Of a stretch of 64,000 nucleotides of DNA, positions 1-64,000 are shown piece after piece; positions within the stretch are counted from its first letter, which is position 1, and each line of letters begins with the position of its first letter. The notes under the pieces are model-generated. The model saw nothing but the letters and a program-made list of their open reading frames with translations, was not told the DNA's origin and did not search any database. Origin of the DNA: Actinomycetota bacterium (lineage in GTDB: Bacteria > Actinomycetota > Thermoleophilia > Gaiellales > Gaiellaceae); the NCBI GenBank assembly GCA_020029595.1, contig JAIBJN010000001.1:18472-82471 (forward strand), in the 5' to 3' direction. Both the position numbers and the translations under genes were made by a program.

Positions 1-1288
1 TCGTCTGCTCGGAGAGGGCGTAGTTGTCGGCCCGCATCGTCCGTGCGGTGACCTCGTCGCCCATCCCGAACTCGAAGATCATGGAGCGGGCGAGCTCCGT
101 CACGCGCTCGAGGTCGTTGGCGGCGCCGTTCGTGACCGCCCCGAAGACGATCTGCTCGGCGGCCCGACCGGCGAGGAGCACCTTCATGAAGTCGACGAGC
201 TCCTCCTTCGTGTGCAGGTAGCGGTCCTCCTGCGGGGTGTTGAGCGTGTAGCCGAGCGCGCGACCGCGAGAGACGATCGTCACCTTCTGCACGGGCTGCG
301 GGTCGCCGACGAGGTGCGACATGAGCGCGTGACCGCCCTCGTGGTAGGCGAGGATCCGCTTCTCCTTCTCCGTGACGACGCGGCGCTGCTGCAGGCCGGC
401 GACGATGCGCTCGAGCGCGGCGTCGAAGTCCGCCTGGGCGATCTCGGCGTGGTCGGCTCGCCCGGCGAAGATGGCGGCCTCGTTGCAGATGTTGGCGAGG
501 TCGGCGCCCGTGAGGCCCGCGGTCTGGCGCGCGAGCTGGTTCAGCTCGACGTTCGCGGCGAGCGGCTTCCCGCGCGTGTGGACGGCGAGGATCGCCTCGC
601 GACCGGCGAGGTCGGGGGGACCGACGAGAATCTGGCGGTCGAAGCGGCCCGGACGCAGCAGTGCCGCGTCGAGGTCCTCGAGCCGGTTCGAGGCGGCGAT
701 GATGACGACCTGCTCGCGGTGGTTGAAGCCGTCGAGCTCGACGAGGAGCTGGTTCAGGGTCTGGTCGTGCTCGCGGTTGAACCCGGAGCCGGTGCGGCGC
801 GAGCCCACGGCGTCGAGCTCGTCGATGAAGACGATCGCGGGCGCGTGCTTCCGTGCCCGCTCGAAGAGCTTGCGGATGCGGGCGGCGCCGAGACCTGCGA
901 ACATCTCCACGAAGGCCGACGCGCTCTGCGAGTAGAAGGTGGAGCCGGACGCGTGCGCGACCGCCTTGGCGAGGAGCGTCTTACCGGTGCCGGGCGGCCC
1001 GTAGAGGAGAATGCCCTTGGGGACGCGAGCGCCCAGGCGCGAGAAGCGGCGGGGGTTCTTGAGGAAGTCGACGACCTCCTGGAGCTCGGCGGCGGCCTCG
1101 TCCACGCCCGCGATGTCGGCCCACGTCACCGACGACTTCGAGGAGGGCTCGACCTCGGTGGGCCGCACGCGCGGCATCAGCGAGAGCGACTTCCAGATCA
1201 GGAAGACGATCAGGCCGAGAAAGACCAGCGGCAACCACGTCAGGGCCATGTTCGGAAGCCCGTTGATGAAGTCGAGCACAGCGTCCAC
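1..1288 (-). CDS. ftsH: ATP-dependent zinc metalloprotease FtsH, 3' part cut by window edge
   Basis: Membrane-anchored AAA+ protease that extracts and degrades membrane and short-lived cytosolic proteins. The minus strand reads a short N-terminus with a single hydrophobic segment, then Walker A (GPPGTGKT), a pore loop EMFAGLGAARIR, Walker B (FIDELDA), the second region of homology and the zinc site HEGGH (HExxH class), followed by the region carrying the third zinc ligand (NDLERV). The C-terminus lies beyond base 1. The usual FtsH has two membrane segments with an extracytoplasmic domain between them; here the AAA module begins about 50 residues in, so only one membrane helix is present. The start is uncertain: GTG at 1288 or 1279; the frame stays open upstream and no clear Shine-Dalgarno is visible. 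It follows pncB on the same strand. The computed ORF track shows only shadows here because the true frame runs off the window. Confidence 0.93.
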   Translation of the reverse strand, partial: MDAVLDFINGLPNMALTWLPLVFLGLIVFLIWKSLSLMPRVRPTEVEPSSKSSVTWADIAGVDEAAAELQEVVDFLKNPRRFSRLGARVPKGILLYGPPGTGKTLLAKAVAHASGSTFYSQSASAFVEMFAGLGAARIRKLFERARKHAPAIVFIDELDAVGSRRTGSGFNREHDQTLNQLLVELDGFNHREQVVIIAASNRLEDLDAALLRPGRFDRQILVGPPDLAGREAILAVHTRGKPLAANVELNQLARQTAGLTGADLANICNEAAIFAGRADHAEIAQADFDAALERIVAGLQQRRVVTEKEKRILAYHEGGHALMSHLVGDPQPVQKVTIVSRGRALGYTLNTPQEDRYLHTKEELVDFMKVLLAGRAAEQIVFGAVTNGAANDLERVTELARSMIFEFGMGDEVTARTMRADNYALSEQT

Positions 1289-1343
1289 CCGCGGCTTGCA
1301 TCGGCAGGCCGCGCCGAAACCTGAAGCGGACGCGCGGCGGGTC

Positions 1344-2417
1344 CTACGCGACGAGCTCGAGCCGCGAGTTCGGCCGGTACGTGCGCCCGACCTTGGCGGA
1401 CGGAAGCCCGTCGGCGAGAACGATGTCGGCGGTGAAGTCGTTGTCGCCGCGAATGAGCGAGGAGCCGACGCCGTAGGAGTCCACGGGAACCCCCTTCTCC
1501 TCGAACTCGCGGATGCGCTCGACGTCGAACCCGCCCGAGACGACGATCTTGACGCGCTCGAAGCCGTTCTCGTCGAGCGCGGCGCGCACCTTGTGCACCA
1601 GCCGCTCGTTCACGCCACGCGGGTCGAAGTCGCCCATCTCGCCCCAGAGGGAACGGTCGACCAGCGTCCGCGAGGTGTCGAGGCGGACGCCCCAGAGGCG
1701 ATCGCCGAGCGCGCGGGCGACCTCGAGCGACGTCCGCACGGAGTCGTTCTCGAAGTCGACGAGGACGACGATGTTCACGCCCTCCTGCCCCGACTCGGCG
1801 AACTTCGTCGCCGCCAGCACGGTGTTCCCTCCGTAGGCGGCGATCAGCGCGTGAGGCACGGTGCCGATCCCGCGGCCCCCCCACCAGGAGGCCTGCGCGT
1901 CCGTCGAGACGCCGATCGCGCCCGCGACGTGGGCCGCGTAGCCGTCGCCGGTCTGCACGCGATGGTGGTCGTGCCGGGCGGGAAAGAAGAGGATCGGCTT
2001 CCCGCGGGCCGCGTGGACGACGCGCCGGGTGTTCGTGGAGATGAGCGTCCGGCGGGCGAGCACGCCGAGATAGCACGTCTCCAGGTGCGCGAAGAGCGTG
2101 TAGTCGCCCTCGATCGTCATCACGGTCTCCCACGGGGAGATCTCGTCGCCGTCGAAGAGCGCGTGGACCGTGAGCGCGTCCCAGTCGTGGGAGCAGAGCT
2201 TGAGGATCGCGATCGCCTCGTCCATCCCGCCCAGCACGGCCCGCTGCTTCTGGAAGACCTGCATCACGACTCGCGGGCGCCGGCCGTCCGCGAGCAGCGT
2301 CTCGCGGGCGTGGTTGAAGTAGACGTCCGTGTAGTAGCCCTCCCGCATCTTCTCGACCGGGAGGTCGAAGATCTCAGGCGGGAGGCGCTTCCTCCGCTGG
2401 GTTGTCTCCACGGCCAT
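1344..2417 (-). CDS. pncB: Nicotinate phosphoribosyltransferase
   Basis: Converts nicotinate and PRPP to nicotinate mononucleotide in the Preiss-Handler NAD salvage pathway, in the cytosol. The 357-residue protein starts with the family N-terminus (IFDLPVEKMREGYYTDVYF) and has a histidine-rich active-site stretch (FFPARHDHHRVQTGD), followed by the barrel motifs GVRLDTSR and VVSGGFD typical of the type II phosphoribosyltransferase fold. It matches the short form of the family (about 350-390 residues). The ATG start lies 44 bases inside the end of the upstream DUF1385 gene, so the two are probably translated from one message; a slightly later start cannot be excluded because conservation begins around residue 15. 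The family assignment is secure. Confidence 0.92.
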   Translation of the reverse strand: MAVETTQRRKRLPPEIFDLPVEKMREGYYTDVYFNHARETLLADGRRPRVVMQVFQKQRAVLGGMDEAIAILKLCSHDWDALTVHALFDGDEISPWETVMTIEGDYTLFAHLETCYLGVLARRTLISTNTRRVVHAARGKPILFFPARHDHHRVQTGDGYAAHVAGAIGVSTDAQASWWGGRGIGTVPHALIAAYGGNTVLAATKFAESGQEGVNIVVLVDFENDSVRTSLEVARALGDRLWGVRLDTSRTLVDRSLWGEMGDFDPRGVNERLVHKVRAALDENGFERVKIVVSGGFDVERIREFEEKGVPVDSYGVGSSLIRGDNDFTADIVLADGLPSAKVGRTYRPNSRLELVA

Positions 2418-3195
2418 TTCCAGCGGATTCTAGGCGGAGGCACTCGGCGAGGGCCGCGTTCGCCACCTCGAGCTGCTCCGGGGACGGCTCGGCGGTGACG
2501 AGCCGCTGCTGGAGCTCGTGGCCCGGCCGGGCGAGGGCGCGGGCGAGGGGATGCCGCTCGTTGGCAACCATCCAGGTGAAGATTTCGGTGGCGGCCGCGA
2601 CGGCGCCGACCCCGGCTGCCAGGCGGGCGGCCGGGCGCAGGCGCTTCGGAGCACGCGCAGACAACGTGCTCCCCACCGCGGTTGTCACGAGCAGCGGGCC
2701 GATCATGTGCGAGCCGCAGCGCTCGTGCTCGCGCGTGCGCGGCTCCCCGTGCTCGTAGCTCCCGATAGAGATGTGCTCGGCGCCGTGGTAGGAGGCGAGC
2801 TCCGTGCCGCGGAGGGCGACGACGGCCGGCCCGAGGGCGACGAGCGCCGCCAGCGACTCCTGGGTGAGTGGCGAGAGGCGCGAGCGACGGAGACCCTGGA
2901 TGGCGACCATGCTGCCCGCCATCGCGCCGACGACGCCGGGGCGCTGGAACGGAAGCTTCGCCTCGGGGAGACGCCGTCGCACCTCGGGGAGCAGCGCGAA
3001 GATCTCGGCAATCCGGAGCGGGCCGCGGGCCAGGCGGCTCCCGGCGTCCATCGCCTTCAACGGCTTCTCGCCGGAGGCGAGCCTGAGCTCGCCCTCCTCG
3101 GTGCGCACGGCGCAGGCCCACTGCCGCGGCCCGTGGACGAGCACGCCGTTGGCGAGCGCCATCCCGCCGAGACGGACTGCCGGCTCTCTACTCAC
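2374..3195 (-). CDS. DUF1385 (YqhQ-like) membrane protein
   Basis: A conserved membrane protein family of unknown function, widespread in Firmicutes and Actinobacteria. The real protein (273 aa) is the C-terminal part of the 519-aa ORF in the track. It begins at a GTG whose bases overlap the TGA of the M20 peptidase (GTGA). Family marks are the N-terminal GGMALANGVLVHGP (usually GGQAVIEGVMMRGP), the central YHGAEHISIGSYE (usually YHGAEHKTINAYE) and a following RCGSHMIGP. Hydrophobic helices lie between these blocks. The N-terminal motif is unusually diverged. The tail overlaps pncB by 44 bases. The domain is well supported; no reaction can be assigned. Confidence 0.8.
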   Translation of the reverse strand: MSREPAVRLGGMALANGVLVHGPRQWACAVRTEEGELRLASGEKPLKAMDAGSRLARGPLRIAEIFALLPEVRRRLPEAKLPFQRPGVVGAMAGSMVAIQGLRRSRLSPLTQESLAALVALGPAVVALRGTELASYHGAEHISIGSYEHGEPRTREHERCGSHMIGPLLVTTAVGSTLSARAPKRLRPAARLAAGVGAVAAATEIFTWMVANERHPLARALARPGHELQQRLVTAEPSPEQLEVANAALAECLRLESAGNGRGDNPAEEAPPA

Positions 3196-4487
3196 TCTCC
3201 AAGTGTACGGGCGGCGTGCAGGAGGAACCGGGTCCCGAGCTCGAGGTCCTCGACGGCGATCCGCTCGTCGGCGGAGTGGATCAGGCGGGCGGCGAGGTCG
3301 GCTTCCATCGTCCGCATGGGGAAGAAGCCGTACGCGACGGTCCCGAAGGCCTGGCGCAGGAAGTGGCTGTCCGTGAAGCCCGGGGAGATGACCGGGATGA
3401 CCCGTGCATCGGGCTCCTCGCTGCGAACGAAGGACTCCACTGCGTCCCAGAGCGGCGTCCCGAGCGGGGAGCGCGTCCCGCCCACGGCCTCGATCCACTC
3501 GAGCTCGTAGCCGTCTTCGCCGAGTGCGGCGCGAATCGCGGGCTCGACGTCTGCGGGCGTCTCGCCCGGCAGCAGGCGACAGTCGCAGACCACCTCGCAG
3601 AGGCCGGGAATCACGTTCGTCCGCTGCGAGGCGGTGATCATCGTCGGCGAGACCACGGGGCCGAGTATCGGCTCGACCGTCTCGCGAACGTCGCGTGGGA
3701 GCTCGGCGACGATCCGCTCGAGTTGGTCCGGGTCGGACGCATCCCCGAGGGTGGCGAAGAGCGCCTCGGTCTCGGGGATGAGACGCGGCGCCTGCCGGAA
3801 CCCGGCGAGGCGGCCGACGAGGCGCGCCGCCCGCACGAGGGCGTTGTCGGCAATCCCCGGCGTGGACGCGTGACCGCTGCGGCCGTGGACGCGCAGGCGG
3901 AAGGGAGCGCTCATCTTCTCCGCGGTCGTGCACAGGTACGCGGGCCGATCGCCCACGACAACACGATCGCCCCCGCCCTCGTTCACGCAGTAGTCGGTGC
4001 GGACCGCCTCCGGATGCGCACGGCAGAGCCAGGAGAGCCCGACGTCCATTCCGACCTCCTCGTCGGCGGTAGCCGCGAAGACGAGGTCCCCGGCCGGCTC
4101 GAAGCCCTCACGCGCGAGCGTGGCGATCGCGACGGCAGCGGCGGCGACGTGGCCCTTCATGTCGAGCGCGCCGCGCCCCCAGACGCAGCCGTCTTTGAGC
4201 GCGCCGGACCAGGGGTCGACAGACCACTCCTCCGGATCGGCGACGACCGTGTCCGTGTGTGAGAGGAGGAGCAGGCTAGGGCCCTCGCCGCGTCCGGGCA
4301 GGCGCGAGACGAGGTTCGCCCGCTCGGGCTCGCGCGCGTAGAGCTCGCAGGTCAAGCCCGCCTCGTGGAGATGGGCGCGCAGGAGCTCCGCCGCCCGCGT
4401 CTCGTTCCCGGGCGGGTTCACCGTGTCGAGACGCAGGAGCTCCCGGAGGAGGCCGACGGCCTCGTCACGGAGGGTCGCGACCGCCAC
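3192..4487 (-). CDS. M20 family metallopeptidase (ArgE/DapE/CPG2-like)
   Basis: A zinc-dependent exopeptidase or deacylase of the M20 family; substrate not determinable (acyl-amino acid, dipeptide or carbamoyl substrates are all handled by relatives). Motifs run in the expected order: metal-binding SHTDTV near residue 80, GALDMKGHVAA with the bridging Asp, the TADEEVG pair supplying catalytic base and metal ligand, the dimerisation lid, and the late GFTDSHF carrying the last metal ligand. The start is the GTG whose first base overlaps the TAG of the upstream methyltransferase (TAGTG); this removes the shadow N-terminus in the 555-aa track ORF and gives 431 aa, normal for the family. Its stop overlaps the DUF1385 start by 4 bp. 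Confidence 0.88.
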   Translation of the reverse strand: MAVATLRDEAVGLLRELLRLDTVNPPGNETRAAELLRAHLHEAGLTCELYAREPERANLVSRLPGRGEGPSLLLLSHTDTVVADPEEWSVDPWSGALKDGCVWGRGALDMKGHVAAAAVAIATLAREGFEPAGDLVFAATADEEVGMDVGLSWLCRAHPEAVRTDYCVNEGGGDRVVVGDRPAYLCTTAEKMSAPFRLRVHGRSGHASTPGIADNALVRAARLVGRLAGFRQAPRLIPETEALFATLGDASDPDQLERIVAELPRDVRETVEPILGPVVSPTMITASQRTNVIPGLCEVVCDCRLLPGETPADVEPAIRAALGEDGYELEWIEAVGGTRSPLGTPLWDAVESFVRSEEPDARVIPVISPGFTDSHFLRQAFGTVAYGFFPMRTMEADLAARLIHSADERIAVEDLELGTRFLLHAARTLGE

Positions 4488-5284
4488 TATCGCCGCGTGC
4501 CCAGAGTGAGGAGGTACGTCCGGGGCATACGGACGCCGCTCCCGTCGTCGTAACGCGCATGGAGCTCCACGAACCTGCGGCGGAGCTCCTCGCGTGGGCC
4601 CTCGTCGAGCGAGTCGGCGAGCGTCTTCGTCGGGCCGTACGAGGTGGAGAAGAGCTCCCACGCGTCCTCGGCGGCGGGCATGACGAGCAGGGACTCGAGC
4701 GAGTGGAACTCGAGGTCGAAGCCGTCCTCGAGGAGCTCGGTGACGTGCTCCTCGCGGCCCCAGTCGAACGGCGAGCCGATCCCCGGCGGCGGCGGAGCGG
4801 GCTGGAAGTCCGCCTGGATGCGGAAGATCTCGGCCAGCGTGCTGTCGGGACGCCAGCACGCGAGGCCGATCCGACCGCCAGGCCGGCAGACACGGGTGAG
4901 CTCGCGGGCGACGGCGTCGTGATCAGGAGCGAACATGACCCCGCAGGACGACGAGATCGCGTCGAAGGAGGCGTCCCCGTACGGCAACGCCTCCGAATCG
5001 CCTACGTCGTACTGGATCTCCAGGCCCTCGTCCGCGGCCTCCCGACGGGCCGTGTCGATGAGCGCCGGAGCGATATCGAGGCCGACAACGTCCGCGCCCG
5101 CACGAGCGGCACGTTTTGCCGTCTCGCCGGTTCCCGTCGCGGAGTCGAGCCAACGGAGTCCCGGCGCAGGCTCCAGGCGGGTGACGAGATCGTCCTGAAG
5201 ATCGGCGATGGTAGCGCTGACCCGCTCGTACGGCCCCGTGCCCCAGACGACGCTGTGGCGCGCTTTGAGCTCCTCGAAGGGCAT
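4487..5284 (-). CDS. Class I SAM-dependent methyltransferase
   Basis: A 265-residue small-molecule type methyltransferase with a Rossmann fold. The SAM-binding motif I is seen as LRWLDSATGTGETA, followed by the acidic loop VVGLDIAP and the post-motif DAISSSCGVMFAPD. Motif I has Ser-Ala where Val-Gly is common but keeps the GTGETA loop. Relatives of this type methylate quinones, sterols or toxic small molecules, but nothing here fixes the substrate. It heads the minus-strand set methyltransferase - M20 peptidase - DUF1385 - pncB, joined by short overlaps, and diverges from rarA across 41 bp. Confidence 0.82.
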   Translation of the reverse strand: MPFEELKARHSVVWGTGPYERVSATIADLQDDLVTRLEPAPGLRWLDSATGTGETAKRAARAGADVVGLDIAPALIDTARREAADEGLEIQYDVGDSEALPYGDASFDAISSSCGVMFAPDHDAVARELTRVCRPGGRIGLACWRPDSTLAEIFRIQADFQPAPPPPGIGSPFDWGREEHVTELLEDGFDLEFHSLESLLVMPAAEDAWELFSTSYGPTKTLADSLDEGPREELRRRFVELHARYDDGSGVRMPRTYLLTLGTRR

Positions 5285-5325
5285 GGTGTCCTCCTTGCCG
5301 TTGAGCGGCGAGCATACTGCCCCTC

Positions 5326-6564
5326 GTGAGCGACCTCTTCTCCGATGCAGCCGAGGGGCGCGCCTCCGAGATCGCGCCCCTCGCCGCGCGCCTGCGACCG
5401 GAGCGCCTGGAGGACTTCGTCGGGCAGGCGGGCATCGTCGGAGAGGACTCCGCGCTCGCGCGCGCGATCGCGGAGGACCGGATGGGCTCGGCTGTCTTCT
5501 ACGGGCCGCCGGGGAGCGGCAAGACGACGCTCGCCCGCATCGTCGCCGGCGTCACAGGTGCGGCCTTCGAGGAGCTTTCCGCCGTCTCGGCGTCGGTCGC
5601 GGACGTGCGCGCCGTGCTCGCCCGTGCGAAGGAGCGGCTCGGCGCCCAGGGGCGACGGACGATCCTCTTCCTCGACGAGATCCACCGCTTCAACAAGGCC
5701 CAGCAGGACGCGCTTCTCCCGGCGGTCGAGTCCGGGCTCGTGACCCTCATCGGGGCGACGACGGAGAACCCGTACTTCGAGGTCAACTCGGCCCTCCTCT
5801 CGCGCACCCAGGTCTACGAGCTCGAGCCGCTGTCGCACGAGGAGCTCACGGTGATCGCTAGACGCGGCGCCGCGCATCTAGACACCGAAGTCCCCGACGA
5901 GCTGGTCGACCTCATCGCCGCCAAGGCCGGCGGCGACGCCCGCAACGCGCTCAACATCCTCGAGCTCGCCTGGTCGACGGCGCAGTCCGAGGGCGGCCCG
6001 CTCGAGGAGCGACACGTCGAGGACGCGGCCCGCCGCCGGCCGGTCGTCTACGACAAGGGCGGCGACGCGCACTACGACTTCACCTCCGCCTTCATCAAGG
6101 CGATCCGCGGCTCGGACCCTGACGCGGCGCTCTACTACCTCGCGGCGATGCTCGAGGGCGGAGAGGATCCCCGCTACATCGCCCGGCGCCTGCTCGTCCA
6201 CGCCTCCGAGGACATCGGCATGGCCGACTCGCAGGCGCTCCTCGTGGCGGCGGCGGCCGCACACGCGGTCGAGCACGTGGGTTTGCCGGAGGCGCAGCTG
6301 AACCTCGCGCACGCGACGATCTACCTGGCCGCGGCGCCGAAGTCGAACGCGGTGGTCAAGGCGATCGGCGCCGCCCGGCGAGACGTGCGGGAGCACGGCG
6401 CCATCCGCCCCCCGAAGCCGCTCCGCGACGCAAGCTACCGCGGCGCGAAGAAGCTCGGCCACGGCGAGGGCTACGTCTATTCCCCCGACGACCCCGCCGG
6501 CTACGACGTCGACTACCTCCCGGAGGAGCTCCGCGGGCGCCGCTACTACGAGCCCGGCGAGTAG
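5326..6564 (+). CDS. rarA: Replication-associated recombination protein RarA (MgsA)
   Basis: AAA+ ATPase of the clamp-loader family that acts at stalled replication forks. The 412-aa protein has Walker [10 protein letters not shown] near residue 60, Walker [15 protein letters not shown], the sensor-1 block [18 protein letters not shown] and the C-terminal MgsA domain ([20 protein letters not shown] and ...[20 protein letters not shown]). All are diagnostic of RarA/WRNIP1 rather than RuvB or DnaX. Start is GTG; a CATACT box lies 7 nt upstream and no Shine-Dalgarno is seen, so the message may be leaderless. Confidence 0.95.
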
Positions 6565-6580
6565 CCCACATCTCCACACC

Positions 6581-6624
6581 CGGCCACGGGAGCCCTGTCA
6601 GGGGTCAGACCCCGGGCGTGGCCG
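6581..6624. repeat. REP-like nested palindrome
   Basis: An outer perfect 8-bp stem (CGGCCACG with CGTGGCCG) encloses an inner perfect palindrome GGGGTC-A-GACCCC. It lies 17 bp after the rarA stop, so it could also terminate rarA. The inner core resembles REP-type palindromes seen dispersed in many GC-rich genomes; only one copy is present in this window and no RAYT transposase is nearby. Confidence 0.5.
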
Positions 6625-6701
6625 CGAGGGCCATGTCGACGGGATGGTTGCGTGCGCCGGAGGCATCCGGACACGGCTGAGGAGGGTGGGGAAGCAGTGG
6701 A

Positions 6702-6707
6702 TAGGCT
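6702..6707 (+). promoter_or_regulatory. -10-like box TAGGCT before etf fusion
   Basis: TAGGCT (TAnnnT pattern) ends 6 nt before the GTG start of the fused ETF gene. The spacing would place transcription start at or next to the start codon. No convincing -35 was identified. Confidence 0.45.
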
Positions 6708-6713
6708 CCCGGA

Positions 6714-8534
6714 GTGAAGATCGTCGTCCTCGTCAAGCAGGTCCCGAACCCTCAGCATGTGAGGCTCGACCCGGAGACGAGGCGGCTTGTCCGCGAGGGC
6801 GTCCCACTCGAGCTGAACGAGCTCGACGTCTACGCCGTCACCGAGGCGATTCGGCTTCGGGACGCGCACGGCGGCGAGGTCGTGGTCATGACCATGGGGC
6901 CGCCGCAGGCCGAGGAGGCTCTCCGCACGACGCTCGCCATGGGCGCCGATCGCGCGATCCACCTGAGCGACAGGGTCTTCGCCGTCGCGGACACGATCGG
7001 CACCTCGCGCACGCTCGCCCTGGCGGTCGAGAAGGAGGGCGCCGACCTCGTCCTCTGCGGCCGTAAGACCGTCGACTCGGAGACCTGGCAGGTGCCCCCG
7101 GAGACCGCCGCGTTCCTGGGCTGGCCGCAGCTCACGAGCGCCGACCGGCTGGAGCTCCAAGACGGGAGCCTGCGCGCGCGGCGCGAGACTGACGAGGGGT
7201 TCGACACGTACGAGCTGGAGCTTCCGGCCCTCGTCTCGGTCACGGAGGGAATCAACAGGGGGATCTGGCCCGCGAAGCGGGACGTCGAGGCGACGCCGAC
7301 GGACGGCCGCCTCGCCGTCTGGACGGCCTCCGACCTCGTGGACGACGTCCAGGAGGACGACAGGCGCTTCGGGCAGACCGGCTCGCCGACGCGCGTCCTG
7401 GCCGTCAAGGACGTCACCCCCCAACGGCGCGGGGAGCTGGCTCCCTCGCCGCACGAGGCGGCCGAGCGCATCCTCGCGCTCCTTGCCGAGACCGGCGGCC
7501 CGCAAACCTCCTCCTGGGAGAAGCCCGAGCGGCTCGGCGAGAAGCCGGGCCGGAGCTACGACTGCTGGACCGTCGTCGAGCTCGTGGACGGCAGCCCGCG
7601 GCGTGTCTCGCTCGAGCTCCTCGGCAAGGGCCGCGAGCTGGCCGGCAAGCTCGGCGGGGCGGACGTCGCCCTGATCCTCGGCCACGGCCTGGACGACGCC
7701 ACCCGGGTGGCTGTCCGCCACGGCGCGGAGCGGGTCGCGGTCGTCGACGACGAACGGCTCGCCGCCTACCACCCCGACACGTATGCCGCCGCCCTCAACC
7801 ACGTTGTCGACACGGAGCGGCCGCACGTGCTCCTCATCCCGTCCACGGCCTCCGGGCGGGACTACGGTCCCCGGGTCGCCGGCGAGCTCGAGCTCGGCAT
7901 GACCGGCGACTGCGTCGACCTGGGGATCGACAAGGCGGGGCGCCTCATCCAGTACAAGCCTGCGTACGGCGGCAACATCGTCTCGGTGATCATGGGCGCG
8001 ACGACGCCGCAGCTCGCCACCGTGCGGCCCGGGATGTTCTCGCCTGTCGAGCCGCGGGAGGACTCCGAGGCCGAGGTGGTGGACATCTCGATCCCCGCCC
8101 TCCCCGAGCCGCGCACACGCCTGCTCGAGCGCGAGCACCGGCCGGACACGGCCGCCTACGAGCTCGACGCCGCGCGCGTCTGCCTGTGCGTCGGCAAGGG
8201 CATCGGAGGCCCCGGCGCGCTCCCCGAGATCGAGGCGCTCGCCGCCCGTCTCGGCGCAGCCGTGGGCGCGAGCCGTGACGTCGCAGACGCGGGCTGGCTC
8301 CCGAAGAACCGCCAGATCGGCCTCACCGGCCGCGCCATCGCCCCGCGCCTCCTCGTCGAGATCGGCGTTCGCGGCGCCTTCGAGCACCTGGTCGGCTCCG
8401 TCAAGGCGGGCGTCATCGTCGCGCTCAACGCGAACGAGCGCGCGCCCATCTTCGAGCACGCGGACGTGGGCCTCGTCGGCGACTGGCAGGAGACGCTCCC
8501 ACCGCTCGTCGACCGCCTGGAAGGGAAGGTCTAG
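6714..8534 (+). CDS. etfBA: Fused electron transfer flavoprotein, beta-alpha in one chain
   Basis: ETF accepts electrons from acyl-CoA and related dehydrogenases and passes them to a membrane quinone oxidoreductase. Residues 1 to about 250 are the beta subunit (MKIVVLVKQVPNP start, NELDVYAVTEAIRL, AMGADRAIHL). Roughly 280-606 are the alpha subunit, ending with the FAD-binding domain (QIGLTGRAIAPRLLVEIGV and KAGVIVALNANERAPIFEHAD). The usual alpha signature GQTGKTVAP appears as GLTGRAIAP. In most bacteria the two are separate genes; here there is no stop between them and a linker of about 30 residues joins them. GTG start with a TAnnnT box 6 nt upstream. The stop overlaps the next gene (TAGTG). 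Confidence 0.9.
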   Translation: MKIVVLVKQVPNPQHVRLDPETRRLVREGVPLELNELDVYAVTEAIRLRDAHGGEVVVMTMGPPQAEEALRTTLAMGADRAIHLSDRVFAVADTIGTSRTLALAVEKEGADLVLCGRKTVDSETWQVPPETAAFLGWPQLTSADRLELQDGSLRARRETDEGFDTYELELPALVSVTEGINRGIWPAKRDVEATPTDGRLAVWTASDLVDDVQEDDRRFGQTGSPTRVLAVKDVTPQRRGELAPSPHEAAERILALLAETGGPQTSSWEKPERLGEKPGRSYDCWTVVELVDGSPRRVSLELLGKGRELAGKLGGADVALILGHGLDDATRVAVRHGAERVAVVDDERLAAYHPDTYAAALNHVVDTERPHVLLIPSTASGRDYGPRVAGELELGMTGDCVDLGIDKAGRLIQYKPAYGGNIVSVIMGATTPQLATVRPGMFSPVEPREDSEAEVVDISIPALPEPRTRLLEREHRPDTAAYELDAARVCLCVGKGIGGPGALPEIEALAARLGAAVGASRDVADAGWLPKNRQIGLTGRAIAPRLLVEIGVRGAFEHLVGSVKAGVIVALNANERAPIFEHADVGLVGDWQETLPPLVDRLEGKV

Positions 8535-9301
8535 TGCGGCTCAACGAGTACGACTGGGGCTCTCCCGGCGCCCCAGCCGTCGTCTGCCTCCACGGCGTCT
8601 GCGCTCACGGGCGTCGCTTCCGCCGCCTCGCGGAGGAGCACCTCGCCGACAGCTTCCACGTCCGCGCCCTCGACCTGCGCGGCCACAGCGGCTCCGGCTG
8701 GGACGAGCCCTGGACGATCGAGGCCCACGCCGCCGACCTGCTCGAGACGGTGACGGAGCCGGCGACCTGGATCGGCCACAGCTTCGGCGGCCGCCTGGTC
8801 GCCGAGGTGACGGCGCGGGAGCCCGGCCTCGTCAAGCGCGCCCTCCTCCTCGACCCGGCGCTCTGGGTCCCGCCCGACGTCGCCGAGGAGCTAGCCCGGG
8901 CCGAGCTCGCGAAGACACCGCACGCGTCGATCGAGGAGGCGATCGAGGCCCGAGCCGCCGGCCTCTCGCGCACGCCGCGTCAGTTCCTCGAGGAGGAGAT
9001 GCGCGAGCATCTCGTCGAGTCCCCGGACGGCCTCTTCCGGTACCGCTACTCGCAGACGGCCGTCGCGGCCGCCTACCGCGACATGGGGACACTGCCGCCC
9101 GCCTGGGAGGCGCTCCGCGTCCCGACGCTCCTCGTTGTCGCTTCGCACGCCAAGCTTGTGAGCGCGGCCGAGCTCGAGCTCTACCGCGCGGCGCTCGGCG
9201 GCCTCCTCCAGGTCGTCGTCGTCCCGGGCGGGCACATCGTCCTTTGGGACGCGTACGAGGAGACGGCGGCGGCGATCGACTCGTTTCTCGCCACCGGCTA
9301 G
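8534..9301 (+). CDS. Alpha/beta hydrolase
   Basis: A 255-aa cytosolic alpha/beta-fold hydrolase, probably an esterase or lactonase type; substrate unknown. The oxyanion region VVCLHGVCAHGRRF, nucleophile elbow WIGHSFGG (Ser) and late PGGHIVLWD (catalytic His) are all in place; the acid residue probably lies in the stretch after the lid, not pinned down. The GTG start shares a base with the ETF stop codon, so it is translationally coupled to the fused ETF. It ends 4 bp inside the convergent arginase stop. Confidence 0.85.
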   Translation: MRLNEYDWGSPGAPAVVCLHGVCAHGRRFRRLAEEHLADSFHVRALDLRGHSGSGWDEPWTIEAHAADLLETVTEPATWIGHSFGGRLVAEVTAREPGLVKRALLLDPALWVPPDVAEELARAELAKTPHASIEEAIEARAAGLSRTPRQFLEEEMREHLVESPDGLFRYRYSQTAVAAAYRDMGTLPPAWEALRVPTLLVVASHAKLVSAAELELYRAALGGLLQVVVVPGGHIVLWDAYEETAAAIDSFLATG

Positions 9302-10206
9302 AGAATTCGCGCGCCGAAAGCGCTTGCCGCCAGCTCGACCGCGAGCGCGGCCGTCTCGTTGCCACGGTCGAGAATCGGATTCACCTCGACGATCTCGAAG
9401 GAGCTGAGGAGCCCCGACTCGGCAACGAGCTCGAGCGCCAGGTGCGCCTCGCGATACGAGAGCCCGCCGCGCACCGGCGTCCCCACACCTGGCGCGACGT
9501 CCGGGTCGACGACGTCCATGTCGAGGGAGACGTGCACGAACGGAGCGCCCTCGACCCGCTCGAGCGACTCGCGAACGACCGGCTCGATACCCCGGCGGTC
9601 GACCTCGCTCATCGTGTGGGCGCCGATACCGCTCTCGCGCACATAGGCGCGCTCTCCCTCGTCCAGCGAGCGCACGCCTAGGAGCACGACCCGCTCAGGG
9701 TCGAGCGCGGGCAGCGGCCAGGCCTCGCTTGCGAACTCTGCGGGCGCCCGGCCGAGCGCGGCGCCGAGCGGCATCCCGTGGACGTTCCCGCTGGGGGAAG
9801 TCTCCGGCGTGTTCAGATCCCCGTGCGCGTCGAGCCAGAGCACCGCTCCCGGCCCGTGCACCGAGGCCAGGCCGCCGAGCGTCCCGAGCGCGATCGAGTG
9901 GTCGCCGCCGAGGACGATCGGCGCCCGGCCCTCCTCCACCGCCTGCGCGACGGAGCGCGCGATGCGCTCGCACGTCTCCTTGATCGCGGAGAGGAAGCGC
10001 GCCTTCGGGCTCCCGCTCGCGGTCGCCTCCGCGACTGCCGTCTCCACGTTCCCCCAGTCGGCGCAGCCGATGCCGAGCTCGCCGAGCCGGTCGTCGAGCC
10101 CCGCGTACCGAATCGCCGACGGGCCCATGTCGACCCCCCGCCGGCCGGCGCCGAGGTCGAGCGCGGCGCCGATGATGGCCACGCTCCGATCGCTTCCGTC
10201 CGCCAC
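9298..10206 (-). CDS. rocF: Arginase (RocF-type ureohydrolase)
   Basis: Hydrolyses L-arginine to ornithine and urea with a dimanganese centre. The 302-aa chain shows all metal-binding blocks in order: GGDHSIALG, WLDAHGDLNTPETSPSGNVHG and SLDMDVVDPDVAPG. The SGNVHGMPL loop favours arginase over agmatinase or formimidoylglutamase, though agmatinase cannot be fully excluded without comparison. Start GTG with a TAGCCT box 8 nt upstream and no Shine-Dalgarno. It diverges from tRNA-Phe, and the two -10 boxes overlap. Confidence 0.88.
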   Translation of the reverse strand: MADGSDRSVAIIGAALDLGAGRRGVDMGPSAIRYAGLDDRLGELGIGCADWGNVETAVAEATASGSPKARFLSAIKETCERIARSVAQAVEEGRAPIVLGGDHSIALGTLGGLASVHGPGAVLWLDAHGDLNTPETSPSGNVHGMPLGAALGRAPAEFASEAWPLPALDPERVVLLGVRSLDEGERAYVRESGIGAHTMSEVDRRGIEPVVRESLERVEGAPFVHVSLDMDVVDPDVAPGVGTPVRGGLSYREAHLALELVAESGLLSSFEIVEVNPILDRGNETAALAVELAASAFGARIL

Positions 10207-10214
10207 GGCCCGGG

Positions 10215-10224
10215 AGGCTACACT
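10215..10224. promoter_or_regulatory. Overlapping divergent -10 boxes for rocF and tRNA-Phe
   Basis: The 10-mer AGGCTACACT holds TAGCCT on the minus strand (8 nt before the rocF GTG) and TACACT on the plus strand (10 nt before the tRNA 5' end). The two boxes share the central TA pair, so the two promoters should exclude each other. Confidence 0.5.
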
Positions 10225-10234
10225 TCGCTGCCTC

Positions 10235-10307
10235 GGCGAGGTAGCTCAGTCGGTAGAGCACACGGCTGAAAACCGTGGTGTCGCCGGTTCGATTCCGGCC
10301 CTCGCCA
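10235..10307 (+). tRNA. tRNA-Phe (anticodon GAA)
   Basis: A complete 73-nt cloverleaf: acceptor GGCGAGG pairs with CCTCGCC; D arm GCTC...GAGC; anticodon stem CACGG/CCGTG around loop CTGAAAA giving anticodon GAA; T arm with GGTTCGATTCC. Discriminator base A; CCA is not encoded. Preceded by a TACACT -10 box. Confidence 0.97.
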
Positions 10308-10336
10308 CTCTCTGCTGAGACGCCGCGTGCGCGAAA

Positions 10337-10379
10337 AAACGACGTCCGGGCCGGTGCGACCGTGCCGCGAACGTCGTTT
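10337..10379. terminator. Bidirectional terminator-like hairpin
   Basis: Perfect 9-bp inverted repeat AAACGACGT / ACGTCGTTT separated by 25 bp that can itself fold. It is preceded by a run of A and its 3' arm ends in TTT, in the gap between tRNA-Phe (plus) and the methyltransferase gene (minus), so it could end transcription from both sides. Confidence 0.6.
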
Positions 10380-10389
10380 GGCCGGGATC

Positions 10390-11025
10390 CTATCCGGGGT
10401 CCGGCCGTCGCGCTAGGAACGCTGTCCCCGCCCCCGCCTCCAGCTCGCCGACGTGCTCGAAGCCGAACGGCTCGAGCCGCGCACGCAGGGTCTCCGGCGG
10501 CGTCCAGATCGGGGTCGAGGGGCCCGAGTACGAGGCCACCACGATCGAGCCGCCCGGCGCGGTCACCCTGGCGAGCTCGCCGAAGAACGGGATCATGTTG
10601 AGGAGGACGACCAGGTCGAACACGCCGTCTTCGAACGGGAGCGCGGAGGCGTCGGCGACCTCGAAGCAAACTCGGCCGGCGAGCGCGGACGGGAGCAGGC
10701 GGTGAGCCTCCTCCACCATGGCGGGCGAGAGGTCGACGCCGACCACCTCCGCCTCCGGGAAGCGCTCGGCGACGAGGCGGGCCGCCTTGCCCGTCCCCGT
10801 GCCGAGGTCGAGCACCCGGGCGGGCGGGCGCTCGAGCCGGTCGAGGGCATGCGCGAGAGGAGCGAGCGCTTCCGGCCCCTGGATGTCCTCCCAGACCGGG
10901 GCGAGCCGGTCGAACGCCGAACGCAGCGGGCCGCGGAAGAGACGCCAGAGCCCCGGTCGGGCGACGACCGCCCGGGTGGCCAGCCGCGCCAGGCGGCGGG
11001 CGGCGGCGCCGCGCACGTCGCTCAT
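10390..11025 (-). CDS. Class I SAM-dependent methyltransferase
   Basis: A 211-aa methyltransferase with a clear SAM site: VLDLGTGTGKAARLVAERFP, then VVGVDLSPAMV and a motif IV-like FDLVVLLNMIPFF. The N-terminal 40 residues are basic and arginine-rich. The substrate cannot be read from sequence. It is the last gene of the minus-strand haem/cytochrome array, and its ATG overlaps the DUF62 stop by 4 bp (ATGA), so co-translation is likely. Candidate roles such as quinone or porphyrin methylation are only guesses from the neighbourhood. Confidence 0.82.
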   Translation of the reverse strand: MSDVRGAAARRLARLATRAVVARPGLWRLFRGPLRSAFDRLAPVWEDIQGPEALAPLAHALDRLERPPARVLDLGTGTGKAARLVAERFPEAEVVGVDLSPAMVEEAHRLLPSALAGRVCFEVADASALPFEDGVFDLVVLLNMIPFFGELARVTAPGGSIVVASYSGPSTPIWTPPETLRARLEPFGFEHVGELEAGAGTAFLARRPDPG

Positions 11026-11813
11026 TGCTCGGCGGCGGCGAGCCTGACCTCCTCGCCCACCCTCGTCCCGAACATCTCGGCGGCGTTCCCCTGGTTGATG
11101 GCGAGCGCGATGTTCCAGTACGCGTCTTCATAGAGGACGATGTCCCCGGGGCGAACCTCGGCGAACGTCCGCGCGGCGACCGCGTAGTAGCGCTCGAAGC
11201 CGACCTCGATCTCGACCTGGGCTCCTGGCTCGATGCCGACCCGCTCGAGGTCGGCGCTCCGCAGGTTGAGCTGGACGTTCCCAAAGCGGTCGACGTGGAG
11301 CACGGTCGCTCGGATCCGCCGCGTTCCCACGTCCGGCGCGGGTAGCTCGAGCCGCACGAGGTCGCCGACAGCGAGCGGAGGCCCGAGTTCGCCGAGCAGG
11401 ACGCCGGTGGCAAGATGGGCGGCGGCGGGCGCGAAGATGTCCCGGCCGTGAAAGGTGCGCGCGACCGGCTCGAGCCGGTAGGCGGGCTCCACGAGCTCGA
11501 CCGCTTCCTCGACTCCGCCGAGGCGATCGGCCGCCACGACGAGGAGCCCGTTGTCGGGCCCGACATAGAGGCGGCCGTCGCCCCCGCGGAGCGCAATCGG
11601 CTTCCGGGTGCCGCCGACGCCCGGATCGACGACGGCGAGGTGAACTCCCTCCGGCATGTACGGCAACGTCCCGGCCAGCACCAGCGCACCCTGGATCACG
11701 TTCTGCGGCGCGATCCCGTGCGTGATGTCGATCACCTCCGCCTCCGGCGCGATGCGCTTGAGCACCCCGCGGCAGGTGCCGACGAAGTCGTCCTCGAGGC
11801 CGAAGTCCGTCAG
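11022..11813 (-). CDS. SAM hydroxide adenosyltransferase (DUF62) with non-standard start
   Basis: DUF62 family enzyme, related to fluorinase/chlorinase, which splits S-adenosylmethionine to adenosine and methionine. Seen: TDFGLEDDFVG near the N-terminus, DITHGIAPQNV, VVDPGVGG, GPDNGLL and the C-terminal barrel. The track starts at a GTG (11765), but the conserved N-terminus reads on upstream (ITFLTDFG) to an in-frame TAA at 11847-11849. No ATG, GTG or TTG lies in between. The choices are CTG at 11813, which forms a CTGA overlap with the hemD stop, or ATC at 11822 or 11837. I place the boundary at the CTG because recF and galT show the same junction, but ITF before it is usually conserved, so AUC initiation or a frameshift from hemD is possible. 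Confidence 0.8.
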   Translation of the reverse strand: MTDFGLEDDFVGTCRGVLKRIAPEAEVIDITHGIAPQNVIQGALVLAGTLPYMPEGVHLAVVDPGVGGTRKPIALRGGDGRLYVGPDNGLLVVAADRLGGVEEAVELVEPAYRLEPVARTFHGRDIFAPAAAHLATGVLLGELGPPLAVGDLVRLELPAPDVGTRRIRATVLHVDRFGNVQLNLRSADLERVGIEPGAQVEIEVGFERYYAVAARTFAEVRPGDIVLYEDAYWNIALAINQGNAAEMFGTRVGEEVRLAAAEQ

Positions 11814-12469
11814 GAAGGTGATGAACCGGCGGTCGATGCCGCGAGCTTAACCGCTTCCACGAGCCCGTCCCGGTCGTGGCTTCGTGCCTCCGCGACGATT
11901 CGGAGGCCGAGCCCGCGCGCCTCTGCGGAAGTCACCGGCCCGATCGAGACGCAGGGGAGGTCTAGCCCCAGCCGAGCGAAGGAGCGGGCGGCCGAGACGG
12001 ACGCGAGGACGACGAGGTCCCCGTCCGGAAAGCGCTCCGGCCGCCGCTCGACCGTGCGGTAGAGCGCCATGAAGTCCGCGCCCAGCTCTTGGACGAGCAC
12101 GTCGCGCGCTCCCTCGGCTCCGGCCAAGAGCACGCGTCCCGCCGGCCGGGGAAGCTCGGCGGCGAGTCCCTCCTGCGTCGAGGTCCGGGCGACGACGTCC
12201 GGTTCCACGCCGTGCGCGAGCAGGGCTTCCGCCGTGCCCGGGCCGACGACCCCGACACGCGGAAGCGAGCCCTCGAGCGTGGCGAAGAGCGCTTCGACCG
12301 CATTTCGGCTCGTGAGCAGGAGCCAGTCGTAGTCGTCGAGCCGAAGCGGCGGCCCGGCCAGCAGCTCGACGGCGACGAGCGGGCACGCCTCGACGTCGAG
12401 GCCTTCGCCGACGAGCGCAGCAGCCAAGGGCGCCGTCGAGGCCTCCGTCCCCGTGAGGACGACCTTCAT
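11810..12469 (-). CDS. hemD: Uroporphyrinogen-III synthase
   Basis: Cyclises hydroxymethylbilane to uroporphyrinogen III in haem synthesis. The 219-aa protein has low motif content, as is usual for HemD, but shows the two-domain pattern with WLLLTSRNAVEALF, VVGPGTAEAL, LLAGAEGARDVL and the late PCVSIGPVTSAEARGLG. Position directly after hemC (ATGA overlap) makes the call firm. The C-terminus runs into the DUF62 gene, ending in a short Ser/Ala-rich tail whose stop forms the CTGA junction. Confidence 0.9.
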   Translation of the reverse strand: MKVVLTGTEASTAPLAAALVGEGLDVEACPLVAVELLAGPPLRLDDYDWLLLTSRNAVEALFATLEGSLPRVGVVGPGTAEALLAHGVEPDVVARTSTQEGLAAELPRPAGRVLLAGAEGARDVLVQELGADFMALYRTVERRPERFPDGDLVVLASVSAARSFARLGLDLPCVSIGPVTSAEARGLGLRIVAEARSHDRDGLVEAVKLAASTAGSSPS

Positions 12470-13308
12470 CCGCGCAGCGCCGCCGTGGCAGCAAGGAGCT
12501 CGTCGGCGAGCAGGATTGGGTCGTCGCCGCTTCGGCGCTCGATCCAGGCGCCTTCCTCGTCCGCGACGAGGGCGGCCAGGGTGACACCGTCGTGGTGCGC
12601 GGCGACCGGCGCAAGGCAGCCCGCGCCGATGCGGAAGACACAGGCGCGTTCGGCCTCGACGCGCCGCCGGGTCTCCGGGTCGTCGAGGGCGAGAACGAGC
12701 TCCTCCTCGCCCACCCGCACCTGGAGCGCGACCGCACCCTGGCCGGCCTCCGGCAGGAGCTCGTCGGGCGGGAAACGGTAACCGATCTCCCCGGCGAGGC
12801 CGACGCGCTCCAGGCCGGCCGCAGCCAGGACGATCGCGTCGAGGCCGCGCTCGCGCATCTTGCGCAGCCGCGTGTCGACATTCCCGCGCAGCGGCTCCAC
12901 GGCGAGCTCCGGCTCGAGGGCGAGGAGCTGCGCGCGCCTCCGCGCCGACGCGGTGCCGACGCGCATCCCGGGGCGCAAGGCACCGGCTCCGCAGAGCGCG
13001 TCCCGAGGGTCCTCTCGGGACAGGTACGCCCCGACCGCCAGGCCCTCCGTGTCGGTCGAGGTCATGTCCTTGGCCGAGTGAATGGCAACGTCGATTCGGC
13101 CCGCGAGGAGGGCCTCCTCGATCTCCTTCACGAAGACACCGCGGGCGCCGATCTCCCCGAACGGCTTCGAGCGGTCGCGGTCGCCGGCGGTCGTGATCGG
13201 GACGAGAGCGATGTCGGCCACGGGGCTCGTCGCACGGAGTCGCTCCGCGGCGAGCTCGGCCTGCGTGAGCGCGAGCCTACTGCCGCGACTGCCGAGGCGA
13301 ATCAGCAT
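12466..13308 (-). CDS. hemC: Porphobilinogen deaminase
   Basis: Links four porphobilinogen units into hydroxymethylbilane. The start is the ATG giving MLIRLGSRGSRLAL, 17 codons inside the track ORF; the upstream residues lie in the hemA coding overlap (32 bp). Diagnostic blocks: GSRGSRLALTQ, IHSAKDMT, GTASARRRAQL, the loop NVDTRLRKM, and the cysteine that holds the dipyrromethane cofactor in GAGCLAPVAAH. Length 280 aa, slightly shorter than E. coli HemC. Coupled to hemD by ATGA. Confidence 0.95.
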   Translation of the reverse strand: MLIRLGSRGSRLALTQAELAAERLRATSPVADIALVPITTAGDRDRSKPFGEIGARGVFVKEIEEALLAGRIDVAIHSAKDMTSTDTEGLAVGAYLSREDPRDALCGAGALRPGMRVGTASARRRAQLLALEPELAVEPLRGNVDTRLRKMRERGLDAIVLAAAGLERVGLAGEIGYRFPPDELLPEAGQGAVALQVRVGEEELVLALDDPETRRRVEAERACVFRIGAGCLAPVAAHHDGVTLAALVADEEGAWIERRSGDDPILLADELLAATAALRG

Positions 13309-14566
13309 CGTCACCGAGCCCGAACAGATGCCGCACCGCGTCGGCGTAGAGGACGCCATCGGCCGCGGCGGCAGCCTCCTTCAAGCGGACGGTCGGCTGG
13401 TGGAGGAGCTTCGCCACGATCTGGCTGGTGAGCGCCTCGACGGCGCGGCGCTGGCTTGGCGAGAGGGAGGCGAGCCGGCGCTCGGCCCGCTCGAGCTCCT
13501 CGCGGCGGATCGACTCGGCGCGGGCCCGCAGCGAGGCGATCGCAGGGACGACGTCCAGGGAGAGCTGCCACGCGCGGAACGCGTCCGCCTCCTCGCTCGC
13601 GATCGCCTCGGCCCGCACCGCCTCCTCGCGCCGGCCGGCGACGCTCTCGGCGACGACACGCTCGAGGTCGTCGATGTCGTAGAGGTAGCAGTCCTCGAGC
13701 TCGTTGATCGCCGGGTCGAGGTCGCGCGGCACGGCGATGTCGATGAAGAAGATCGGTCGTCCGCGGCGCTCCTTCATCGCCCGCTCGACCTGAGCGCCGG
13801 AGAGCACGAAGCCCTGAGAGCTCGTCGAGGCGACGACGACGTCCGCCAGCGCCACCTCCTCCACCACAGCGTCCAGACCCACGGCCCGTCCTCCGAGACG
13901 GCGCGCGAGCGCCTCCGCGCGTTCTCGCGACCTGTTGGCGACGACGATCTCGCCCACGCCGCGCGAGATCAGGTTCGCGGCGGTCAGGTCGGCCGTCTTG
14001 CCCGCGCCGAGGAGGAGGATCCGCCGGCCGGCAAGGCCCTCGAAGACGCGCTCGGCGAGCTCGGCCGCCGCCGAGGAGACGGACGCGGGGTTCTCGCCGA
14101 TGGCCGTCTCCGTGCGCACGCGCTTGCCCACGCGCAGAGCTTGTCGGAAGAGCCGGTGGAGGATGGGTCCGGTCGTCTCCGTCGCCCGCGCCGCCTCGTA
14201 GGCCTCGCGGACCTGGCCGAGGATCTGCGCCTCGCCCGGCACCATCGAGTCGAGGCCTGCCGCCACCCGGAAGAGGTGAAGCGCGGCCGCCTCGTCGGCC
14301 ACCGAGTAGAGCGCTGGCGCGAGCTCGGAGTGCGAAAGACCGGAGAGGCCGGCGAGCTCCCCGTAGATGCGCTCCTCGAGCGCACCGGGCTCGGCGTCCA
14401 CGGCGTAGACCTCCGTCCGGTTACACGTCGAGAGCACCGCCGCCTCCGCACCTTCCACGGAGAGCCGCCCGAGGGCCTCCCGCCGAAGCTCGGGGTCGTA
14501 CGCAAGCAGCTCCCGCAGCTCCACGGGAGCGCGCTGGTACGAGGTGCCGACGAGGACGAGGCGCAT
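13277..14566 (-). CDS. hemA: Glutamyl-tRNA reductase
   Basis: First step of the C5 route to 5-aminolevulinate: NADPH reduction of glutamyl-tRNA(Glu) to glutamate semialdehyde. Starts MRLVLVGTSYQRAPVELRE, with the active-site cysteine in VLSTCNRTEVY, the GLDSMVPGEAQILGQV block, the NADPH-binding GAGKTADL and the C-terminal dimerisation helix. 429 aa, normal length. Its ATG shares one base with the stop of the ccsA/hemX gene (TGATG). Use of the C5 pathway is consistent with the adjacent hemC and hemD. Confidence 0.96.
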   Translation of the reverse strand: MRLVLVGTSYQRAPVELRELLAYDPELRREALGRLSVEGAEAAVLSTCNRTEVYAVDAEPGALEERIYGELAGLSGLSHSELAPALYSVADEAAALHLFRVAAGLDSMVPGEAQILGQVREAYEAARATETTGPILHRLFRQALRVGKRVRTETAIGENPASVSSAAAELAERVFEGLAGRRILLLGAGKTADLTAANLISRGVGEIVVANRSRERAEALARRLGGRAVGLDAVVEEVALADVVVASTSSQGFVLSGAQVERAMKERRGRPIFFIDIAVPRDLDPAINELEDCYLYDIDDLERVVAESVAGRREEAVRAEAIASEEADAFRAWQLSLDVVPAIASLRARAESIRREELERAERRLASLSPSQRRAVEALTSQIVAKLLHQPTVRLKEAAAAADGVLYADAVRHLFGLGDDADSPRQSRQ

Positions 14567-15363
14567 CAGAAGTGAGCGAAGGGCGTCAAGACGACGCGGA
14601 CGAGGACGACGAGCGCGAAGCCAGCGAGCGCGAGGTACGCCGCGCGCCGGCCGCGCCGGCCCGCCTCGAGGCGGAGGACGAGGAAGGCCGCGTACACGAC
14701 CCACGTGAGGAGCGTCACGCCCATGATCGCGTCGAAACCCGCGCTCTCGGACTCGAGACGGGCCAGGCCGATGCCGATGCCGAGCGTGAGCGCGGGGAGC
14801 GCGACGGCGATCGTTCGAACGGTCAGCGCGTCGAGCGTCTCCAGGGAGGGGGCGCGGAGCCGGAGCACGCCCGCCGCGCGCCGCTTCAGACGCCGCTCCT
14901 GCCAGAGGTAGAGAGCGGCGAGGGCGGCCGCGAGCGTGAAGCCTGCGAAAGCGGCGAGGATGAGTCCTACATGGAAGGCGAGGAAGACGTCCCCGAACTC
15001 GCTGCGCGCCGGCTCCCCGACCCCGCCCGCGGCCCAGGCAAGGACGAGCAGCAGCGCCGCGAGCGGCATGACCACGAGGCCGAGGAGGCGGAAAGGCGCC
15101 CGGCAGCCCCAGATCAGGTAGACGCCGACGCACATCCACACGAAGAGGTTCAGCGAGCCGGCCCAGCTCCCCCACGGGAAGCCGTCCGCGCCCGCCGCCT
15201 GCGCGACGAGAAGCGCCGTCTGCGCCAGCCAGCCGAGCCGCACGCCCCAGATCGCGTAGCGGACGAGCCGGCCGGGCCGAACGGTGTCGCCCGCGTACGC
15301 GACCGCGGCCTCCGCGTAGCCAGCGAGCGCGGGCCAGAAGAGGAGAAGCGCCACCTCGCCCAC
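14566..15363 (-). CDS. CcsA/HemX-family cytochrome c assembly membrane protein
   Basis: A hydrophobic protein of 265 aa with about eight membrane helices, in the position HemX holds next to hemA in many bacteria. Block FHVGLILAAFAGFTLAAALAAL with the following LYLWQERRLKRR is typical of the CcsA/HemX family; the conserved helix-flanking His is present, but a tryptophan-rich WWD motif of true haem-handling CcsA is not obvious (WGSWAGSLN). It may therefore regulate HemA, as HemX does, or act in cytochrome c assembly. The start is GTG 15363, immediately after a folded intercistronic element that supplies the GGAG; the 329-aa track ORF includes that element and is too long. Confidence 0.75.
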   Translation of the reverse strand: MGEVALLLFWPALAGYAEAAVAYAGDTVRPGRLVRYAIWGVRLGWLAQTALLVAQAAGADGFPWGSWAGSLNLFVWMCVGVYLIWGCRAPFRLLGLVVMPLAALLLVLAWAAGGVGEPARSEFGDVFLAFHVGLILAAFAGFTLAAALAALYLWQERRLKRRAAGVLRLRAPSLETLDALTVRTIAVALPALTLGIGIGLARLESESAGFDAIMGVTLLTWVVYAAFLVLRLEAGRRGRRAAYLALAGFALVVLVRVVLTPFAHF

Positions 15364-15526
15364 TAGTGCCGCTCCAGGTGATTCTGCCCCGCTTCTGGCA
15401 CGCGAAAAGCGCGGCAGGGAAGGACGCAGCGAGCCCGCGTACTGGTGAGTACGTGGGCGACCGAGGACGCAGCCTGGCGCAGCATTGCAGCCGCCAGAAG
15501 TGTGGCGGGTTTTTCCTGGAGGGGCA
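15364..15526 (-). repeat. Structured intercistronic element, copy A
   Basis: Exactly fills the gap between the ccmD stop (TAG) and the ccsA/hemX start (GTG). In the mRNA sense the 5' end AGTGCCCCTCCAGG pairs with the 3' end CCTGGAGCGGCACT, placing the GGAG Shine-Dalgarno inside the basal stem. A second stem pairs CTTCTGG with CCAGAAG, and a third (CGTACT/AGTACG around a short loop) lies in the centre. About 26 of the first 34 bases match copy B at 18566-18728, so the two are related. Function unknown; see findings. Confidence 0.7.
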
Positions 15527-15682
15527 CTAGGCGGCCTCCTTCTTTCGACGGGCAAGCTCGGCGAGCTCGGCGACCTCGCGCTCGAGGCGCGAGAGCTTGA
15601 AGGCGTAGATGACGAGGTAGGCCAGCAGGACGCCGAGCACGACGAGATAGGCCGCGGTGACGTATTTCTCCGCGGTCGTCAT
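15527..15682 (-). CDS. ccmD: CcmD-like small membrane protein
   Basis: A 51-aa protein: one membrane helix (about residues 8-29), then a charged coiled segment (KLSRLEREVAELAELARRKK). Size, topology, charged tail and the place right after ccmC (ATGA overlap) all match CcmD, which stabilises the CcmABC haem exporter with holo-CcmE. Sequence alone is too short for proof. It is the C-terminal part of a longer track ORF whose upstream region is ccmC in another frame. Confidence 0.75.
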   Translation of the reverse strand: MTTAEKYVTAAYLVVLGVLLAYLVIYAFKLSRLEREVAELAELARRKKEAA

Positions 15683-16395
15683 TCGAGCGCCTCCCGGAGC
15701 TCGCCGAGCCGCGCGTCGATCCGCTTCCCGGTCAGCTCGTTGACGTAGAGCGACCCGGCGAGCGCGAGCGTGCCGGCGAAGCAGACGACGAACGTGATGA
15801 GCTGGCTCGCCGTCAACCTCGTGTTCACCTGGCTGTCGAAGACGACCGGATGGATGAGCCCCTCGGCGAGGCGAATGGCGAGGAAGCTGACCGGGATGAG
15901 GACGACGCCGAAGAGCGCGTAGACCGCGGACATGCGCTCCCGCCGCGGCCCAGGGTCGACCGAGAACCGGAGCATGAAGTACGCCGAGTAGAAGAGGAAG
16001 AGGACGAGGAAGAGGACGAGCTGGCGCTCCTCCCAGCTCCACCAGGTGTTCCAGGAGGTGCGCGCCCAGATCGACCCGGTGACCAGCGTGAGGATGCCGA
16101 AGATGACGCCCATGTGCACGGCCGTGTAGCTCTCGAGGTCGTACCGCTGCTCGCGCGTCCAGAGAAGACGGAGCCCCTTCCAGGCCGCCCAGCCGAAGCA
16201 GGCGTAGGCCGTCAGCGCGACGGGGACGTGGATGTAGAAGATCCGCTGCCGAAAGCCTTCGAGCGGAGCGTTCGGCACCCAGTAGAACGCGAGCGCGAGG
16301 CCCACGAGCAGCAGGGCCGCGGTGGCGGCCGCGAGCGCGACGGCGCGGCTATTCCGTAACGACGTACTCAAAACTCGCCCAGGACAGGATCGCAA
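15679..16395 (-). CDS. ccmC: Haem exporter / haem-handling protein CcmC
   Basis: Integral membrane protein of the System I cytochrome c maturation pathway that, with CcmAB and CcmD, delivers haem to CcmE. The tryptophan-rich motif is seen as SWNTWWSWEERQ between helices; periplasm-side histidines lie in FYIHVPVALTAY and IHPVVF. About six helices, 238 aa, as expected. Start uncertain: TTG 16395 or the later TTG 16371 (LSTSLRNSRAV); both overlap the end of ccmB. CcmE, CcmF and CcmH are not in this window. Confidence 0.87.
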   Translation of the reverse strand: MRSCPGRVLSTSLRNSRAVALAAATAALLLVGLALAFYWVPNAPLEGFRQRIFYIHVPVALTAYACFGWAAWKGLRLLWTREQRYDLESYTAVHMGVIFGILTLVTGSIWARTSWNTWWSWEERQLVLFLVLFLFYSAYFMLRFSVDPGPRRERMSAVYALFGVVLIPVSFLAIRLAEGLIHPVVFDSQVNTRLTASQLITFVVCFAGTLALAGSLYVNELTGKRIDARLGELREALE

Positions 16396-16987
16396 AGATC
16401 AGGTCGTAGAGGACGAGGAAGCCGAGGTAGCGGCCGGGATCGTCGGCAATCGACGCGCCGACCCCGCCGACGACGATCGGGATCGCGAGCGGCAGGAAGA
16501 GGAGGGGCAGGAGGAGCTCTCGCGCCCGGCTCGCGGCCGCCATCGCCGCGAGGAGGGTGCCCACGGCGGCCAAGCCTCCGTCCGCCAGGACGACCGCGGC
16601 GACGAGCTCCCAGCTCACGGGCTCGAAGAAGAGCGCGAAGGCGGGCAGTGCCACGACCTCCGCGAGAGCGAGGAACGCGAGGACGGCGATTCCCTTCCCC
16701 AGCCAGATCGCGCTCCGGTCGCAAGGCGCGAGCACGAGCCCGTCGAGGACGCGCTGGTCGCGCTCCGCCGCGAAGGCGCGGGTGAGCCCCAGGATCGCCG
16801 TGAACACGATCGCCACCCAGAGAAGCCCGTACGCGGCGGCGTCGGAGGCGTCGGCGGGCAGCGCGAAGCTGAAGACGACGAGCGTCGAGACGACGAAGAG
16901 GAGCATCGCGGGAAGCGTGTCCCGCGAGCGCAGCTCGAGGAGAAGGTCCTTGCGCGCGAGCGTCCCGACATCCGCCAGATAGCTCAT
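16349..16987 (-). CDS. ccmB: Haem exporter permease CcmB
   Basis: ABC-2 type membrane subunit of the CcmAB(C) complex. 212 aa with six hydrophobic helices; the N-terminal block LARKDLLLELRSRDTLPAML and the RAFAAERDQRVLDGLVLAP loop are characteristic of CcmB. It follows ccmA after a 133-bp structured gap, and its ATG lies in the 3' arm of a perfect hairpin. GGAG sits about 6 nt before the start, in the loop region of the same hairpin. Confidence 0.9.
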   Translation of the reverse strand: MSYLADVGTLARKDLLLELRSRDTLPAMLLFVVSTLVVFSFALPADASDAAAYGLLWVAIVFTAILGLTRAFAAERDQRVLDGLVLAPCDRSAIWLGKGIAVLAFLALAEVVALPAFALFFEPVSWELVAAVVLADGGLAAVGTLLAAMAAASRARELLLPLLFLPLAIPIVVGGVGASIADDPGRYLGFLVLYDLIFAILSWASFEYVVTE

Positions 16988-17120
16988 GGGCCGGTCTCCG
17001 GCCCATGAGCGTGTGGAGGGAGTGTGGGGGAACCGGGAGGTTCCTCCACTGGGTCAAAGAGAGGGGCTCGTGGGGGGAACATGGTTTCCCCCACGGGAGC
17101 GAGCCGAAGGCGAGGGACGG
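16988..17120 (-). promoter_or_regulatory. Multi-hairpin ccmA-ccmB intercistronic region
   Basis: In mRNA sense it contains CGTGGGGGAA...TTCCCCCCACG, then GTGGAGGAACC...GGTTCCCCCAC, and last the perfect 12-bp inverted repeat CTCATGGGCCGG / CCGGCCCATGAG separated by AGA. The last arm includes the ccmB ATG, so the folded form would hide the start. It is not similar in sequence to copies A and B. Confidence 0.6.
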
Positions 17121-17705
17121 TCATCCGAGTGCGAGCGTCCCGGTGGCCAGGCGTGCCAGCTGCTCGGGGTCGTGCGTCGCGAGGACGACGGTCCGCTTCC
17201 CGGCGAGGGCGCCGAGCTCCGCGTCCAGCAGCGCCGCCCCCTCCTCGTCGAGGCCCGCATACGGCTCGTCGAGGAGCAGGAGGTCCGGCTCGTGGAGGAG
17301 CGTCCGGCAGAGCGCCAGCCGCTGCTGCATCCCGCGGGAGAAGGTCGCCACGCGCTCGCGGCGCGCCTCCCAGAGCCCGTAGCGCTCGAGCAGCATCCCG
17401 ATCCGCTCGCGCCGCTCCGGCACGCGGTAGAGCCGCCCGTAGAGGTCGAGGTTCTCGAGCGCGGTCAGCTCGCGGTAGACCAACGGCTCGTGCGCGAGGT
17501 ACCCGATGCGACTGCGGTCGACCTCCACCTCAAGCTCGCCGGCGGTGGGGACGAGGAGGCCGGCGCAGAGCGCGAGGAGCGTCGACTTCCCGGAGCCGTT
17601 CGGCCCCGTGACGAGCAGGACGTCGCGGTCGGCGACGTCGAGATCGAGGTCGCGCAGAACGCGCTTGGCGCCGAAGCTGCGACCCAGTCCGCGCGCGGCG
17701 ATCAT
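17121..17705 (-). CDS. ccmA: Haem exporter ATPase CcmA
   Basis: ATP-binding subunit of the CcmABC haem-handling complex. 194 aa: Walker A GPNGSGKSTLL, signature FSRGMQQRLAL (degenerate LSGGQ, as in CcmA proteins), Walker B LLLLDEPYAGLDEEG and the switch His in VVLATHD. The short length and the YLAHEPLVYRELTALENL block fit CcmA. Its ATG overlaps the ubiA stop (ATGA). Confidence 0.88.
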   Translation of the reverse strand: MIAARGLGRSFGAKRVLRDLDLDVADRDVLLVTGPNGSGKSTLLALCAGLLVPTAGELEVEVDRSRIGYLAHEPLVYRELTALENLDLYGRLYRVPERRERIGMLLERYGLWEARRERVATFSRGMQQRLALCRTLLHEPDLLLLDEPYAGLDEEGAALLDAELGALAGKRTVVLATHDPEQLARLATGTLALG

Positions 17706-18565
17706 GCGAGGACGTCCGCAAGCACGAAGGCGAAGAAGGTCAAGCTGATGACCCCGTTCATCGTGAAGAAGGCCGCGTCCAGCCGCCTCGTGTCACGCGG
17801 GGAGACCAGCGAGTGCTCGTACGCGAGGAGAATCGCGACCGCCGCGACGCCCAGCCAGTAGAGGGCGCCGGCGTCGAGGGCCAGCCCGGCGGCGGCGAGA
17901 AACACGACCGTGGCGATGTGGCACGTGCGCGCGGCCGCAAAGGCGGCGCCCGCACCGAAGCGGGCGGGAAGGGAGTGGAGGCCGTGCGCCCGGTCGAAGT
18001 CGAGGTCGAAGAGCGCGTAGAGGATGTCGAATCCGGCGACCCAGACGGCGACGGCGGCGCCGAGGAGCCACGCCTCGAGAGGCAGCTCGTTCGTGATCGC
18101 CGCCCACGCGCCGACCGGCGCCAGCCCGTCCACAGCGCCGAGCCAGAAGTGTGAGAGCCAGGTGACGCGCTTCAGGTACGGGTAGAGGACGAAGCCGACG
18201 ACCGGGATCGGCCACAGCCAGTGCACGATCGGCGCGAGCTGGTAGACGGCGACGAGGAAGACGGCGAACGAGATCAGGGAGAAGAGGACGACCTGCCACG
18301 GCCGCAGCGCACCTCGCGGCAGCTCGCGACCGGCCGTACGCGGGTTCCGCGCGTCGATGCCCGCGTCGATCAGCCGGTTGAGCGCCATCGCGAGGCTGCG
18401 CGCGCCGACCATCGCCACCGTGATCCAGAGGAGGTCGGCCGCGCTCGGGACGCCGTCGACGGCGAGGAACGCGCCGATGTAGGCGAAGGGGAGCGCGAAG
18501 ATCGTGTGCTCGAACTTGACGAGCGAGAGGAAGAGCCGCGGGTAGCGCAGGACGGCGGAGGTCAA
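17702..18565 (-). CDS. UbiA-family prenyltransferase (MqnP-like candidate)
   Basis: Membrane prenyltransferase that attaches a polyprenyl chain to an aromatic acceptor. The two Mg-diphosphate motifs are seen: NRLIDAGIDARNPRT (NxxxDxxxD) and DILYALFDLDFD. About nine helices, 287 aa. In bacteria using the futalosine route the corresponding enzyme is MqnP; neighbouring haem and cytochrome genes suit a menaquinone role, but 4-hydroxybenzoate prenylation is the nominal family reaction. The start is TTG 18565, preceded by AGGAGG at good spacing; the longer track ORF runs through the repeat element upstream. Confidence 0.82.
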   Translation of the reverse strand: MTSAVLRYPRLFLSLVKFEHTIFALPFAYIGAFLAVDGVPSAADLLWITVAMVGARSLAMALNRLIDAGIDARNPRTAGRELPRGALRPWQVVLFSLISFAVFLVAVYQLAPIVHWLWPIPVVGFVLYPYLKRVTWLSHFWLGAVDGLAPVGAWAAITNELPLEAWLLGAAVAVWVAGFDILYALFDLDFDRAHGLHSLPARFGAGAAFAAARTCHIATVVFLAAAGLALDAGALYWLGVAAVAILLAYEHSLVSPRDTRRLDAAFFTMNGVISLTFFAFVLADVLA

Positions 18566-18728
18566 TGTTCCTCCTGGCGATGCTGCTGTGCTTCTGCGTC
18601 GCGAGCACCAAGCCAGAGGTCGCACTCGGCCGAAGCCAAGGCTGAAGAAGCCTTGGTGGGGGCGAGGGTGGGCTCTGGCGCCGCGTGATCGCGGGACAGA
18701 AGTGCGGTGTGCATTGCCTGGAGGGACA
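18566..18728 (-). repeat. Structured intercistronic element, copy B
   Basis: Fills the gap between the mog stop (TAA) and the ubiA TTG start. In mRNA sense the 5' end AATGTCCCTCCAGG pairs with 3' CCAGGAGGAACATT, so the AGGAGG of ubiA is inside the stem. Inner stems: CTTCTG/CAGAAG, GCCAGAG/CTCTGGC and CCAAGGCT/AGCCTTGG with a 4-nt loop. Relative to copy A, two basal positions change on both sides (G-C to A-T, C-G to T-A), which keeps pairing. Confidence 0.7.
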
Positions 18729-19208
18729 TTAGGTCGGGCGGTGCGCAGTGGGCTCGCCGGCGAGGAGCGCGAGGGCGTGCGCGAGCGCCGGCCGCAGCAC
18801 CTCGAAGCCGTCCCGGGCACCGCCCGGAGAGCCGGGGAGGTTGACGACGAGCGCTGAGCCGGCCACCCCGGCGACGCCGCGGGAGAGGAGGCCGTGCACG
18901 GTCTTCGCGATCGCGTCCGCGCGCACCGCCTCCGCGATCCCGGGCGCGGCCCGGTCGAGGACGTCCTGGGTCGCCTCGGGCGTGACGTCCCTCGGCCCGA
19001 GGCCGGTGCCGCCGGTCGTGAGCACGAGCCGCGCGTCCGCCGCGAGCTCCCGGAGGGCGTCCGCAATGGCGTCGCGCTCGTCCGGGACGACGCGTCGTTC
19101 TACCTCGTAGCCTTCCTCCGAGAGCAGCTCGCCCAGGACCTCCCCGCTGCGATCCTCGCGCTCGCCGGCCGCGACCCCGTCCGAGACCGTCAGGACCGCG
19201 GCCTTCAT
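18729..19208 (-). CDS. mog: MogA/MoaB family molybdopterin protein
   Basis: Adenylylates or otherwise activates molybdopterin for molybdenum insertion. 159 aa; starts [22 protein letters not shown], then [20 protein letters not shown] (the MPT-binding TGGTG loop) and [18 protein letters not shown]. MogA and MoaB are hard to separate by eye; the family is certain. ATG overlaps the moaC stop by 4 bp. MoeA, which works after MogA, is encoded separately at 30-31 kb. Confidence 0.9.
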
Positions 19209-19660
19209 TCGACGACCTCCTTCGTCTTCCCGAGCAGCCGAACGTCCTCGAGAACCATCTTCTTGTCGATCGCCTTCGCCATGTCGTAGACAGTCAGCGC
19301 CGCGACCGTCGCAGCGGTGAGAGCCTCCATCTCCACCCCCGTTTGAGCGGTCGTCTCGACGCTCGCTTCGACGGCGACGCCGTCCCCCTCCACCTCGAGG
19401 CCGACGTCCACGTGCGTGAGCGGAAGGGGATGGCAGAGGGGGATCAGCTCTGCCGTGCGCTTCGCTGCCATGATCCCGGCCACCTGGGCCACGGCGAGCG
19501 CGTCGCCCTTGGGCAGCGCCCGCAGGCGCTCCGCCGTCCCCGGGCTCATGCGCACGAACGCGCGGGCACGAGCGCGTCGCCGCGCGGACGGCTTCGCGCC
19601 CACGTCCACCATGTGGATCGCGCCGCTCTCGTCGACGTGGCTGAGCTCGTCGCCCTGCAC
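19205..19660 (-). CDS. moaC: Cyclic pyranopterin monophosphate synthase MoaC
   Basis: Second enzyme of molybdenum cofactor synthesis, making cyclic pyranopterin monophosphate with MoaA. 151 aa with the family blocks [56 protein letters not shown] and AIDKKM. GTG start with a TAGTCT box 6 nt upstream, no Shine-Dalgarno. It is first in the long minus-strand array. MoaA is not in this window. Confidence 0.95.
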
Positions 19661-19666
19661 GCCGTA

Positions 19667-19672
19667 AGACTA
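19667..19672 (-). promoter_or_regulatory. -10-like box TAGTCT before moaC
   Basis: TAGTCT ends 6 nt before the moaC GTG; candidate leaderless promoter for the whole moaC-to-methyltransferase array. Confidence 0.45.
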
Positions 19673-19679
19673 GGCCCAA

Positions 19680-21164
19680 CTAGGCAGAAAGCGGCGATCC
19701 GAGTCGTTCCCGCGCCTCGTCGAGGTCGGCGAGCTGCGCCTCGATCCAGCCGGCGATGTCGTGCTCCCGTACGTGGGCGGCGATCGCCTCGCGGCGTCGG
19801 CGGCGCTCCCCGGCGGCCATCGTCAGCGCCTCGTGGATCGCCTCCGCCTGGCCGGCGACGTCGAACGGATTCACCGTCAGCGCCCAGTCGCCTAGCTCCT
19901 CGTGCGCACCGGTGTTCTCCGAGAGGACGAGCACGCCGTCGCGGGCGTTCACGAGCGGCGCCTCCTTCGCCACGAGGTTCATCCCGTCGAAGATCGCGTT
20001 CACGAGCAGGACGTCGAACTGCTTGTAGGCGGCGACGGCCTGAAGAAAGTTGTCGCGGATCTGGAGGTCCAGCGGCACCCAGCCCTCGCGCTGGAAGCGG
20101 TCGTTGACGACCCGCGCCGCGCGCTGGATCGCGCCCAGGTACTCCGCGTACTCCGGGATGTCCTGGCGGGACGGGTCGAGGAGCGCGAGCATCTGCACGC
20201 GCTCGTGCATCTCCGGATGGGCGTCCAGGTAGAGCTCGTAGGCGCGGAAGCCGCGGACGACGTTCTTCGACGGGTCGGTGCGGTCGACACGGAGGATCAA
20301 GAACTCGGGTCGCCCGGCCGCGATCGCCTCCTCCTCCGCCAGCACGATCTCGCTGCCGGCGACCTCGTCGAACTCCTGGGGGTCGACGGAGATCGGACGC
20401 GCCCGGACGCAGGCGAAGCGCTCCCCGATACGCACGTCGCAGGTGGAGAAGTCTGCCTCGACGTCGAGCATGTCCTCGCAGCACCGGAGGAAGTTCTGAC
20501 GCCAGCGCTGCGTGTGGAAGCTGACGACGTCGTTGGCCAGCAGGCCCTCGTGAACGGCGCGCCGGATCGGCTCGGGCAAGACGCGCCAGTACTCGGGCAT
20601 GGCCCAGGGGATGTGCACGAAGTGGGCGAGAAGGGCGTGCGGCGCCTGCTCACGGACGAGCGTCGGGGCGACGTAGAGGTGGTAGTCGTGGAAGAAGACG
20701 GCGGCCTCCGGCTCCCGTTCGAGTTCCGCCAGGACCGCGTCGGCGAAGTTGCGGTTGACGGGGACATAGCCCTCGTTCCAGGCGTGGTGGAGCCCGTGGT
20801 CGACGTCGGGCGCCGCCGCGAGACCCCACAGGTAGTGCTGGATGAACCACAGCATCGGGTTCGCGATCACGTTGTAGTACCAGTCGTAAGCCGAGGGATC
20901 GTGAGCAACGAGCCGAAGGCGATACGGCGCTCCCCCGCGCGCCGTCTCCTCGATCGCCTCTTCCTCGGCTTCGGCCGCGACGACCCTGTCCTCGTCCGAC
21001 ATGGCGCTCGCGATCCACGTGACGTCGTGGTGCTCGACGAGGCTGCGGAGCGCCGTCACCAGCCCCCCGCCTCCGCGTCGGGCAACTCGCTCGCCGCTCG
21101 TGTCGCGGTCGTGGATCACCGGGCCGCGATTCGAGACGACGATGAGCTTGCGCCGGCCCACCAT
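19680..21164 (-). CDS. otsA: Trehalose-6-phosphate synthase
   Basis: GT20 glycosyltransferase joining a nucleotide-glucose to glucose-6-phosphate. Family blocks in order: VVSNRGPV near the start, AYDWYYNVIANPMLWF, FFHDYHLYVAP, HFVHIPW, ILRVDRTDPSKNVVRGF (donor-phosphate Arg/Lys pair) and FDGMNLVAKEAPL. 494 aa. Start ATG 21164 gives MVGRRKLIVVSNRGP; a TAGGGT box ends 7 nt upstream. The 601-aa track ORF includes untranslated sequence. No OtsB phosphatase is visible nearby, so the product may be dephosphorylated elsewhere. Confidence 0.93.
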   Translation of the reverse strand: MVGRRKLIVVSNRGPVIHDRDTSGERVARRGGGGLVTALRSLVEHHDVTWIASAMSDEDRVVAAEAEEEAIEETARGGAPYRLRLVAHDPSAYDWYYNVIANPMLWFIQHYLWGLAAAPDVDHGLHHAWNEGYVPVNRNFADAVLAELEREPEAAVFFHDYHLYVAPTLVREQAPHALLAHFVHIPWAMPEYWRVLPEPIRRAVHEGLLANDVVSFHTQRWRQNFLRCCEDMLDVEADFSTCDVRIGERFACVRARPISVDPQEFDEVAGSEIVLAEEEAIAAGRPEFLILRVDRTDPSKNVVRGFRAYELYLDAHPEMHERVQMLALLDPSRQDIPEYAEYLGAIQRAARVVNDRFQREGWVPLDLQIRDNFLQAVAAYKQFDVLLVNAIFDGMNLVAKEAPLVNARDGVLVLSENTGAHEELGDWALTVNPFDVAGQAEAIHEALTMAAGERRRRREAIAAHVREHDIAGWIEAQLADLDEARERLGSPLSA

Positions 21165-21171
21165 CCCGGAC

Positions 21172-21177
21172 ACCCTA
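21172..21177 (-). promoter_or_regulatory. -10-like box TAGGGT before otsA
   Basis: TAGGGT ends 7 nt before the otsA ATG, with no Shine-Dalgarno between; candidate leaderless promoter. Confidence 0.45.
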
Positions 21178-21196
21178 GACGCTCGGCGAGTGCGGG

Positions 21197-22480
21197 TCAG
21201 CCCACTCTGAGCGAGGTGACCAGCTCGTCGACGGCCGCCCCGTTGCCCGAGAGCTCGTTGAAAAGCGCGAGCCAGTCGCGCAGGAGACGAGGCGTGAGGA
21301 AGCTCCGGCGCACGAACTCCTTCCCCTTCAGCGCCATCGAGCGCGCGTGCTGCGGGTCGTCGAGGATCCGCTCGGTCGCCGTCGCACACTCCTCGACCGA
21401 CTCCACGAGGTAGCCCGTCTCTCCGTCCTGGATCTGGTCGACGATTCCGCCGACCCGCCCCGCGGCGATCGGCCGGGCCTTCCACAGGGCCTCCGTGACC
21501 GTGAGCCCGAACCCCTCTCGCACGGACTTCTGGAGGAGCGCCGAGGAGTGCACCTGGAACGCGTTCACCTCGACCGAGCCGACGTTGTTCAGGTTGGAGA
21601 GGATGAAGATGTCAGGGTCGCCGTCCGCGGCGCTCACGGTGCGGTTGTAGTACTCCCACCCCTCGGGATCGTCATGAGCCATCGACCCCACGAGCGCGAG
21701 CTGCACCTGCGGGTACGAGCGGCGAACGATGCGCCACGCCTCGATGACTCCGAGGGGATCCTTCCACGGGTCGAAGCGCGAGACCTGCGTGACGAGGGGC
21801 CGCTCGACGTCGATCCCGAACTGGTTGAGGATGTAGGCCGCGTCCTCGGCGGAGAGAGCCATGTTCTTCGGAGCGAGCGGGTCGATCGCGGGCGGCCAGA
21901 TGTAGGCGGCAGGGAGGCCGTTTCCGGAGGGCACGTACTGGCGTCTGTGGAACACGGTCGCGTCGTAGCGACCGAGCCACGGGAGCAGGAAGTCGAGCAC
22001 CGAGCGGTTCGGCTCGGACAGGTCGATGTGGCAGCGCCAGATCCAGTGTGTGGCCGACCCGCGGGCGTGCTCGATGACGGCCGCCGGCTGGGGATCGTGA
22101 ACGATGACCGCGTCGTAGGTGCCCTCGAGCGCCTCGGCGTTCAGCCTGTTGTACCGCCGGAAGGTCTCCTGCTGCTCATCCGAGAGGCCGGTCGAGTCGC
22201 CCTGGAGAGCGTTGTGAATCGTCTTCGTGACGTCGAAGAACTCGTCCTGCCCGTAGATCACCCGCCACTCCGCGTCGAGTCCTGCGTCACGCATGAGGGG
22301 CACAAGCGTGTAGAGGATCTCGGCGACACCTCCGCCGAAAGCGGTCGCCGAGAGGTGGAGGACGCGCTTCCCCTGGAGCGGCTCGGCCAGCGCTCTGATC
22401 TGGTCCATGAGCCCGTACCTCGCAAGCGATGCGTAGTCGGCCAAGAGCTTCGTCCCGACGTTGACCTGCTGAAGCTGCAC
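21197..22480 (-). CDS. treT: Trehalose synthase, glycosyltransferring (TreT-like GT4)
   Basis: Retaining GT-B glycosyltransferase that in the TreT family joins NDP-glucose and glucose to trehalose. Blocks: VLHLSATAFGGGVAEIL, VIVHDPQPAAVI, WRCHIDLSEPN, QVSRFDPWKDPLGVIEAW and VREGFGLTVTEALWKARP. 427 aa from GTG 22480. That start is favoured over the track's TTG 22564 because TATCCT ends 8 nt before it and the 28 extra residues look non-conserved. It lies next to otsA on the same strand, giving two trehalose routes side by side. Another sugar acceptor remains possible. Confidence 0.83.
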   Translation of the reverse strand: MQLQQVNVGTKLLADYASLARYGLMDQIRALAEPLQGKRVLHLSATAFGGGVAEILYTLVPLMRDAGLDAEWRVIYGQDEFFDVTKTIHNALQGDSTGLSDEQQETFRRYNRLNAEALEGTYDAVIVHDPQPAAVIEHARGSATHWIWRCHIDLSEPNRSVLDFLLPWLGRYDATVFHRRQYVPSGNGLPAAYIWPPAIDPLAPKNMALSAEDAAYILNQFGIDVERPLVTQVSRFDPWKDPLGVIEAWRIVRRSYPQVQLALVGSMAHDDPEGWEYYNRTVSAADGDPDIFILSNLNNVGSVEVNAFQVHSSALLQKSVREGFGLTVTEALWKARPIAAGRVGGIVDQIQDGETGYLVESVEECATATERILDDPQHARSMALKGKEFVRRSFLTPRLLRDWLALFNELSGNGAAVDELVTSLRVG

Positions 22481-22488
22481 GGCGGCGG

Positions 22489-22494
22489 AGGATA
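22489..22494 (-). promoter_or_regulatory. -10-like box TATCCT before treT
   Basis: TATCCT ends 8 nt before GTG 22480, supporting the downstream start for treT and a leaderless message. Confidence 0.45.
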
Positions 22495-22570
22495 CCGCGC
22501 GCGTCGGGCTTCGAACCAGGAGGGCTTGACGGAACGTCGCTCGGCACAGCCTGCGTTTTGTCAAGCCCTC

Positions 22571-22999
22571 TTAGTCGAGGTGCTTCGTGAAGCGGAGGCA
22601 GGACCCGGTCCCGCCCGAGCGGGGCCCGATCGTGAGGCCGTCCGTGACGGCGCGGATGATGGCGATGCCGAGGCCGCCCTCGTCGAGCTCGCCCCCGTTG
22701 CCCTCGAGGACCCCGAGGTCGAAGCCGCCGCCCTCGTCGGAGACCTCGACGTCGAGACGCCCGTCCACGACCTCGTAGCGAATCGCCACTGCGCCTTCCC
22801 GCCCGTCGGCGTACGCGTGCCGGATCGAGTTCGAGCACGCCTCGGTGAGCGCGAGCTTCACGTCGGCGATCACCTCCGGCTCGACGGCGAGCGGGCGCAG
22901 GAGCCCGGTCAGCGCAAGCCGGCCCAGTGCGATGTATTCGGCCTTCGCCGGAATGACCAGAGAGACCACGTTCGCAGAGCTTCCGTTCTCGTTCGTCAC
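22571..22999 (-). CDS. RsbW/SpoIIAB-like anti-sigma histidine kinase-type ATPase
   Basis: A small GHKL ATPase of 142 aa. The N box is LALTEACSNSIRHAYA, followed by VSDEGGGFD (G1) and GGLGIAIIRAVTD (G2). This single-domain layout is that of RsbW/SpoIIAB kinases, which phosphorylate STAS anti-anti-sigma factors and hold sigma factors. No STAS protein, sigma factor or PP2C phosphatase gene is next to it. Start GTG 22999 (VTNENGSS); the longer track ORF is not supported upstream because no start codon precedes the conserved region. Confidence 0.8.
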   Translation of the reverse strand: MTNENGSSANVVSLVIPAKAEYIALGRLALTGLLRPLAVEPEVIADVKLALTEACSNSIRHAYADGREGAVAIRYEVVDGRLDVEVSDEGGGFDLGVLEGNGGELDEGGLGIAIIRAVTDGLTIGPRSGGTGSCLRFTKHLD

Positions 23000-23058
23000 G
23001 CGCGTAGGTGCCGCAGCCGCGCTTTGATCCGGGCGAAATCTAGCGAGATCGGCACGAG

Positions 23059-23922
23059 TTACTGCCTCGAGGCGGCAGGTACCCGTGCGCCGGGGCATCG
23101 AAACCGCGCGAGCCGGGCCTCCGCGACCGCGACGGCCTCGGGGCTCGAGTCGACGAGGACGTAGCGGCGGTCGAGCTCGGCGCAGACGGCGCCGAGCGTC
23201 CCGGACCCTGCGAAGGGATCGAGGCACCTCTCGCCGGGCCTGGTGGACGCCTGCACCATTCGCCGCACGATCCCCGCGGGCTTCTGGGTCGGGTAGCCGG
23301 TCTTCTCTCGCCCCGTGGGCGAGACGATGGTGTGCCACCACACGTCGGTCGGGAGCTTGCCGCGCGCGGCCTTCTCCGCGGTCACGAGCCCGGGCGCCAT
23401 GTACGGCTCACGCTCCACCGCCTCGGCGTCGAACCAGTAGCGCTCCGGATCCTTGACGTAGACCAGGATCGTGTCGTGCTTCGCCGGCCAGCGGCGGCGC
23501 GGGCGGGCGCCGTAGTCGTAGGCCCAGACGATCTCGTTCAGGAAGCATTCCCGCCCGAAGAGGTCGTCGAGGAGGAGCTTGGCGTAGTGCGCCTCGCGGT
23601 AGTCGAGGTGGAGATAGAGCGTTCCCGTCGAGCCGAGCACGCGTCGAATCTCCCGCAGGCGCGGCTCCAGGAAGCCGAGGTAGTCGTCGAAGGAGTCCGG
23701 GTACGAGGACTCTCCCAGAACGCGCGTCGCGTACCGCCGCCCACCGAAGCCCGCCCGGTCGCCGTCGTCGCGGGCCACCGTGGCCAGCGTTCGCCGCCGC
23801 TGGGGACGGCCCGTGTTGAACGGCGGGTCGGCGTAGACGAGCTGGAAGCAGCCGTCATCGAAGGCGGGGAGGACCTCCAGGTTGTCTCCGAGGAGGATCA
23901 AGTCCTCGTCTCGCCGCGGCAC
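23059..23922 (-). CDS. Orphan DNA (adenine/cytosine-N4) methyltransferase, beta-type
   Basis: Site-specific amino-methyltransferase. Catalytic motif IV comes first (VYADPPFNTG), the target-recognition region lies in the middle (around AYDYGARPRRRWPAKHD) and the SAM-binding motif I comes last (YPTQKP...CLDPFAGSGTLG), i.e. the beta order of N6-adenine/N4-cytosine enzymes such as CcrM. DPPF is a variant of DPPY. 287 aa. There is no endonuclease gene beside it, so it is likely a solitary methylase with regulatory or repair-related function. GTG start with TAGACT 7 nt upstream. Confidence 0.87.
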   Translation of the reverse strand: MPRRDEDLILLGDNLEVLPAFDDGCFQLVYADPPFNTGRPQRRRTLATVARDDGDRAGFGGRRYATRVLGESSYPDSFDDYLGFLEPRLREIRRVLGSTGTLYLHLDYREAHYAKLLLDDLFGRECFLNEIVWAYDYGARPRRRWPAKHDTILVYVKDPERYWFDAEAVEREPYMAPGLVTAEKAARGKLPTDVWWHTIVSPTGREKTGYPTQKPAGIVRRMVQASTRPGERCLDPFAGSGTLGAVCAELDRRYVLVDSSPEAVAVAEARLARFRCPGARVPAASRQ

Positions 23923-23929
23923 CCGCCCG

Positions 23930-23935
23930 AGTCTA
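23930..23935 (-). promoter_or_regulatory. -10-like box TAGACT before DNA methyltransferase
   Basis: TAGACT ends 7 nt before the GTG start (23922); candidate leaderless promoter. Confidence 0.45.
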
Positions 23936-23958
23936 GAGCCCCCGGCGGCTGGGGGGCG

Positions 23959-25197
23959 TCAGCAGGCGAGCGTCGGTGGGTTCTCCGGGCGCTCGCCGAG
24001 GACCGCCGTCACGGTCAGGCGCTCTGACCCTCGCAGGACGGTGAGGCGGATGCGGTCGCCGGGAAGCTGCTGCTGATTGACCGCGCGCACGACGTCCTCT
24101 GCAGACCGCACCGGCCGGCCGTCGATCGCCACGACGAGGTCGCCCCCTGGGCAGAACATGAGCCCCTCGAACTCCGTCTCGCGGCCACCACCCCGCAGGC
24201 CGGCCCTGGCGGCCGGGCTGCCTTCGGCAACCGCCTGGACGGCGGCCCCGCGCGTCTCCGAGAAGTCGAACCGCTCCGCCAGCCGCGGCGTCAAGGTCTG
24301 CGTGGTCACGCCGAGCCATGCGTAGCGAACCCGCCCGGTCCGGATCAGCTGCTGCATCGAGCGCCTCGCTGCGTTGATCGGCACGGCGAAGCCCACCCCC
24401 TCCGCGGTGCCGGACTCGCTCCGGATCTGCGCGTTGATCCCGATGACGTCGCCGCGCGCGTTGAACATCGGTCCGCCCGAGTTCCCACGGTTGATGGGCG
24501 CGTCCGACTGAATCGCGTCCACGAGGTTGAAGCCCGACGTGATCGAGTCGATCGAGCGCTGCGTCGCCGAGACGACACCGACGCTCAGCGAGCTCTCCTG
24601 CCCGAACGGGCTGCCGATGGCGGCGACCGGCTCGCCGACGACGACCGTGCTCGAGTCGCCGAGCGGCACCGGGCTCACGGGATGATCGGCCGGGTCGACC
24701 CTGAGCAGGCCAACGTCGTCGAACACGTCCCACCCCACGATCTCCGCCGGGACCCGCTCCCCGTCCCGGAACTGGACGTACACCGTGTCCGCCGCCGACG
24801 GAGCCTCGTTTCCGGTCGTCTCGCCGGCCGTCGTGATCACGTGCGAGTTCGTGAGGATGTAGGCGTCCTCGGAGACCACGAAGCCCGATCCCTGCGCGGC
24901 CGTGACGTCGTCGATCGAGCCCTCCCCGAAGAGGGCGAAGATCGTGACGACGCCCGCCGCCCGCTTGCGGTAGAGCTCGCTCGCGTCGAACCCGTTCCCG
25001 ACGAGCGGCCTGGCGGCGTCGCCTTCGACACGCTCGGCCGCGGGGGCCGCACCGTCGGGCGTCGGCACGAGCACGGTCTCCACGCGGCGCCCGTCGTCGT
25101 CGACCCAGCCCACGGCCTTCCCGAGCGCGAGTGCGAGGGTGCCCCCGAGCGCGGCGGAGACGACGGCGACGACGGCAATGGCCCCTGGGCGGCTCAC
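23959..25197 (-). CDS. HtrA/DegP-like serine protease with PDZ domain
   Basis: Membrane-anchored, extracytoplasmic trypsin-like quality-control protease. One N-terminal helix (about residues 5-27), a spacer, then the S1 domain with catalytic His (LTNSHVI), Asp (DDVGLLRVD) and Ser (RGNSGGPM), followed by one PDZ domain (LGVTTQTL...PAARAGL...GDLVVAIDGRPV). 412 aa. A TACGAT box ends 9 nt before GTG 25197. It sits just downstream of a two-component system on the same strand, an arrangement known for envelope-stress control; co-regulation is inferred only. Confidence 0.92.
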   Translation of the reverse strand: MSRPGAIAVVAVVSAALGGTLALALGKAVGWVDDDGRRVETVLVPTPDGAAPAAERVEGDAARPLVGNGFDASELYRKRAAGVVTIFALFGEGSIDDVTAAQGSGFVVSEDAYILTNSHVITTAGETTGNEAPSAADTVYVQFRDGERVPAEIVGWDVFDDVGLLRVDPADHPVSPVPLGDSSTVVVGEPVAAIGSPFGQESSLSVGVVSATQRSIDSITSGFNLVDAIQSDAPINRGNSGGPMFNARGDVIGINAQIRSESGTAEGVGFAVPINAARRSMQQLIRTGRVRYAWLGVTTQTLTPRLAERFDFSETRGAAVQAVAEGSPAARAGLRGGGRETEFEGLMFCPGGDLVVAIDGRPVRSAEDVVRAVNQQQLPGDRIRLTVLRGSERLTVTAVLGERPENPPTLAC

Positions 25198-25206
25198 GTC
25201 CGACTC

Positions 25207-25212
25207 ATCGTA
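25207..25212 (-). promoter_or_regulatory. -10-like box TACGAT before htrA-like gene
   Basis: TACGAT ends 9 nt before the GTG start of the protease gene; weaker than the other boxes in the window. Confidence 0.35.
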
Positions 25213-25240
25213 GTGACGCCGGGTGAGTCTGCACGGCGGA

Positions 25241-26665
25241 CTATCTTGCTACATCTGCCACAAGCGCCGGGCCGCGCTCCTCCGCCTCGGAGAGCGGAAG
25301 CGTGAGCGTGAAGACGGTCTCGCCCGGTCGCGAGGAGAGCACTATCGACCCCTCCATACGCGACGTCAGCTCTGAGGCGATCGCGAGTCCGAGGCCGCTC
25401 CCCGACGCCTTCCCGCCGCCGGCGCGGTAGAAGCGCTGGAAGAGCTGCTTCTGGTCCTCGAGCGGGATCCCAGGGCCGTCGTCGCGCACCTCCAGGACCG
25501 CCCCGTCGCCTCGCCGACCGGACGCGATGCTGACGGTCGTGCCGGGCGGTGTATGCCGGATGGCGTTCTCGACGAGCACGCGGGCGATCTGCTGCACCCG
25601 AAGCTCGTCGCCGAGCCCCTCGACGGGCTCGTCGGCGTCCACCCGGAGCGTGTGCTCCTCGGCCTCGGCCACCGCGCGGAACTCGTCCGCGACGAGCCGG
25701 GTGCTGGCGGCGAGGTCGAAGGGCGCGATCTCGACCTCGAGCTGGCCGGCGTCGAGGCGCGAGAGGTCGAGAAGATCGGTGGCAAGCCGCGTGAGCCGGT
25801 CGATCTGGTCCCGCATCTCCCCGAGGAAGTCCTGCCGCACCTCCGCATCCATGTCCTCGTCCGCGAGCAGCTCGACGAATCCGCCGAGCGAGAAGAGCGG
25901 CGTACGCAGCTCGTGGGAGGCGTTGGCGATGAACTCCCGCCGCGCGCGGTCGAGGACGGCGAGCCGCGTCCGCATCCCGTCGAACGCGTCAGCGAGTTGC
26001 CCCACTTCGTCCCGTCCCCGGTCGACCACCGGCGTCTCGAAGTCGCCGCCGGCGACACGCTCGGCGGCCTCCTCGAGACGGCGGATGCGGCGCGTGAAGT
26101 TCCAGGCGAGCAGATAGCCCGCGAGCCAGGAGATAGCGAGCGCGACCGCGCCGGCGACGAGCAGGCTCCTGCGCACGAGGCGCACATTCGCAAGAACGTC
26201 GTCGAGCGGCGCGGAGAGGAGCACGATCCGGCCGTCGGCGAGCGCGTAGGCGACCTCCGCGAAGTCGCCGCCGTTCCGCTCGAGGCGGCCGGTGCTCGGC
26301 AGCCCCGTCTCGGCGGCCCGCAGCGCAAAGAGATCGTCGGAGACGTCGCCCGACTGAAACGTCTGCGAGTCCGCGAGGATCTGGAGCTGCTCGTCCGTGA
26401 GGACGGCGAGGACGACGATGCGGGCGCGGAGGGCCTCGCCCTGCCGGGTGACGACGGTCTGGACGGCGAAGACGTCGGACACCCCGGAGACTTGCTGCGC
26501 CACCCCGGGCGCCACAGAGCGCAGGGCCGTGATCTTCGCGTTCACGAGCCGGTTCTCGAGCTGCGGGACGACGGCGACGTAGACGATCGCGAGCGCGCCG
26601 GCGACGACGGCGAAGAGGACGAGCCCCACCTTGACGCTCAGGCTGAAGAGGGGCGGGCGCCTCAT
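25241..26665 (-). CDS. Sensor histidine kinase
   Basis: Membrane sensor kinase, 474 aa. An N-terminal helix, an extracytoplasmic domain of about 130 residues, a second helix (LVAGAVALAISWLAGYLLAW), HAMP, then the H box FIANASHELRTPLFSLGGF with the phospho-accepting His, the N box VLVENAIRHTPPG, G1 VRDDGPGIP, F box FQRFYRA and G2 GSGLGLAIA. The signal is unknown. Its ATG overlaps the response-regulator stop (ATGA), so the pair is one operon with the regulator first. Confidence 0.94.
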   Translation of the reverse strand: MRRPPLFSLSVKVGLVLFAVVAGALAIVYVAVVPQLENRLVNAKITALRSVAPGVAQQVSGVSDVFAVQTVVTRQGEALRARIVVLAVLTDEQLQILADSQTFQSGDVSDDLFALRAAETGLPSTGRLERNGGDFAEVAYALADGRIVLLSAPLDDVLANVRLVRRSLLVAGAVALAISWLAGYLLAWNFTRRIRRLEEAAERVAGGDFETPVVDRGRDEVGQLADAFDGMRTRLAVLDRARREFIANASHELRTPLFSLGGFVELLADEDMDAEVRQDFLGEMRDQIDRLTRLATDLLDLSRLDAGQLEVEIAPFDLAASTRLVADEFRAVAEAEEHTLRVDADEPVEGLGDELRVQQIARVLVENAIRHTPPGTTVSIASGRRGDGAVLEVRDDGPGIPLEDQKQLFQRFYRAGGGKASGSGLGLAIASELTSRMEGSIVLSSRPGETVFTLTLPLSEAEERGPALVADVAR

Positions 26666-27363
26666 CGCACGTCGCGGAAGCGGTAGCCGGCGCCGCGAAC
26701 GGTGAAGATGAACTCCGGCTCGCCCGGGTCAGGCTCGATCTTCTCGCGCAGGTGCCGGACGTGGACGTCGATCGTCCGCGGGTCGCGGTACTCCGCACCG
26801 CCCCAGAGGTCGTCGAGCAGCGCTTTTCGCGTGAAAACGCGACCGGGGTTGGACGACAGTGTGCGCAGCAGCTCGAACTCGAGGTACGTGAGCTGGACGG
26901 CGTCCCCCCGGACTTCGACGGTCCGGCGGGCGGTGTCGATGCGCAGCCCGTCGACCTCGATCACCTCCTCGCGGGCCGGCGGCGGCGGGAGCTGCGCGCG
27001 GCGCAGGAGCGCGCGGACTCGGCTCATGAACTCGCGGATCGAGAACGGCTTCGTGATGTAGTCGTCGGCGCCCAGCTCGAGGCCCAGCACCTTGTCGCCC
27101 TCGTCGCCGCGGGCGGTGAGCATGATGATCGGCACGGCGCTCCGCTCCTCGCGCAGGCGCCGGCAGACGGCCAGGCCGTCGAGCCGCGGGAGCATGAGGT
27201 CGAGGATGACGAGGTCGACCGACTCCGCCCGGTAGCGCTCCAGGGCCTCCTCGCCGTCGCGAGCCTGCACGACGCGGTAACCCTCGCGCTCGAGCGGATA
27301 CGTGAGGAGCTTCTGCACCGACTCCTCGTCGTCCACGAGGAGCACCGTGGGCCGCTGTTCCAT
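26662..27363 (-). CDS. OmpR/PhoB-family response regulator
   Basis: Receiver domain (VLLVDDEESVQ acidic pair, phospho-Asp in LVILDLMLPRLDG, MLTARGDEGDK, DYITKPFS) followed by a winged-helix DNA-binding domain (LTYLEFELLRTLSSNPGRVFTRKALLDDLWG...TIDVHVRHLREKIE). 233 aa. TATCCT lies 9 nt before the ATG. Partner of the downstream kinase; targets unknown. It diverges from the M28-like gene over 51 bp. Confidence 0.95.
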   Translation of the reverse strand: MEQRPTVLLVDDEESVQKLLTYPLEREGYRVVQARDGEEALERYRAESVDLVILDLMLPRLDGLAVCRRLREERSAVPIIMLTARGDEGDKVLGLELGADDYITKPFSIREFMSRVRALLRRAQLPPPPAREEVIEVDGLRIDTARRTVEVRGDAVQLTYLEFELLRTLSSNPGRVFTRKALLDDLWGGAEYRDPRTIDVHVRHLREKIEPDPGEPEFIFTVRGAGYRFRDVR

Positions 27364-27372
27364 GGCTGAGTA

Positions 27373-27404
27373 AGGATAGGGGCGGCGGTCGGCTCGACTA
27401 CACT
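27373..27404. promoter_or_regulatory. Divergent promoter region, response regulator / M28-like gene
   Basis: Minus strand: TATCCT (27378-27373), 9 nt before the regulator ATG. Plus strand: TACACT (27399-27404), 10 nt before the M28-like ATG. The whole gap between start codons is 51 bp, so both promoters are compact and neither leaves room for a normal Shine-Dalgarno. Confidence 0.5.
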
Positions 27405-27414
27405 CCCAGGGCTC

Positions 27415-29307
27415 ATGGCCGCAGTCGCTCCACGCCGTCGGCCGCGGCGAGGGTCCCTCGAGCGGCCTGTCTCGACACGCATCTACCGGGCCGCGTGGCT
27501 CGTCGTCGCCGTCCCCGTGCTCGTGGCCGCCTTCAGCGTCGGTCGGCCCGATCCGCTCCCGAGCCCACGGATCCAGCCGTACTTCGACCAGACGACGGCG
27601 GTCCAGTTCGCGACCCAGCTGACCAGCGACTATCCCGACCGCTTGCCGGGGTCGGAGGGAGCGCGGGGGGCCGCGGACTGGGTGGAGACCCAGCTCCGGC
27701 AGTACGACTTCGCCGTCGAGCGGCAGACGTTCGTGGCCGAGATTCCGGGCCTCGGAACGGAGGAGCTTGTCAACATCGTCGCCGTCGCGCCCAGCTCCGG
27801 AACAACGGGCGTCCAGTCCCAACGCGCGGTAGTCGTGCTTGCGCACCGGGACAACGTCGGCCGCTCCCCGGGCGCCGACGACAACGGGTCGGGCACCGGG
27901 GCGCTCCTCGAGCTCGCCCGTGACCTCGGCAACGCGTCGCTCGCGCATCCGTTCGTCCTCGTCTCCACGGACGGAGGCGCCTACGGAGGCCTGGGCGCGG
28001 CCCATTTCGCCGAGAGCTCCCCGTTCGCGGGACGCACCGCGGCCGTCGTGAACCTCGACTCGATCGGGGCGCCGTCCTCCCCGCGGATCGAGTTCGGGGG
28101 CGACACCCCGCGCGTTCCCAGCCCGACGCTGCTCGCGACCGCCGATGATGCCATCGAGACTCAGACCGGCGCCGAGCCGGCGAGGCCGGGAGGGCTCGCC
28201 CAGCTCATCGATCTCGGCTTCCCCTTCAGCTTCTACGAGCAGGCGCCCTTCGTCTCGCGAGGCGTACCGGCAATCACGATCACGACGAGCGGCAGCCGCC
28301 CTCGCCCGGCGGACGGCGACACGCTCGCCAACCTGAACGGCGATCGGGTCGGGGAGCTCGGACGCGCGTCGCAGATGCTGCTCGGCTCCCTCGACGAGTC
28401 CGCCGAGGTCGCCAGCGGGACGCAGTCCTATGTCTACTTCGGCACGCGCCTGCTCTACGGCTGGACGGTGCAGCTCGTCCTCGTCGCCGCGCTCCTTCCG
28501 TTCCTTGCCGCGACCGTCGATCTCTTCGCCCGCTGTCGCCGTCGCCGCATCGCGCTTCGCCCGGCCCTGCGGAGCTATCTCAGCCGCCTGGCGGTCTGGC
28601 TCTGGCTCGGCGCCATGTTCGCTCTCTTCGCCGCCCTCGGCCTCTTGCCGAGCGGCGCCGACAGGCCGATCGGCCCGGACACGGCTGCCGCCGGCGACTG
28701 GCCGGTCGCAGCACTCGGAGCGCTCCTCGGCGTCTCGGCGCTGGCCTGGCTCGTCGTGCGCCCGCGCCTGACCCCGACGCGCTCGATCGCCCGGGAGGAG
28801 GAGCTCGGCGGCCATCTCGCCGCCATGCTCGTCCTCGGCGTGGTCGCGCTCGTGGTCGCGGCCGTTAACCCGTACTCGCTCCTTTTCCTCCTTCCCTCCC
28901 TGCACGCGTGGCTCTGGCTCCCACAGGTCAGCGACAGAGGGCGAGCCGTGCAGGCGGCCGTCTACGCGATCGGGTTCGCCGGCCCGGCCCTTCTGCTCGC
29001 CTCGCTCGCCTTCCGCTTCGGGATGGGGCTCGACGCGCTCTGGTACGTCGTCGCGCTGACGGCGGTGGGCTACATCCCTATTCCCCTCGTGATCGCGTTC
29101 CTCGCCTGGGGAGCTGCGGCCGGGCAGGTCGGCGCAGTCGCGGTCGGCAACTACGCGCCCTACCCCGACGTCACCGAGCGCTCGCGCGGTCCGCTCAGGG
29201 AAGCCGGTCGCCAGGCTATCCTCGTCTGGAGGAGATCCCGCCGGCGCCATCTCGTCGCCGTTGACTCCCGGGAGGATCGGGCCGAAGCTGAGTCCGGAGA
29301 GAGCTGA
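27415..29307 (+). CDS. M28-like peptidase domain fused to membrane domain
   Basis: 630-aa membrane protein. After an N-terminal helix (about residues 25-43) comes an extracytoplasmic M28-type domain: GSEGARGAADWVETQL, metal-binding VLAHRDNVGRSPGADDNGSG, then FVLVSTDGGAYGGLGAAHFAE. In active M28 enzymes the last block usually reads with two adjacent Glu (catalytic base and ligand); here DGG stands there, so activity is doubtful. The C-terminal half has about seven helices, as in ER-type Fxna/M28 membrane peptidases. The stop shares a base with the sortase start (TGATG), so the two are coupled. Confidence 0.78.
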   Translation: MAAVAPRRRPRRGSLERPVSTRIYRAAWLVVAVPVLVAAFSVGRPDPLPSPRIQPYFDQTTAVQFATQLTSDYPDRLPGSEGARGAADWVETQLRQYDFAVERQTFVAEIPGLGTEELVNIVAVAPSSGTTGVQSQRAVVVLAHRDNVGRSPGADDNGSGTGALLELARDLGNASLAHPFVLVSTDGGAYGGLGAAHFAESSPFAGRTAAVVNLDSIGAPSSPRIEFGGDTPRVPSPTLLATADDAIETQTGAEPARPGGLAQLIDLGFPFSFYEQAPFVSRGVPAITITTSGSRPRPADGDTLANLNGDRVGELGRASQMLLGSLDESAEVASGTQSYVYFGTRLLYGWTVQLVLVAALLPFLAATVDLFARCRRRRIALRPALRSYLSRLAVWLWLGAMFALFAALGLLPSGADRPIGPDTAAAGDWPVAALGALLGVSALAWLVVRPRLTPTRSIAREEELGGHLAAMLVLGVVALVVAAVNPYSLLFLLPSLHAWLWLPQVSDRGRAVQAAVYAIGFAGPALLLASLAFRFGMGLDALWYVVALTAVGYIPIPLVIAFLAWGAAAGQVGAVAVGNYAPYPDVTERSRGPLREAGRQAILVWRRSRRRHLVAVDSREDRAEAESGES

Positions 29308-30044
29308 TGAAAGTGCGGCGCCTCGGAACAGTGCTCGTCGTCGGCGGCTTGCTGGTCCTCGCCTATGCAGCGGCCGTCCTCTTCTGGCGCGACCCGGTCA
29401 CCGACCTCTACAACCGCTACCAGCAGAACCGCCTCGAAACGGCGCTCGAGGAGGAGTTCGCCGCTTGGGACTCGACCCTCCCCCCGCGGGCCGAGGAGGA
29501 GCCGGTCGAAGACGAGGAAGGCGACGGGCCGGCAGCCGTTGACATCGCCGCCTCCCGCGCGGCGACCGCACGCGACGCGAGGCGGTTCCTCAGGGAGCTC
29601 GAGCAGGGCCAGGCCTTCGGGCGCCTCGCGATTCCCCGCATCGGTTTGGAGAGCGTCGTCGTCCAGGGAACGCGCTGGGGCGCCGATCTCTCCCGCGGCC
29701 CCGGTCACTACGAGCGGACGTCGGTGCCGGGGCTCGGGAAGACGGTCGGGGTCGCCGGGCACCGGACGACTTTCGGAGCGCCCTTCCGGGAGATCGACGA
29801 GATCCGAGTCGGGGACGAGGTCACGCTCGAGATGCCGTACGCGACGTTCCGCTACCGCGTCTCCGAGCACGAGATCGTCGACTCGGATGACTGGAGCGTG
29901 ATTCGCAACCGCGGCTTCGACACCATCATGCTCTCCGCCTGCCACCCGCTCTACAGCGCCGATGAGCGCTGGATCGTCTACGGCCGCCTGGTCGAGGTGA
30001 GGCCCCGCAGTGGCGGCGCGTACACGCTCGCGGCGGCGGGTTAG
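29307..30044 (+). CDS. Class E/D-like sortase
   Basis: Cysteine transpeptidase that anchors secreted proteins to the cell wall. 245 aa: N-terminal signal-anchor (VLVVGGLLVLAYAAAVLFW), an acidic linker, then the sortase barrel with catalytic His in VGVAGHRTTFG, Cys in MLSACHPLYS and Arg in ERWIVYGRLVE. The CHPL-type motif resembles class E of actinobacteria. No LAXTG/LPXTG substrate is seen in the neighbours, and the coupled M28-like membrane protein lacks a visible sorting tail, so its substrate lies elsewhere. Confidence 0.88.
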   Translation: MKVRRLGTVLVVGGLLVLAYAAAVLFWRDPVTDLYNRYQQNRLETALEEEFAAWDSTLPPRAEEEPVEDEEGDGPAAVDIAASRAATARDARRFLRELEQGQAFGRLAIPRIGLESVVVQGTRWGADLSRGPGHYERTSVPGLGKTVGVAGHRTTFGAPFREIDEIRVGDEVTLEMPYATFRYRVSEHEIVDSDDWSVIRNRGFDTIMLSACHPLYSADERWIVYGRLVEVRPRSGGAYTLAAAG

Positions 30045-31256
30045 CTACAGCGACAGGAAACGCACGGGGGAGCCCGCGGGCATCTCCCCCTCGCCCCCGT
30101 CGATCCAGACCAGGGCGGACGCGCGGCCGGCGCGAACGATCATGTGCGACTCCTGGCCGGACAGCGGGTCGAGCACGACCTCGTCGTTCTCGCGCCGGAC
30201 GGCCGCGCGGACGAGCTCGTCGCGCTCGGCGTTCCGGCGGACGGCGGCGCCGAGGGTCCCGCTCCGGAAGGCCGGGAGCGGGTCCGGCAGCCCGAGGAGC
30301 GCGTTGACGGCCGGCCGCACGAGCACCTCGAAGGTAGCGAGCACCGAGACCGGGTTGCCGGGCAGGTTGAAGACGAGGTGGCCGCGGCGGACGCCGAACG
30401 CGACGGGCTTTCCGGGCTTCATGGCCACGCCCCAGAAGACCTCCTCGACGCGAAGATCCGCCTGCACCTTCCTGACGAGATCGTGAGGTCCGACAGAGGC
30501 GCCGCCCGTGGTCACGAGCATGTCGAAGCCCAGCAGCGCACGCTCCATCGTCCTCCGGTGCTCTTCCTCCTCGTCGTGCACGACGCCGAGCTGGGCGGGC
30601 ACCGCCCCCGCGAGCTGGAGCGCCGTGGCGAGCAGGAGCCCGTTCGACTCGTAGATCTGGCCCGCCTCGAGCTTCTCTCCGGGCTGGCGGAGCTCCGAGC
30701 CGGTAACGAGGATGCCGACGCGCGGACGCTTCGTGCAGCGCACCTCGGCGACCCCGGCCGCCCCCAGCGCGCCGACCTGGCCCGGACCGAGTGCGACGCC
30801 CGGCTCGAGCACCGTCTCGCCCACGCGGACGTCGCCCCCGCGCTCGCGCACGTTCGCCCCGGTCCGCACGGGTTCTCGCACGAGAACGCCCTCCGCTCCT
30901 TCCTCGACGAGCTCGATCGGGACGACGGCGTCCGCACCCTCGGGCACGACGCCGCCGGTGGCGATCGCCATGGCCTCACCCACCGCGAGCGACCGCGAGG
31001 CCGGCTCGCCGGCGGCGATGCGCTCCACAACCGGGAGGGTCACCGGCGCATCCCGGGTCTCGGCCGAGCGCAGCGCGTAGCCGTCCATCGCCGAGCTCGG
31101 AAACGGGGGAAGGTCGACGATCGACACCGCCGGCTCCGCGAGCACACGGCCGGTCGCCCGCTCGATGGGCACCCGTTCCGCCTCGAGCGGCTTCGCCCGC
31201 TCGAGGACGAGGCGCTGCGCCTCAGCGATCGAGATCAGCTCCGGCACCTGGATCAC
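30045..31256 (-). CDS. moeA: Molybdopterin molybdenumtransferase MoeA
   Basis: Inserts molybdenum into adenylylated molybdopterin. 403 aa from GTG 31256: SSAMDGYAL, TGGVVPEGADAVVPIE, VGILVTGSEL, VTTGGASVGPHD, MKPGKPVAFG and FNLPGNPVS. Normal length. The start overlaps the stop of the upstream membrane gene (GTGA), and the gene abuts the convergent sortase stop without any gap. Separated by 10 kb from moaC-mog. Confidence 0.94.
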   Translation of the reverse strand: MIQVPELISIAEAQRLVLERAKPLEAERVPIERATGRVLAEPAVSIVDLPPFPSSAMDGYALRSAETRDAPVTLPVVERIAAGEPASRSLAVGEAMAIATGGVVPEGADAVVPIELVEEGAEGVLVREPVRTGANVRERGGDVRVGETVLEPGVALGPGQVGALGAAGVAEVRCTKRPRVGILVTGSELRQPGEKLEAGQIYESNGLLLATALQLAGAVPAQLGVVHDEEEEHRRTMERALLGFDMLVTTGGASVGPHDLVRKVQADLRVEEVFWGVAMKPGKPVAFGVRRGHLVFNLPGNPVSVLATFEVLVRPAVNALLGLPDPLPAFRSGTLGAAVRRNAERDELVRAAVRRENDEVVLDPLSGQESHMIVRAGRASALVWIDGGEGEMPAGSPVRFLSL

Positions 31257-32434
31257 AAGGGTACGGCGTCGCGCAGGAGGTAGGCCGACAAGGCGAGCGC
31301 GAGCCAGCGCGCAGTCCGATCCTCCTCGACGGCGGCCAGCGGGACGGCCCACACAGCGTACCAGGGCACGAGCCACGACGTGGCCACCAGGAGAAGCCCG
31401 GCCGTGAGCGCCAGTCGCGCGCGACCGCGCCACGCCTCCCGCAGAAGCCATAGATACGCGAGGACGAAGGCGATTGCGAACGCGAGGGCGACGGCACCCT
31501 CGGAGATTCCCAGAGCTGCGATCCGGCTTGGAATCGCATACCACGCCCGGTCTTCTGCGAGGTTCGTCGCCAGCGGGCCGGCGGCCCTGATCCAGGCGAG
31601 TCCGTACAACCATGTGGCGATCGCCACGAGCACGCACGCCCCGACCGCGAGGCCGCGGTGGTCGACCTGCCGCCCCGTCCTGCGCGCCTCGAGAAACCGT
31701 AGCGGCAGAAAGAGGATAGGGACCCACTTGATCGCGATCGCGAGAGCCCAGGAGACACCCGCGAGCGTCCCCCTGCCCGCGGCGGCGAGAGCGAGCGCGC
31801 CGAGGACGAAGACCATCATCCAGGCGTCGTTGTGCCCGCCGCCGGCAAAGTGGACGGCGAGAAGCGGGTTCCAGCCGACGAACGCCGCGGCGAAGGCAGG
31901 CTGCCGTGAGAGGCGGGCCGCGAGCAGGACGAGAGCGATCATCGCCGCCGCCGCGAGCCCCTTGTACGTCCACGCTGCCGCGTCCGGCGACTCACCGACC
32001 GCCGCCGCATGCGCCTCCGAGGCCAGCGTGAAGCCCGGCCCGTAGACCGAGGTGGTGTCGCGCCAGTGGGAGCCCATGAGCGGGTAGGCGGGGTCATCCG
32101 GATAGTCGCTCGGGACGTCGACGTAGGGGTTGCCGTCGTGCACCGCGGCGATCCGTCCGTAGTCCCAGTACGTGTAGGCGTCGGTCGAGAGGAGCACCGG
32201 GCCCGCGAGCGGGAGCAGCTGGATCGCACACGCAAGAGCGATGACCGCCCGTCGCTTCGTCACCCCGCCCGCCCGGCCGAGCAGGAAGAGCCCGGCCAAG
32301 TACGCGACGAAGGCGCCGATCGCAACTCCGAGGTAGAGCCACGACCAGGCCGAGTCGTCGCCCTCGTGCTCGGGGACGAGCGGGGAGCTCTCCGGGTACG
32401 CGAACGAGACGGCGGTCGCCGTGAGCGCGAGCAC
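31253..32434 (-). CDS. GT87/GT-C-like polytopic membrane glycosyltransferase candidate
   Basis: About 393 aa with ten or so helices. Features typical of polyprenol-phosphate mannose-dependent GT-C enzymes: first loop with STDAYTYWDYGRIAAVHDGNPY (acidic catalytic region) and later NPLLAVHFAGGGHNDAWMM and IKWVPILFLPL. Acceptor unknown; wall or membrane glycolipid synthesis is a reasonable inference. The start is unclear: GTG 32434 is the first available after the PBP stop but cuts into the first helix; the frame is open upstream into the repetitive PBP tail. Confidence 0.65.
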   Translation of the reverse strand: MLALTATAVSFAYPESSPLVPEHEGDDSAWSWLYLGVAIGAFVAYLAGLFLLGRAGGVTKRRAVIALACAIQLLPLAGPVLLSTDAYTYWDYGRIAAVHDGNPYVDVPSDYPDDPAYPLMGSHWRDTTSVYGPGFTLASEAHAAAVGESPDAAAWTYKGLAAAAMIALVLLAARLSRQPAFAAAFVGWNPLLAVHFAGGGHNDAWMMVFVLGALALAAAGRGTLAGVSWALAIAIKWVPILFLPLRFLEARRTGRQVDHRGLAVGACVLVAIATWLYGLAWIRAAGPLATNLAEDRAWYAIPSRIAALGISEGAVALAFAIAFVLAYLWLLREAWRGRARLALTAGLLLVATSWLVPWYAVWAVPLAAVEEDRTARWLALALSAYLLRDAVPL

Positions 32435-32471
32435 GAGCGCCCCGGCGACGAGCGCCCAGGCGGCGCCGGCG

Positions 32472-34673
32472 CTACGGGGCGGTCGTGGTCGGAGGAGGCG
32501 CAGTCGTCGTCGGTGGCGGCGCGGTCGTCGTGGGCGGCGCGGTCGTCGTGGGGCTTTCGGTGGTCGAGTCTTTCTTCTTCTTCTCCTTCGGCTCGCCGAA
32601 GAAGGCGTACTCGCCCTTGAACGGCACCCAGACCACGGAATTCTTCGGATAGGGCCACGCCAGAGGGGAAACGCCCGCAAAGGCGCGCGACATGAAGAGG
32701 TTCCAGATCGACGCCGGGAAGGTCCCGCCGGCCACCGTGATCCCGTGGACGCTCGTCATCTCGATCTGGGCGTTGGGGTAGCCGACCCAGACGACGGTCG
32801 ACGCCCTCGGCGTATAGCCGGCGAACCACGCGTCGGCATAGCTGTCCGTCGTGCCCGTCTTACCCGCGATGTACGGGTCGCCGTAGTTGGCGCCGGTGCC
32901 GGTGCCGGCGTCCACGTTGTCCTGGAGGATCCGGGTCACCTCGTAGGCGACGCCGTCCGCTATGACCCGTTTCCGCTTGGAGACGCCCCACCCGGCGCCC
33001 GTGTCGACCCGGCCGTCCGCGAGCACGACCTTGCGGATCGCCATCGGCTCGGAGCGGACGCCACCGGACGCGAGCGTCGCGTATGCCGAGGCCATCTCCA
33101 GCACGGAAACGGCGTTCGAGCCGAGGCCGATCGACGCGACGGGCAGCAGCTCGGTCTTGATCCCCATCTGGCGCGCGATCTTCACGACGTTCTCCGGGCC
33201 GACGTCCAACGTCAGCCGCGCGAAGACCGTGTTGTCCGAGGCGAGCGTCGCCGAGGAGATGGGCACGGGTCCCGAGTACGAATGGCTGTAGGTGGCCACG
33301 TCCCAGGGCTCCGAGTTCGGGTCCGGCTGCCAGTGGAACGGCGCCGAGAGGTACCTGGTCGAGTACGGGTTGATCCCCTGGCGGATCGCCTCCGTCAGCA
33401 CGAAGGTCTTGAACGAGGAGCCGGACTGCCGCCGTCCCTGCGCCGCGATGTTGAACTGGATGTTCTTCTTCCCCGGGACGACCGCGGTCATCGCACGGAT
33501 GGCCCCGTTCTTCGGGTTGATCGAGACGATGGCCGAGGCCGGGTCGCCCGGCTGGTTCAGCGTCTCCTCGATCGCCTTGACCGCGAGCCGCTGGTAGCGC
33601 GGATTGATCGTCGTGTAGACCTTGAGCCCGCCGCCGCGTACGGTCGTGGCTCCGTACTTCTCGATCAGGAGCTCCCGCACGTAGCTGAAGAAGAAGGGCT
33701 CGCGGATCCTCGTGTAGATCCGGCCCCGCTTGAGCTCGATCCGCTGCCCGACGGTCTCCTGGTAGGTGGCCTGGTCGATGTAGCCGGCGTCGCGCATGGC
33801 GGCGAGGACGTCGTTCCGGCGACTGAGCGCCTGGTCGGGGCGCTGGAAGGGATCGTAGATCGAGGGCGCCTGCGGCAGCCCGGCGATCATGGCCGCCTGT
33901 GCGAGGTCGAGTTCGGCCGCGCGCTTCGAGAAGTACGTCTGGGCCGCGGCCTCGACACCGTACGCGTGGGCGCCGAAGTAGACCTGGTTCAGGTACGTCT
34001 CGAGGATCTTGTCCTTGCGCCAGCGCTTGAGCTCGGCGCCGGTCAGGCCCGGAGGCGTACCCCCCCAGAGCTTCGGAAGCCCCTCCTCCTCGAGCTTCAT
34101 CGCGAGGCAGGCCTCCTTGGTCTTCCGCTCCCAGGAGACATCCCTCCCGATGTAGAGGTTTCGTACGAGCTGCTGCGTGAGCGTGGAGCCTCCCTGGACG
34201 ATCTCGCCGCTCTGAAGGTTCTTGACGGCCGCCCGGACGATGCCCTCGTAGTCGATGCCCGAGTGGGAGTAGAACCGCCTGTCCTCCACCGCCACGGTGG
34301 CCTGCGCCACAAGCGGCGACATCTGGTCGAGCGCCACCGGCTGCCGGTTCTTCTCGGCGGGGATGGCGCCGAGCACGGAGCCGTCCGCGGCGTAGACGAA
34401 CGAGTTCTGGCCGATCGAGACGGGCTGGAGCGACGCGAGCGAGCAGCTGTTCTTGAACGCCTGAGCGCCTGTGAAAGCGGCTGCGACCAGGATGGCGATC
34501 GTCGCCAGGGAGATGGCGAGAATGGAGACGAAGATGAACTTCAGCGACTGCGACCGGTCGTGGCGGCGACGGTTTCGACGACGACGCCTGTTCCGGTTGT
34601 TCACCGCCCGCAGGCCCTTGTCGTTCCCGTCGTCCTTGCCGTTCTTGCCGCGGTTGCGCCCGTTCGTCGTCAC
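32472..34673 (-). CDS. Class A penicillin-binding protein (PBP1A-like)
   Basis: Bifunctional peptidoglycan synthase. Very basic cytosolic head, one helix, then GT51 glycosyltransferase (VEDRRFYSHSGIDYEG, GGSTLTQQLVRNLY, KILETYLNQVYFG) and transpeptidase (SGSSFKTF as SxxK, SDN, KTGTT). 733 aa from GTG 34673. The C-terminus is a low-complexity tail of Thr/Pro repeats (TTTAPPP). The start overlaps the mscS stop by 4 bp (GTGA). The longer track ORF includes mscS in another frame. Confidence 0.93.
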   Translation of the reverse strand: MTTNGRNRGKNGKDDGNDKGLRAVNNRNRRRRRNRRRHDRSQSLKFIFVSILAISLATIAILVAAAFTGAQAFKNSCSLASLQPVSIGQNSFVYAADGSVLGAIPAEKNRQPVALDQMSPLVAQATVAVEDRRFYSHSGIDYEGIVRAAVKNLQSGEIVQGGSTLTQQLVRNLYIGRDVSWERKTKEACLAMKLEEEGLPKLWGGTPPGLTGAELKRWRKDKILETYLNQVYFGAHAYGVEAAAQTYFSKRAAELDLAQAAMIAGLPQAPSIYDPFQRPDQALSRRNDVLAAMRDAGYIDQATYQETVGQRIELKRGRIYTRIREPFFFSYVRELLIEKYGATTVRGGGLKVYTTINPRYQRLAVKAIEETLNQPGDPASAIVSINPKNGAIRAMTAVVPGKKNIQFNIAAQGRRQSGSSFKTFVLTEAIRQGINPYSTRYLSAPFHWQPDPNSEPWDVATYSHSYSGPVPISSATLASDNTVFARLTLDVGPENVVKIARQMGIKTELLPVASIGLGSNAVSVLEMASAYATLASGGVRSEPMAIRKVVLADGRVDTGAGWGVSKRKRVIADGVAYEVTRILQDNVDAGTGTGANYGDPYIAGKTGTTDSYADAWFAGYTPRASTVVWVGYPNAQIEMTSVHGITVAGGTFPASIWNLFMSRAFAGVSPLAWPYPKNSVVWVPFKGEYAFFGEPKEKKKKDSTTESPTTTAPPTTTAPPPTTTAPPPTTTAP

Positions 34674-35422
34674 GCGTAGATGCCCTCGGCCTTCAGGCGC
34701 TCGACGACCGCACGCCGCAACGCCGAGGAGAGCTCGCCCGCCTCGGCGGAGCTCCCCGCCCAGGTCTCGACCGTCACGACTGCGCCGGTCGGGTCGAGCT
34801 GGCTCACGTAGACGTTCGGTTCCTTGACGGTCATGGTCTCGGGAAGACGGTTCGCCTCCTCGAGAAGGAGCGCGAGCACTCGGTCGAGGTCGGCGGCGAG
34901 AGGCACGGTGACCCGCACCGCGACCAGCTGCTCGGCACCTGCGATGGTGGCATTCCTGATGGTATCGGAGGACAGCTTGGCGTTCGGGACGTAGTACCTC
35001 GCACCGTCCCCGGCACGGATGGTCGTGTACGTGAGACCGATCTGCTCCACCGTGCCCGAGGCGCCCGCGACGGCGACAGCGTCGCCGAGCCGGAGGGGCT
35101 GCGCGAACGCGACCAGGATGCCCGCGACGAAGTTCGCCAGGGTCGACTGCGCCGCCAGGCCGACGATGAGGGCGATGACGGCGGAGGACGCGAGGATGCT
35201 GCCGGCGACGTCGCGCACGGCGGGGAAGACGAGGAGCGCGCTCAGGACGCCGATTCCGAAGATCACGGCCAGGGCGCTCCGTCGCACGACTCGGTAGACC
35301 GTGAGGGTTTCGGGGCGCAACGTGAAGTGCCGCGAGATCATCCGGTCGACGACCCGGGCGACGATCAGCGTCGCGAGCAGGACAAGGCCCGCAACGATTG
35401 CGCGCTCGATCCACTCGTCCAT
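34670..35422 (-). CDS. MscS-family mechanosensitive channel
   Basis: Small-conductance mechanosensitive ion channel protein, 250 aa. Three helices, the third glycine/alanine-rich (VIALIVGLAAQSTLANFVAGILVAF), the pore-lining type, then the MscS beta domain (LRLGDAVAVAGASGTVEQIGLTYTTI and YYVPNAKLSSDTI) and an alpha/beta C-terminal domain. It is the upstream, coupled partner of the class A PBP; both act at the envelope. No Shine-Dalgarno of note. Confidence 0.9.
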   Translation of the reverse strand: MDEWIERAIVAGLVLLATLIVARVVDRMISRHFTLRPETLTVYRVVRRSALAVIFGIGVLSALLVFPAVRDVAGSILASSAVIALIVGLAAQSTLANFVAGILVAFAQPLRLGDAVAVAGASGTVEQIGLTYTTIRAGDGARYYVPNAKLSSDTIRNATIAGAEQLVAVRVTVPLAADLDRVLALLLEEANRLPETMTVKEPNVYVSQLDPTGAVVTVETWAGSSAEAGELSSALRRAVVERLKAEGIYA

Positions 35423-35436
35423 CGGTGGAGAGTTCT

Positions 35437-35850
35437 CTAGAAGGGGAGGTGCTTCCTGCCCGCGAAGCCTTCCTCGAGGCCGTGCCAGTGCGCGACCTCA
35501 GGCTCCCCGAGCTCCCAGCAGAGGAGAACGGCGTCGCCGCTCAGAGGATGGCGCGCGGGGAAGTCGACGAGGCCCCGGTCGAGGTCCTTGACCTGGGCGC
35601 CGAGGCTCTGGATCTCCTCGACGAGCTCTGCGAGCCCCGCGGCCGCGCGTGCAACTGCCTCTTGGAGCTCGCCGACGCGGGTCGGGTCGAGGCTGCCCCC
35701 GTTGCCTGCGACGAGCGTCTGTACCGCCTCGAGCTCGGCGCCGAGCGCCACGAGCGCACGCCTCTCCTCGACCAAACGCTCGACGAGGGGCCGCACGCCC
35801 GGCAGCGCATCGTTCGCCTCCTCCGGCGTGAAGAGTTGCATCTTCGCCAT
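35437..35850 (-). CDS. DUF2203 family protein
   Basis: 137-aa soluble protein of unknown function. Helical N-terminal part (TPEEANDALPGVRPLVERLVEERRAL), acidic coiled centre (GLAELVEEIQSLGAQVKDLDRGLVDFPA) and the conserved end VLLCWELGEPEVAHWHGLEEGFAGR, the DUF2203 signature. Start ATG 35850 or the in-frame ATG 35841 (MQLFTPEEAN). It diverges from the btuF-like gene with at most a few bases between the starts. Confidence 0.8.
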   Translation of the reverse strand: MAKMQLFTPEEANDALPGVRPLVERLVEERRALVALGAELEAVQTLVAGNGGSLDPTRVGELQEAVARAAAGLAELVEEIQSLGAQVKDLDRGLVDFPARHPLSGDAVLLCWELGEPEVAHWHGLEEGFAGRKHLPF

Positions 35851-35851
35851 A

Positions 35852-36796
35852 GTGCCAATCGCCGTGAGAACCCGCCTCCTCTCCACCGCCCTGCTCCTCG
35901 CGCTTGTCGGCGCCTCCGGCTGCGGCGAGCGAGGCGAGCCCCTGGGTGAGATCGAGCAGCCGTACCCCGTCACCGTGCAGGGTGCCAGCGAGAAGCCTGC
36001 CGCCGTCGCCTCGCGGCCGGAGCGGATCGTCGCGCTCGATCCGGGCTCGACCGAGCTCCTGATCGCGCTCGGTGCGCGCGACCGCCTCGTGGGGGTCCCG
36101 GCAGGAACCGAGCGGGGCGAGGGCCCCCAGAAGGCGCCGCCCTCCGCGGTCGACGTCGTCTCCCCCAACCTGCAGCTACGGGTCGACGAGATCGTCGAGC
36201 TCGACCCCGACCTCATTGTCGCCACACCGAGCACCGATCTCCTCGACGTCACGCGCGCCCAGCGGGAGAGCGGGGCCACCGTCTACGTCCAGCCGAGCTC
36301 GTCGGTCGAGGACGTCCTTCGGGCAACGCTCGAGCTCGGCCTCCTCGTCGGGGAGCCGGTCGAGGCCCGCAGAGTTGCGTCACAGATCCGCTCCGGGATC
36401 GCGGCGGTGGAGGACCGTGTCGCCGACGAGCCGGTGCGTACGACCTTCGTCGACACCGGCTTCTTCATCACCGTCCCAGCTCGCTCGTTGCTCGGTGACC
36501 TCGTCCGCCGCGCGCGCGGGGAGAGCGTTGCGGGGGAGACCCCGGGAGGGGAGCCGTTCCCGCTCGCCCGGCTGCGGCGGCTCGATCCCGCCGTCTACCT
36601 CGCCACCTCGGACAGCCGCGTGACCCTTCGGGACCTTCGCGCTGACCCGAGGACGGAGGACCTACGGGCCGTCCGGCGCGGTCGCTTCGCCGTTCTTCCC
36701 ACGGAGCTCGTCCAGCGCGCGGGGCCGCGCCTCGGCCAGGCGCTCGAGCGGGTCGCCAAGGCACTTCACCCCGATGCCTTCGCGGAAGACGGCTAG
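35852..36796 (+). CDS. BtuF-like periplasmic/lipoprotein ABC substrate-binding protein
   Basis: Cobalamin/iron-siderophore type binding protein (class III fold), 314 aa. A signal peptide ends at a lipobox-like GASGC near residue 22, so it is likely lipid-anchored outside the membrane. Conserved PERIVALDPGSTELLIALGARDRLVGV and the later VDEIVELDPDLIVATPS. The final lobe ends RAGPRLGQALERVAKALHP. No BtuC/BtuD genes are present; it instead heads a run with a HAD hydrolase and a trans-sulfuration enzyme. Start GTG 35852 or GTG 35864; the divergent gene starts at 35850, so any promoter must lie within coding DNA. Confidence 0.82.
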   Translation: MPIAVRTRLLSTALLLALVGASGCGERGEPLGEIEQPYPVTVQGASEKPAAVASRPERIVALDPGSTELLIALGARDRLVGVPAGTERGEGPQKAPPSAVDVVSPNLQLRVDEIVELDPDLIVATPSTDLLDVTRAQRESGATVYVQPSSSVEDVLRATLELGLLVGEPVEARRVASQIRSGIAAVEDRVADEPVRTTFVDTGFFITVPARSLLGDLVRRARGESVAGETPGGEPFPLARLRRLDPAVYLATSDSRVTLRDLRADPRTEDLRAVRRGRFAVLPTELVQRAGPRLGQALERVAKALHPDAFAEDG

Positions 36797-37445
36797 TCCG
36801 ACCGCAGTCGACCTCGACGCGGTCACCGTCGACGCGATGGGCACACTCGTCGAGCTCGACGCACCGGCAGGCCGGCTTCGAACCGCTCTGGCCGAGCGCG
36901 GCTTCGAGCGGGAGCTCGAGGACGTCGCGGCCGCCTTCCGCGCCGAGGTCGCCTACTACCTCCCGCGAACCCTCGAAGGGACCGACCAGGCGAGCCTCTC
37001 CGACCTTCGGCGTCGCTGCACGGCCGTGTTCCTCGAGCACGCGAAGGTCGAGCTCGACGCCGAAGGCTTCACGTCGGCGTTCGTCGAGAGCATCGTCTTC
37101 GAACCGCTCGCAGGGGCCGCCTCGGCGCTCGCGCGCCTCCGCAGGGCGGGCCTCGTCCTCGCGTGCGTCTCCAACTGGGACATCTCGCTCGCCGGACAGC
37201 TCGAGCGTGCAGGCCTCGCCGGCTCCTTCTCCGAGATCGTCAGCTCGGCCGAGGCGGGCGCGGCGAAGCCTGACCCCGCCATGTTCGCGGTGGCCCTCGA
37301 GCGCCTGGGCGTCGATCCTGCGCGCACCCTGCATATCGGAGACGGTGACGCGGACCGCGGAGGGGCCGCCGCGGCCCGGCTCTCCTTCGAGCCGGCGCCG
37401 CTCGCTACGCTCCCCGCACGGCTGGGACTCGGCCGCAAGTCATGA
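36774..37445 (+). CDS. HAD-superfamily hydrolase
   Basis: 223-aa HAD subfamily I enzyme. Motif I VTVDAMGTLVEL has the nucleophile Asp but Met at the +2 position where phosphatases carry Asp, motif II is VSNWD, motif III Lys in AAKPDPAMF and motif IV HIGDGDADRGGA. The missing +2 Asp makes a classical phosphatase uncertain. Its start overlaps the btuF-like gene by 23 bp and its end overlaps the next gene by ATGA. Confidence 0.82.
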   Translation: MPSRKTASPTAVDLDAVTVDAMGTLVELDAPAGRLRTALAERGFERELEDVAAAFRAEVAYYLPRTLEGTDQASLSDLRRRCTAVFLEHAKVELDAEGFTSAFVESIVFEPLAGAASALARLRRAGLVLACVSNWDISLAGQLERAGLAGSFSEIVSSAEAGAAKPDPAMFAVALERLGVDPARTLHIGDGDADRGGAAAARLSFEPAPLATLPARLGLGRKS

Positions 37446-38605
37446 GTAAGCGAACGCGGGGCCTCTCCACACGCGCGATCCACACGCCGCCGCTGCCCAC
37501 CGGGGCGGGGGAGCCTCTCGTCGGACCGATCGTAGCCTCGACGACGTTCTCTTTCGAGCGCGTCGCCGAGCTCGGCCGCGTGATCTCGGAGGAGGAATAC
37601 GGGTTCACCTACGCGCGGCTCCGCAACCCGACCGTCGAGGAGCTCAACGCCGTCGTCGCGGCCATCGAGAGCGCCGAGGCGGCGCAGGCCTTCGGGTCGG
37701 GGATGGCGGCGATCAGCGCCGCTCTGCACTCGAGCCTCGCGTCGGGAGACACCCTCCTTCTTCCGCAGCAGCTCTACGGCACGACGTACCAGCTCGCCGA
37801 ATCGCAGCTCCGGCCACGCGGGGTCGAGATCGTCTACCTCGACGTCACCGACCCGAGCGCCTGGGAGCGACCGGCCCGGGTGCGGTACGTCGAGACGATG
37901 GCGAACCCCGGCTTCCCGCTGGCTGACCTGGCCACGCTCGCGGCGACGAAGGGCGACGGGCTCCTGATCGTCGACAACACGTTCGCGTCGCCGGCGCTCT
38001 GCCGACCGCTCGAGCTCGGCGCCGACCTCGTCTGCGAGTCCGCAACCAAGTACTTGAACGGGCACCACGACGTCACGGCGGGCGTCCTCGCAGGCAGCCG
38101 CGAGCTCGTGGCGGCCGCGCGAGGCCACCAGATCGTGGTCGGCTCAGTGCTCGACCCGTTCCCGGCGTTCCTCGTCCGCCGCGGCCTGAAGACGCTGACG
38201 CTGCGCCTGGAGCGGGCGAGCTCGAACGCTCTCGCCACGGCGCGGTTTCTCGAGATGCACCCGAAGGTCGAGCGGGTGCTCTACGCAGGGCTCGAGAGCT
38301 TTCCGCAGTACGAGCTGGCGCTGCGCCAGCTCGGCGGCCCCGGCGGCATGCTCGCCTTCGAGCTCGTGGGCGGCCGCGAGGCCGGCGAGCGCTTCATGGA
38401 CGCGCTCGAGCTCTGCGGCCGGGCGACGAGCCTCGGCGGCGTCGACACGGTCCTCCACCACCCCGCCTCGACGAGTCATCGCCAGTACTCGCCGGAGCAG
38501 CTCGCCGCGGCGGGTATCTCATCGGGTCTGCTGCGCCTCTCCGTAGGGTGTGAAGATGCCGACGACATCGTCGCCGACCTCGAGCAGGCGCTCGCGCAGG
38601 CATAG
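37442..38605 (+). CDS. Cystathionine gamma-synthase/lyase-family PLP enzyme
   Basis: Trans-sulfuration enzyme of the Cys/Met-metabolism PLP family, 387 aa. Starts GLSTRAIHTPPLP, with YARLRNPTVEELNAVVAAIE, FGSGMAAISAAL, the cofactor lysine in CESATKYLNGHHDVTAG and the end block SLGGVDTVLHHPASTSH...LLRLSVGCED. Synthase, gamma-lyase and O-acetylhomoserine sulfhydrylase activities cannot be told apart by eye. Confidence 0.92.
   Translation: MSKRTRGLSTRAIHTPPLPTGAGEPLVGPIVASTTFSFERVAELGRVISEEEYGFTYARLRNPTVEELNAVVAAIESAEAAQAFGSGMAAISAALHSSLASGDTLLLPQQLYGTTYQLAESQLRPRGVEIVYLDVTDPSAWERPARVRYVETMANPGFPLADLATLAATKGDGLLIVDNTFASPALCRPLELGADLVCESATKYLNGHHDVTAGVLAGSRELVAAARGHQIVVGSVLDPFPAFLVRRGLKTLTLRLERASSNALATARFLEMHPKVERVLYAGLESFPQYELALRQLGGPGGMLAFELVGGREAGERFMDALELCGRATSLGGVDTVLHHPASTSHRQYSPEQLAAAGISSGLLRLSVGCEDADDIVADLEQALAQA
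38544..38549 (+). promoter_or_regulatory. -10-like box TAGGGT inside the trans-sulfuration gene
   Basis: TAGGGT ends 6 nt before ATG 38556, the second candidate start of the CPBP protease, giving it a possible internal leaderless promoter. Confidence 0.3.
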
Positions 38606-39269
38606 CCCGACCGCGCTCGGGCTCTGGATCGCCCTCTCGGCACTTCTCATCGCCGTCGCGTTCTGGTCGGCAGGCCAGGAGGGCGGGACCGAGGACGCCC
38701 TCTACGACGCCGACCTGGCCGTCGGAGGGCTCTTCTTCTACGGACTCATGGCCCTGATCACGTTCGGCATCGCACTCGTCTACGGGCGCCCGCTCCGCGC
38801 GCTCGGCTTTCGCCGGTTCCGCCTGCGCTGGGTCTGGATCTCCTTCGGGATCGTCGTCCTCACGATCATCGTTGCCCGGGCGCTCGAGCCCGTCCTCCAC
38901 GGCGGGGAGGAGCAGGGGTTCGCCCCCGAGAGCTGGCAACCCGAGCACGCCGCGGTCTTCGCCGTCAACTCCGTCGTCCTCATCCTCGTCGGCCCGTTCG
39001 CCGAGGAGCTCTTCTTCCGTGGCCTCGGCGTGCGGGTCTGGGCCGTCTTCGGCGGCCTCGTCGCGATCCTCGCCACAGGAGTCGTCTTCGGACTGGTGCA
39101 CGGCGTCCTCGGGGCGATCCCGCCGCTCGTCCTCTTCGGCGTCGGGCTCGCCTGGGTACGGCTACGTTCCGCGAGCGTGTGGCCGCCCTTCATCGCACAT
39201 GCCACCTACAACGGCCTCGGGATCCTGCTGCTCGTCATCGCCTGGGCGACGGACACGCCTGTCTCCTAG
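38556..39269 (+). CDS. CPBP-family intramembrane metalloprotease
   Basis: Abi/CAAX-like membrane protein, about 238 aa, with six or so helices. The three metal/catalytic motifs are present: EELFFRGLG, FGLVHGVLG and HATYNGLG. Members cleave prenylated or other membrane proteins; the substrate here is unknown. Start could be GTG 38550 or ATG 38556; both overlap the end of the preceding gene by about 50 bp. The head is Ser/Arg-rich and poorly conserved. Confidence 0.85.
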   Translation: MPTTSSPTSSRRSRRHSPTALGLWIALSALLIAVAFWSAGQEGGTEDALYDADLAVGGLFFYGLMALITFGIALVYGRPLRALGFRRFRLRWVWISFGIVVLTIIVARALEPVLHGGEEQGFAPESWQPEHAAVFAVNSVVLILVGPFAEELFFRGLGVRVWAVFGGLVAILATGVVFGLVHGVLGAIPPLVLFGVGLAWVRLRSASVWPPFIAHATYNGLGILLLVIAWATDTPVS

Positions 39270-39274
39270 CCGCT

Positions 39275-39280
39275 TATCCT
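39275..39280 (+). promoter_or_regulatory. -10-like box TATCCT before chorismate mutase
   Basis: TATCCT ends 6 nt before ATG 39287 with no Shine-Dalgarno; candidate leaderless promoter in the 17-bp gap after the CPBP gene. Confidence 0.45.
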
Positions 39281-39286
39281 TGAGCC

Positions 39287-39577
39287 ATGCGGCCGAGCGA
39301 CCCCGAGCAGGATCCCGTCGTCCGCGATCTCCGGACACGCATCACGGAGGCCGACCGGGCGATCCTCACGGCCGTCAACGCGCGGCTCGAGCTCGTCCGG
39401 GCGCTCCGCACGCACAAGCTCTCCCAGGGCTGGGATTTCGTCGACCGTGACCGCGAGGAGCAGCTCCTCGACTCGCTTGTGCGCGAGAACCCCGGGCCTC
39501 TCACGGAGGCGGGACTCCGCCGGCTCTTCGGCGACCTGCTCGCGCTTACCAAGCGCGAGGTCGACGGCGAGCCCTAG
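39287..39577 (+). CDS. aroQ: Chorismate mutase, AroQ type
   Basis: 96-aa all-helical protein: VRDLRTRITEADRAILTAVNARLELVRALRTHK, then GWDFVDRDREEQLLDSL and GLRRLFGDLLALTK. These carry the Arg, Lys, Asp/Arg and Glu/Gln positions of the AroQ active site. It converts chorismate to prephenate for Phe/Tyr. A stand-alone small mutase; no prephenate enzymes are adjacent. Confidence 0.85.
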   Translation: MRPSDPEQDPVVRDLRTRITEADRAILTAVNARLELVRALRTHKLSQGWDFVDRDREEQLLDSLVRENPGPLTEAGLRRLFGDLLALTKREVDGEP

Positions 39578-39580
39578 CTC

Positions 39581-40066
39581 CTACTCCGTGGAGAAGTCCT
39601 CGGGCTTGACCTCGTCGAGGAACTTCTTGAACTCCTCGACGACCTCCTCCTCGTTCACGTCTTCGTGCTCGAACTCGATCGCGCTCTCTTCGATCACCGC
39701 CTCGGCGGCGAAGATCGGCGCTTCGGCGCGCACGGCGAGGGCGATCGCGTCGCTCGGACGCGAGTCGATCTCGATCTCGGCCCCGTCGATGGCCACCGTG
39801 ATGAGCGCGTAGAACGTGTTCTCGCGGAGCTCGGTGACGGCGATGCGGACTACGCGAGCCTCGAGCTGGGCGAGGATGTCCGTGAAGAGGTCGTGCGTCA
39901 TCGGGCGCGGCGTCGCGGCGCCCTGGAGCTTCATGAGAATCGCGGCCGCCTCCGGATGACCGATCCAGATCGGGAGGAACTTGTTTCCGTCGGCGGTCTT
40001 GAGCAAGACGATCGGCTGCTTGCCGACCATGTCGAAGCTCACGCCGTAGATGACCATCTCGTGCAT
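39581..40066 (-). CDS. Bifunctional nuclease family (DUF151) protein
   Basis: 161-aa protein with the BFN/DUF151 core: VSFDMVGKQPIVLLKTADGNKFLPIWIG, EAAAILMKLQG, MTHDLFTDIL, RENTFYALITV and IDSRPSDAIALAVRAEAPIF. The acidic tail (about residues 135-161) is low complexity. In plants relatives show DNase/RNase activity; the bacterial role is unknown. It converges on aroQ with a 3-bp gap. Confidence 0.87.
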   Translation of the reverse strand: MHEMVIYGVSFDMVGKQPIVLLKTADGNKFLPIWIGHPEAAAILMKLQGAATPRPMTHDLFTDILAQLEARVVRIAVTELRENTFYALITVAIDGAEIEIDSRPSDAIALAVRAEAPIFAAEAVIEESAIEFEHEDVNEEEVVEEFKKFLDEVKPEDFSTE

Positions 40067-40170
40067 GGGCAGGACTGAGTCTGATGATAGCCGCGCCCCT
40101 TCGAACCGGAACCGGCGACGGAGTCTTCACCCGGCCCAGCTTGAATGGACGACCCGCAGGTGAAAGAGTC

Positions 40171-40755
40171 TTGTGCCCGTTGGCTCGAATCCTGCGTCCA
40201 CTCGCCGTTGGTGTCGGGGTGGGTGGGCTCCTCGGACTCCTCATCGCCGGTACCGGCTCCCGCATCGCGATGCGGCTGATTGCCCTCGCAGACAATCGGG
40301 AGGACTTCGGCCGGGTTACGAGCGCAGAGGCAGTCGTCGGCGACGTGACGCTTGACGGAACGCTCACCGTCCTGCGCACGGGCGTCCTCCTCGGCATTCT
40401 CGGATCTCTCCTCTATCTTGGGCTTCGGCGCTGGCTGCCCCGTGAGCGCCGTCTCCGGACGCTCGCGTTCGCCTGCACGATCGTAGGGTTGGGCCTGTTC
40501 GTCACGGTCGAGGGGAATCAGGAGGACTTCGCGTTTCTGAACCTCGGGCTCAGCCTTGGCCTCTTCGGCGCGACGCTGCTCCTCTTCGGCCTGGCGGTGC
40601 CTCCTCTCGTCGATCGGCTGGCTCCTCTACCTCACACTCGGGCTCGCGGTGCCTCGCTCGTCACATCCCTCGTCGTCGCCCTCGCGCTGGTTGCCGGCGT
40701 CTTCGCGGTGAAGCACGCGGTCGAGTTCGCGAACGGGACGCGGATCCCGAGCTAA
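40171..40755 (+). CDS. Hypothetical membrane protein
   Basis: Not recognised. About 194 aa with four helices and a loop (DNREDFGRVTSAEAVVGDVTLDGT) between the first two. The second helix set ends with RRWLPRERRLRT. No catalytic motif seen. I start it at TTG 40171 because AGGTGA lies just upstream and the first helix begins soon after; the track start ATG 40084 would add about 29 non-hydrophobic residues and cannot be excluded. Confidence 0.55.
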   Translation: MCPLARILRPLAVGVGVGGLLGLLIAGTGSRIAMRLIALADNREDFGRVTSAEAVVGDVTLDGTLTVLRTGVLLGILGSLLYLGLRRWLPRERRLRTLAFACTIVGLGLFVTVEGNQEDFAFLNLGLSLGLFGATLLLFGLAVPPLVDRLAPLPHTRARGASLVTSLVVALALVAGVFAVKHAVEFANGTRIPS

Positions 40756-40787
40756 CGGGGCCCCTTTGACTCGACCCCGAACGGGTC
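40756..40787. terminator. Possible terminator region between convergent genes
   Basis: Contains GACCC-cgaac-GGGTC and an alternative CGGGG...CCCCG pairing, between the membrane gene (plus) and tRNA-Ile (minus). No T-run follows. Confidence 0.3.
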
Positions 40788-40860
40788 CCGGCTTCCAAGC
40801 CTGGCTGTGCCGCTCGCCTCGCCCGCCGGCGCAGCCGGTCCGTTGGCAGGCAGCTCGAGA

Positions 40861-40924
<64 letters not shown>

Positions 40925-40934
<10 letters not shown>

Positions 40935-41800
40935 GCGCCGACGGATTGTAGCCGCGCTCGCTCGAGGGCCTCGACGATCTCCTCGAGCTCGAGCTCGCTC
41001 GCGAAGTAGACCTCGATCCGCCCGCCGGCGACCTTCGCGTCGGCTCCCGTAAGCCTCCGCACGGCGTCCTTGGCCCGCTCGGCCAGAGCCGGATCGACGG
41101 GCTGCTTGCGCCTCGGCTTCGTCCGCGCGCCGGCCCAGCGAGCGGCACGCTCGGCCGCGCGCACCGACAGTCCCGCGCGCACGATGCGACGCGCCAGGGC
41201 ACGGCGCTCCTCGTTGTCCGGCACAGCCAGGACTGCGCGCGCATGACCCTCGGAGAGCCGGCCGCGCTCCACTAGCCCGAGAACGTCGTCGGGAAGCTCA
41301 AGGAGCCGTACTCGGTTCGAGACCGTCGGCTTCGAGCGGCCGACCTGTTCCGCGACCTCGCCCAGACCGAGCCCGAACTCGTCCATGAGGACGGCGTAGG
41401 CCCGCGCCTCGTCGACAGGGGAGAGGTCTTCTCGGGCAACGTTCTCGACGAGCGCGAGGAGGAGCGAGTCGCGGTCGTCGGTCTCGCGAACGAGGGCCGG
41501 GATCGTGGCCAGGCCGGCCACCCGCGCCGCGCGCCAGCGGCGCTCCCCCGCTATGAGCTCGTAGCCGCCCTCTTGAGCCGGGCGCACGACGACGGGCTGG
41601 ACGAGTCCCTGGGCTCGGATCGACTCTGCGAGCTCGTCGATACGCTCCCCGTCGAGCCTCTTCCGCGGCTGGCGTGAGTTGGCCCGGATCGCGCCCACGG
41701 GGACGTGCACGAGCTCGCTCGTCGCGGCCGCGCCGCCCATGAGCACCTCGAGGCCGCGCCCGAGGCCGCGCCTCGGGCTGGGGCTAGCCGCGGTCGACAA
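40925..41800 (-). CDS. parB: Chromosome-partitioning protein ParB
   Basis: CTPase clamp that loads at parS and works with ParA in origin segregation. 291 aa: RRGLGRGLEVLMGG head, IRANSRQPRKRLD, box GYELIAGERRWRAARVAG, LVENVAREDLSPVDEARAY, then the helix-turn-helix GEVAEQVGRSKPTVSNRVRLL and GHARAVLAV, and a C-terminal dimerisation domain. Overlaps parA by 17 bp. Its TAG stop lies within tRNA-Ile. I did not find a clear parS site by eye. Confidence 0.96.
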
Positions 41801-42536
41801 GCTCGCTCGCCACCCGGTAGTACGCGTCGGCCCCTGCCGAGCCGCGGTCGTAGACGGTGATGGGCAACCCGTGGCTCGGCGCCTCCGCCAGCCGGACGCT
41901 CCTGGGGACGACCGCGGTGAAGACGAGGTCGCCGAAGTGCCGCCGCACCTCGGTCGCGACGTCTGCGGCCAGGCGCGTCCGCCCGTCCACCATCGTCAGG
42001 ATCATCCCGCCGAGGGCCAGGCGGGGATTGAGCCGTGTCCGCACCAGCTCGATCGAGTGGAGAAGCTGGGCAAGACCTTCGAGCGCGTAGTACTCGCACT
42101 GGACCGGGACGAGCACGCGGTCGGTCGCCGCGAGCGCGTTGACCGTCAGGGGTCCCAGCGAGGGCGGACAGTCGATGAAGACGAAGTCGTAGCGCTCGCG
42201 CGCGGGGGCCAGGGCCTCCGGGAGGAACGTCTCGCCGTCGTCTCGCCGCGCCAGCTCGACGGCGGAGCCGGCAAGCTCTGGGCGCGAGGGCACGAGATCG
42301 AGGTTCAGAAAGTCCGTCTCGTGCGCGACCTCCACGAGCGGAGCGCCATCGAGGAGGTCGTAGGTCGACGTCCCGTTCGCGCGTTGACCGAGGCCGGAGG
42401 TCGCATTCGCCTGCGGGTCGAGGTCGACGACCAATGTGGAGGCTCCGGCCTCCGCGAGACAGGCGGCGACGTTGACGGCGGTCGTCGTCTTGCCGACGCC
42501 GCCCTTCTGGTTCGCGAGGGCGAAAACCTTCCCCAC
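41784..42536 (-). CDS. parA: Chromosome-partitioning ATPase ParA/Soj
   Basis: Deviant Walker ATPase: FALANQKGGVGKTTTAVNVAACL, LVVDLDPQANATSGLG, FVFIDCPPSLGPLTVNALAA, TMVDGRTRLAADV. 250 aa from GTG 42536, which is 14 bp after rsmG. Moves ParB-bound origins along the nucleoid. Confidence 0.96.
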   Translation of the reverse strand: MGKVFALANQKGGVGKTTTAVNVAACLAEAGASTLVVDLDPQANATSGLGQRANGTSTYDLLDGAPLVEVAHETDFLNLDLVPSRPELAGSAVELARRDDGETFLPEALAPARERYDFVFIDCPPSLGPLTVNALAATDRVLVPVQCEYYALEGLAQLLHSIELVRTRLNPRLALGGMILTMVDGRTRLAADVATEVRRHFGDLVFTAVVPRSVRLAEAPSHGLPITVYDRGSAGADAYYRVASELVDRG

Positions 42537-42550
42537 GAAAGCGATGCTAG

Positions 42551-43171
42551 TCAGGCGAGAGGACGTTTCCGTGCCATTCCCGGACGACGCGGGAACCGCT
42601 CCGGCGTCGGCTCCACCTTCGGAACGAGGAGGAGGGAGCGCCGGGAGGAGCCCAGGAGCGGAATGACCTCCGGCGCAGCCCCGCCGACCATCCGCGCGGC
42701 TGTCGCCGCGGGCTCGGGATCGACCTCCCCGGCGAGCAGGATCACCCGCCCGCCGACACGAACGAGCGGGAGGCACCACTCGAGGGCGACCGGCGGCGGG
42801 GCGAGCGCCTGCGCGAGCGCGGTGGCGTACGTCTCTCGACCCTCCCCCCGGGCATGCTCCTCGGCGCGGGCGCAGATGACCCGGACGTTTGGAAGCTCCC
42901 GCGAGACGGCCTCCAGGAACGAGCACGTACGGCGCTGGGCCTCGAGCAGGTCGACGCGCAGCTCGGGCCGGGCCAGCGCGATGGGGATCCCGGGAGAACC
43001 GCCTCCCGCGCCGACGTCCACGACCGGCCCTTCCCGTACGAACGTCGCGGCCGCGAGGGCGTCGTCGACGTGAACCCGCCGCGCCTCGTCCGGATCGCGC
43101 ACGGCTGTCAACCCTGGCTCCGCGAGCAGCGCCTCGAGCCACCGCTCGAGCCGCGGGTCCGAGAACGTCAC
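42551..43171 (-). CDS. rsmG: 16S rRNA (guanine527-N7)-methyltransferase RsmG
   Basis: Methylates G527 of 16S rRNA. 206 aa; VVDVGAGGGSPGIPIALARPEL (SAM motif I), VDLLEAQRRTCSFLEAV, VICARAEEHA and LVRVGGRVILLAG. It lacks the longest N-terminal helix region of E. coli RsmG but keeps the core. GTG start overlaps the jag stop (GTGA). Confidence 0.93.
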   Translation of the reverse strand: MTFSDPRLERWLEALLAEPGLTAVRDPDEARRVHVDDALAAATFVREGPVVDVGAGGGSPGIPIALARPELRVDLLEAQRRTCSFLEAVSRELPNVRVICARAEEHARGEGRETYATALAQALAPPPVALEWCLPLVRVGGRVILLAGEVDPEPAATAARMVGGAAPEVIPLLGSSRRSLLLVPKVEPTPERFPRRPGMARKRPLA

Positions 43172-43881
43172 TCGGAGGGTGCGGGAGAGACGACGACGCG
43201 CCTGTTCGGCTCCGTCCCGTCGCTCGAGGTGACGACGTCCTGCCGCTCGGCAAGGTGCACGTGGACGATCTTCCGTTCGACGGCTGTCATCGGCTCGAGG
43301 GCGACCGGGCGCTGAGCCTGAACAGCATCCGAGGCGGCCCGCTCGGCGAGCCCCTCGAGCGCCTCTCGCCGCCGCTCGCGATAGCCGGCGGCGTCGACGA
43401 CGACCTCCTTGCGCCCCTCGTCGGACCCGCGCCAGAGGACGGCGTTCGCAAGGTACTGCACCGCATCGATCGTGTGCCCGCGCTTGCCGATGACGAGCCC
43501 GAGGTCGGGTCCCGAAAGCGACGCGTGGATCGCCTCCTCGTCCTCCGTGATGGCGATCCGACACGGCGCGCCGAGCGCGGCGCACACGCGCTCGAGCAGC
43601 TCGCGAAGCTTCGCCGCCGACGTCCCCGGCTCCTCGCTTGCGGGCGGTGCGGCCGGGGGAGGCTCGGAGACGCGGGCGATCACGCGCGCCGGCACTTGGC
43701 CGACGCCGAGAAGGCCACGCTCGCCCTCGGACAGGACTGTGAACTGGACGCTCGCCTTGTCGAGTCCGGGAAAGCGCCGCTCCAGCTCCCGCAGGGCGAC
43801 CCACTTCGCCTCGCCGACCGTCTCGCCTTCGGCCTCGGTGATGCCGTCGTTCTCGGGTGCGACGCCCTCGGTCTCGCTCAT
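43168..43881 (-). CDS. jag: RNA-binding protein Jag/KhpB
   Basis: 237 aa: N-terminal Jag_N domain (AKWVALRELERRFPGLDKASVQFTV as a helix-strand unit), a Pro-rich linker, KH domain with GLVIGKRGHTIDAVQYLAN (GxxG loop), then R3H (MTAVERKIVHVHL). Binds RNA and is linked to cell-division and elongation control in Gram-positives. ATG overlaps the yidC stop (ATGA). Confidence 0.94.
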   Translation of the reverse strand: MSETEGVAPENDGITEAEGETVGEAKWVALRELERRFPGLDKASVQFTVLSEGERGLLGVGQVPARVIARVSEPPPAAPPASEEPGTSAAKLRELLERVCAALGAPCRIAITEDEEAIHASLSGPDLGLVIGKRGHTIDAVQYLANAVLWRGSDEGRKEVVVDAAGYRERRREALEGLAERAASDAVQAQRPVALEPMTAVERKIVHVHLAERQDVVTSSDGTEPNRRVVVSPAPSE

Positions 43882-44693
43882 CGCCGAGCCCTCGGGCCCT
43901 TCTTCTTTCGCCGCCGGACGCGCTGCTGACCCGGCGGAGCCGGCTTCGTGTCCCCCTCCGCCGCGGTTGCCGTCTCGGGCGAGGGCTCCGGCGCGCGAGG
44001 CGACGTCCTCGACGTCCGCTTCGCCGGCGGCGGCGGCCTCGGCACGAGCCGCCGAGTGATGAGGCCCTGGCCGACGGTCCAGAGGTTCGTCGTCGCCCAG
44101 TAGAGCATGAGTCCGATCGGGAAGTTGATGACGAAGAAGATGAAGAGGAACGGCAGCGCAAGGAAGACGTAGCGCTGGCGAGGGTCCATCGTCGTGGACA
44201 TGAAGTACGTGGAGGCGACCTGGCTCACCACGTAGACCACGAGCAGAAGCCAGCCCGACCAGTGCGAGTCGATGTGCTCCGTGATGCTCGGGACGAGCCC
44301 GAGCCAGCCGAGGTCGGAGTCGGGGTACTTGGGGAGGACCTCGTCGTCGAAGTCGCGCAACACGAAGAAGAGCGCGAAGAAGATGGGGATCTGGAGGAGG
44401 ATCGGGAGGCAGGAGGCGGCCGGGTTGACCTTGTTCTCCTTGTAGAACTTCATGACTTCCTCGTTCATCCGCTGGCGATCGCCCTTGTACTTCTGCTGGA
44501 TCGCCTTCATCTCCGGCGCGTGCAGCTGCAGGCGCTGCATGGAGCGGATCTGCTTGATCGTGAGCGGCAGGATCACCATGCGCACGATCAGGGTGAGGAC
44601 GATGATCGCCCAGGCCCATGGGAGCCCGATCGAGGCGTGCAGCCACTCGAGCACCGCGGTGAGGACGTTCTCGATCGGCGTCAGCGGGTGCAT
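43878..44693 (-). CDS. yidC: Membrane protein insertase YidC
   Basis: 271 aa, Gram-positive type without the large periplasmic domain: helix 1, then the cytosolic hairpin (LTIKQIRSMQRLQLHAPEMKAIQQKYKGD) with the conserved Arg at the groove, the NPAASCLPILLQIPIFFALFFVL helix and NFPIGLMLYWATTNLWTVGQ. C-terminal tail is strongly basic, a ribosome-binding feature. Start ATG 44693; TTG 44699 is also possible. Confidence 0.95.
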   Translation of the reverse strand: MHPLTPIENVLTAVLEWLHASIGLPWAWAIIVLTLIVRMVILPLTIKQIRSMQRLQLHAPEMKAIQQKYKGDRQRMNEEVMKFYKENKVNPAASCLPILLQIPIFFALFFVLRDFDDEVLPKYPDSDLGWLGLVPSITEHIDSHWSGWLLLVVYVVSQVASTYFMSTTMDPRQRYVFLALPFLFIFFVINFPIGLMLYWATTNLWTVGQGLITRRLVPRPPPPAKRTSRTSPRAPEPSPETATAAEGDTKPAPPGQQRVRRRKKKGPRARR

Positions 44694-44695
44694 CG

Positions 44696-44926
44696 TCAAG
44701 CCTTGAAGACCGTCTGGTCGCGGGCGTAGTCAACGCCGCCGTGGCTCCAGGGGTTGCACCGCAGAAGCCGCCAGCCGGCGAGCACGAGCCCGCGGAGGAC
44801 GCCGAACTCACGGATCGCGTCGAGGGCGTACCGGGAGCACGTCGGGTGGTACTTGCAGCGCGGGCCGAGGAGCGGGCTGACGACGAGCCGATAGGCGTGG
44901 ATCGGCAGCGAGACGACGTGCCTCAC
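44696..44926 (-). CDS. yidD: Membrane protein insertion efficiency factor YidD
   Basis: 76 aa; IHAYRLVVSPLLGPRCKYHPTCSRYALDAIREFG and LLRCNPWSHGGVDY are the whole conserved family core. Start GTG 44926 overlaps the rnpA stop (GTGA); the track ATG adds 18 residues lying in rnpA. Membrane-associated helper for YidC-dependent insertion. Confidence 0.95.
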   Translation of the reverse strand: MRHVVSLPIHAYRLVVSPLLGPRCKYHPTCSRYALDAIREFGVLRGLVLAGWRLLRCNPWSHGGVDYARDQTVFKA

Positions 44927-45282
44927 GCCCCAGTCCCCTCCGCGAGGCTGAAGACCTCGGCCACGCGCTCTGTCAGCCACGGGAAACCGCGGCTCTCGAC
45001 GGCGTCGGCGAGCCCGGGCCGCGCGATGAGAACGTAGTCATGCCCGGCGGGCAGCCCCTCGCAGAGCTCGTCGAAGGCGGCGCGGAGGCGCCGCTTCAGC
45101 CGGTTCCGCTCGACCGCCGCGCCGAGCTGGCGCGAGACGGCGAGGCCGAGTCGCGCTTCGCCTTCGGGGCCCTCCTCCCTCGGGAACGCATAGAGGACGA
45201 GGAACCGGGTCGAGACCGACCGGCCCTTGCGGTAGACGGTGTCGAAGTCCCGCGAGCGCGAGAGGCGGTGGCGTCGGCTCAC
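44923..45282 (-). CDS. rnpA: Ribonuclease P protein component
   Basis: 119 aa: RHRLSRSRDFDTVYRKGRS, RLGLAVSRQLGAAVERNRLKRRLRAAF (RNR motif) and DYVLIARPG. It assists RNase P RNA in 5' tRNA processing. Start GTG 45282, 10 bp after rpmH; the longer track ORF covers rpmH in another frame. Confidence 0.95.
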   Translation of the reverse strand: MSRRHRLSRSRDFDTVYRKGRSVSTRFLVLYAFPREEGPEGEARLGLAVSRQLGAAVERNRLKRRLRAAFDELCEGLPAGHDYVLIARPGLADAVESRGFPWLTERVAEVFSLAEGTGA

Positions 45283-45292
45283 TCGACCCCGC

Positions 45293-45427
45293 TCACGCGG
45301 AGAGGCGCTTGCGCCCCTTGGCACGGCGACGCTTCAGGATCGCGCGGCCCGCGCGCGTCGACATCCGCGCCCGGAATCCATGCCGGCGCTTCCGCCGGCG
45401 CACATTCGGCTGGTACGTTCGCTTCAC
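45293..45427 (-). CDS. rpmH: 50S ribosomal protein L34
   Basis: 44 codons on the minus strand, too short for the track: GTG start, then [20 protein letters not shown] and an equally basic end finishing RLSA. Exact L34 pattern and size, in its standard place before rnpA. A TATACT box (45474-45479, minus strand) about 46 nt upstream may be its -10. Confidence 0.97.
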
Positions 45428-45521
45428 GAGAGAAAGAGTGTCGAAACGGCCGCGAAGTGCGGCCGGGCGATCAGTATAGAGGAGCGGTCACGGCGTCCGG
45501 GGAGGAGAGTTCGCGTCTGGG

Positions 45522-45530
45522 TAATCCACA
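45522..45530 (+). other. DnaA box, one mismatch
   Basis: TAATCCACA against TTATCCACA; mismatch at position 2. Confidence 0.45.
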
Positions 45531-45576
45531 GCCACGAAGGCGCATGGAAGGAGGCAAGAGACCACCTTTCCACACC

Positions 45577-45585
45577 TGTGGATAA
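45577..45585 (-). other. DnaA box, perfect
   Basis: TGTGGATAA on the plus strand, i.e. TTATCCACA on the minus strand, exact match to the consensus box. Confidence 0.75.
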
Positions 45586-45656
45586 GCGTGTGGAGAGGGC
45601 CTAAATCCCTGCAAAGTGCCCCTTTTCGTGCTCAGCGATTTCCCCAGGCGGAAGCG

Positions 45657-45686
45657 TTGAAGCGGGCCGCAAGACGCTGCTATAGT
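45657..45686 (+). promoter_or_regulatory. dnaA promoter (TTGAAG - 18 bp - TATAGT)
   Basis: TTGAAG (45657-45662) and TATAGT (45681-45686) are separated by 18 bp. The -10 ends 38 nt before the GTG of dnaA, leaving a normal leader that includes a GGAGGAG tract. The clearest sigma-70 type promoter in the window. Confidence 0.65.
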
Positions 45687-45724
45687 CGCCGCTTCCGAGA
45701 CCGGCGGAGGAGCGGAACAAGGGC

Positions 45725-47065
45725 GTGCAGCGGGCGTCAGAGTTGAGTGCGGACGCACTTTGGGGCGAGATCTCGTCTCGCTTGCGCGACGCCCTGAACG
45801 ACGCCACCTACACGACGTGGTTCTCCGAGGCGAGTCCTGGCGCCTCCGACGACGAGGCCTTCGTCGTTCTCGTCCCCAACGACTTCACACGCGAGTGGAT
45901 CGAGGGCCACTTCCGAGGTCTCCTCGAGGCGATCGTCCGCGATGAGCTCGGCGCCGAGCGGACGGTACGAATCACTGTCCGCGAGCTCGCGCCCCATCGC
46001 GACGCCCACGTCCCGCCCCGGCCGGCCCGCTCGCTCGAGGGCCTCAATCCGAAGTACACCTTCGACTCGTTCGTGATCGGCTCTTCGAACCGGTTCGCCC
46101 ACGCGGCCGCTCTCGCCGTCGCGGAGGCGCCCGCCCAGGCATACAACCCGCTCTTCATCTACGGCGGGACGGGGCTGGGAAAGACCCATCTCCTCCAGGC
46201 GGTCGCCGCCTACGTCACGGAGCACACCGGCAGCCTCTCTGCGCGCTACGTGACGAGCGAGACCTTCATGAACGACTTCATCAACTCGCTTCGCGACAAG
46301 CGCATCGAGGGGTTCAAGCAGCGGTACCGCCATTACGACGTCCTCCTGATCGACGACATCCAGTTCTTCGAGCACAAGGAGCGGATCCAGGAGGAGTTCT
46401 TCCATACCTTCAACAGCCTCTACGAGGCCGGGCGTCAGATCGTAATCTCGTCCGACCGACCGCCGCGGGCGATCGCGACCCTCGAGTCTCGCCTGCGCTC
46501 GCGGTTCGAATGGGGGCTGATCACGGACATCCAGCCGCCTGACCTCGAGACGCGCATCGCCATCCTGCGGAAGAAGGTGAAGACGGACGCGATCCACGTC
46601 CCAGACACGCAGGTGCTCACCTTCATCGCCAGCCGAATCTCCACCAACATCCGCGAGCTCGAGGGCGCGCTTACGCGCGTCGTCGCGTTCTCGTCTCTCA
46701 CAGGACGCCCAATGAGCGTCGAGCTGGCACAGGAGGTGCTGAAGGACGTCTTCCCACAGGGTGAGATGCCCGAGATCTCCGTCGAACAGATCCAGCAGAC
46801 GGTCGTCGAGCGCTTCGGAATGTCCATGCAGGAGCTGACCGGAGACCGCCGCTCCCAGTCGATCGTCTACCCGCGACAGGTTGCCATGTACCTCTGCAGG
46901 GAGCTGACGGACAGCTCCCTCCCGAAGATCGGCAAGAAGTTCGGCGGACGCGATCACACAACGGTCATCCACGCAACCTCGAAGATCGCCAAGCTGATCC
47001 AGGAAGACCGGAACGTCTACAACCTGGTCCAAGAGCTCACAGCCCGAATCAAGCAGGCCCGTTGA
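45725..47065 (+). CDS. dnaA: Chromosomal replication initiator DnaA
   Basis: 446 aa: domain I ([26 protein letters not shown]), short linker, AAA+ domain with [14 protein letters not shown] (Walker A), [10 protein letters not shown] (Walker B), [21 protein letters not shown], and domain IV with [14 protein letters not shown]-binding signature. GTG start after a GGAGGAG tract. The linker is short compared with other actinobacteria. Confidence 0.98.
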
Positions 47066-47244
47066 TAGCGCCTGTGGAGAACAACGTCACACTGGGGAGC
47101 ATTCCTGTCACCCCAGTCCACCTGTGGGAATCCGCCGTTTGTCCCCAGCGGCCGTCCACCGCGCACGACCCCTATCCAAGCGAAAAGATACCGTCTTCCC
47201 CGTCGTTCACACTCTCTATGACTACGACAAGAGGTTTTCTTTAA
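47066..47244. other. dnaA-dnaN intergenic region with DnaA-box-like sites
   Basis: 179 bp. Minus-strand DnaA-like boxes: TTCTCCACA (47073-47081, one mismatch) and ATTCCCACA (47123-47131, two mismatches). Followed by a more AT-rich stretch around 47170-47240 and AAGAGG before the dnaN start. Could be the second half of a bipartite origin. Confidence 0.5.
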
Positions 47245-48384
47245 ATGACAGCCATGGATACCGTTGTGCTCACGACCATGAGAGTGGTGTGCGGAAAGGA
47301 GGAGCTGGCCGAGAAGCTCCAGGTTGTGGGCCGTGGTGTCTCGACGCGGACCAGCGTCCAGATACTCGCAGGCATCTATCTTCGCGCCGCCGCCGGTCGC
47401 CTGCATCTCAGCGCGACCGATATGGAGATCTCGGTACGCGACTCACTCGAGGCGCAGGTGGAAGAGGAGGGTGCGATCGTCGTGCCCGGACGTCTCCTGG
47501 TCGACATCGTCCGACTCCTTCCGCCCGGTGACGTCACGCTGGAGCATCGGGCTGACGAGGGCGTCATGCGAATGGCGTGCGGCTCAGCCTCCTACCAGCT
47601 GAATACGTACGGTCCCGAGGACTTTCCTCGTCTACCCGAGATCGAGCCGGAGACCGCGTTTACGGTGGAGCGGGATGCGTTTCTCGACACGATCGCTCGT
47701 GTCGGCCGCTCCGCCTCCCGCGACGAGTCGCGCCCCGTGCTGACCGGCATCCTCGTTCGCTTCGAGAGCGACAAGCTCGTCATGGCCGCGACCGACTCGT
47801 ACCGCTTGAGCGTCAAGGAGACGGCGCTCTCGGGCGGCCCGGGCCGCGAGCTCGAAGCGATCGTTCCTGCTCGAGCGCTTCAGGAGCTCGGTCGCATCGG
47901 CCAGGCGGCCGAGAGCGAGACAATCGAGGTCGGCGTCCAGGAGAACCAGATCGTCTTCGGGGTCGACGGTGTCTGGCTGACCGCCCGGCGGATCGACGGG
48001 CAGTTCCCGAACTACAAACAACTCCTTCCCGACCAGTTCGAGGCGGAGGTTCAGCTGCCGCGGGAGGAACTTCTCGATGTCGTCCGCCGCACCGGCCTGC
48101 TCGCTCAGCGGAAGTCACCGCTCCGGCTCCGCTTCGAAGAGGGGGAGCTGACGGTCTCCGCGCAGACGCAGGACGTCGGTGAGGCCCGCGAGTCGCTCCC
48201 GGTCGCCTACAGCGGCGAGCCGATGGAGATCGGCTTCAACGCGGACTTTCTGCGCGACGGCCTCGAGTCGGTGACCGACGAGACCGCCCGCCTCAAGCTC
48301 ATCAGCCCCCTTCGCCCCGGGCTTGTGCACGGCGAAAGCGACGACTTCCTCTACCTGATCATGCCGATCAGGCTGGCCGGCTGA
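47245..48384 (+). CDS. dnaN: DNA polymerase III sliding clamp, beta subunit
   Basis: 379 aa with the three-part clamp repeat: ILAGIYLRAAAGRLHLSATDMEI, RPVLTGILVRFESDKLVMAATDSYRLS and the C-terminal IGFNADFLRDGLESV...YLIMPIRL tail that forms the partner-binding pocket. Start ATG 47245; ATG 47278 (MRVVCGKEEL) is a rival because conservation begins there. The TGA stop forms the CTGA junction with recF. Confidence 0.97.
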   Translation: MTAMDTVVLTTMRVVCGKEELAEKLQVVGRGVSTRTSVQILAGIYLRAAAGRLHLSATDMEISVRDSLEAQVEEEGAIVVPGRLLVDIVRLLPPGDVTLEHRADEGVMRMACGSASYQLNTYGPEDFPRLPEIEPETAFTVERDAFLDTIARVGRSASRDESRPVLTGILVRFESDKLVMAATDSYRLSVKETALSGGPGRELEAIVPARALQELGRIGQAAESETIEVGVQENQIVFGVDGVWLTARRIDGQFPNYKQLLPDQFEAEVQLPREELLDVVRRTGLLAQRKSPLRLRFEEGELTVSAQTQDVGEARESLPVAYSGEPMEIGFNADFLRDGLESVTDETARLKLISPLRPGLVHGESDDFLYLIMPIRLAG

Positions 48385-49463
48385 TCGTCGCGCGGGCCTC
48401 GCTTCGGAGCTTTCGCTCGTACGCCGCTCTCGATCTTGGGCTCGTCCCCGGGCTCGTCCTCGTGGTCGGCCCGAACGGTGTCGGCAAGACGAACCTGCTC
48501 GAGGCGCTGCATGTCGGTGCACAAGGGTTCTCGCCCCGAACCCGAGCTGAGCCACGGCTCGTCCGCTTCGGCGAGCGGGCGGCGCGGGTGCAGTTGGAGG
48601 GAACTGAGAGGGGTTCGCCCGTCGAGACGGAAGTGACGCTCGCGCCGGGTGAGGGCAAGCGGCTCCGCCTGAACGGGGCGGCACTCGGCTCGGCCGAGGA
48701 GCTGCGAAGCCGTCTGGCGGCGCTCGTCTTCGTCCCCGACCGGCTGGCCGTCGTCAAGGGTGGGCCGGTGGTTCGTCGTGCGTACCTCGACCGGATGCTC
48801 GGGCGAGTCTTCCCCTCACAGGCTGCGCTCCCCGCCGAGTACGGACGCGCGCTTGCGCAGCGCGGGGAGGCGCTCCGCCGTGTCCGAGCTGATCTTTCGA
48901 CGCGAGCGGCCGTGGAGCCCTGGACGGAGCGCGTCGCCGAGCTCGGGGCGAGCTTGGATGCCGCCCGCGCCCAGCTCGTCGCGCTTCTGGCACCCGGCTT
49001 CGCCGTCCACGCAGACGCGCTCGGGGTCTCCGCTGCCACCTTTGCCTACGAGGAGCGCGGCCTGCGGCGAGAGGATCTGGAGACGAGGCTCGACCGTGAT
49101 CTCGAGCGTGGGACGACCGGCCTCGGCCCTCATCTCCGCGACGTCGAGGTGCGGGTCGACGATCGTGACCTGCGCGGATTTGGCTCCCAGGGAGAGCAGC
49201 GGACGGCCGTGCTCGCACTGCTCCTCGCCGAAGCCGCCGTGCTCGCCGAGCGCCGCGGAGCCCCGCCGCTCCTCCTCCTGGACGACGTCTTCTCGGAGCT
49301 CGACGCGGGCCGCCGGCGCGCTCTTCTGGAGGCTCTGCCTGCGGGCGGTCAGACCCTCGTCAGCGCGACGAGCGCTGACGCTCTCCCTGCGGACGCCCGG
49401 GAGCCGGCTCTCGTCGTCACGGTCAGGCGAGCAGGCGATGCCAGCGTGGCGGAGGTGGCATGA
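48381..49463 (+). CDS. recF: DNA replication/repair protein RecF, apparent CTG start
   Basis: ABC-type ATPase that loads RecA at gaps. The track begins at GTG 48462, but the conserved N-terminus (VARASLRSFRSYAALDLGL) precedes it. Reading upstream in frame there is no ATG, GTG or TTG; the first fitting codon is CTG at 48381, whose last two bases begin the dnaN TGA (CTGA). From there the protein is 360 aa, the usual RecF length, with Walker A VVGPNGVGKTNLLEAL, signature GFGSQGEQRTAVLAL and Walker B LLLLDDVFSELDAGRR. Alternatives are a truncated GTG start that would lose the first beta strands, or a sequencing error. Confidence 0.92.
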   Translation: MIVARASLRSFRSYAALDLGLVPGLVLVVGPNGVGKTNLLEALHVGAQGFSPRTRAEPRLVRFGERAARVQLEGTERGSPVETEVTLAPGEGKRLRLNGAALGSAEELRSRLAALVFVPDRLAVVKGGPVVRRAYLDRMLGRVFPSQAALPAEYGRALAQRGEALRRVRADLSTRAAVEPWTERVAELGASLDAARAQLVALLAPGFAVHADALGVSAATFAYEERGLRREDLETRLDRDLERGTTGLGPHLRDVEVRVDDRDLRGFGSQGEQRTAVLALLLAEAAVLAERRGAPPLLLLDDVFSELDAGRRRALLEALPAGGQTLVSATSADALPADAREPALVVTVRRAGDASVAEVA

Positions 49464-49500
49464 CGGTCGCTTGCCTCCCTCGCAAGCTAAAGGCTCGCCC

Positions 49501-52417
<2,917 letters not shown>

Positions 52418-52431
52418 GCACGGGGTAAGCC

Positions 52432-54969
52432 GTGTCTGAGGTCGGCGCGCTCGGGCCCGGCCGCATCGAGCCGCGCGAGCTCGAGCAGGAGATGCGCTCG
52501 AGCTACCTCGACTATGCGATGTCGGTCATCGTCGGGCGGGCGCTTCCCGATGTCCGGGACGGCCTGAAGCCCGTCCACCGCCGCGTGCTCTACAGCATGC
52601 ACGAGAACGGGCTTCAGCCGAATCGCCCGTACAAGAAATGCGCCAACGTCGTCGGCTCCGTCATGGGGAACTACCACCCCCACGGCGACTCCGCGATCTA
52701 CGACACGCTCGTCCGCATGGCGCAGTCGTTCTCGCTGCGCTACCCGCTGGTCGACGGCCAGGGCAACTTCGGGTCGATCGACGACGACTCCGCGGCGGCG
52801 ATGCGCTACACGGAGTGTCGCCTCGCCCGGATCGCGACGGAGATGCTGCGGGACATCGACGCGGACACCGTCGACTTCGCCCCCAACTACGACGAGTCCC
52901 GCCGTGAGCCGCTCACGCTCCCGAGCCGCTTCCCGAACCTGCTCGTCAACGGCTCGGCCGGCATCGCCGTCGGCATGGCGACGAACATGCCTCCGCACAG
53001 GCTCTCCGAGGTCGTCGATGCGATCGTCCAGCTCATCGACAGGCCGGAGTCCAACGTCGAGGACCTGATGAAGCACGTGAAGGGGCCCGACTTGCCCACG
53101 GGCGCCTACATCATCGGCCGCGCCGGGATTCGCGACGCCTACCGCACCGGGCGGGGCCGCATCGTCATGCGCGCGCGCGCCCACATCGAGGAGCTGCGTG
53201 GCGGCAAGTCGGCGATCATCGTCACCGAGCTTCCGTACGGCGTGAAGAAGGGCGGCGAGAACGGCGTGATCACGAAGATCGCCGACCTCGTCCAGGACAA
53301 GGTCCTCACGGAGATCTCCGATCTCCAGGACCACTCCGACCGCACGGGAATGCGGATCCAGATCGAGCTGAAGCGCGACGCCGTCCCCCACGTCGCCCTC
53401 AACAAGCTCTTCAAGCACACGCAGCTCCAGACGACGTTCGGCTACAACGCGGTCGCGCTCGTGGCCGGAGTCCCGCGAACGCTCTCGCTCCTCGAGCTCG
53501 TCCACGAGTACCTCGCCTACCAGCGGGGAATCGTCACGCGGCGCTCGAAGTACGAGCTGCGCAAGGCGGAGGAACGAGCGCACGTCCTCCAGGGCTACCT
53601 GATCGCGCTGGACAACCTCGACGAGGTGATCGCCCTCATCCGGGGCTCGGCCGACGTGGACACCGCTCGCGCCGAGCTCATCGAGCGGTTCGAGCTCTCT
53701 GAGATCCAGGCGCAGGCGATCCTCGACCTCCGGCTCGCCCGCCTTACCGGCCTGGCGCGCAAGGAGATCGAAGAGGAGTTCGCCGACCTCCGGGAGCGGA
53801 TCGCGGAGCTTCGCGCCATCCTCGGAGACCCCTCGCGGATCGACGCGCTCATCCGCGAGGAGCTGCTCGAGCTCAAGGAGATCTTCGGCCGCGGCGACGA
53901 CCGGCGTACGGAGATCGCGGTCGCCGAGGAAGAGCTCGAGCTCGAGGATCTGATCGCCGAGGAGGACATGGTCATAGCGATCACGCGCTCGGGCTACGTG
54001 AAGCGCCTGCCCGTGACGACCTACCGGGAGCAGCGGCGCGGCGGCATCGGCGTCATGGGCATGGAGCTGAAGGACGAGGACTACATCGAGCACCTCTTCG
54101 TCGCCTCCACCCACGACTACCTTCTCTTCTTCACCTCGGTGGGGAAGGTCTACCGCCTCAAGGTGCACGAGCTCCCGCTCGGCTCGCGCCAGTCGAAGGG
54201 CCGCGCGATCGTCAACCTGCTGCCGTTCCGGCAGGACGAGACGATTCGCGCCGTCATCGCGACCCGCGATTTCAAGGACGCCGAATACCTCGTGGCCGTG
54301 ACGAAGAAAGGCCTGGTCAAGAAGACCCGCTTCGAGGAATACAACACGCCGCTCAAGGCGGACGGCATCATCGCGATCAAGCTGCGCGACGGCGACGAGC
54401 TCGTCGCCGTCCTCCACTCCTCGGGCGACGACGACATTCTCATCGTCTCACGCAAGGGCCAGGCGATCCGCTTCCACGAGAAGCTGGCGCGGCCGATGGG
54501 CAGGGCGACCTCGGGCGTCACCGGCATGCGCCTGCGCAAGGGCGACGAGGTGATCGCCGCCGACATCGCCCGGAACGATGCCGATCTCCTCGTCGTGACG
54601 GAGAACGGCTTCGGGAAGCGCACGCGCATCGATCAGTACCCGGTAAAGGGCAGGGGTGGGCTCGGCGTGAAGACGGTGCAGCTGACCGAGGCGCGCGGCC
54701 AGCTCGCCGGGTCGCTCGTCGTGCGGGAAGGCGATCAGGTGATGCTCATGTCCACGGGCGGGACCGTCATCCGCATCCCCGCCGACGGCATCAAGCAGAG
54801 CGGCCGGGCCACTCAAGGCGTCATCGTCGTGCGTCTGCGCGAGGGAGAGAACGTCTCCACTCTCGCCCGCGTCGTCGAGCAGGAGAACGGGGGCCTGATC
54901 GAGGAGGGAGCGCCGGTCGACGAGGTCGTCGAGGCCTCGGTGGACGATCTCCCCGTGCCGGACGAGTAA
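52432..54969 (+). CDS. gyrA: DNA gyrase subunit A
   Basis: DNA-cleaving subunit, 845 aa. [38 protein letters not shown] (quinolone-resistance region, with Ser and no Thr at the first key site), active-site Tyr in [10 protein letters not shown], coiled tower, then the C-terminal beta-pinwheel with the GyrA box SRQSKGR-type motif. Starts GTG after GGGGTAA, 14 bp after gyrB. Confidence 0.98.
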
Positions 54970-54979
54970 GGAGGGCGGG

Positions 54980-55273
54980 ATGGCCACGCGCCGCGCCGAG
55001 GACCTGCTCGAACCGGTCGACGTCGCCCGCCACCTCCAGAAGCTCGAGCTCTCCCTCGGCCAGGTCTGTCGCGTCGCGGGCGTCTCGAAGATGCAACTCG
55101 ACTACTGGACGACCCGGGCTCGCATTCCGACGAAAGGGCGAAAGCAACGACTCTACGACCTGGACGCGGTCGAGACGGTTCTGCTCATCAAGCAGGGGAA
55201 GGACAAGGGGCTCTCGCTGCAGGCCGCCATCGACGCCGCACGGCGGTTCAAAGCCGCTCGTCTGCCGCGCTAG
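54980..55273 (+). CDS. MerR-like helix-turn-helix protein
   Basis: 97 aa. LSLGQVCRVAGVSKMQLDYWTTRARIPT...RLYDLDAVETVLLIKQGKDKGLSLQAAIDAARRF is a complete MerR-type winged helix with a short end and no sensor domain. It follows gyrA by 10 bp with a strong AAGGAGGGCGGG ribosome site, so it is probably in the gyr operon. Targets unknown. Confidence 0.85.
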   Translation: MATRRAEDLLEPVDVARHLQKLELSLGQVCRVAGVSKMQLDYWTTRARIPTKGRKQRLYDLDAVETVLLIKQGKDKGLSLQAAIDAARRFKAARLPR

Positions 55274-56238
55274 GACTCGCGCAGGACGCCGGCCGCGGAC
55301 TCCGGCGCCATCGTGTTCACGTAGTAGCCCGAGCCGAGCTCGATGCCGGCGAGGACGCCGAAGCGGGGCAGGACCTCGAGGTGCCAGTGTCCGCCGGCGT
55401 GCAGCCAAAGGTTGAGCGGGACGCCGCCTTCGGCGACCCGCAGCCTGCGGACTCCCTCTGCGGCGAGCGCGAGGGTCGCTCCCAGTCGCGGGCTCGCGAA
55501 GGGGTCGCCCTCGCACTCGAGAGGGGCCGCCAGGAGCTCGTACGGCTGGCGGCCTGCGAACGGGCAGAGGAGGAGCACGCCGTCGCGCTCCTCGACGACG
55601 CGGATCCTCTGCTCTCGCTCCTCGGCGAGGACGCGACAGAGGAGGCAGCCGCCGGCGGCCTTTTGCGCCTCGCGCTCCTGGACGACGAGCGGCGGCTCGG
55701 CCTCGAGCCAGACGAGCTGGGAATGGCTGTGTGCGAGACTTGCGCCTCCCCCCGCGCCCTCGTTCACCAGCGCGTGGACATACGGGAACCCGGCCTCGCG
55801 GGCGGCCGCGGCGCGGGCCTGCCAGGCTTCTGCGACGAGCTCGAGCTCGCGCCCGCCCAGGTCGGCGATCGTCCTGACGTGGCGGGGAGTGTGGACGACG
55901 ACCTCCTGGCGCCCGACGGCCGCACGCCGAGCGAAGAGCCCGTCGTCGCGGTCGCCGTCCCGTGGCCAGGGGCCGAAGGCGGGGAACTTGTTCGGCACGA
56001 CCCGGACACGCCAGCCCGGGGTATCGGGAGCGCGCCCGGGCGGGCCGATCGCGTACGTCTCCGGCGGCGTCGCCGCCTCGCGCCCCTCGCAGAAGGGACA
56101 TCCGGCCGGGTTGTCCTGTTCCTCGAGCGTTTCAGCCCTAGGGGCACCGGGCCGCCTGGCCCGCGAGGGCGCGACCACGACCCAGCGGCCCGAGACCGGG
56201 TCATGGCGAAGCTCGGGCGGCGAGTGGCCTTCCGTCAG
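55270..56238 (-). CDS. galT: Galactose-1-phosphate uridylyltransferase, apparent CTG start
   Basis: HIT-superfamily nucleotidyltransferase of the Leloir pathway. Conserved [22 protein letters not shown] at the N-terminus, zinc Cys pair in [25 protein letters not shown] with catalytic His, CLLCRVL and the end motif HWHLEVLPR. No ATG/GTG/TTG precedes ELRHDP in frame; CTG 56238 overlaps the slipin TGA as CTGA and gives 322 aa, a normal size. Starting at the next GTG would remove the conserved head. Other GalT-fold activities (e.g. ADP-glucose type) are possible. Confidence 0.88.
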
Positions 56239-57002
56239 CCGGCGCCCGTTTTGCCTTTGACGAAGGGGCTCAGGAGGTCGATGGGCAGCGGGAGGATCAG
56301 GGTCGACGACCGCTCCGAGCTGATCTCGAGCATCGTCTGGAGGTAGCGGAGCTGGAGCGAGATGGGGTTCTCGGTAAGGACGTCGGCCGCGTCCTTGAGC
56401 CGCTCGGCGGCCTGAAACTCGCCCTCGGCCGCGATCACCTTCGCGCGGCGCTCGCGCTCGGCCTCCGCCTGACGGGCCATCGCCCGCTGCATGCCGGTCG
56501 GGATTTCGACGTCCTTCACCTCGACGATCGAGACCTTGATCCCCCACGGCGAGGTAGCCTCGTCGATGATCTCCTGAAGGATCGCGTTGATCTTGTCGCG
56601 CTCCGAGAGAAGCTCGTCGAGGACATGCTGGCCGAGTACGCTGCGAAGCGTCGTCTGGGAGATCTGCGACGTGGCGACCATGTAGTTCTCGACTTGCACG
56701 ATCGCCCGCTCGGGGTCGATGATCCGGAAGTACGCGACCGCGTTCACCCGGACGGGGACGTTGTCCTTCGTGATCACCTCCTGCGGCGGGATGTTGAGCG
56801 TCACCGTCCGCAGGTCGACCCGCACCATCTTGTCGATGACGGGGATGAGGAGGAAGAGGCCCGGGCCCTTCGGCGGCGAGTGCAGTCGCCCGAGGCGGAA
56901 GATGACGCCCCGCTCGTACTCGCGTGCGACGCGGACGGACGCCGCGAGCAGGAGCACGATGATGATGAGAACGGCGGCGACGGCGATCAGTGCGGGGGTC
57001 AT
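56235..57002 (-). CDS. Slipin / stomatin-like SPFH protein
   Basis: 255 aa: one N-terminal hairpin helix, then the SPFH domain ([50 protein letters not shown]) and a coiled tail ([25 protein letters not shown]). The partner of NfeD, which is just upstream. Start ATG 57002 with a good AAAGGAG ribosome site and TAGGAT (57030-57035) as possible -10, so unlike its neighbours it has a conventional leader. Confidence 0.93.
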
Positions 57003-57046
57003 CAGGCTCCTTTCCGTTCGAGCGCTGGCATCCTATGCGACCCGGC

Positions 57047-58372
57047 CTAGGAGGCCGACACGGCCGCGGGCTCCTCGACGCGCGCGACCTCGAGCACGAG
57101 GTCCTCGCCGATCCCCTCGACACGAACGTGCTCGCCCGGGAACAGCGGCTCTCCGTCGGCGTGCGCCTTCCAGATCTCGCCGTGAACGAACACGAGGCCC
57201 GTCGGGGCCAGTGCGCTCTTGACCACGCCGACCTCGTCGAGGAGCTCCTCTCGCCCGGTCTTCGTCGGTGCCCGCCGCGCTCGGACGATCTTGGTGACCA
57301 CGATCGCGGTCAGGAGCGCGAGCGTCCCGCCCACGGCGAGGGCGACCCAGATGGAGACCTGGTACTCCTCGCCGGCGGGGTCGAAGAGCATGAGCGAGCC
57401 GATGACGAAGCTGACGGCGCCCGCGAGCGCAAGCGCGCCGTGGCTCGTCACGTACGCCTCGGCGCCGAAGAAGCCTGCGGCGAGGATCATGAGCAGGAGC
57501 CCTGCCCAGCTGATCGGGAGCACCTGGAGGCCGAAGAGACCGATGATGAGCGCGATCGCGCCTACCGTCCCCGGGAAGATCAGGCCCGGGTTCAGGATCT
57601 CGATCGTGATCCCGAGGAGCCCGATCGACATGAGCAGGACGATGATGTTCGGGTCGATGAGCGTGTCGAGGATCCGCTTCCACAGCGACATCTCGACCGT
57701 GTCGACGGTCGCGCCGGCGGTGTCCAGGACGAAACCCTTCGGCTCGGTGCGCATGCCGTCGATCTCCTCGAGGAGCGAGGGGAGGTCGGGCGCGACGACG
57801 TCGATGACGTTCTGCTCGAGCGCCTCCCGGGCGCCCAGGTTGGACGCCGAGCGCACCGCCTGCTCGGCCCAGTCGCCGTTGCGGCCGTGGGCCTCGGCGA
57901 GCTCGCGCGCGTAGGCGGCCGCGTCGTTGATCACCTTGCGGCGGAGGTCGCCGGGGATCTCGCCGCCGCCGACGGCGACGGGAGTCGAGGAGCCGATGTT
58001 CGTCTGCCGCGCCATCGCGGCGACGTCGGCCGCCAGGGTGATGAACGCGCCCGCCGAGGCTGCGCGGGATCCAGGCGGGTAGACGTAGACGACCACCGGC
58101 ACGTCCGCGTCGAGCTCCGCCTTGATGATCTCGCGCATGGACGAGTCGAGGCCACCCGGCGTGTCGAGCTCGATGACGACGGCGTCGTACCCCTCCCTCT
58201 CGCCTCGCTCGATCGCGTCGACGACGTAGTCCTGCGTCACCGGGTTGATGTCGTTCGCGAGCTTGACTTCCAGAACGCGAGGCGCCGTCTCTTGGGCAGC
58301 CACGCCCCCCGAGAGCGCGAGCACTCCCGCGAGCAGGCCGAAGGTGAAAGAAAGTCCCCGCAAGCGCGGCAC
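57047..58372 (-). CDS. nfeD: NfeD long-form: ClpP-class serine protease plus OB domain
   Basis: 441 aa. Signal peptide (FTFGLLAGVLALSGGVAAQ), ClpP-like protease domain (VIELDTPGGLDSSMREII, YVYPPGSRAASAGAFITLAADVAAM with catalytic Ser, Lys/second acid in the following helices), four membrane helices (NIIVLLMSIGLLGITIEILNPG, ...) and a C-terminal OB fold (GVVKSALAPTGLVFVHGEIWKA). Cleaves the hydrophobic tail of its slipin partner in archaeal relatives. Start GTG 58372 or TTG 58363; a TAGAAT box lies 13 nt upstream. Confidence 0.9.
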   Translation of the reverse strand: MPRLRGLSFTFGLLAGVLALSGGVAAQETAPRVLEVKLANDINPVTQDYVVDAIERGEREGYDAVVIELDTPGGLDSSMREIIKAELDADVPVVVYVYPPGSRAASAGAFITLAADVAAMARQTNIGSSTPVAVGGGEIPGDLRRKVINDAAAYARELAEAHGRNGDWAEQAVRSASNLGAREALEQNVIDVVAPDLPSLLEEIDGMRTEPKGFVLDTAGATVDTVEMSLWKRILDTLIDPNIIVLLMSIGLLGITIEILNPGLIFPGTVGAIALIIGLFGLQVLPISWAGLLLMILAAGFFGAEAYVTSHGALALAGAVSFVIGSLMLFDPAGEEYQVSIWVALAVGGTLALLTAIVVTKIVRARRAPTKTGREELLDEVGVVKSALAPTGLVFVHGEIWKAHADGEPLFPGEHVRVEGIGEDLVLEVARVEEPAAVSAS

Positions 58373-58385
58373 TTTGGGTGTAAAG

Positions 58386-58391
58386 ATTCTA
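58386..58391 (-). promoter_or_regulatory. Extended -10-like box TGATAGAAT before nfeD
   Basis: TAGAAT preceded by TGA (TGn extension) ends 13 nt before GTG 58372, in the 105-bp gap between nfeD and the divergent amidase. Confidence 0.45.
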
Positions 58392-58477
58392 TCAGGGTCG
58401 TGCCGATGCCCTTGAGGGTGGAGGAGACGTCTGATTCGGTACGAAGGAGCCCGACGCCCCTGATGCCAGGAATCCGG

Positions 58478-60679
58478 ATGAGCTTTCGCCGCACGCTCAC
58501 CTTCGCCGCCATGGTCGCCGCGCTCGTCCCGGGCACGGCGGCCGCCGAGGATGTCCGCATCGTCTCGCGCGACGAGCCGCTCGGCGCCGTGCGTTCCGCG
58601 CTCGCGCGCCCCGCCCCGCTCGCCTTCACGATGGTGGGGGTTCACTGGCAAGGATCCGGGGAGGTCTGGTTCCGAACCGCCCGCGCAGGGGGTCGGTTCG
58701 GCCCTTGGCGGCGGGCCCAGCCGGAGGAGGAGGACACCCCCGACGTGGGAAGTTCCGAGCGCCGCTCCACGGCGGGCTGGAACGTCGGCAACCCCTGGTG
58801 GACGGGCGCCGGGCGCCGGATCCAGTACCGGCTGTCGGGATCGGTTACGCGCCTCCGCACCTTCTTCATCTCGAGCCCGGTGACCGCGGCCGACCGGGCG
58901 CGCGCCGCCTCCGGACGCACGGCGGCCTCGATAGCGGTCGCCGCGGGGCCCGTCGCGCAGCCGCCGATCATCCGGCGTTCAGGCTGGAACGCCGACGAGT
59001 CCATCGTCCGCCGTGCACCCTCGATTGCCGACCGCCTTCGCCGCGCGGTCGTCCACCATACGGCCGGGTCGAATAGTTACTCCCCCGCCGCGTCCGCCGC
59101 GATCGTGCGCGGGATCCAGCGCTACCACGTCCTCGGCAACGGCTGGGACGACATCGGCTACAACTTCCTCATCGACAAGTACGGCCGGATCTTCGAAGGC
59201 CGCGGCGGAGGAATCGCGCAGAACGTCATCGGTGCCCACGCCGGTGGCTTCAACACGGGTAGCGTGGGCGTGTCGTTCCTGGGTACGTACGAGTCGACGA
59301 GCCTCTCGACGGCGGCTCGGCGGGCGCTCCAGAACCTTCTCGCCTGGCGCCTCGACGTCGGGCACGTCTTTCCTCGCGCGCTCGTCGACACCGTCTCGGC
59401 CGGAAGCTCTCGCTGGCCGGCCGGGACGCTGGTGCGTCTTCGCGCCATTTCCGGCCACCGCGACACGAGCTACACGAGCTGCCCGGGCAATGCGGTCTAC
59501 GGCCAGCTCGGGACGATCGCCCGGATCGTGACGCGGATCGGCTTGCCGAAGCTCTACGACCCGGAGGCGGAGGGGAGCGTCGGCGATTTCGTGCGCTTCA
59601 CGGGACGGCTCTCGGCGTCGCGCACCTGGCTCGTCCAGGTGAAGGACGCCGCCGGCACGGTGGTCGCGCAGGGCGGCGGCACGGGCACGGCCGTCAACTG
59701 GACGTGGGACGCGACGGCCGTCCCGATCGCCTTCTACACCTACACGATGAGCGCCGGCCCCGATGTCCGGCCGGCGACGTTCCGGGTCCCCGGACCGCCT
59801 CCACTCGCCGTCACACGCTTGAGGGCGTCCCCGCGCGTGCTGACTCCGAACGGCGACTGGAGCGGCGAGCAGACGACGATCTCGTTCGGGCTTACGCGCC
59901 GCTCCGTCCTCGGCGTCAGGATCGTGAACGCCGCGACCGGGAGTCTCGTGCGCACGCTGCTCGCGAGCGCGGAGCGTCCTGCGGGGGCGCGGAGCTTGAG
60001 CTGGGACGGGACGACCGCAAGCGGTGCTCCCGCCCCCGACGGAAGCTACCGTGCGGAGGTCTCGGCGGAGGCGGGCGTGGAACAGGTCTCCCGCTCCGTG
60101 GACGTCGTGGTCGATCGCACGCTCGGAGGCGTCTCGGCAACCCCGGCGCTCATCTCGCCCAACGGGGACGGACGCCTCGAGTCACTCGACGTCGGCTTCG
60201 AGCTCACGCGGCAGGCCTCGGTTCGCGTCCAGTTCAAGCGCAGCGGGAAGGTCGTCCGGACGGTGCTGAGCGACCTGCTGGACGCCGGTCCGTACACGGT
60301 CTCCTGGAACGGTCGGCGGGAGGACGGCAGGCGCGTCGCCGACGGCCTCGTCAAGGCTGTCGTCCTGGCCACGACCTCGCTCGGTACTCGCGCGCTCGGG
60401 CGGCCCGTCCGGCTCGACACCACGCGCCCGGTCGTCCGCGTCCTCTCGCTGAGGATGGTGAACGGTGTCGCGCGACTCCGCTTCAGCCTGAGCGAGCCTG
60501 CGCAGGTGCACATCTGGTACGGCCGGCGCGTGTGGAGCGACGGGGACGACATCGTCCGCGACCGCCCCGCCGGCGTGCAGTCGCTCTGGCGACGTGTGCG
60601 GGCGCGCGTGGTCCGGATCGTCGCCGTCGACGAGGCGATGAACCGGAGCGCGCCGGCCGTCTTCCGCGCCCTGCGCTAG
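58478..60679 (+). CDS. Secreted N-acetylmuramoyl-L-alanine amidase with FlgD-like Ig repeats
   Basis: 733 aa from ATG 58478: signal peptide (FAAMVAALVPGTAAA), a galactose-binding-like N region with repeated WFRT/WW motifs, then an amidase-2/PGRP domain with zinc ligands His (VVHHTAGSN), His (IGAHAGGFN) and Cys (TSCPGN), and a catalytic-type GHRDTS. The C-terminal third holds two FlgD-Ig-like repeats, each opening with a PNGD (LTPNGDWSGEQT, ISPNGDGRLESL) and closing SWDG/SWNG. It cleaves the stem peptide from peptidoglycan. The 1229-aa track ORF extends far upstream antisense to nfeD; signal peptide and AGGA before ATG 58478 fix the real start. Confidence 0.88.
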   Translation: MSFRRTLTFAAMVAALVPGTAAAEDVRIVSRDEPLGAVRSALARPAPLAFTMVGVHWQGSGEVWFRTARAGGRFGPWRRAQPEEEDTPDVGSSERRSTAGWNVGNPWWTGAGRRIQYRLSGSVTRLRTFFISSPVTAADRARAASGRTAASIAVAAGPVAQPPIIRRSGWNADESIVRRAPSIADRLRRAVVHHTAGSNSYSPAASAAIVRGIQRYHVLGNGWDDIGYNFLIDKYGRIFEGRGGGIAQNVIGAHAGGFNTGSVGVSFLGTYESTSLSTAARRALQNLLAWRLDVGHVFPRALVDTVSAGSSRWPAGTLVRLRAISGHRDTSYTSCPGNAVYGQLGTIARIVTRIGLPKLYDPEAEGSVGDFVRFTGRLSASRTWLVQVKDAAGTVVAQGGGTGTAVNWTWDATAVPIAFYTYTMSAGPDVRPATFRVPGPPPLAVTRLRASPRVLTPNGDWSGEQTTISFGLTRRSVLGVRIVNAATGSLVRTLLASAERPAGARSLSWDGTTASGAPAPDGSYRAEVSAEAGVEQVSRSVDVVVDRTLGGVSATPALISPNGDGRLESLDVGFELTRQASVRVQFKRSGKVVRTVLSDLLDAGPYTVSWNGRREDGRRVADGLVKAVVLATTSLGTRALGRPVRLDTTRPVVRVLSLRMVNGVARLRFSLSEPAQVHIWYGRRVWSDGDDIVRDRPAGVQSLWRRVRARVVRIVAVDEAMNRSAPAVFRALR

Positions 60680-61422
60680 CGCTCGAAGAGAACCTCGCCG
60701 CTCTCGACGAGGCGCCGCTCGCCCCCGATCTCGACCTCGAGCCTCCCCTGCCGGTCGACGGCGATGCCGAGGCCGACCTCGCCGTCGACGAGAACGCGCC
60801 GGCCTCGGAGGAAGTCCCGCGCACCGAGGCCGTCGTAGACGGAGTCGAGGCCCCCTTCCCGCCAGCGGTCGTAGGCCTGCTCGAGCCGAAAGAGGAGGTC
60901 GCCGAGGATCGGCGCCCGCTCGCGGCGGATCCCGTCCGTGGTGAGGAGAGAGCCGGCCGCGACCTTCGCGTCGCCGGGAAGCTGCTCGCGTGTCTGGTTG
61001 ACGTTCAGGCCGATTCCGAGGACGACCGCGCCGTCGGCGACCTCCGCGAGGACACCCGCCACCTTGCGCCGGTTGACGAGGACGTCGTTCGGCCACTTGA
61101 TCTGTGCCGCGAGGTTCGTCGCTTCCTCGACGGCCTCCGCGACGGCGAGGCCGCCGACGAGGGTGAGCTCGGCGACGACACGCTCCGCGGGGGGCTCGAG
61201 CAGGACCGAGCAGAGGATGGCGGTGCCGGTCGGCGCCTCCCAGCTTCGCCCGAGCCGCCCCCGGCCTCCCGTCTGCTCGTCGCACACGGCCGCCGCGCCT
61301 TCTGGGAGGTCGGCGCCGAGCAGGCGCTGGGTGGACTCGCACGTCTGCTCGTAGACGAGGGGACGACCGAAGCGGCCGCGGAGCAGCGGCTCGACCGTCT
61401 CCGGTGTCAGCGCGTCGATCAT
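60676..61422 (-). CDS. birA: Biotin-protein ligase (BirA), no repressor domain
   Basis: 248 aa. GRGRLGRSWEAPTGT (biotinyl-AMP loop), KWPNDVLVNRRKVAGVLAE and VLGIGLNVN are the catalytic core, followed by the small C-terminal SH3-like domain. There is no N-terminal helix-turn-helix, so it is a ligase only. It attaches biotin to acetyl-CoA carboxylase and relatives, fitting with the fab genes on the other side. Ends 4 bp inside the amidase stop (convergent). Confidence 0.93.
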   Translation of the reverse strand: MIDALTPETVEPLLRGRFGRPLVYEQTCESTQRLLGADLPEGAAAVCDEQTGGRGRLGRSWEAPTGTAILCSVLLEPPAERVVAELTLVGGLAVAEAVEEATNLAAQIKWPNDVLVNRRKVAGVLAEVADGAVVLGIGLNVNQTREQLPGDAKVAAGSLLTTDGIRRERAPILGDLLFRLEQAYDRWREGGLDSVYDGLGARDFLRGRRVLVDGEVGLGIAVDRQGRLEVEIGGERRLVESGEVLFER

Positions 61423-61621
61423 CCGCACAGCCGGGGGCGAGATGCTTGGCCTGTGACCCGCGCGCTCGTCGGGGACGGCTGCGACCAAGCCGGGCGTCGT
61501 GATCGTCCGCAGCCCGTACTGGTTAGTACGAGCAAGGGCGAGCGCGGCGAACCGGCGCAGTGCCGCAGTCGCCAGCCGCGGGTGCGGGGGTTGCCGGTCA
61601 AGCATCTACACTAACGCCGCC
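61423..61621. other. Divergent birA / sigma-factor region, possible degenerate element
   Basis: 199 bp without a gene. Contains GTACTggttAGTAC and, downstream, GGCGCAGTGCCGCAGTCGCC, a layout resembling the centre of copy A at 15364-15526; similarity is loose and may be chance. The right end holds the sigma-factor -10. Confidence 0.3.
61607..61612 (+). promoter_or_regulatory. -10-like box TACACT before ECF sigma gene
   Basis: TACACT ends 9 nt before GTG 61622; candidate leaderless promoter. Confidence 0.45.
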
Positions 61622-62239
61622 GTGCAACCAGCCGCCGCGCCTGTCCGTCAGATCGACCGAGAGCCGCCCTCGTGGCGGTCGCTCGCGTACCGGAAGCTCA
61701 GCGACGTGGATCTCGTCAGCAAGGCGAAGAACGGAGATGGATGGGCGCTCGACGTCCTCGTCGAGCGCCATGCGCCGCGCGTGAACCGGCTTGCCCTGCA
61801 GCTCGTCGGCGACCTCGAGGAGGCGCGCGACGCCGCGCAGGAGTCGCTCGTGAAGCTCTGCACGAAACTCCGCCAGTTCCGCGGCGAGTCCCAGTTCGCG
61901 ACCTGGCTCCATCGCCTGGTCGTCAACACCTGCCGGGATCGCCTCGCGCGGGCGCGCATCCGCCAGACCGAGCCCCTCGCACTCGACGACGAGCCCGCGG
62001 GCGAGGAAAGCGATCCCTCGCGCGCCGCGCTCCTCGCGGACAAGCGGCGTGAGCTCGCCGCCGCCCTCGCGCGCTTGTCGCCGAACCAGCGCATTGCGGT
62101 CGTCCTGCGCGACGTGTTCGGGCTGACGTACGAGGAGATCTCGCGCGTCGCGCGCATGCCGGTCGGGACGGCGAAGTGCTACGTGCACCGGGCGCGGGCC
62201 CGCTTGCGTGCGGGGCTGGAGGAGACGGCGAGCGATTGA
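61622..62239 (+). CDS. ECF-type RNA polymerase sigma factor
   Basis: 205 aa. Region 2 (LDVLVERHAPRVNRLALQLVGDLEEARDAAQESLVKLC, FATWLHRLVVNTCRDRLARAR) and region 4 (LSPNQRIAVVLRDVFGLTYEEISRVARMPVGTAKCYVHRARARL). About 25 extra residues at the front. No anti-sigma gene next to it; fabZ follows 10 bp later, so it might share control with fatty-acid synthesis, inferred from position only. GTG 61622 is chosen because the longer track start lies upstream of the promoter-like box. Confidence 0.9.
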   Translation: MQPAAAPVRQIDREPPSWRSLAYRKLSDVDLVSKAKNGDGWALDVLVERHAPRVNRLALQLVGDLEEARDAAQESLVKLCTKLRQFRGESQFATWLHRLVVNTCRDRLARARIRQTEPLALDDEPAGEESDPSRAALLADKRRELAAALARLSPNQRIAVVLRDVFGLTYEEISRVARMPVGTAKCYVHRARARLRAGLEETASD

Positions 62240-62249
62240 GCCGGCCGAG

Positions 62250-62699
62250 GTGACCTTCACGCCGCCCTTCGGCAGGCGGGAGATCGAGCAGATCCTCCCG
62301 CACCGAGACCCCTTCCTGCTTCTCGACGAAGTGATCGAGCTCGAGCCGGGGGCCCGCGTCGTCGCGCGGAAAAAGGTGCGCGAGGACGAGTGGTACCTCG
62401 CCGGGCACTTCCCCGGGCGGCCGATCATGCCGGGCGTCCTCATGGTCGAGGCGATGGCCCAGACGGGTGCCGTCGCCGTCCTCTCCGACGAGGAGAACCG
62501 CGGCAGGCTCGCGCTCTTCGCGGGCATCGACGACGTGCGCTTCAAGCGCATCGTCGTCCCTGGGGACGTGCTCGAGCTGACGTGCGAGCTCGAGCGTGTG
62601 CGAGGCCCCGTCGGGCGCGGGAAGGCGACAGCGACGGTGGACGGCGAGCTTGCGGTCCGCGGGACGCTGACCTTCGCCGTCACGGCGGCGGACGCGTGA
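62250..62699 (+). CDS. fabZ: 3-hydroxyacyl-ACP dehydratase FabZ
   Basis: 149 aa hot-dog fold dehydratase of type II fatty-acid synthesis. Active His in ILPHRDPFLLLDEV and active Glu in GHFPGRPIMPGVLMVEAMAQ. Start GTG 62250 (VTFTPPFGRREIEQ). The stop overlaps the fabH start (GTGA). Confidence 0.94.
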   Translation: MTFTPPFGRREIEQILPHRDPFLLLDEVIELEPGARVVARKKVREDEWYLAGHFPGRPIMPGVLMVEAMAQTGAVAVLSDEENRGRLALFAGIDDVRFKRIVVPGDVLELTCELERVRGPVGRGKATATVDGELAVRGTLTFAVTAADA

Positions 62700-63715
62700 T
62701 CGCGAACGTCTCCGGGAACCACATCGCCGTCGGGCTCACGGGCCTGGGCTTCTACGCGCCCGAGCGGGTGCTGACGAATGAGGACCTCGCCGCGATGGTG
62801 GACACCTCCGACGAGTGGATCACCACGCGCACGGGGATCAAGGAGCGCCGCATCGCCGAACCCGAGCAGGCCGCGAGCGACCTCGCGCTCCCGGCCGCGC
62901 GGCGCGCCCTCGAGCAGGCCGGCGTCACCGCGGAGGAGCTCGACCTCGTCGTCGTCGCCACCGCGACGCCCGACATGCTCTTCCCCGCCACGGCGGCCAT
63001 CCTTGCGGATGAGCTGGGCGCGACGCGCGCGGCAGCCTACGACCTGCTCGCCGGGTGCACGGGGTTCGTCTACGCCCTCTCGCAGGTGTATGGCGCGGTC
63101 GCCGCGGGGCTCTCCAGGCGGGCGCTCATCGTCGGTGCGGAAGTGCTCTCGAAGATCACGAACTGGCAGGACCGCTCGACGTGCATCCTCTTCGGGGACG
63201 GCGCCGGCGCCGCCGTCGTCCAGCCGATCACCGCCGGCGGCATCGTCGGCTTCGAGCTCGGTGCCGACGGCTCGGGCGGGCTCGACCTCTGCGTCCCGGC
63301 GGGCGGCTCCCGCCGGCCCGTGTCGCCGGACGTGCTGGAGCAGGAGCTCCAGTTCATCAAGATGAACGGTGCGGAGGTCTTCCGCTTCGCCACCCGCGTG
63401 ATGGTCAGCTCCGCGGAGGAGCTGCTGGCCGCCTGCGACGCGACGGTCGAGGACGTCGACCTCTACGTGCCGCACCAGGCGAACAAGCGCATCGTCGACC
63501 ACGTGGTCAGGAACCTCGGGCTCGACCCGGAGAAGGTGCTCATGAACATCGACCGCTACGGCAACACGTCGTCCGCGTCCATTCCCATCTGCCTCGCCGA
63601 AGCGCAGGCCGACGGACTGCTCCAGGAAGGGACGCGCGTGCTCATCAGCGCGGTCGGCGCCGGGCTCACGTGGGGCTCGGTCTATCTGACATGGACGACC
63701 AGAGGCGAGGAGTAG
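62696..63715 (+). CDS. fabH: 3-oxoacyl-ACP synthase III (FabH)
   Basis: 339 aa, starts fatty-acid synthesis by condensing acyl-CoA with malonyl-ACP. Cys in LLAGCTGFVYAL, His in VPHQANKRIV, Asn in RYGNTSSAS. N-terminal block GLGFYAPERVLTNEDLA. Branched or straight primer preference cannot be read by eye. GTG start overlaps fabZ by 4 bp; fabD follows 10 bp later. Confidence 0.95.
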   Translation: MIANVSGNHIAVGLTGLGFYAPERVLTNEDLAAMVDTSDEWITTRTGIKERRIAEPEQAASDLALPAARRALEQAGVTAEELDLVVVATATPDMLFPATAAILADELGATRAAAYDLLAGCTGFVYALSQVYGAVAAGLSRRALIVGAEVLSKITNWQDRSTCILFGDGAGAAVVQPITAGGIVGFELGADGSGGLDLCVPAGGSRRPVSPDVLEQELQFIKMNGAEVFRFATRVMVSSAEELLAACDATVEDVDLYVPHQANKRIVDHVVRNLGLDPEKVLMNIDRYGNTSSASIPICLAEAQADGLLQEGTRVLISAVGAGLTWGSVYLTWTTRGEE

Positions 63716-63725
63716 GAGAGGAGAG

Positions 63726-64000
63726 ATGAAGATCGCATTCTGCTTCCCGGGCCAGGGATCGCAGGACGTCGGAATGGGGCGCGCCATCGCGGAGGAGTTC
63801 CCGGCAGCGCGGGCGGCGTACGACGAGGCGTCCGAGGCAGCCGGCTTCGACGTGGCGAAGCTCTGCTTCGAGGGCTCCCTCGAGGATCTCACCCGGACCG
63901 AGCTCCAACAGCCGGCGCTCGTCGCCACCTCGATCGCGTGCCTCCGAGCGGTGAACACGCTCGGGGTCCGGCCGGACTATGTCATCGGCCATTCGGTCGG
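63726..64000 (+). CDS. fabD: Malonyl-CoA:ACP transacylase FabD, 5' part only
   Basis: First 91 codons: MKIAFCFPGQGSQDVGMG, TRTELQQPALVATSIACLRA and the nucleophile elbow VIGHSVG at the window edge. ATG preceded by GGAGAGGAGAG. Truncated by the end of the window, so the rest of the fab cluster is unseen. Confidence 0.93.
   Translation, partial: MKIAFCFPGQGSQDVGMGRAIAEEFPAARAAYDEASEAAGFDVAKLCFEGSLEDLTRTELQQPALVATSIACLRAVNTLGVRPDYVIGHSV

Follow-up and report, generated by a model that had tools for sequence, protein, structure and literature searches.

The recF gene in the window, by which we mean the whole 64,000-nucleotide stretch of DNA analysed here, appears to start at CUG, as it seems to do in nearly all members of the same actinobacterial family. 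In the explanation that we consider fairly likely, this start was gained once and has been kept by selection since a weak start holds RecF low. Comparison between genomes establishes the position of the CTG, its conservation, its restriction to the family and the fact that its C is constrained. Whereas bacterial CUG starts have been treated as rare accidents, a repair gene here appears to keep one family-wide.

The gene order at this locus is dnaA, dnaN, recF, a short conserved gene, gyrB and gyrA, the names other than dnaA, dnaN and recF being those that we take to apply from reading the sequences. The short gene is putatively DUF721-like, as judged from its position. The features of the dnaN-recF junction are as follows.

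47245..48384, plus strand: dnaN, DNA polymerase III beta clamp (TIGR00663, 292 bits, cut-off 137.65; open reading frame list).
48180..48182, plus strand: in-frame stop, 67 codons upstream of the recF CTG (reading of the upstream frame).
48381..48383, plus strand: CTG, proposed recF start, whose C is the wobble base of the last dnaN codon (conservation and wobble test).
48381..48384, plus strand: CTGA, recF start overlapping the dnaN stop (sequence).
48381..49463, plus strand: recF, 360 amino acids counted from the CTG (TIGR00611; codon 1 placed by alignment in 87 family members).
48414..48416, plus strand: codon of R12, which a start at 48462 would leave out (no variation in an alignment of 27 RecF proteins).
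48462..48464, plus strand: GTG, first canonical in-frame start (residue 28), rejected as main start (frame reading, relatives).
48468..48494, plus strand: Walker A, GPNGVGKTN (sequence).

The true start of dnaN may be the ATG at 47278 and not 47245; its 3′ end reads ...CTG GCC GGC TGA, with GGC as last codon and the stop at 48382-48384. RecF matches the NCBIfam profile TIGR00611 over its whole length (252.2 bits against a cut-off of 172; residues 5-329 aligned with profile positions 3-338), and the N-terminal arginine R12, Walker A (G30 to T37) and Walker B (D301-D302) are conserved across 27 RecF proteins. From 48381 the recF frame reads CTG ATC GTC GCG CGG GCC TCG CTT CGG AGC TTT CGC TCG TAC, and between the stop at 48180..48182 and this CTG it contains no ATG, GTG or TTG. 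An earlier note on this DNA had described both the lack of a canonical start before the GTG at 48462 and the overlap of the CTG with the dnaN TGA, and both can be read in the sequence; its figures of 27 residues deleted by a start at 48462 and of 360 amino acids counted from the CTG agree with ours.

For a view across the family, recF loci were fetched from 87 genomes, mostly fragmented, metagenome-type assemblies, and codon 1 was placed by ungapped extension of protein alignments. It proved to be CTG in 79 genomes, GTG in 4, CTT in 2, CTA in 1 and CTC in 1. A canonical start was absent from the 40 codons upstream in 75/79 CTG genomes, 12 of which also lack one before Walker A. The choice of third base is telling: among the 41 genomes in which recF does not overlap dnaN, CTG accounts for 34 of the 37 CTN codons at codon 1, as against a CTG share of 33.5% among CTN codons throughout these genes (binomial P about 2e-13, relatedness ignored), while a conserved leucine seven codons downstream, used for comparison, is CTC in 38, CTG in 25 and CTT in 23. 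That is, G is favoured at the recF start over the third bases of other leucine codons, the exceptions being the CTC of L123, the two CTT and the CTA of L017. Both CTT genomes carry a TTG four codons upstream. The CTA genome, which overlaps dnaN and reads CTA-ATC, and the CTC genome do not fit a strict CUG requirement; neither codon is expected to initiate and nothing clearly takes its place, with an error, another start or loss of RecF as the options.

Codon 2 is ATC in 69/87 genomes and elsewhere AGC, GTC, ACC, CTC, GAC and others while the CTG stays. Because codon 2 varies in this way, we rejected a shared DNA motif, CTGATCGTC, as the cause of the conservation. The canonical replacements, all GTG, occupy codon 1 itself. 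The earlier note had named relatives with ATG or GTG at the same place as evidence against its reading; in the family these come to only 4/87, although sister families do carry them. Its main proposal, initiation of recF at CUG, is strongly supported by the alignments, with CTG in 79/87 genomes, conserved residues 3-25 and an invariant R12.

RecF residues 3-25 are almost certainly translated, because in the family alignment their amino acids are kept while synonymous positions are free to vary. Such conservation as protein makes it highly improbable that translation begins at the GTG at 48462 and leaves 27 upstream codons untranslated. This GTG is admittedly the first canonical in-frame start, and GTG is over-represented at valine codon 26 (48456-48458 in the window; 58/87 genomes) compared with codons 28 and 29, an enrichment that we weighed as an alternative start and rejected. 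However, a start at 48462 would also lose R12, which is invariant across RecF, and the 12 genomes mentioned above would have no canonical start to offer before Walker A. Moreover, outgroups with a canonical start at codon 1 also often carry GTG at codon 27.

The earlier note attributed the CUG start to termination-coupled re-initiation at the overlap. A four-base dnaN-recF overlap is present in 44 of the 85 scorable family genomes (43 with CTG, 1 with CTA; 2 of 87 could not be scored), and in the other 41 recF lies 1-187 bases beyond the dnaN stop (median 25), starting with CTG in 34, GTG in 4, CTT in 2 and CTC in 1. Coupling would thus be possible where the genes overlap but is not a general requirement, because 34/79 CTG genomes lack the overlap.

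Some of the separated junctions deserve mention in their own right. At the old overlap site, L152 retains a CTGATC remnant and L163 a CTGATCTCG remnant, and in both a second CTGATC now holds the recF start position, which suggests local duplication upon loss of the overlap. Strong related palindromes, such as GGCGTCGCAACGCGACGCC, lie in the dnaN-recF spacers of L007, L008, L022, L023, L025 and L030 (also L012 and L024); they are found in several genera and perhaps represent an inserted REP-like element, with the exact form GGCGTCGC-NNN-GCGACGCC in three loci only.

The overlap provides a natural test of whether the CTG is maintained, since the first base of the recF start is there the wobble base of the last dnaN codon, which is GGC in 39 genomes and AGC or ACC in 5. 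GGA, GGG and GGT would all keep the glycine of dnaN and give recF an ATG, GTG or TTG, respectively, yet 0/39 genomes use them. The wobble base is C in 44/44 overlapping genomes, with 0 changes on the tree, whereas 30 other four-fold sites in these rows changed a median of 12.5 times and never fewer than 2. In non-overlapping genomes, by contrast, the wobble base of the last dnaN glycine is C in 25, G in 6, A in 3 and T in 3, with 12 changes (Fisher P = 6e-5 for overlapping versus non-overlapping, relatedness ignored; the change counts allow for it). The constraint on C is hence seen only where the base forms part of the recF start. Because the C is invariant in the overlap whereas the wobble varies outside it, the CTG looks actively kept rather than tolerated. 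The C of the overlap could be held for another cause, such as RNA structure or termination context, against which stands the fact that non-overlapping dnaN genes do not hold it.

These data also bear on a neutral CUG, used by ribosomes but present only since the last codon of dnaN prefers GGC and recF tolerates a poor start. GGC is a common glycine codon here and the C does occupy the dnaN wobble position; nevertheless, other conserved glycine wobbles in the same rows change 13-21 times and the recF-start C never, non-overlapping dnaN genes use all four bases, CTG persists in the 34 genomes without overlap, and published switches to CUG are very rare (PMC5622118). We therefore regard neutrality as unlikely. 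Less likely still, and by a good deal, is initiation at the second codon, AUC, for which one can cite the ATC at codon 2 in most of the family, the CTA-ATC of L017 and the ATC that seems to occupy the start in some members of a Chloroflexota family (below); codon 2, however, varies widely where codon 1 remains CTG, and the GTG replacements sit at codon 1.

A DnaN-RecF fusion made by frameshifting from dnaN, or by readthrough, is suggested by the overlapping frames in half of the genomes, but would have to cope with spacers of up to 187 bases and, in several genomes (L015, L019, L153), with in-frame stops 1-4 codons before the CTG; nor was a slippery sequence seen on inspection of the junction, and we consider such a fusion extremely unlikely. 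As for a sequencing or assembly error of an ATG or GTG, the window's assembly is indeed fragmented (2.56 Mb in 140 contigs, 88.5% complete), but the relatives refute this explanation by carrying the same CTG in 79 separate genomes, and its probability is next to nil. A CUG start under selection for low RecF is the reading that we carry forward.

To place the CTG in evolutionary context, a quick RecF tree of 126 rows was built with the first 30 residues left out, and changes were counted by parsimony. The family forms one clade with a support of 100. Over all 126 rows there are 7 switches of start state; the overlap switched 21 times within the family. At the homologous codon, ATG or GTG predominates in the sister families of the order; class-level relatives mostly have GTG or ATG, several reading GTG-ATC-GTC, and two of them (L188 and L200) show a GTGA overlap at the dnaN-recF junction. 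The simplest history is that CTG arose a single time in the family's ancestor and survived repeated losses of the overlap, while a few lineages later reverted to GTG or to a TTG farther upstream.

Is the peculiarity confined to recF? In 20 family genomes, starts were checked with each gene anchored on its own N-terminus. A canonical start was always present near the N-terminus of dnaA, dnaN, the short conserved gene, gyrB, gyrA, rnpA, yidC, parA and parB, as it was for one further conserved gene (56235-57032 in the window), and it was absent for recF in 16/20, jag in 4/19 and rsmG in 1/18, the jag and rsmG cases likely stemming from variable N-termini. We had considered parB as another start-less gene but rejected it, all relatives checked having a TTG (or ATG/GTG) start. 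At the parA-parB junction of the window (41800), parB appears to start at a TTG inside the end of parA, and most relatives read likewise; gene finders may pick another parB start. Shine-Dalgarno pairing has medians of -1.7 to -2.5 kcal/mol for recF, -8.3 for dnaA and -6.1 for dnaN. That IF3 is relaxed, or that start fidelity has been lost in general, is unlikely, because the IF3 C-terminal domain scores above cut-off in the window's genome and most relatives tried, and because the locus's other genes start canonically.

A canonical recF start was likewise missing from two Chloroflexota records of the first scan, and a follow-up sample was taken of 70 recF loci (L235-L304) from the Chloroflexota family of L092. 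At the start position, 21 loci carry CTG, 10 ATC (in one case preceded by an ATG), 8 ACG, 7 GTG, 4 ATG and 1 TTG; most of the remaining loci offer a canonical start a few codons farther upstream, as a rule in the immediately preceding codon. A non-canonical codon with no canonical start within 12 codons upstream is found in 34 loci (17 CTG, 8 ACG, 7 ATC, 1 TCG, 1 GGG). All CTN codons at the start position are CTG (21/21, versus 43% usage), while codon 2 is CTC in 24, CTG in 19 and CTT in 8, and the dnaN start in these loci is GTG in 28/28. These near-cognate starts suggest a second, apparently independent case, which we regard as suggestive and not settled because the ACG excess is weak alone (P 0.02) and ATC, making up 92% of isoleucine codons, is uninformative as a codon choice. 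Whether recF repeatedly evolves CUG, ACG and AUC starts as heritable dampers of RecF, once here and separately in Chloroflexota, strikes us as an even bet. If true, dozens of genera of the actinobacterial family have kept the CUG with hardly a change.

How might such a start work? The CUG would be read by the ordinary initiator tRNA through its second and third positions, presumably with insertion of fMet. Its origin was probably a G to C change in an ancestral GTG-ATC-GTC start overlapping the dnaN stop. In the window, ribosomes ending dnaN probably feed the CUG; in relatives with separated genes, it would work without overlap. Selection would retain the CUG since weak initiation means little RecF. 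From the comparisons we infer that ribosomes use this CUG, that it yields little RecF and that this scarcity explains why it is there. CUG initiation in E. coli is poor, about tenfold below UUG as cited in PMC11983097; E. coli, which normally has about 50 RecF molecules per cell, suffers extreme toxicity when RecF is over-expressed (PMC10287930); and switches of start codons to CUG are few, 2/61,358 for AUG and 1/5,080 for GUG starts across 36 genome triplets (PMC5622118). We favour a CUG start selected for low RecF because of this weakness, this toxicity and this rarity. The reading also fits the finding in E. coli that excess RecF destabilises replisomes. A published survey, as cited in PMC11983097, counted 20 annotated CUG starts in about 85,000 genes. 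Our literature search found no publication joining Gaiellales and start codon. A weak codon is apparently preferred over synonymous routes to a strong start, which makes selection for weak initiation testable at one base. In practical terms, recF is likely mis-annotated as N-terminally short, in the genomes of this family and in the Chloroflexota family, where gene finders allow only ATG, GTG and TTG.

Among known systems, E. coli infC starts with AUU, a conserved near-cognate codon that lowers expression and serves IF3 autoregulation. Both infC and the recF described here are chromosomal and have kept a near-cognate start; unlike the infC product IF3, RecF is not known to play a part in start-codon choice. 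The CTGA of dnaN-recF shares its geometry with the coupled four-base overlaps ATGA, GTGA and TTGA but differs in its CUG codon, which outlasts the overlap. E. coli has the same dnaN-recF gene order, but its recF starts with ATG (PMC10287930), so the scarcity of RecF there is not set by a near-cognate codon. An instructive parallel is the rep gene of RepFIB in F-like plasmids, likewise replication-associated and with a CTG start proposed to limit expression: this CTG is a weak start, its change to CTC abolishes function, and it is argued to have been chosen for low expression (PMC11983097). In a further likeness to recF, rep is commonly mis-annotated at a downstream GTG (PMC11983097). The two differ in that RepFIB rep lies on a plasmid, has a good ribosome-binding site and has had its start proven by experiment (PMC11983097), whereas recF here is chromosomal, has little Shine-Dalgarno pairing, shows its CTG family-wide and has this start supported by comparative evidence.
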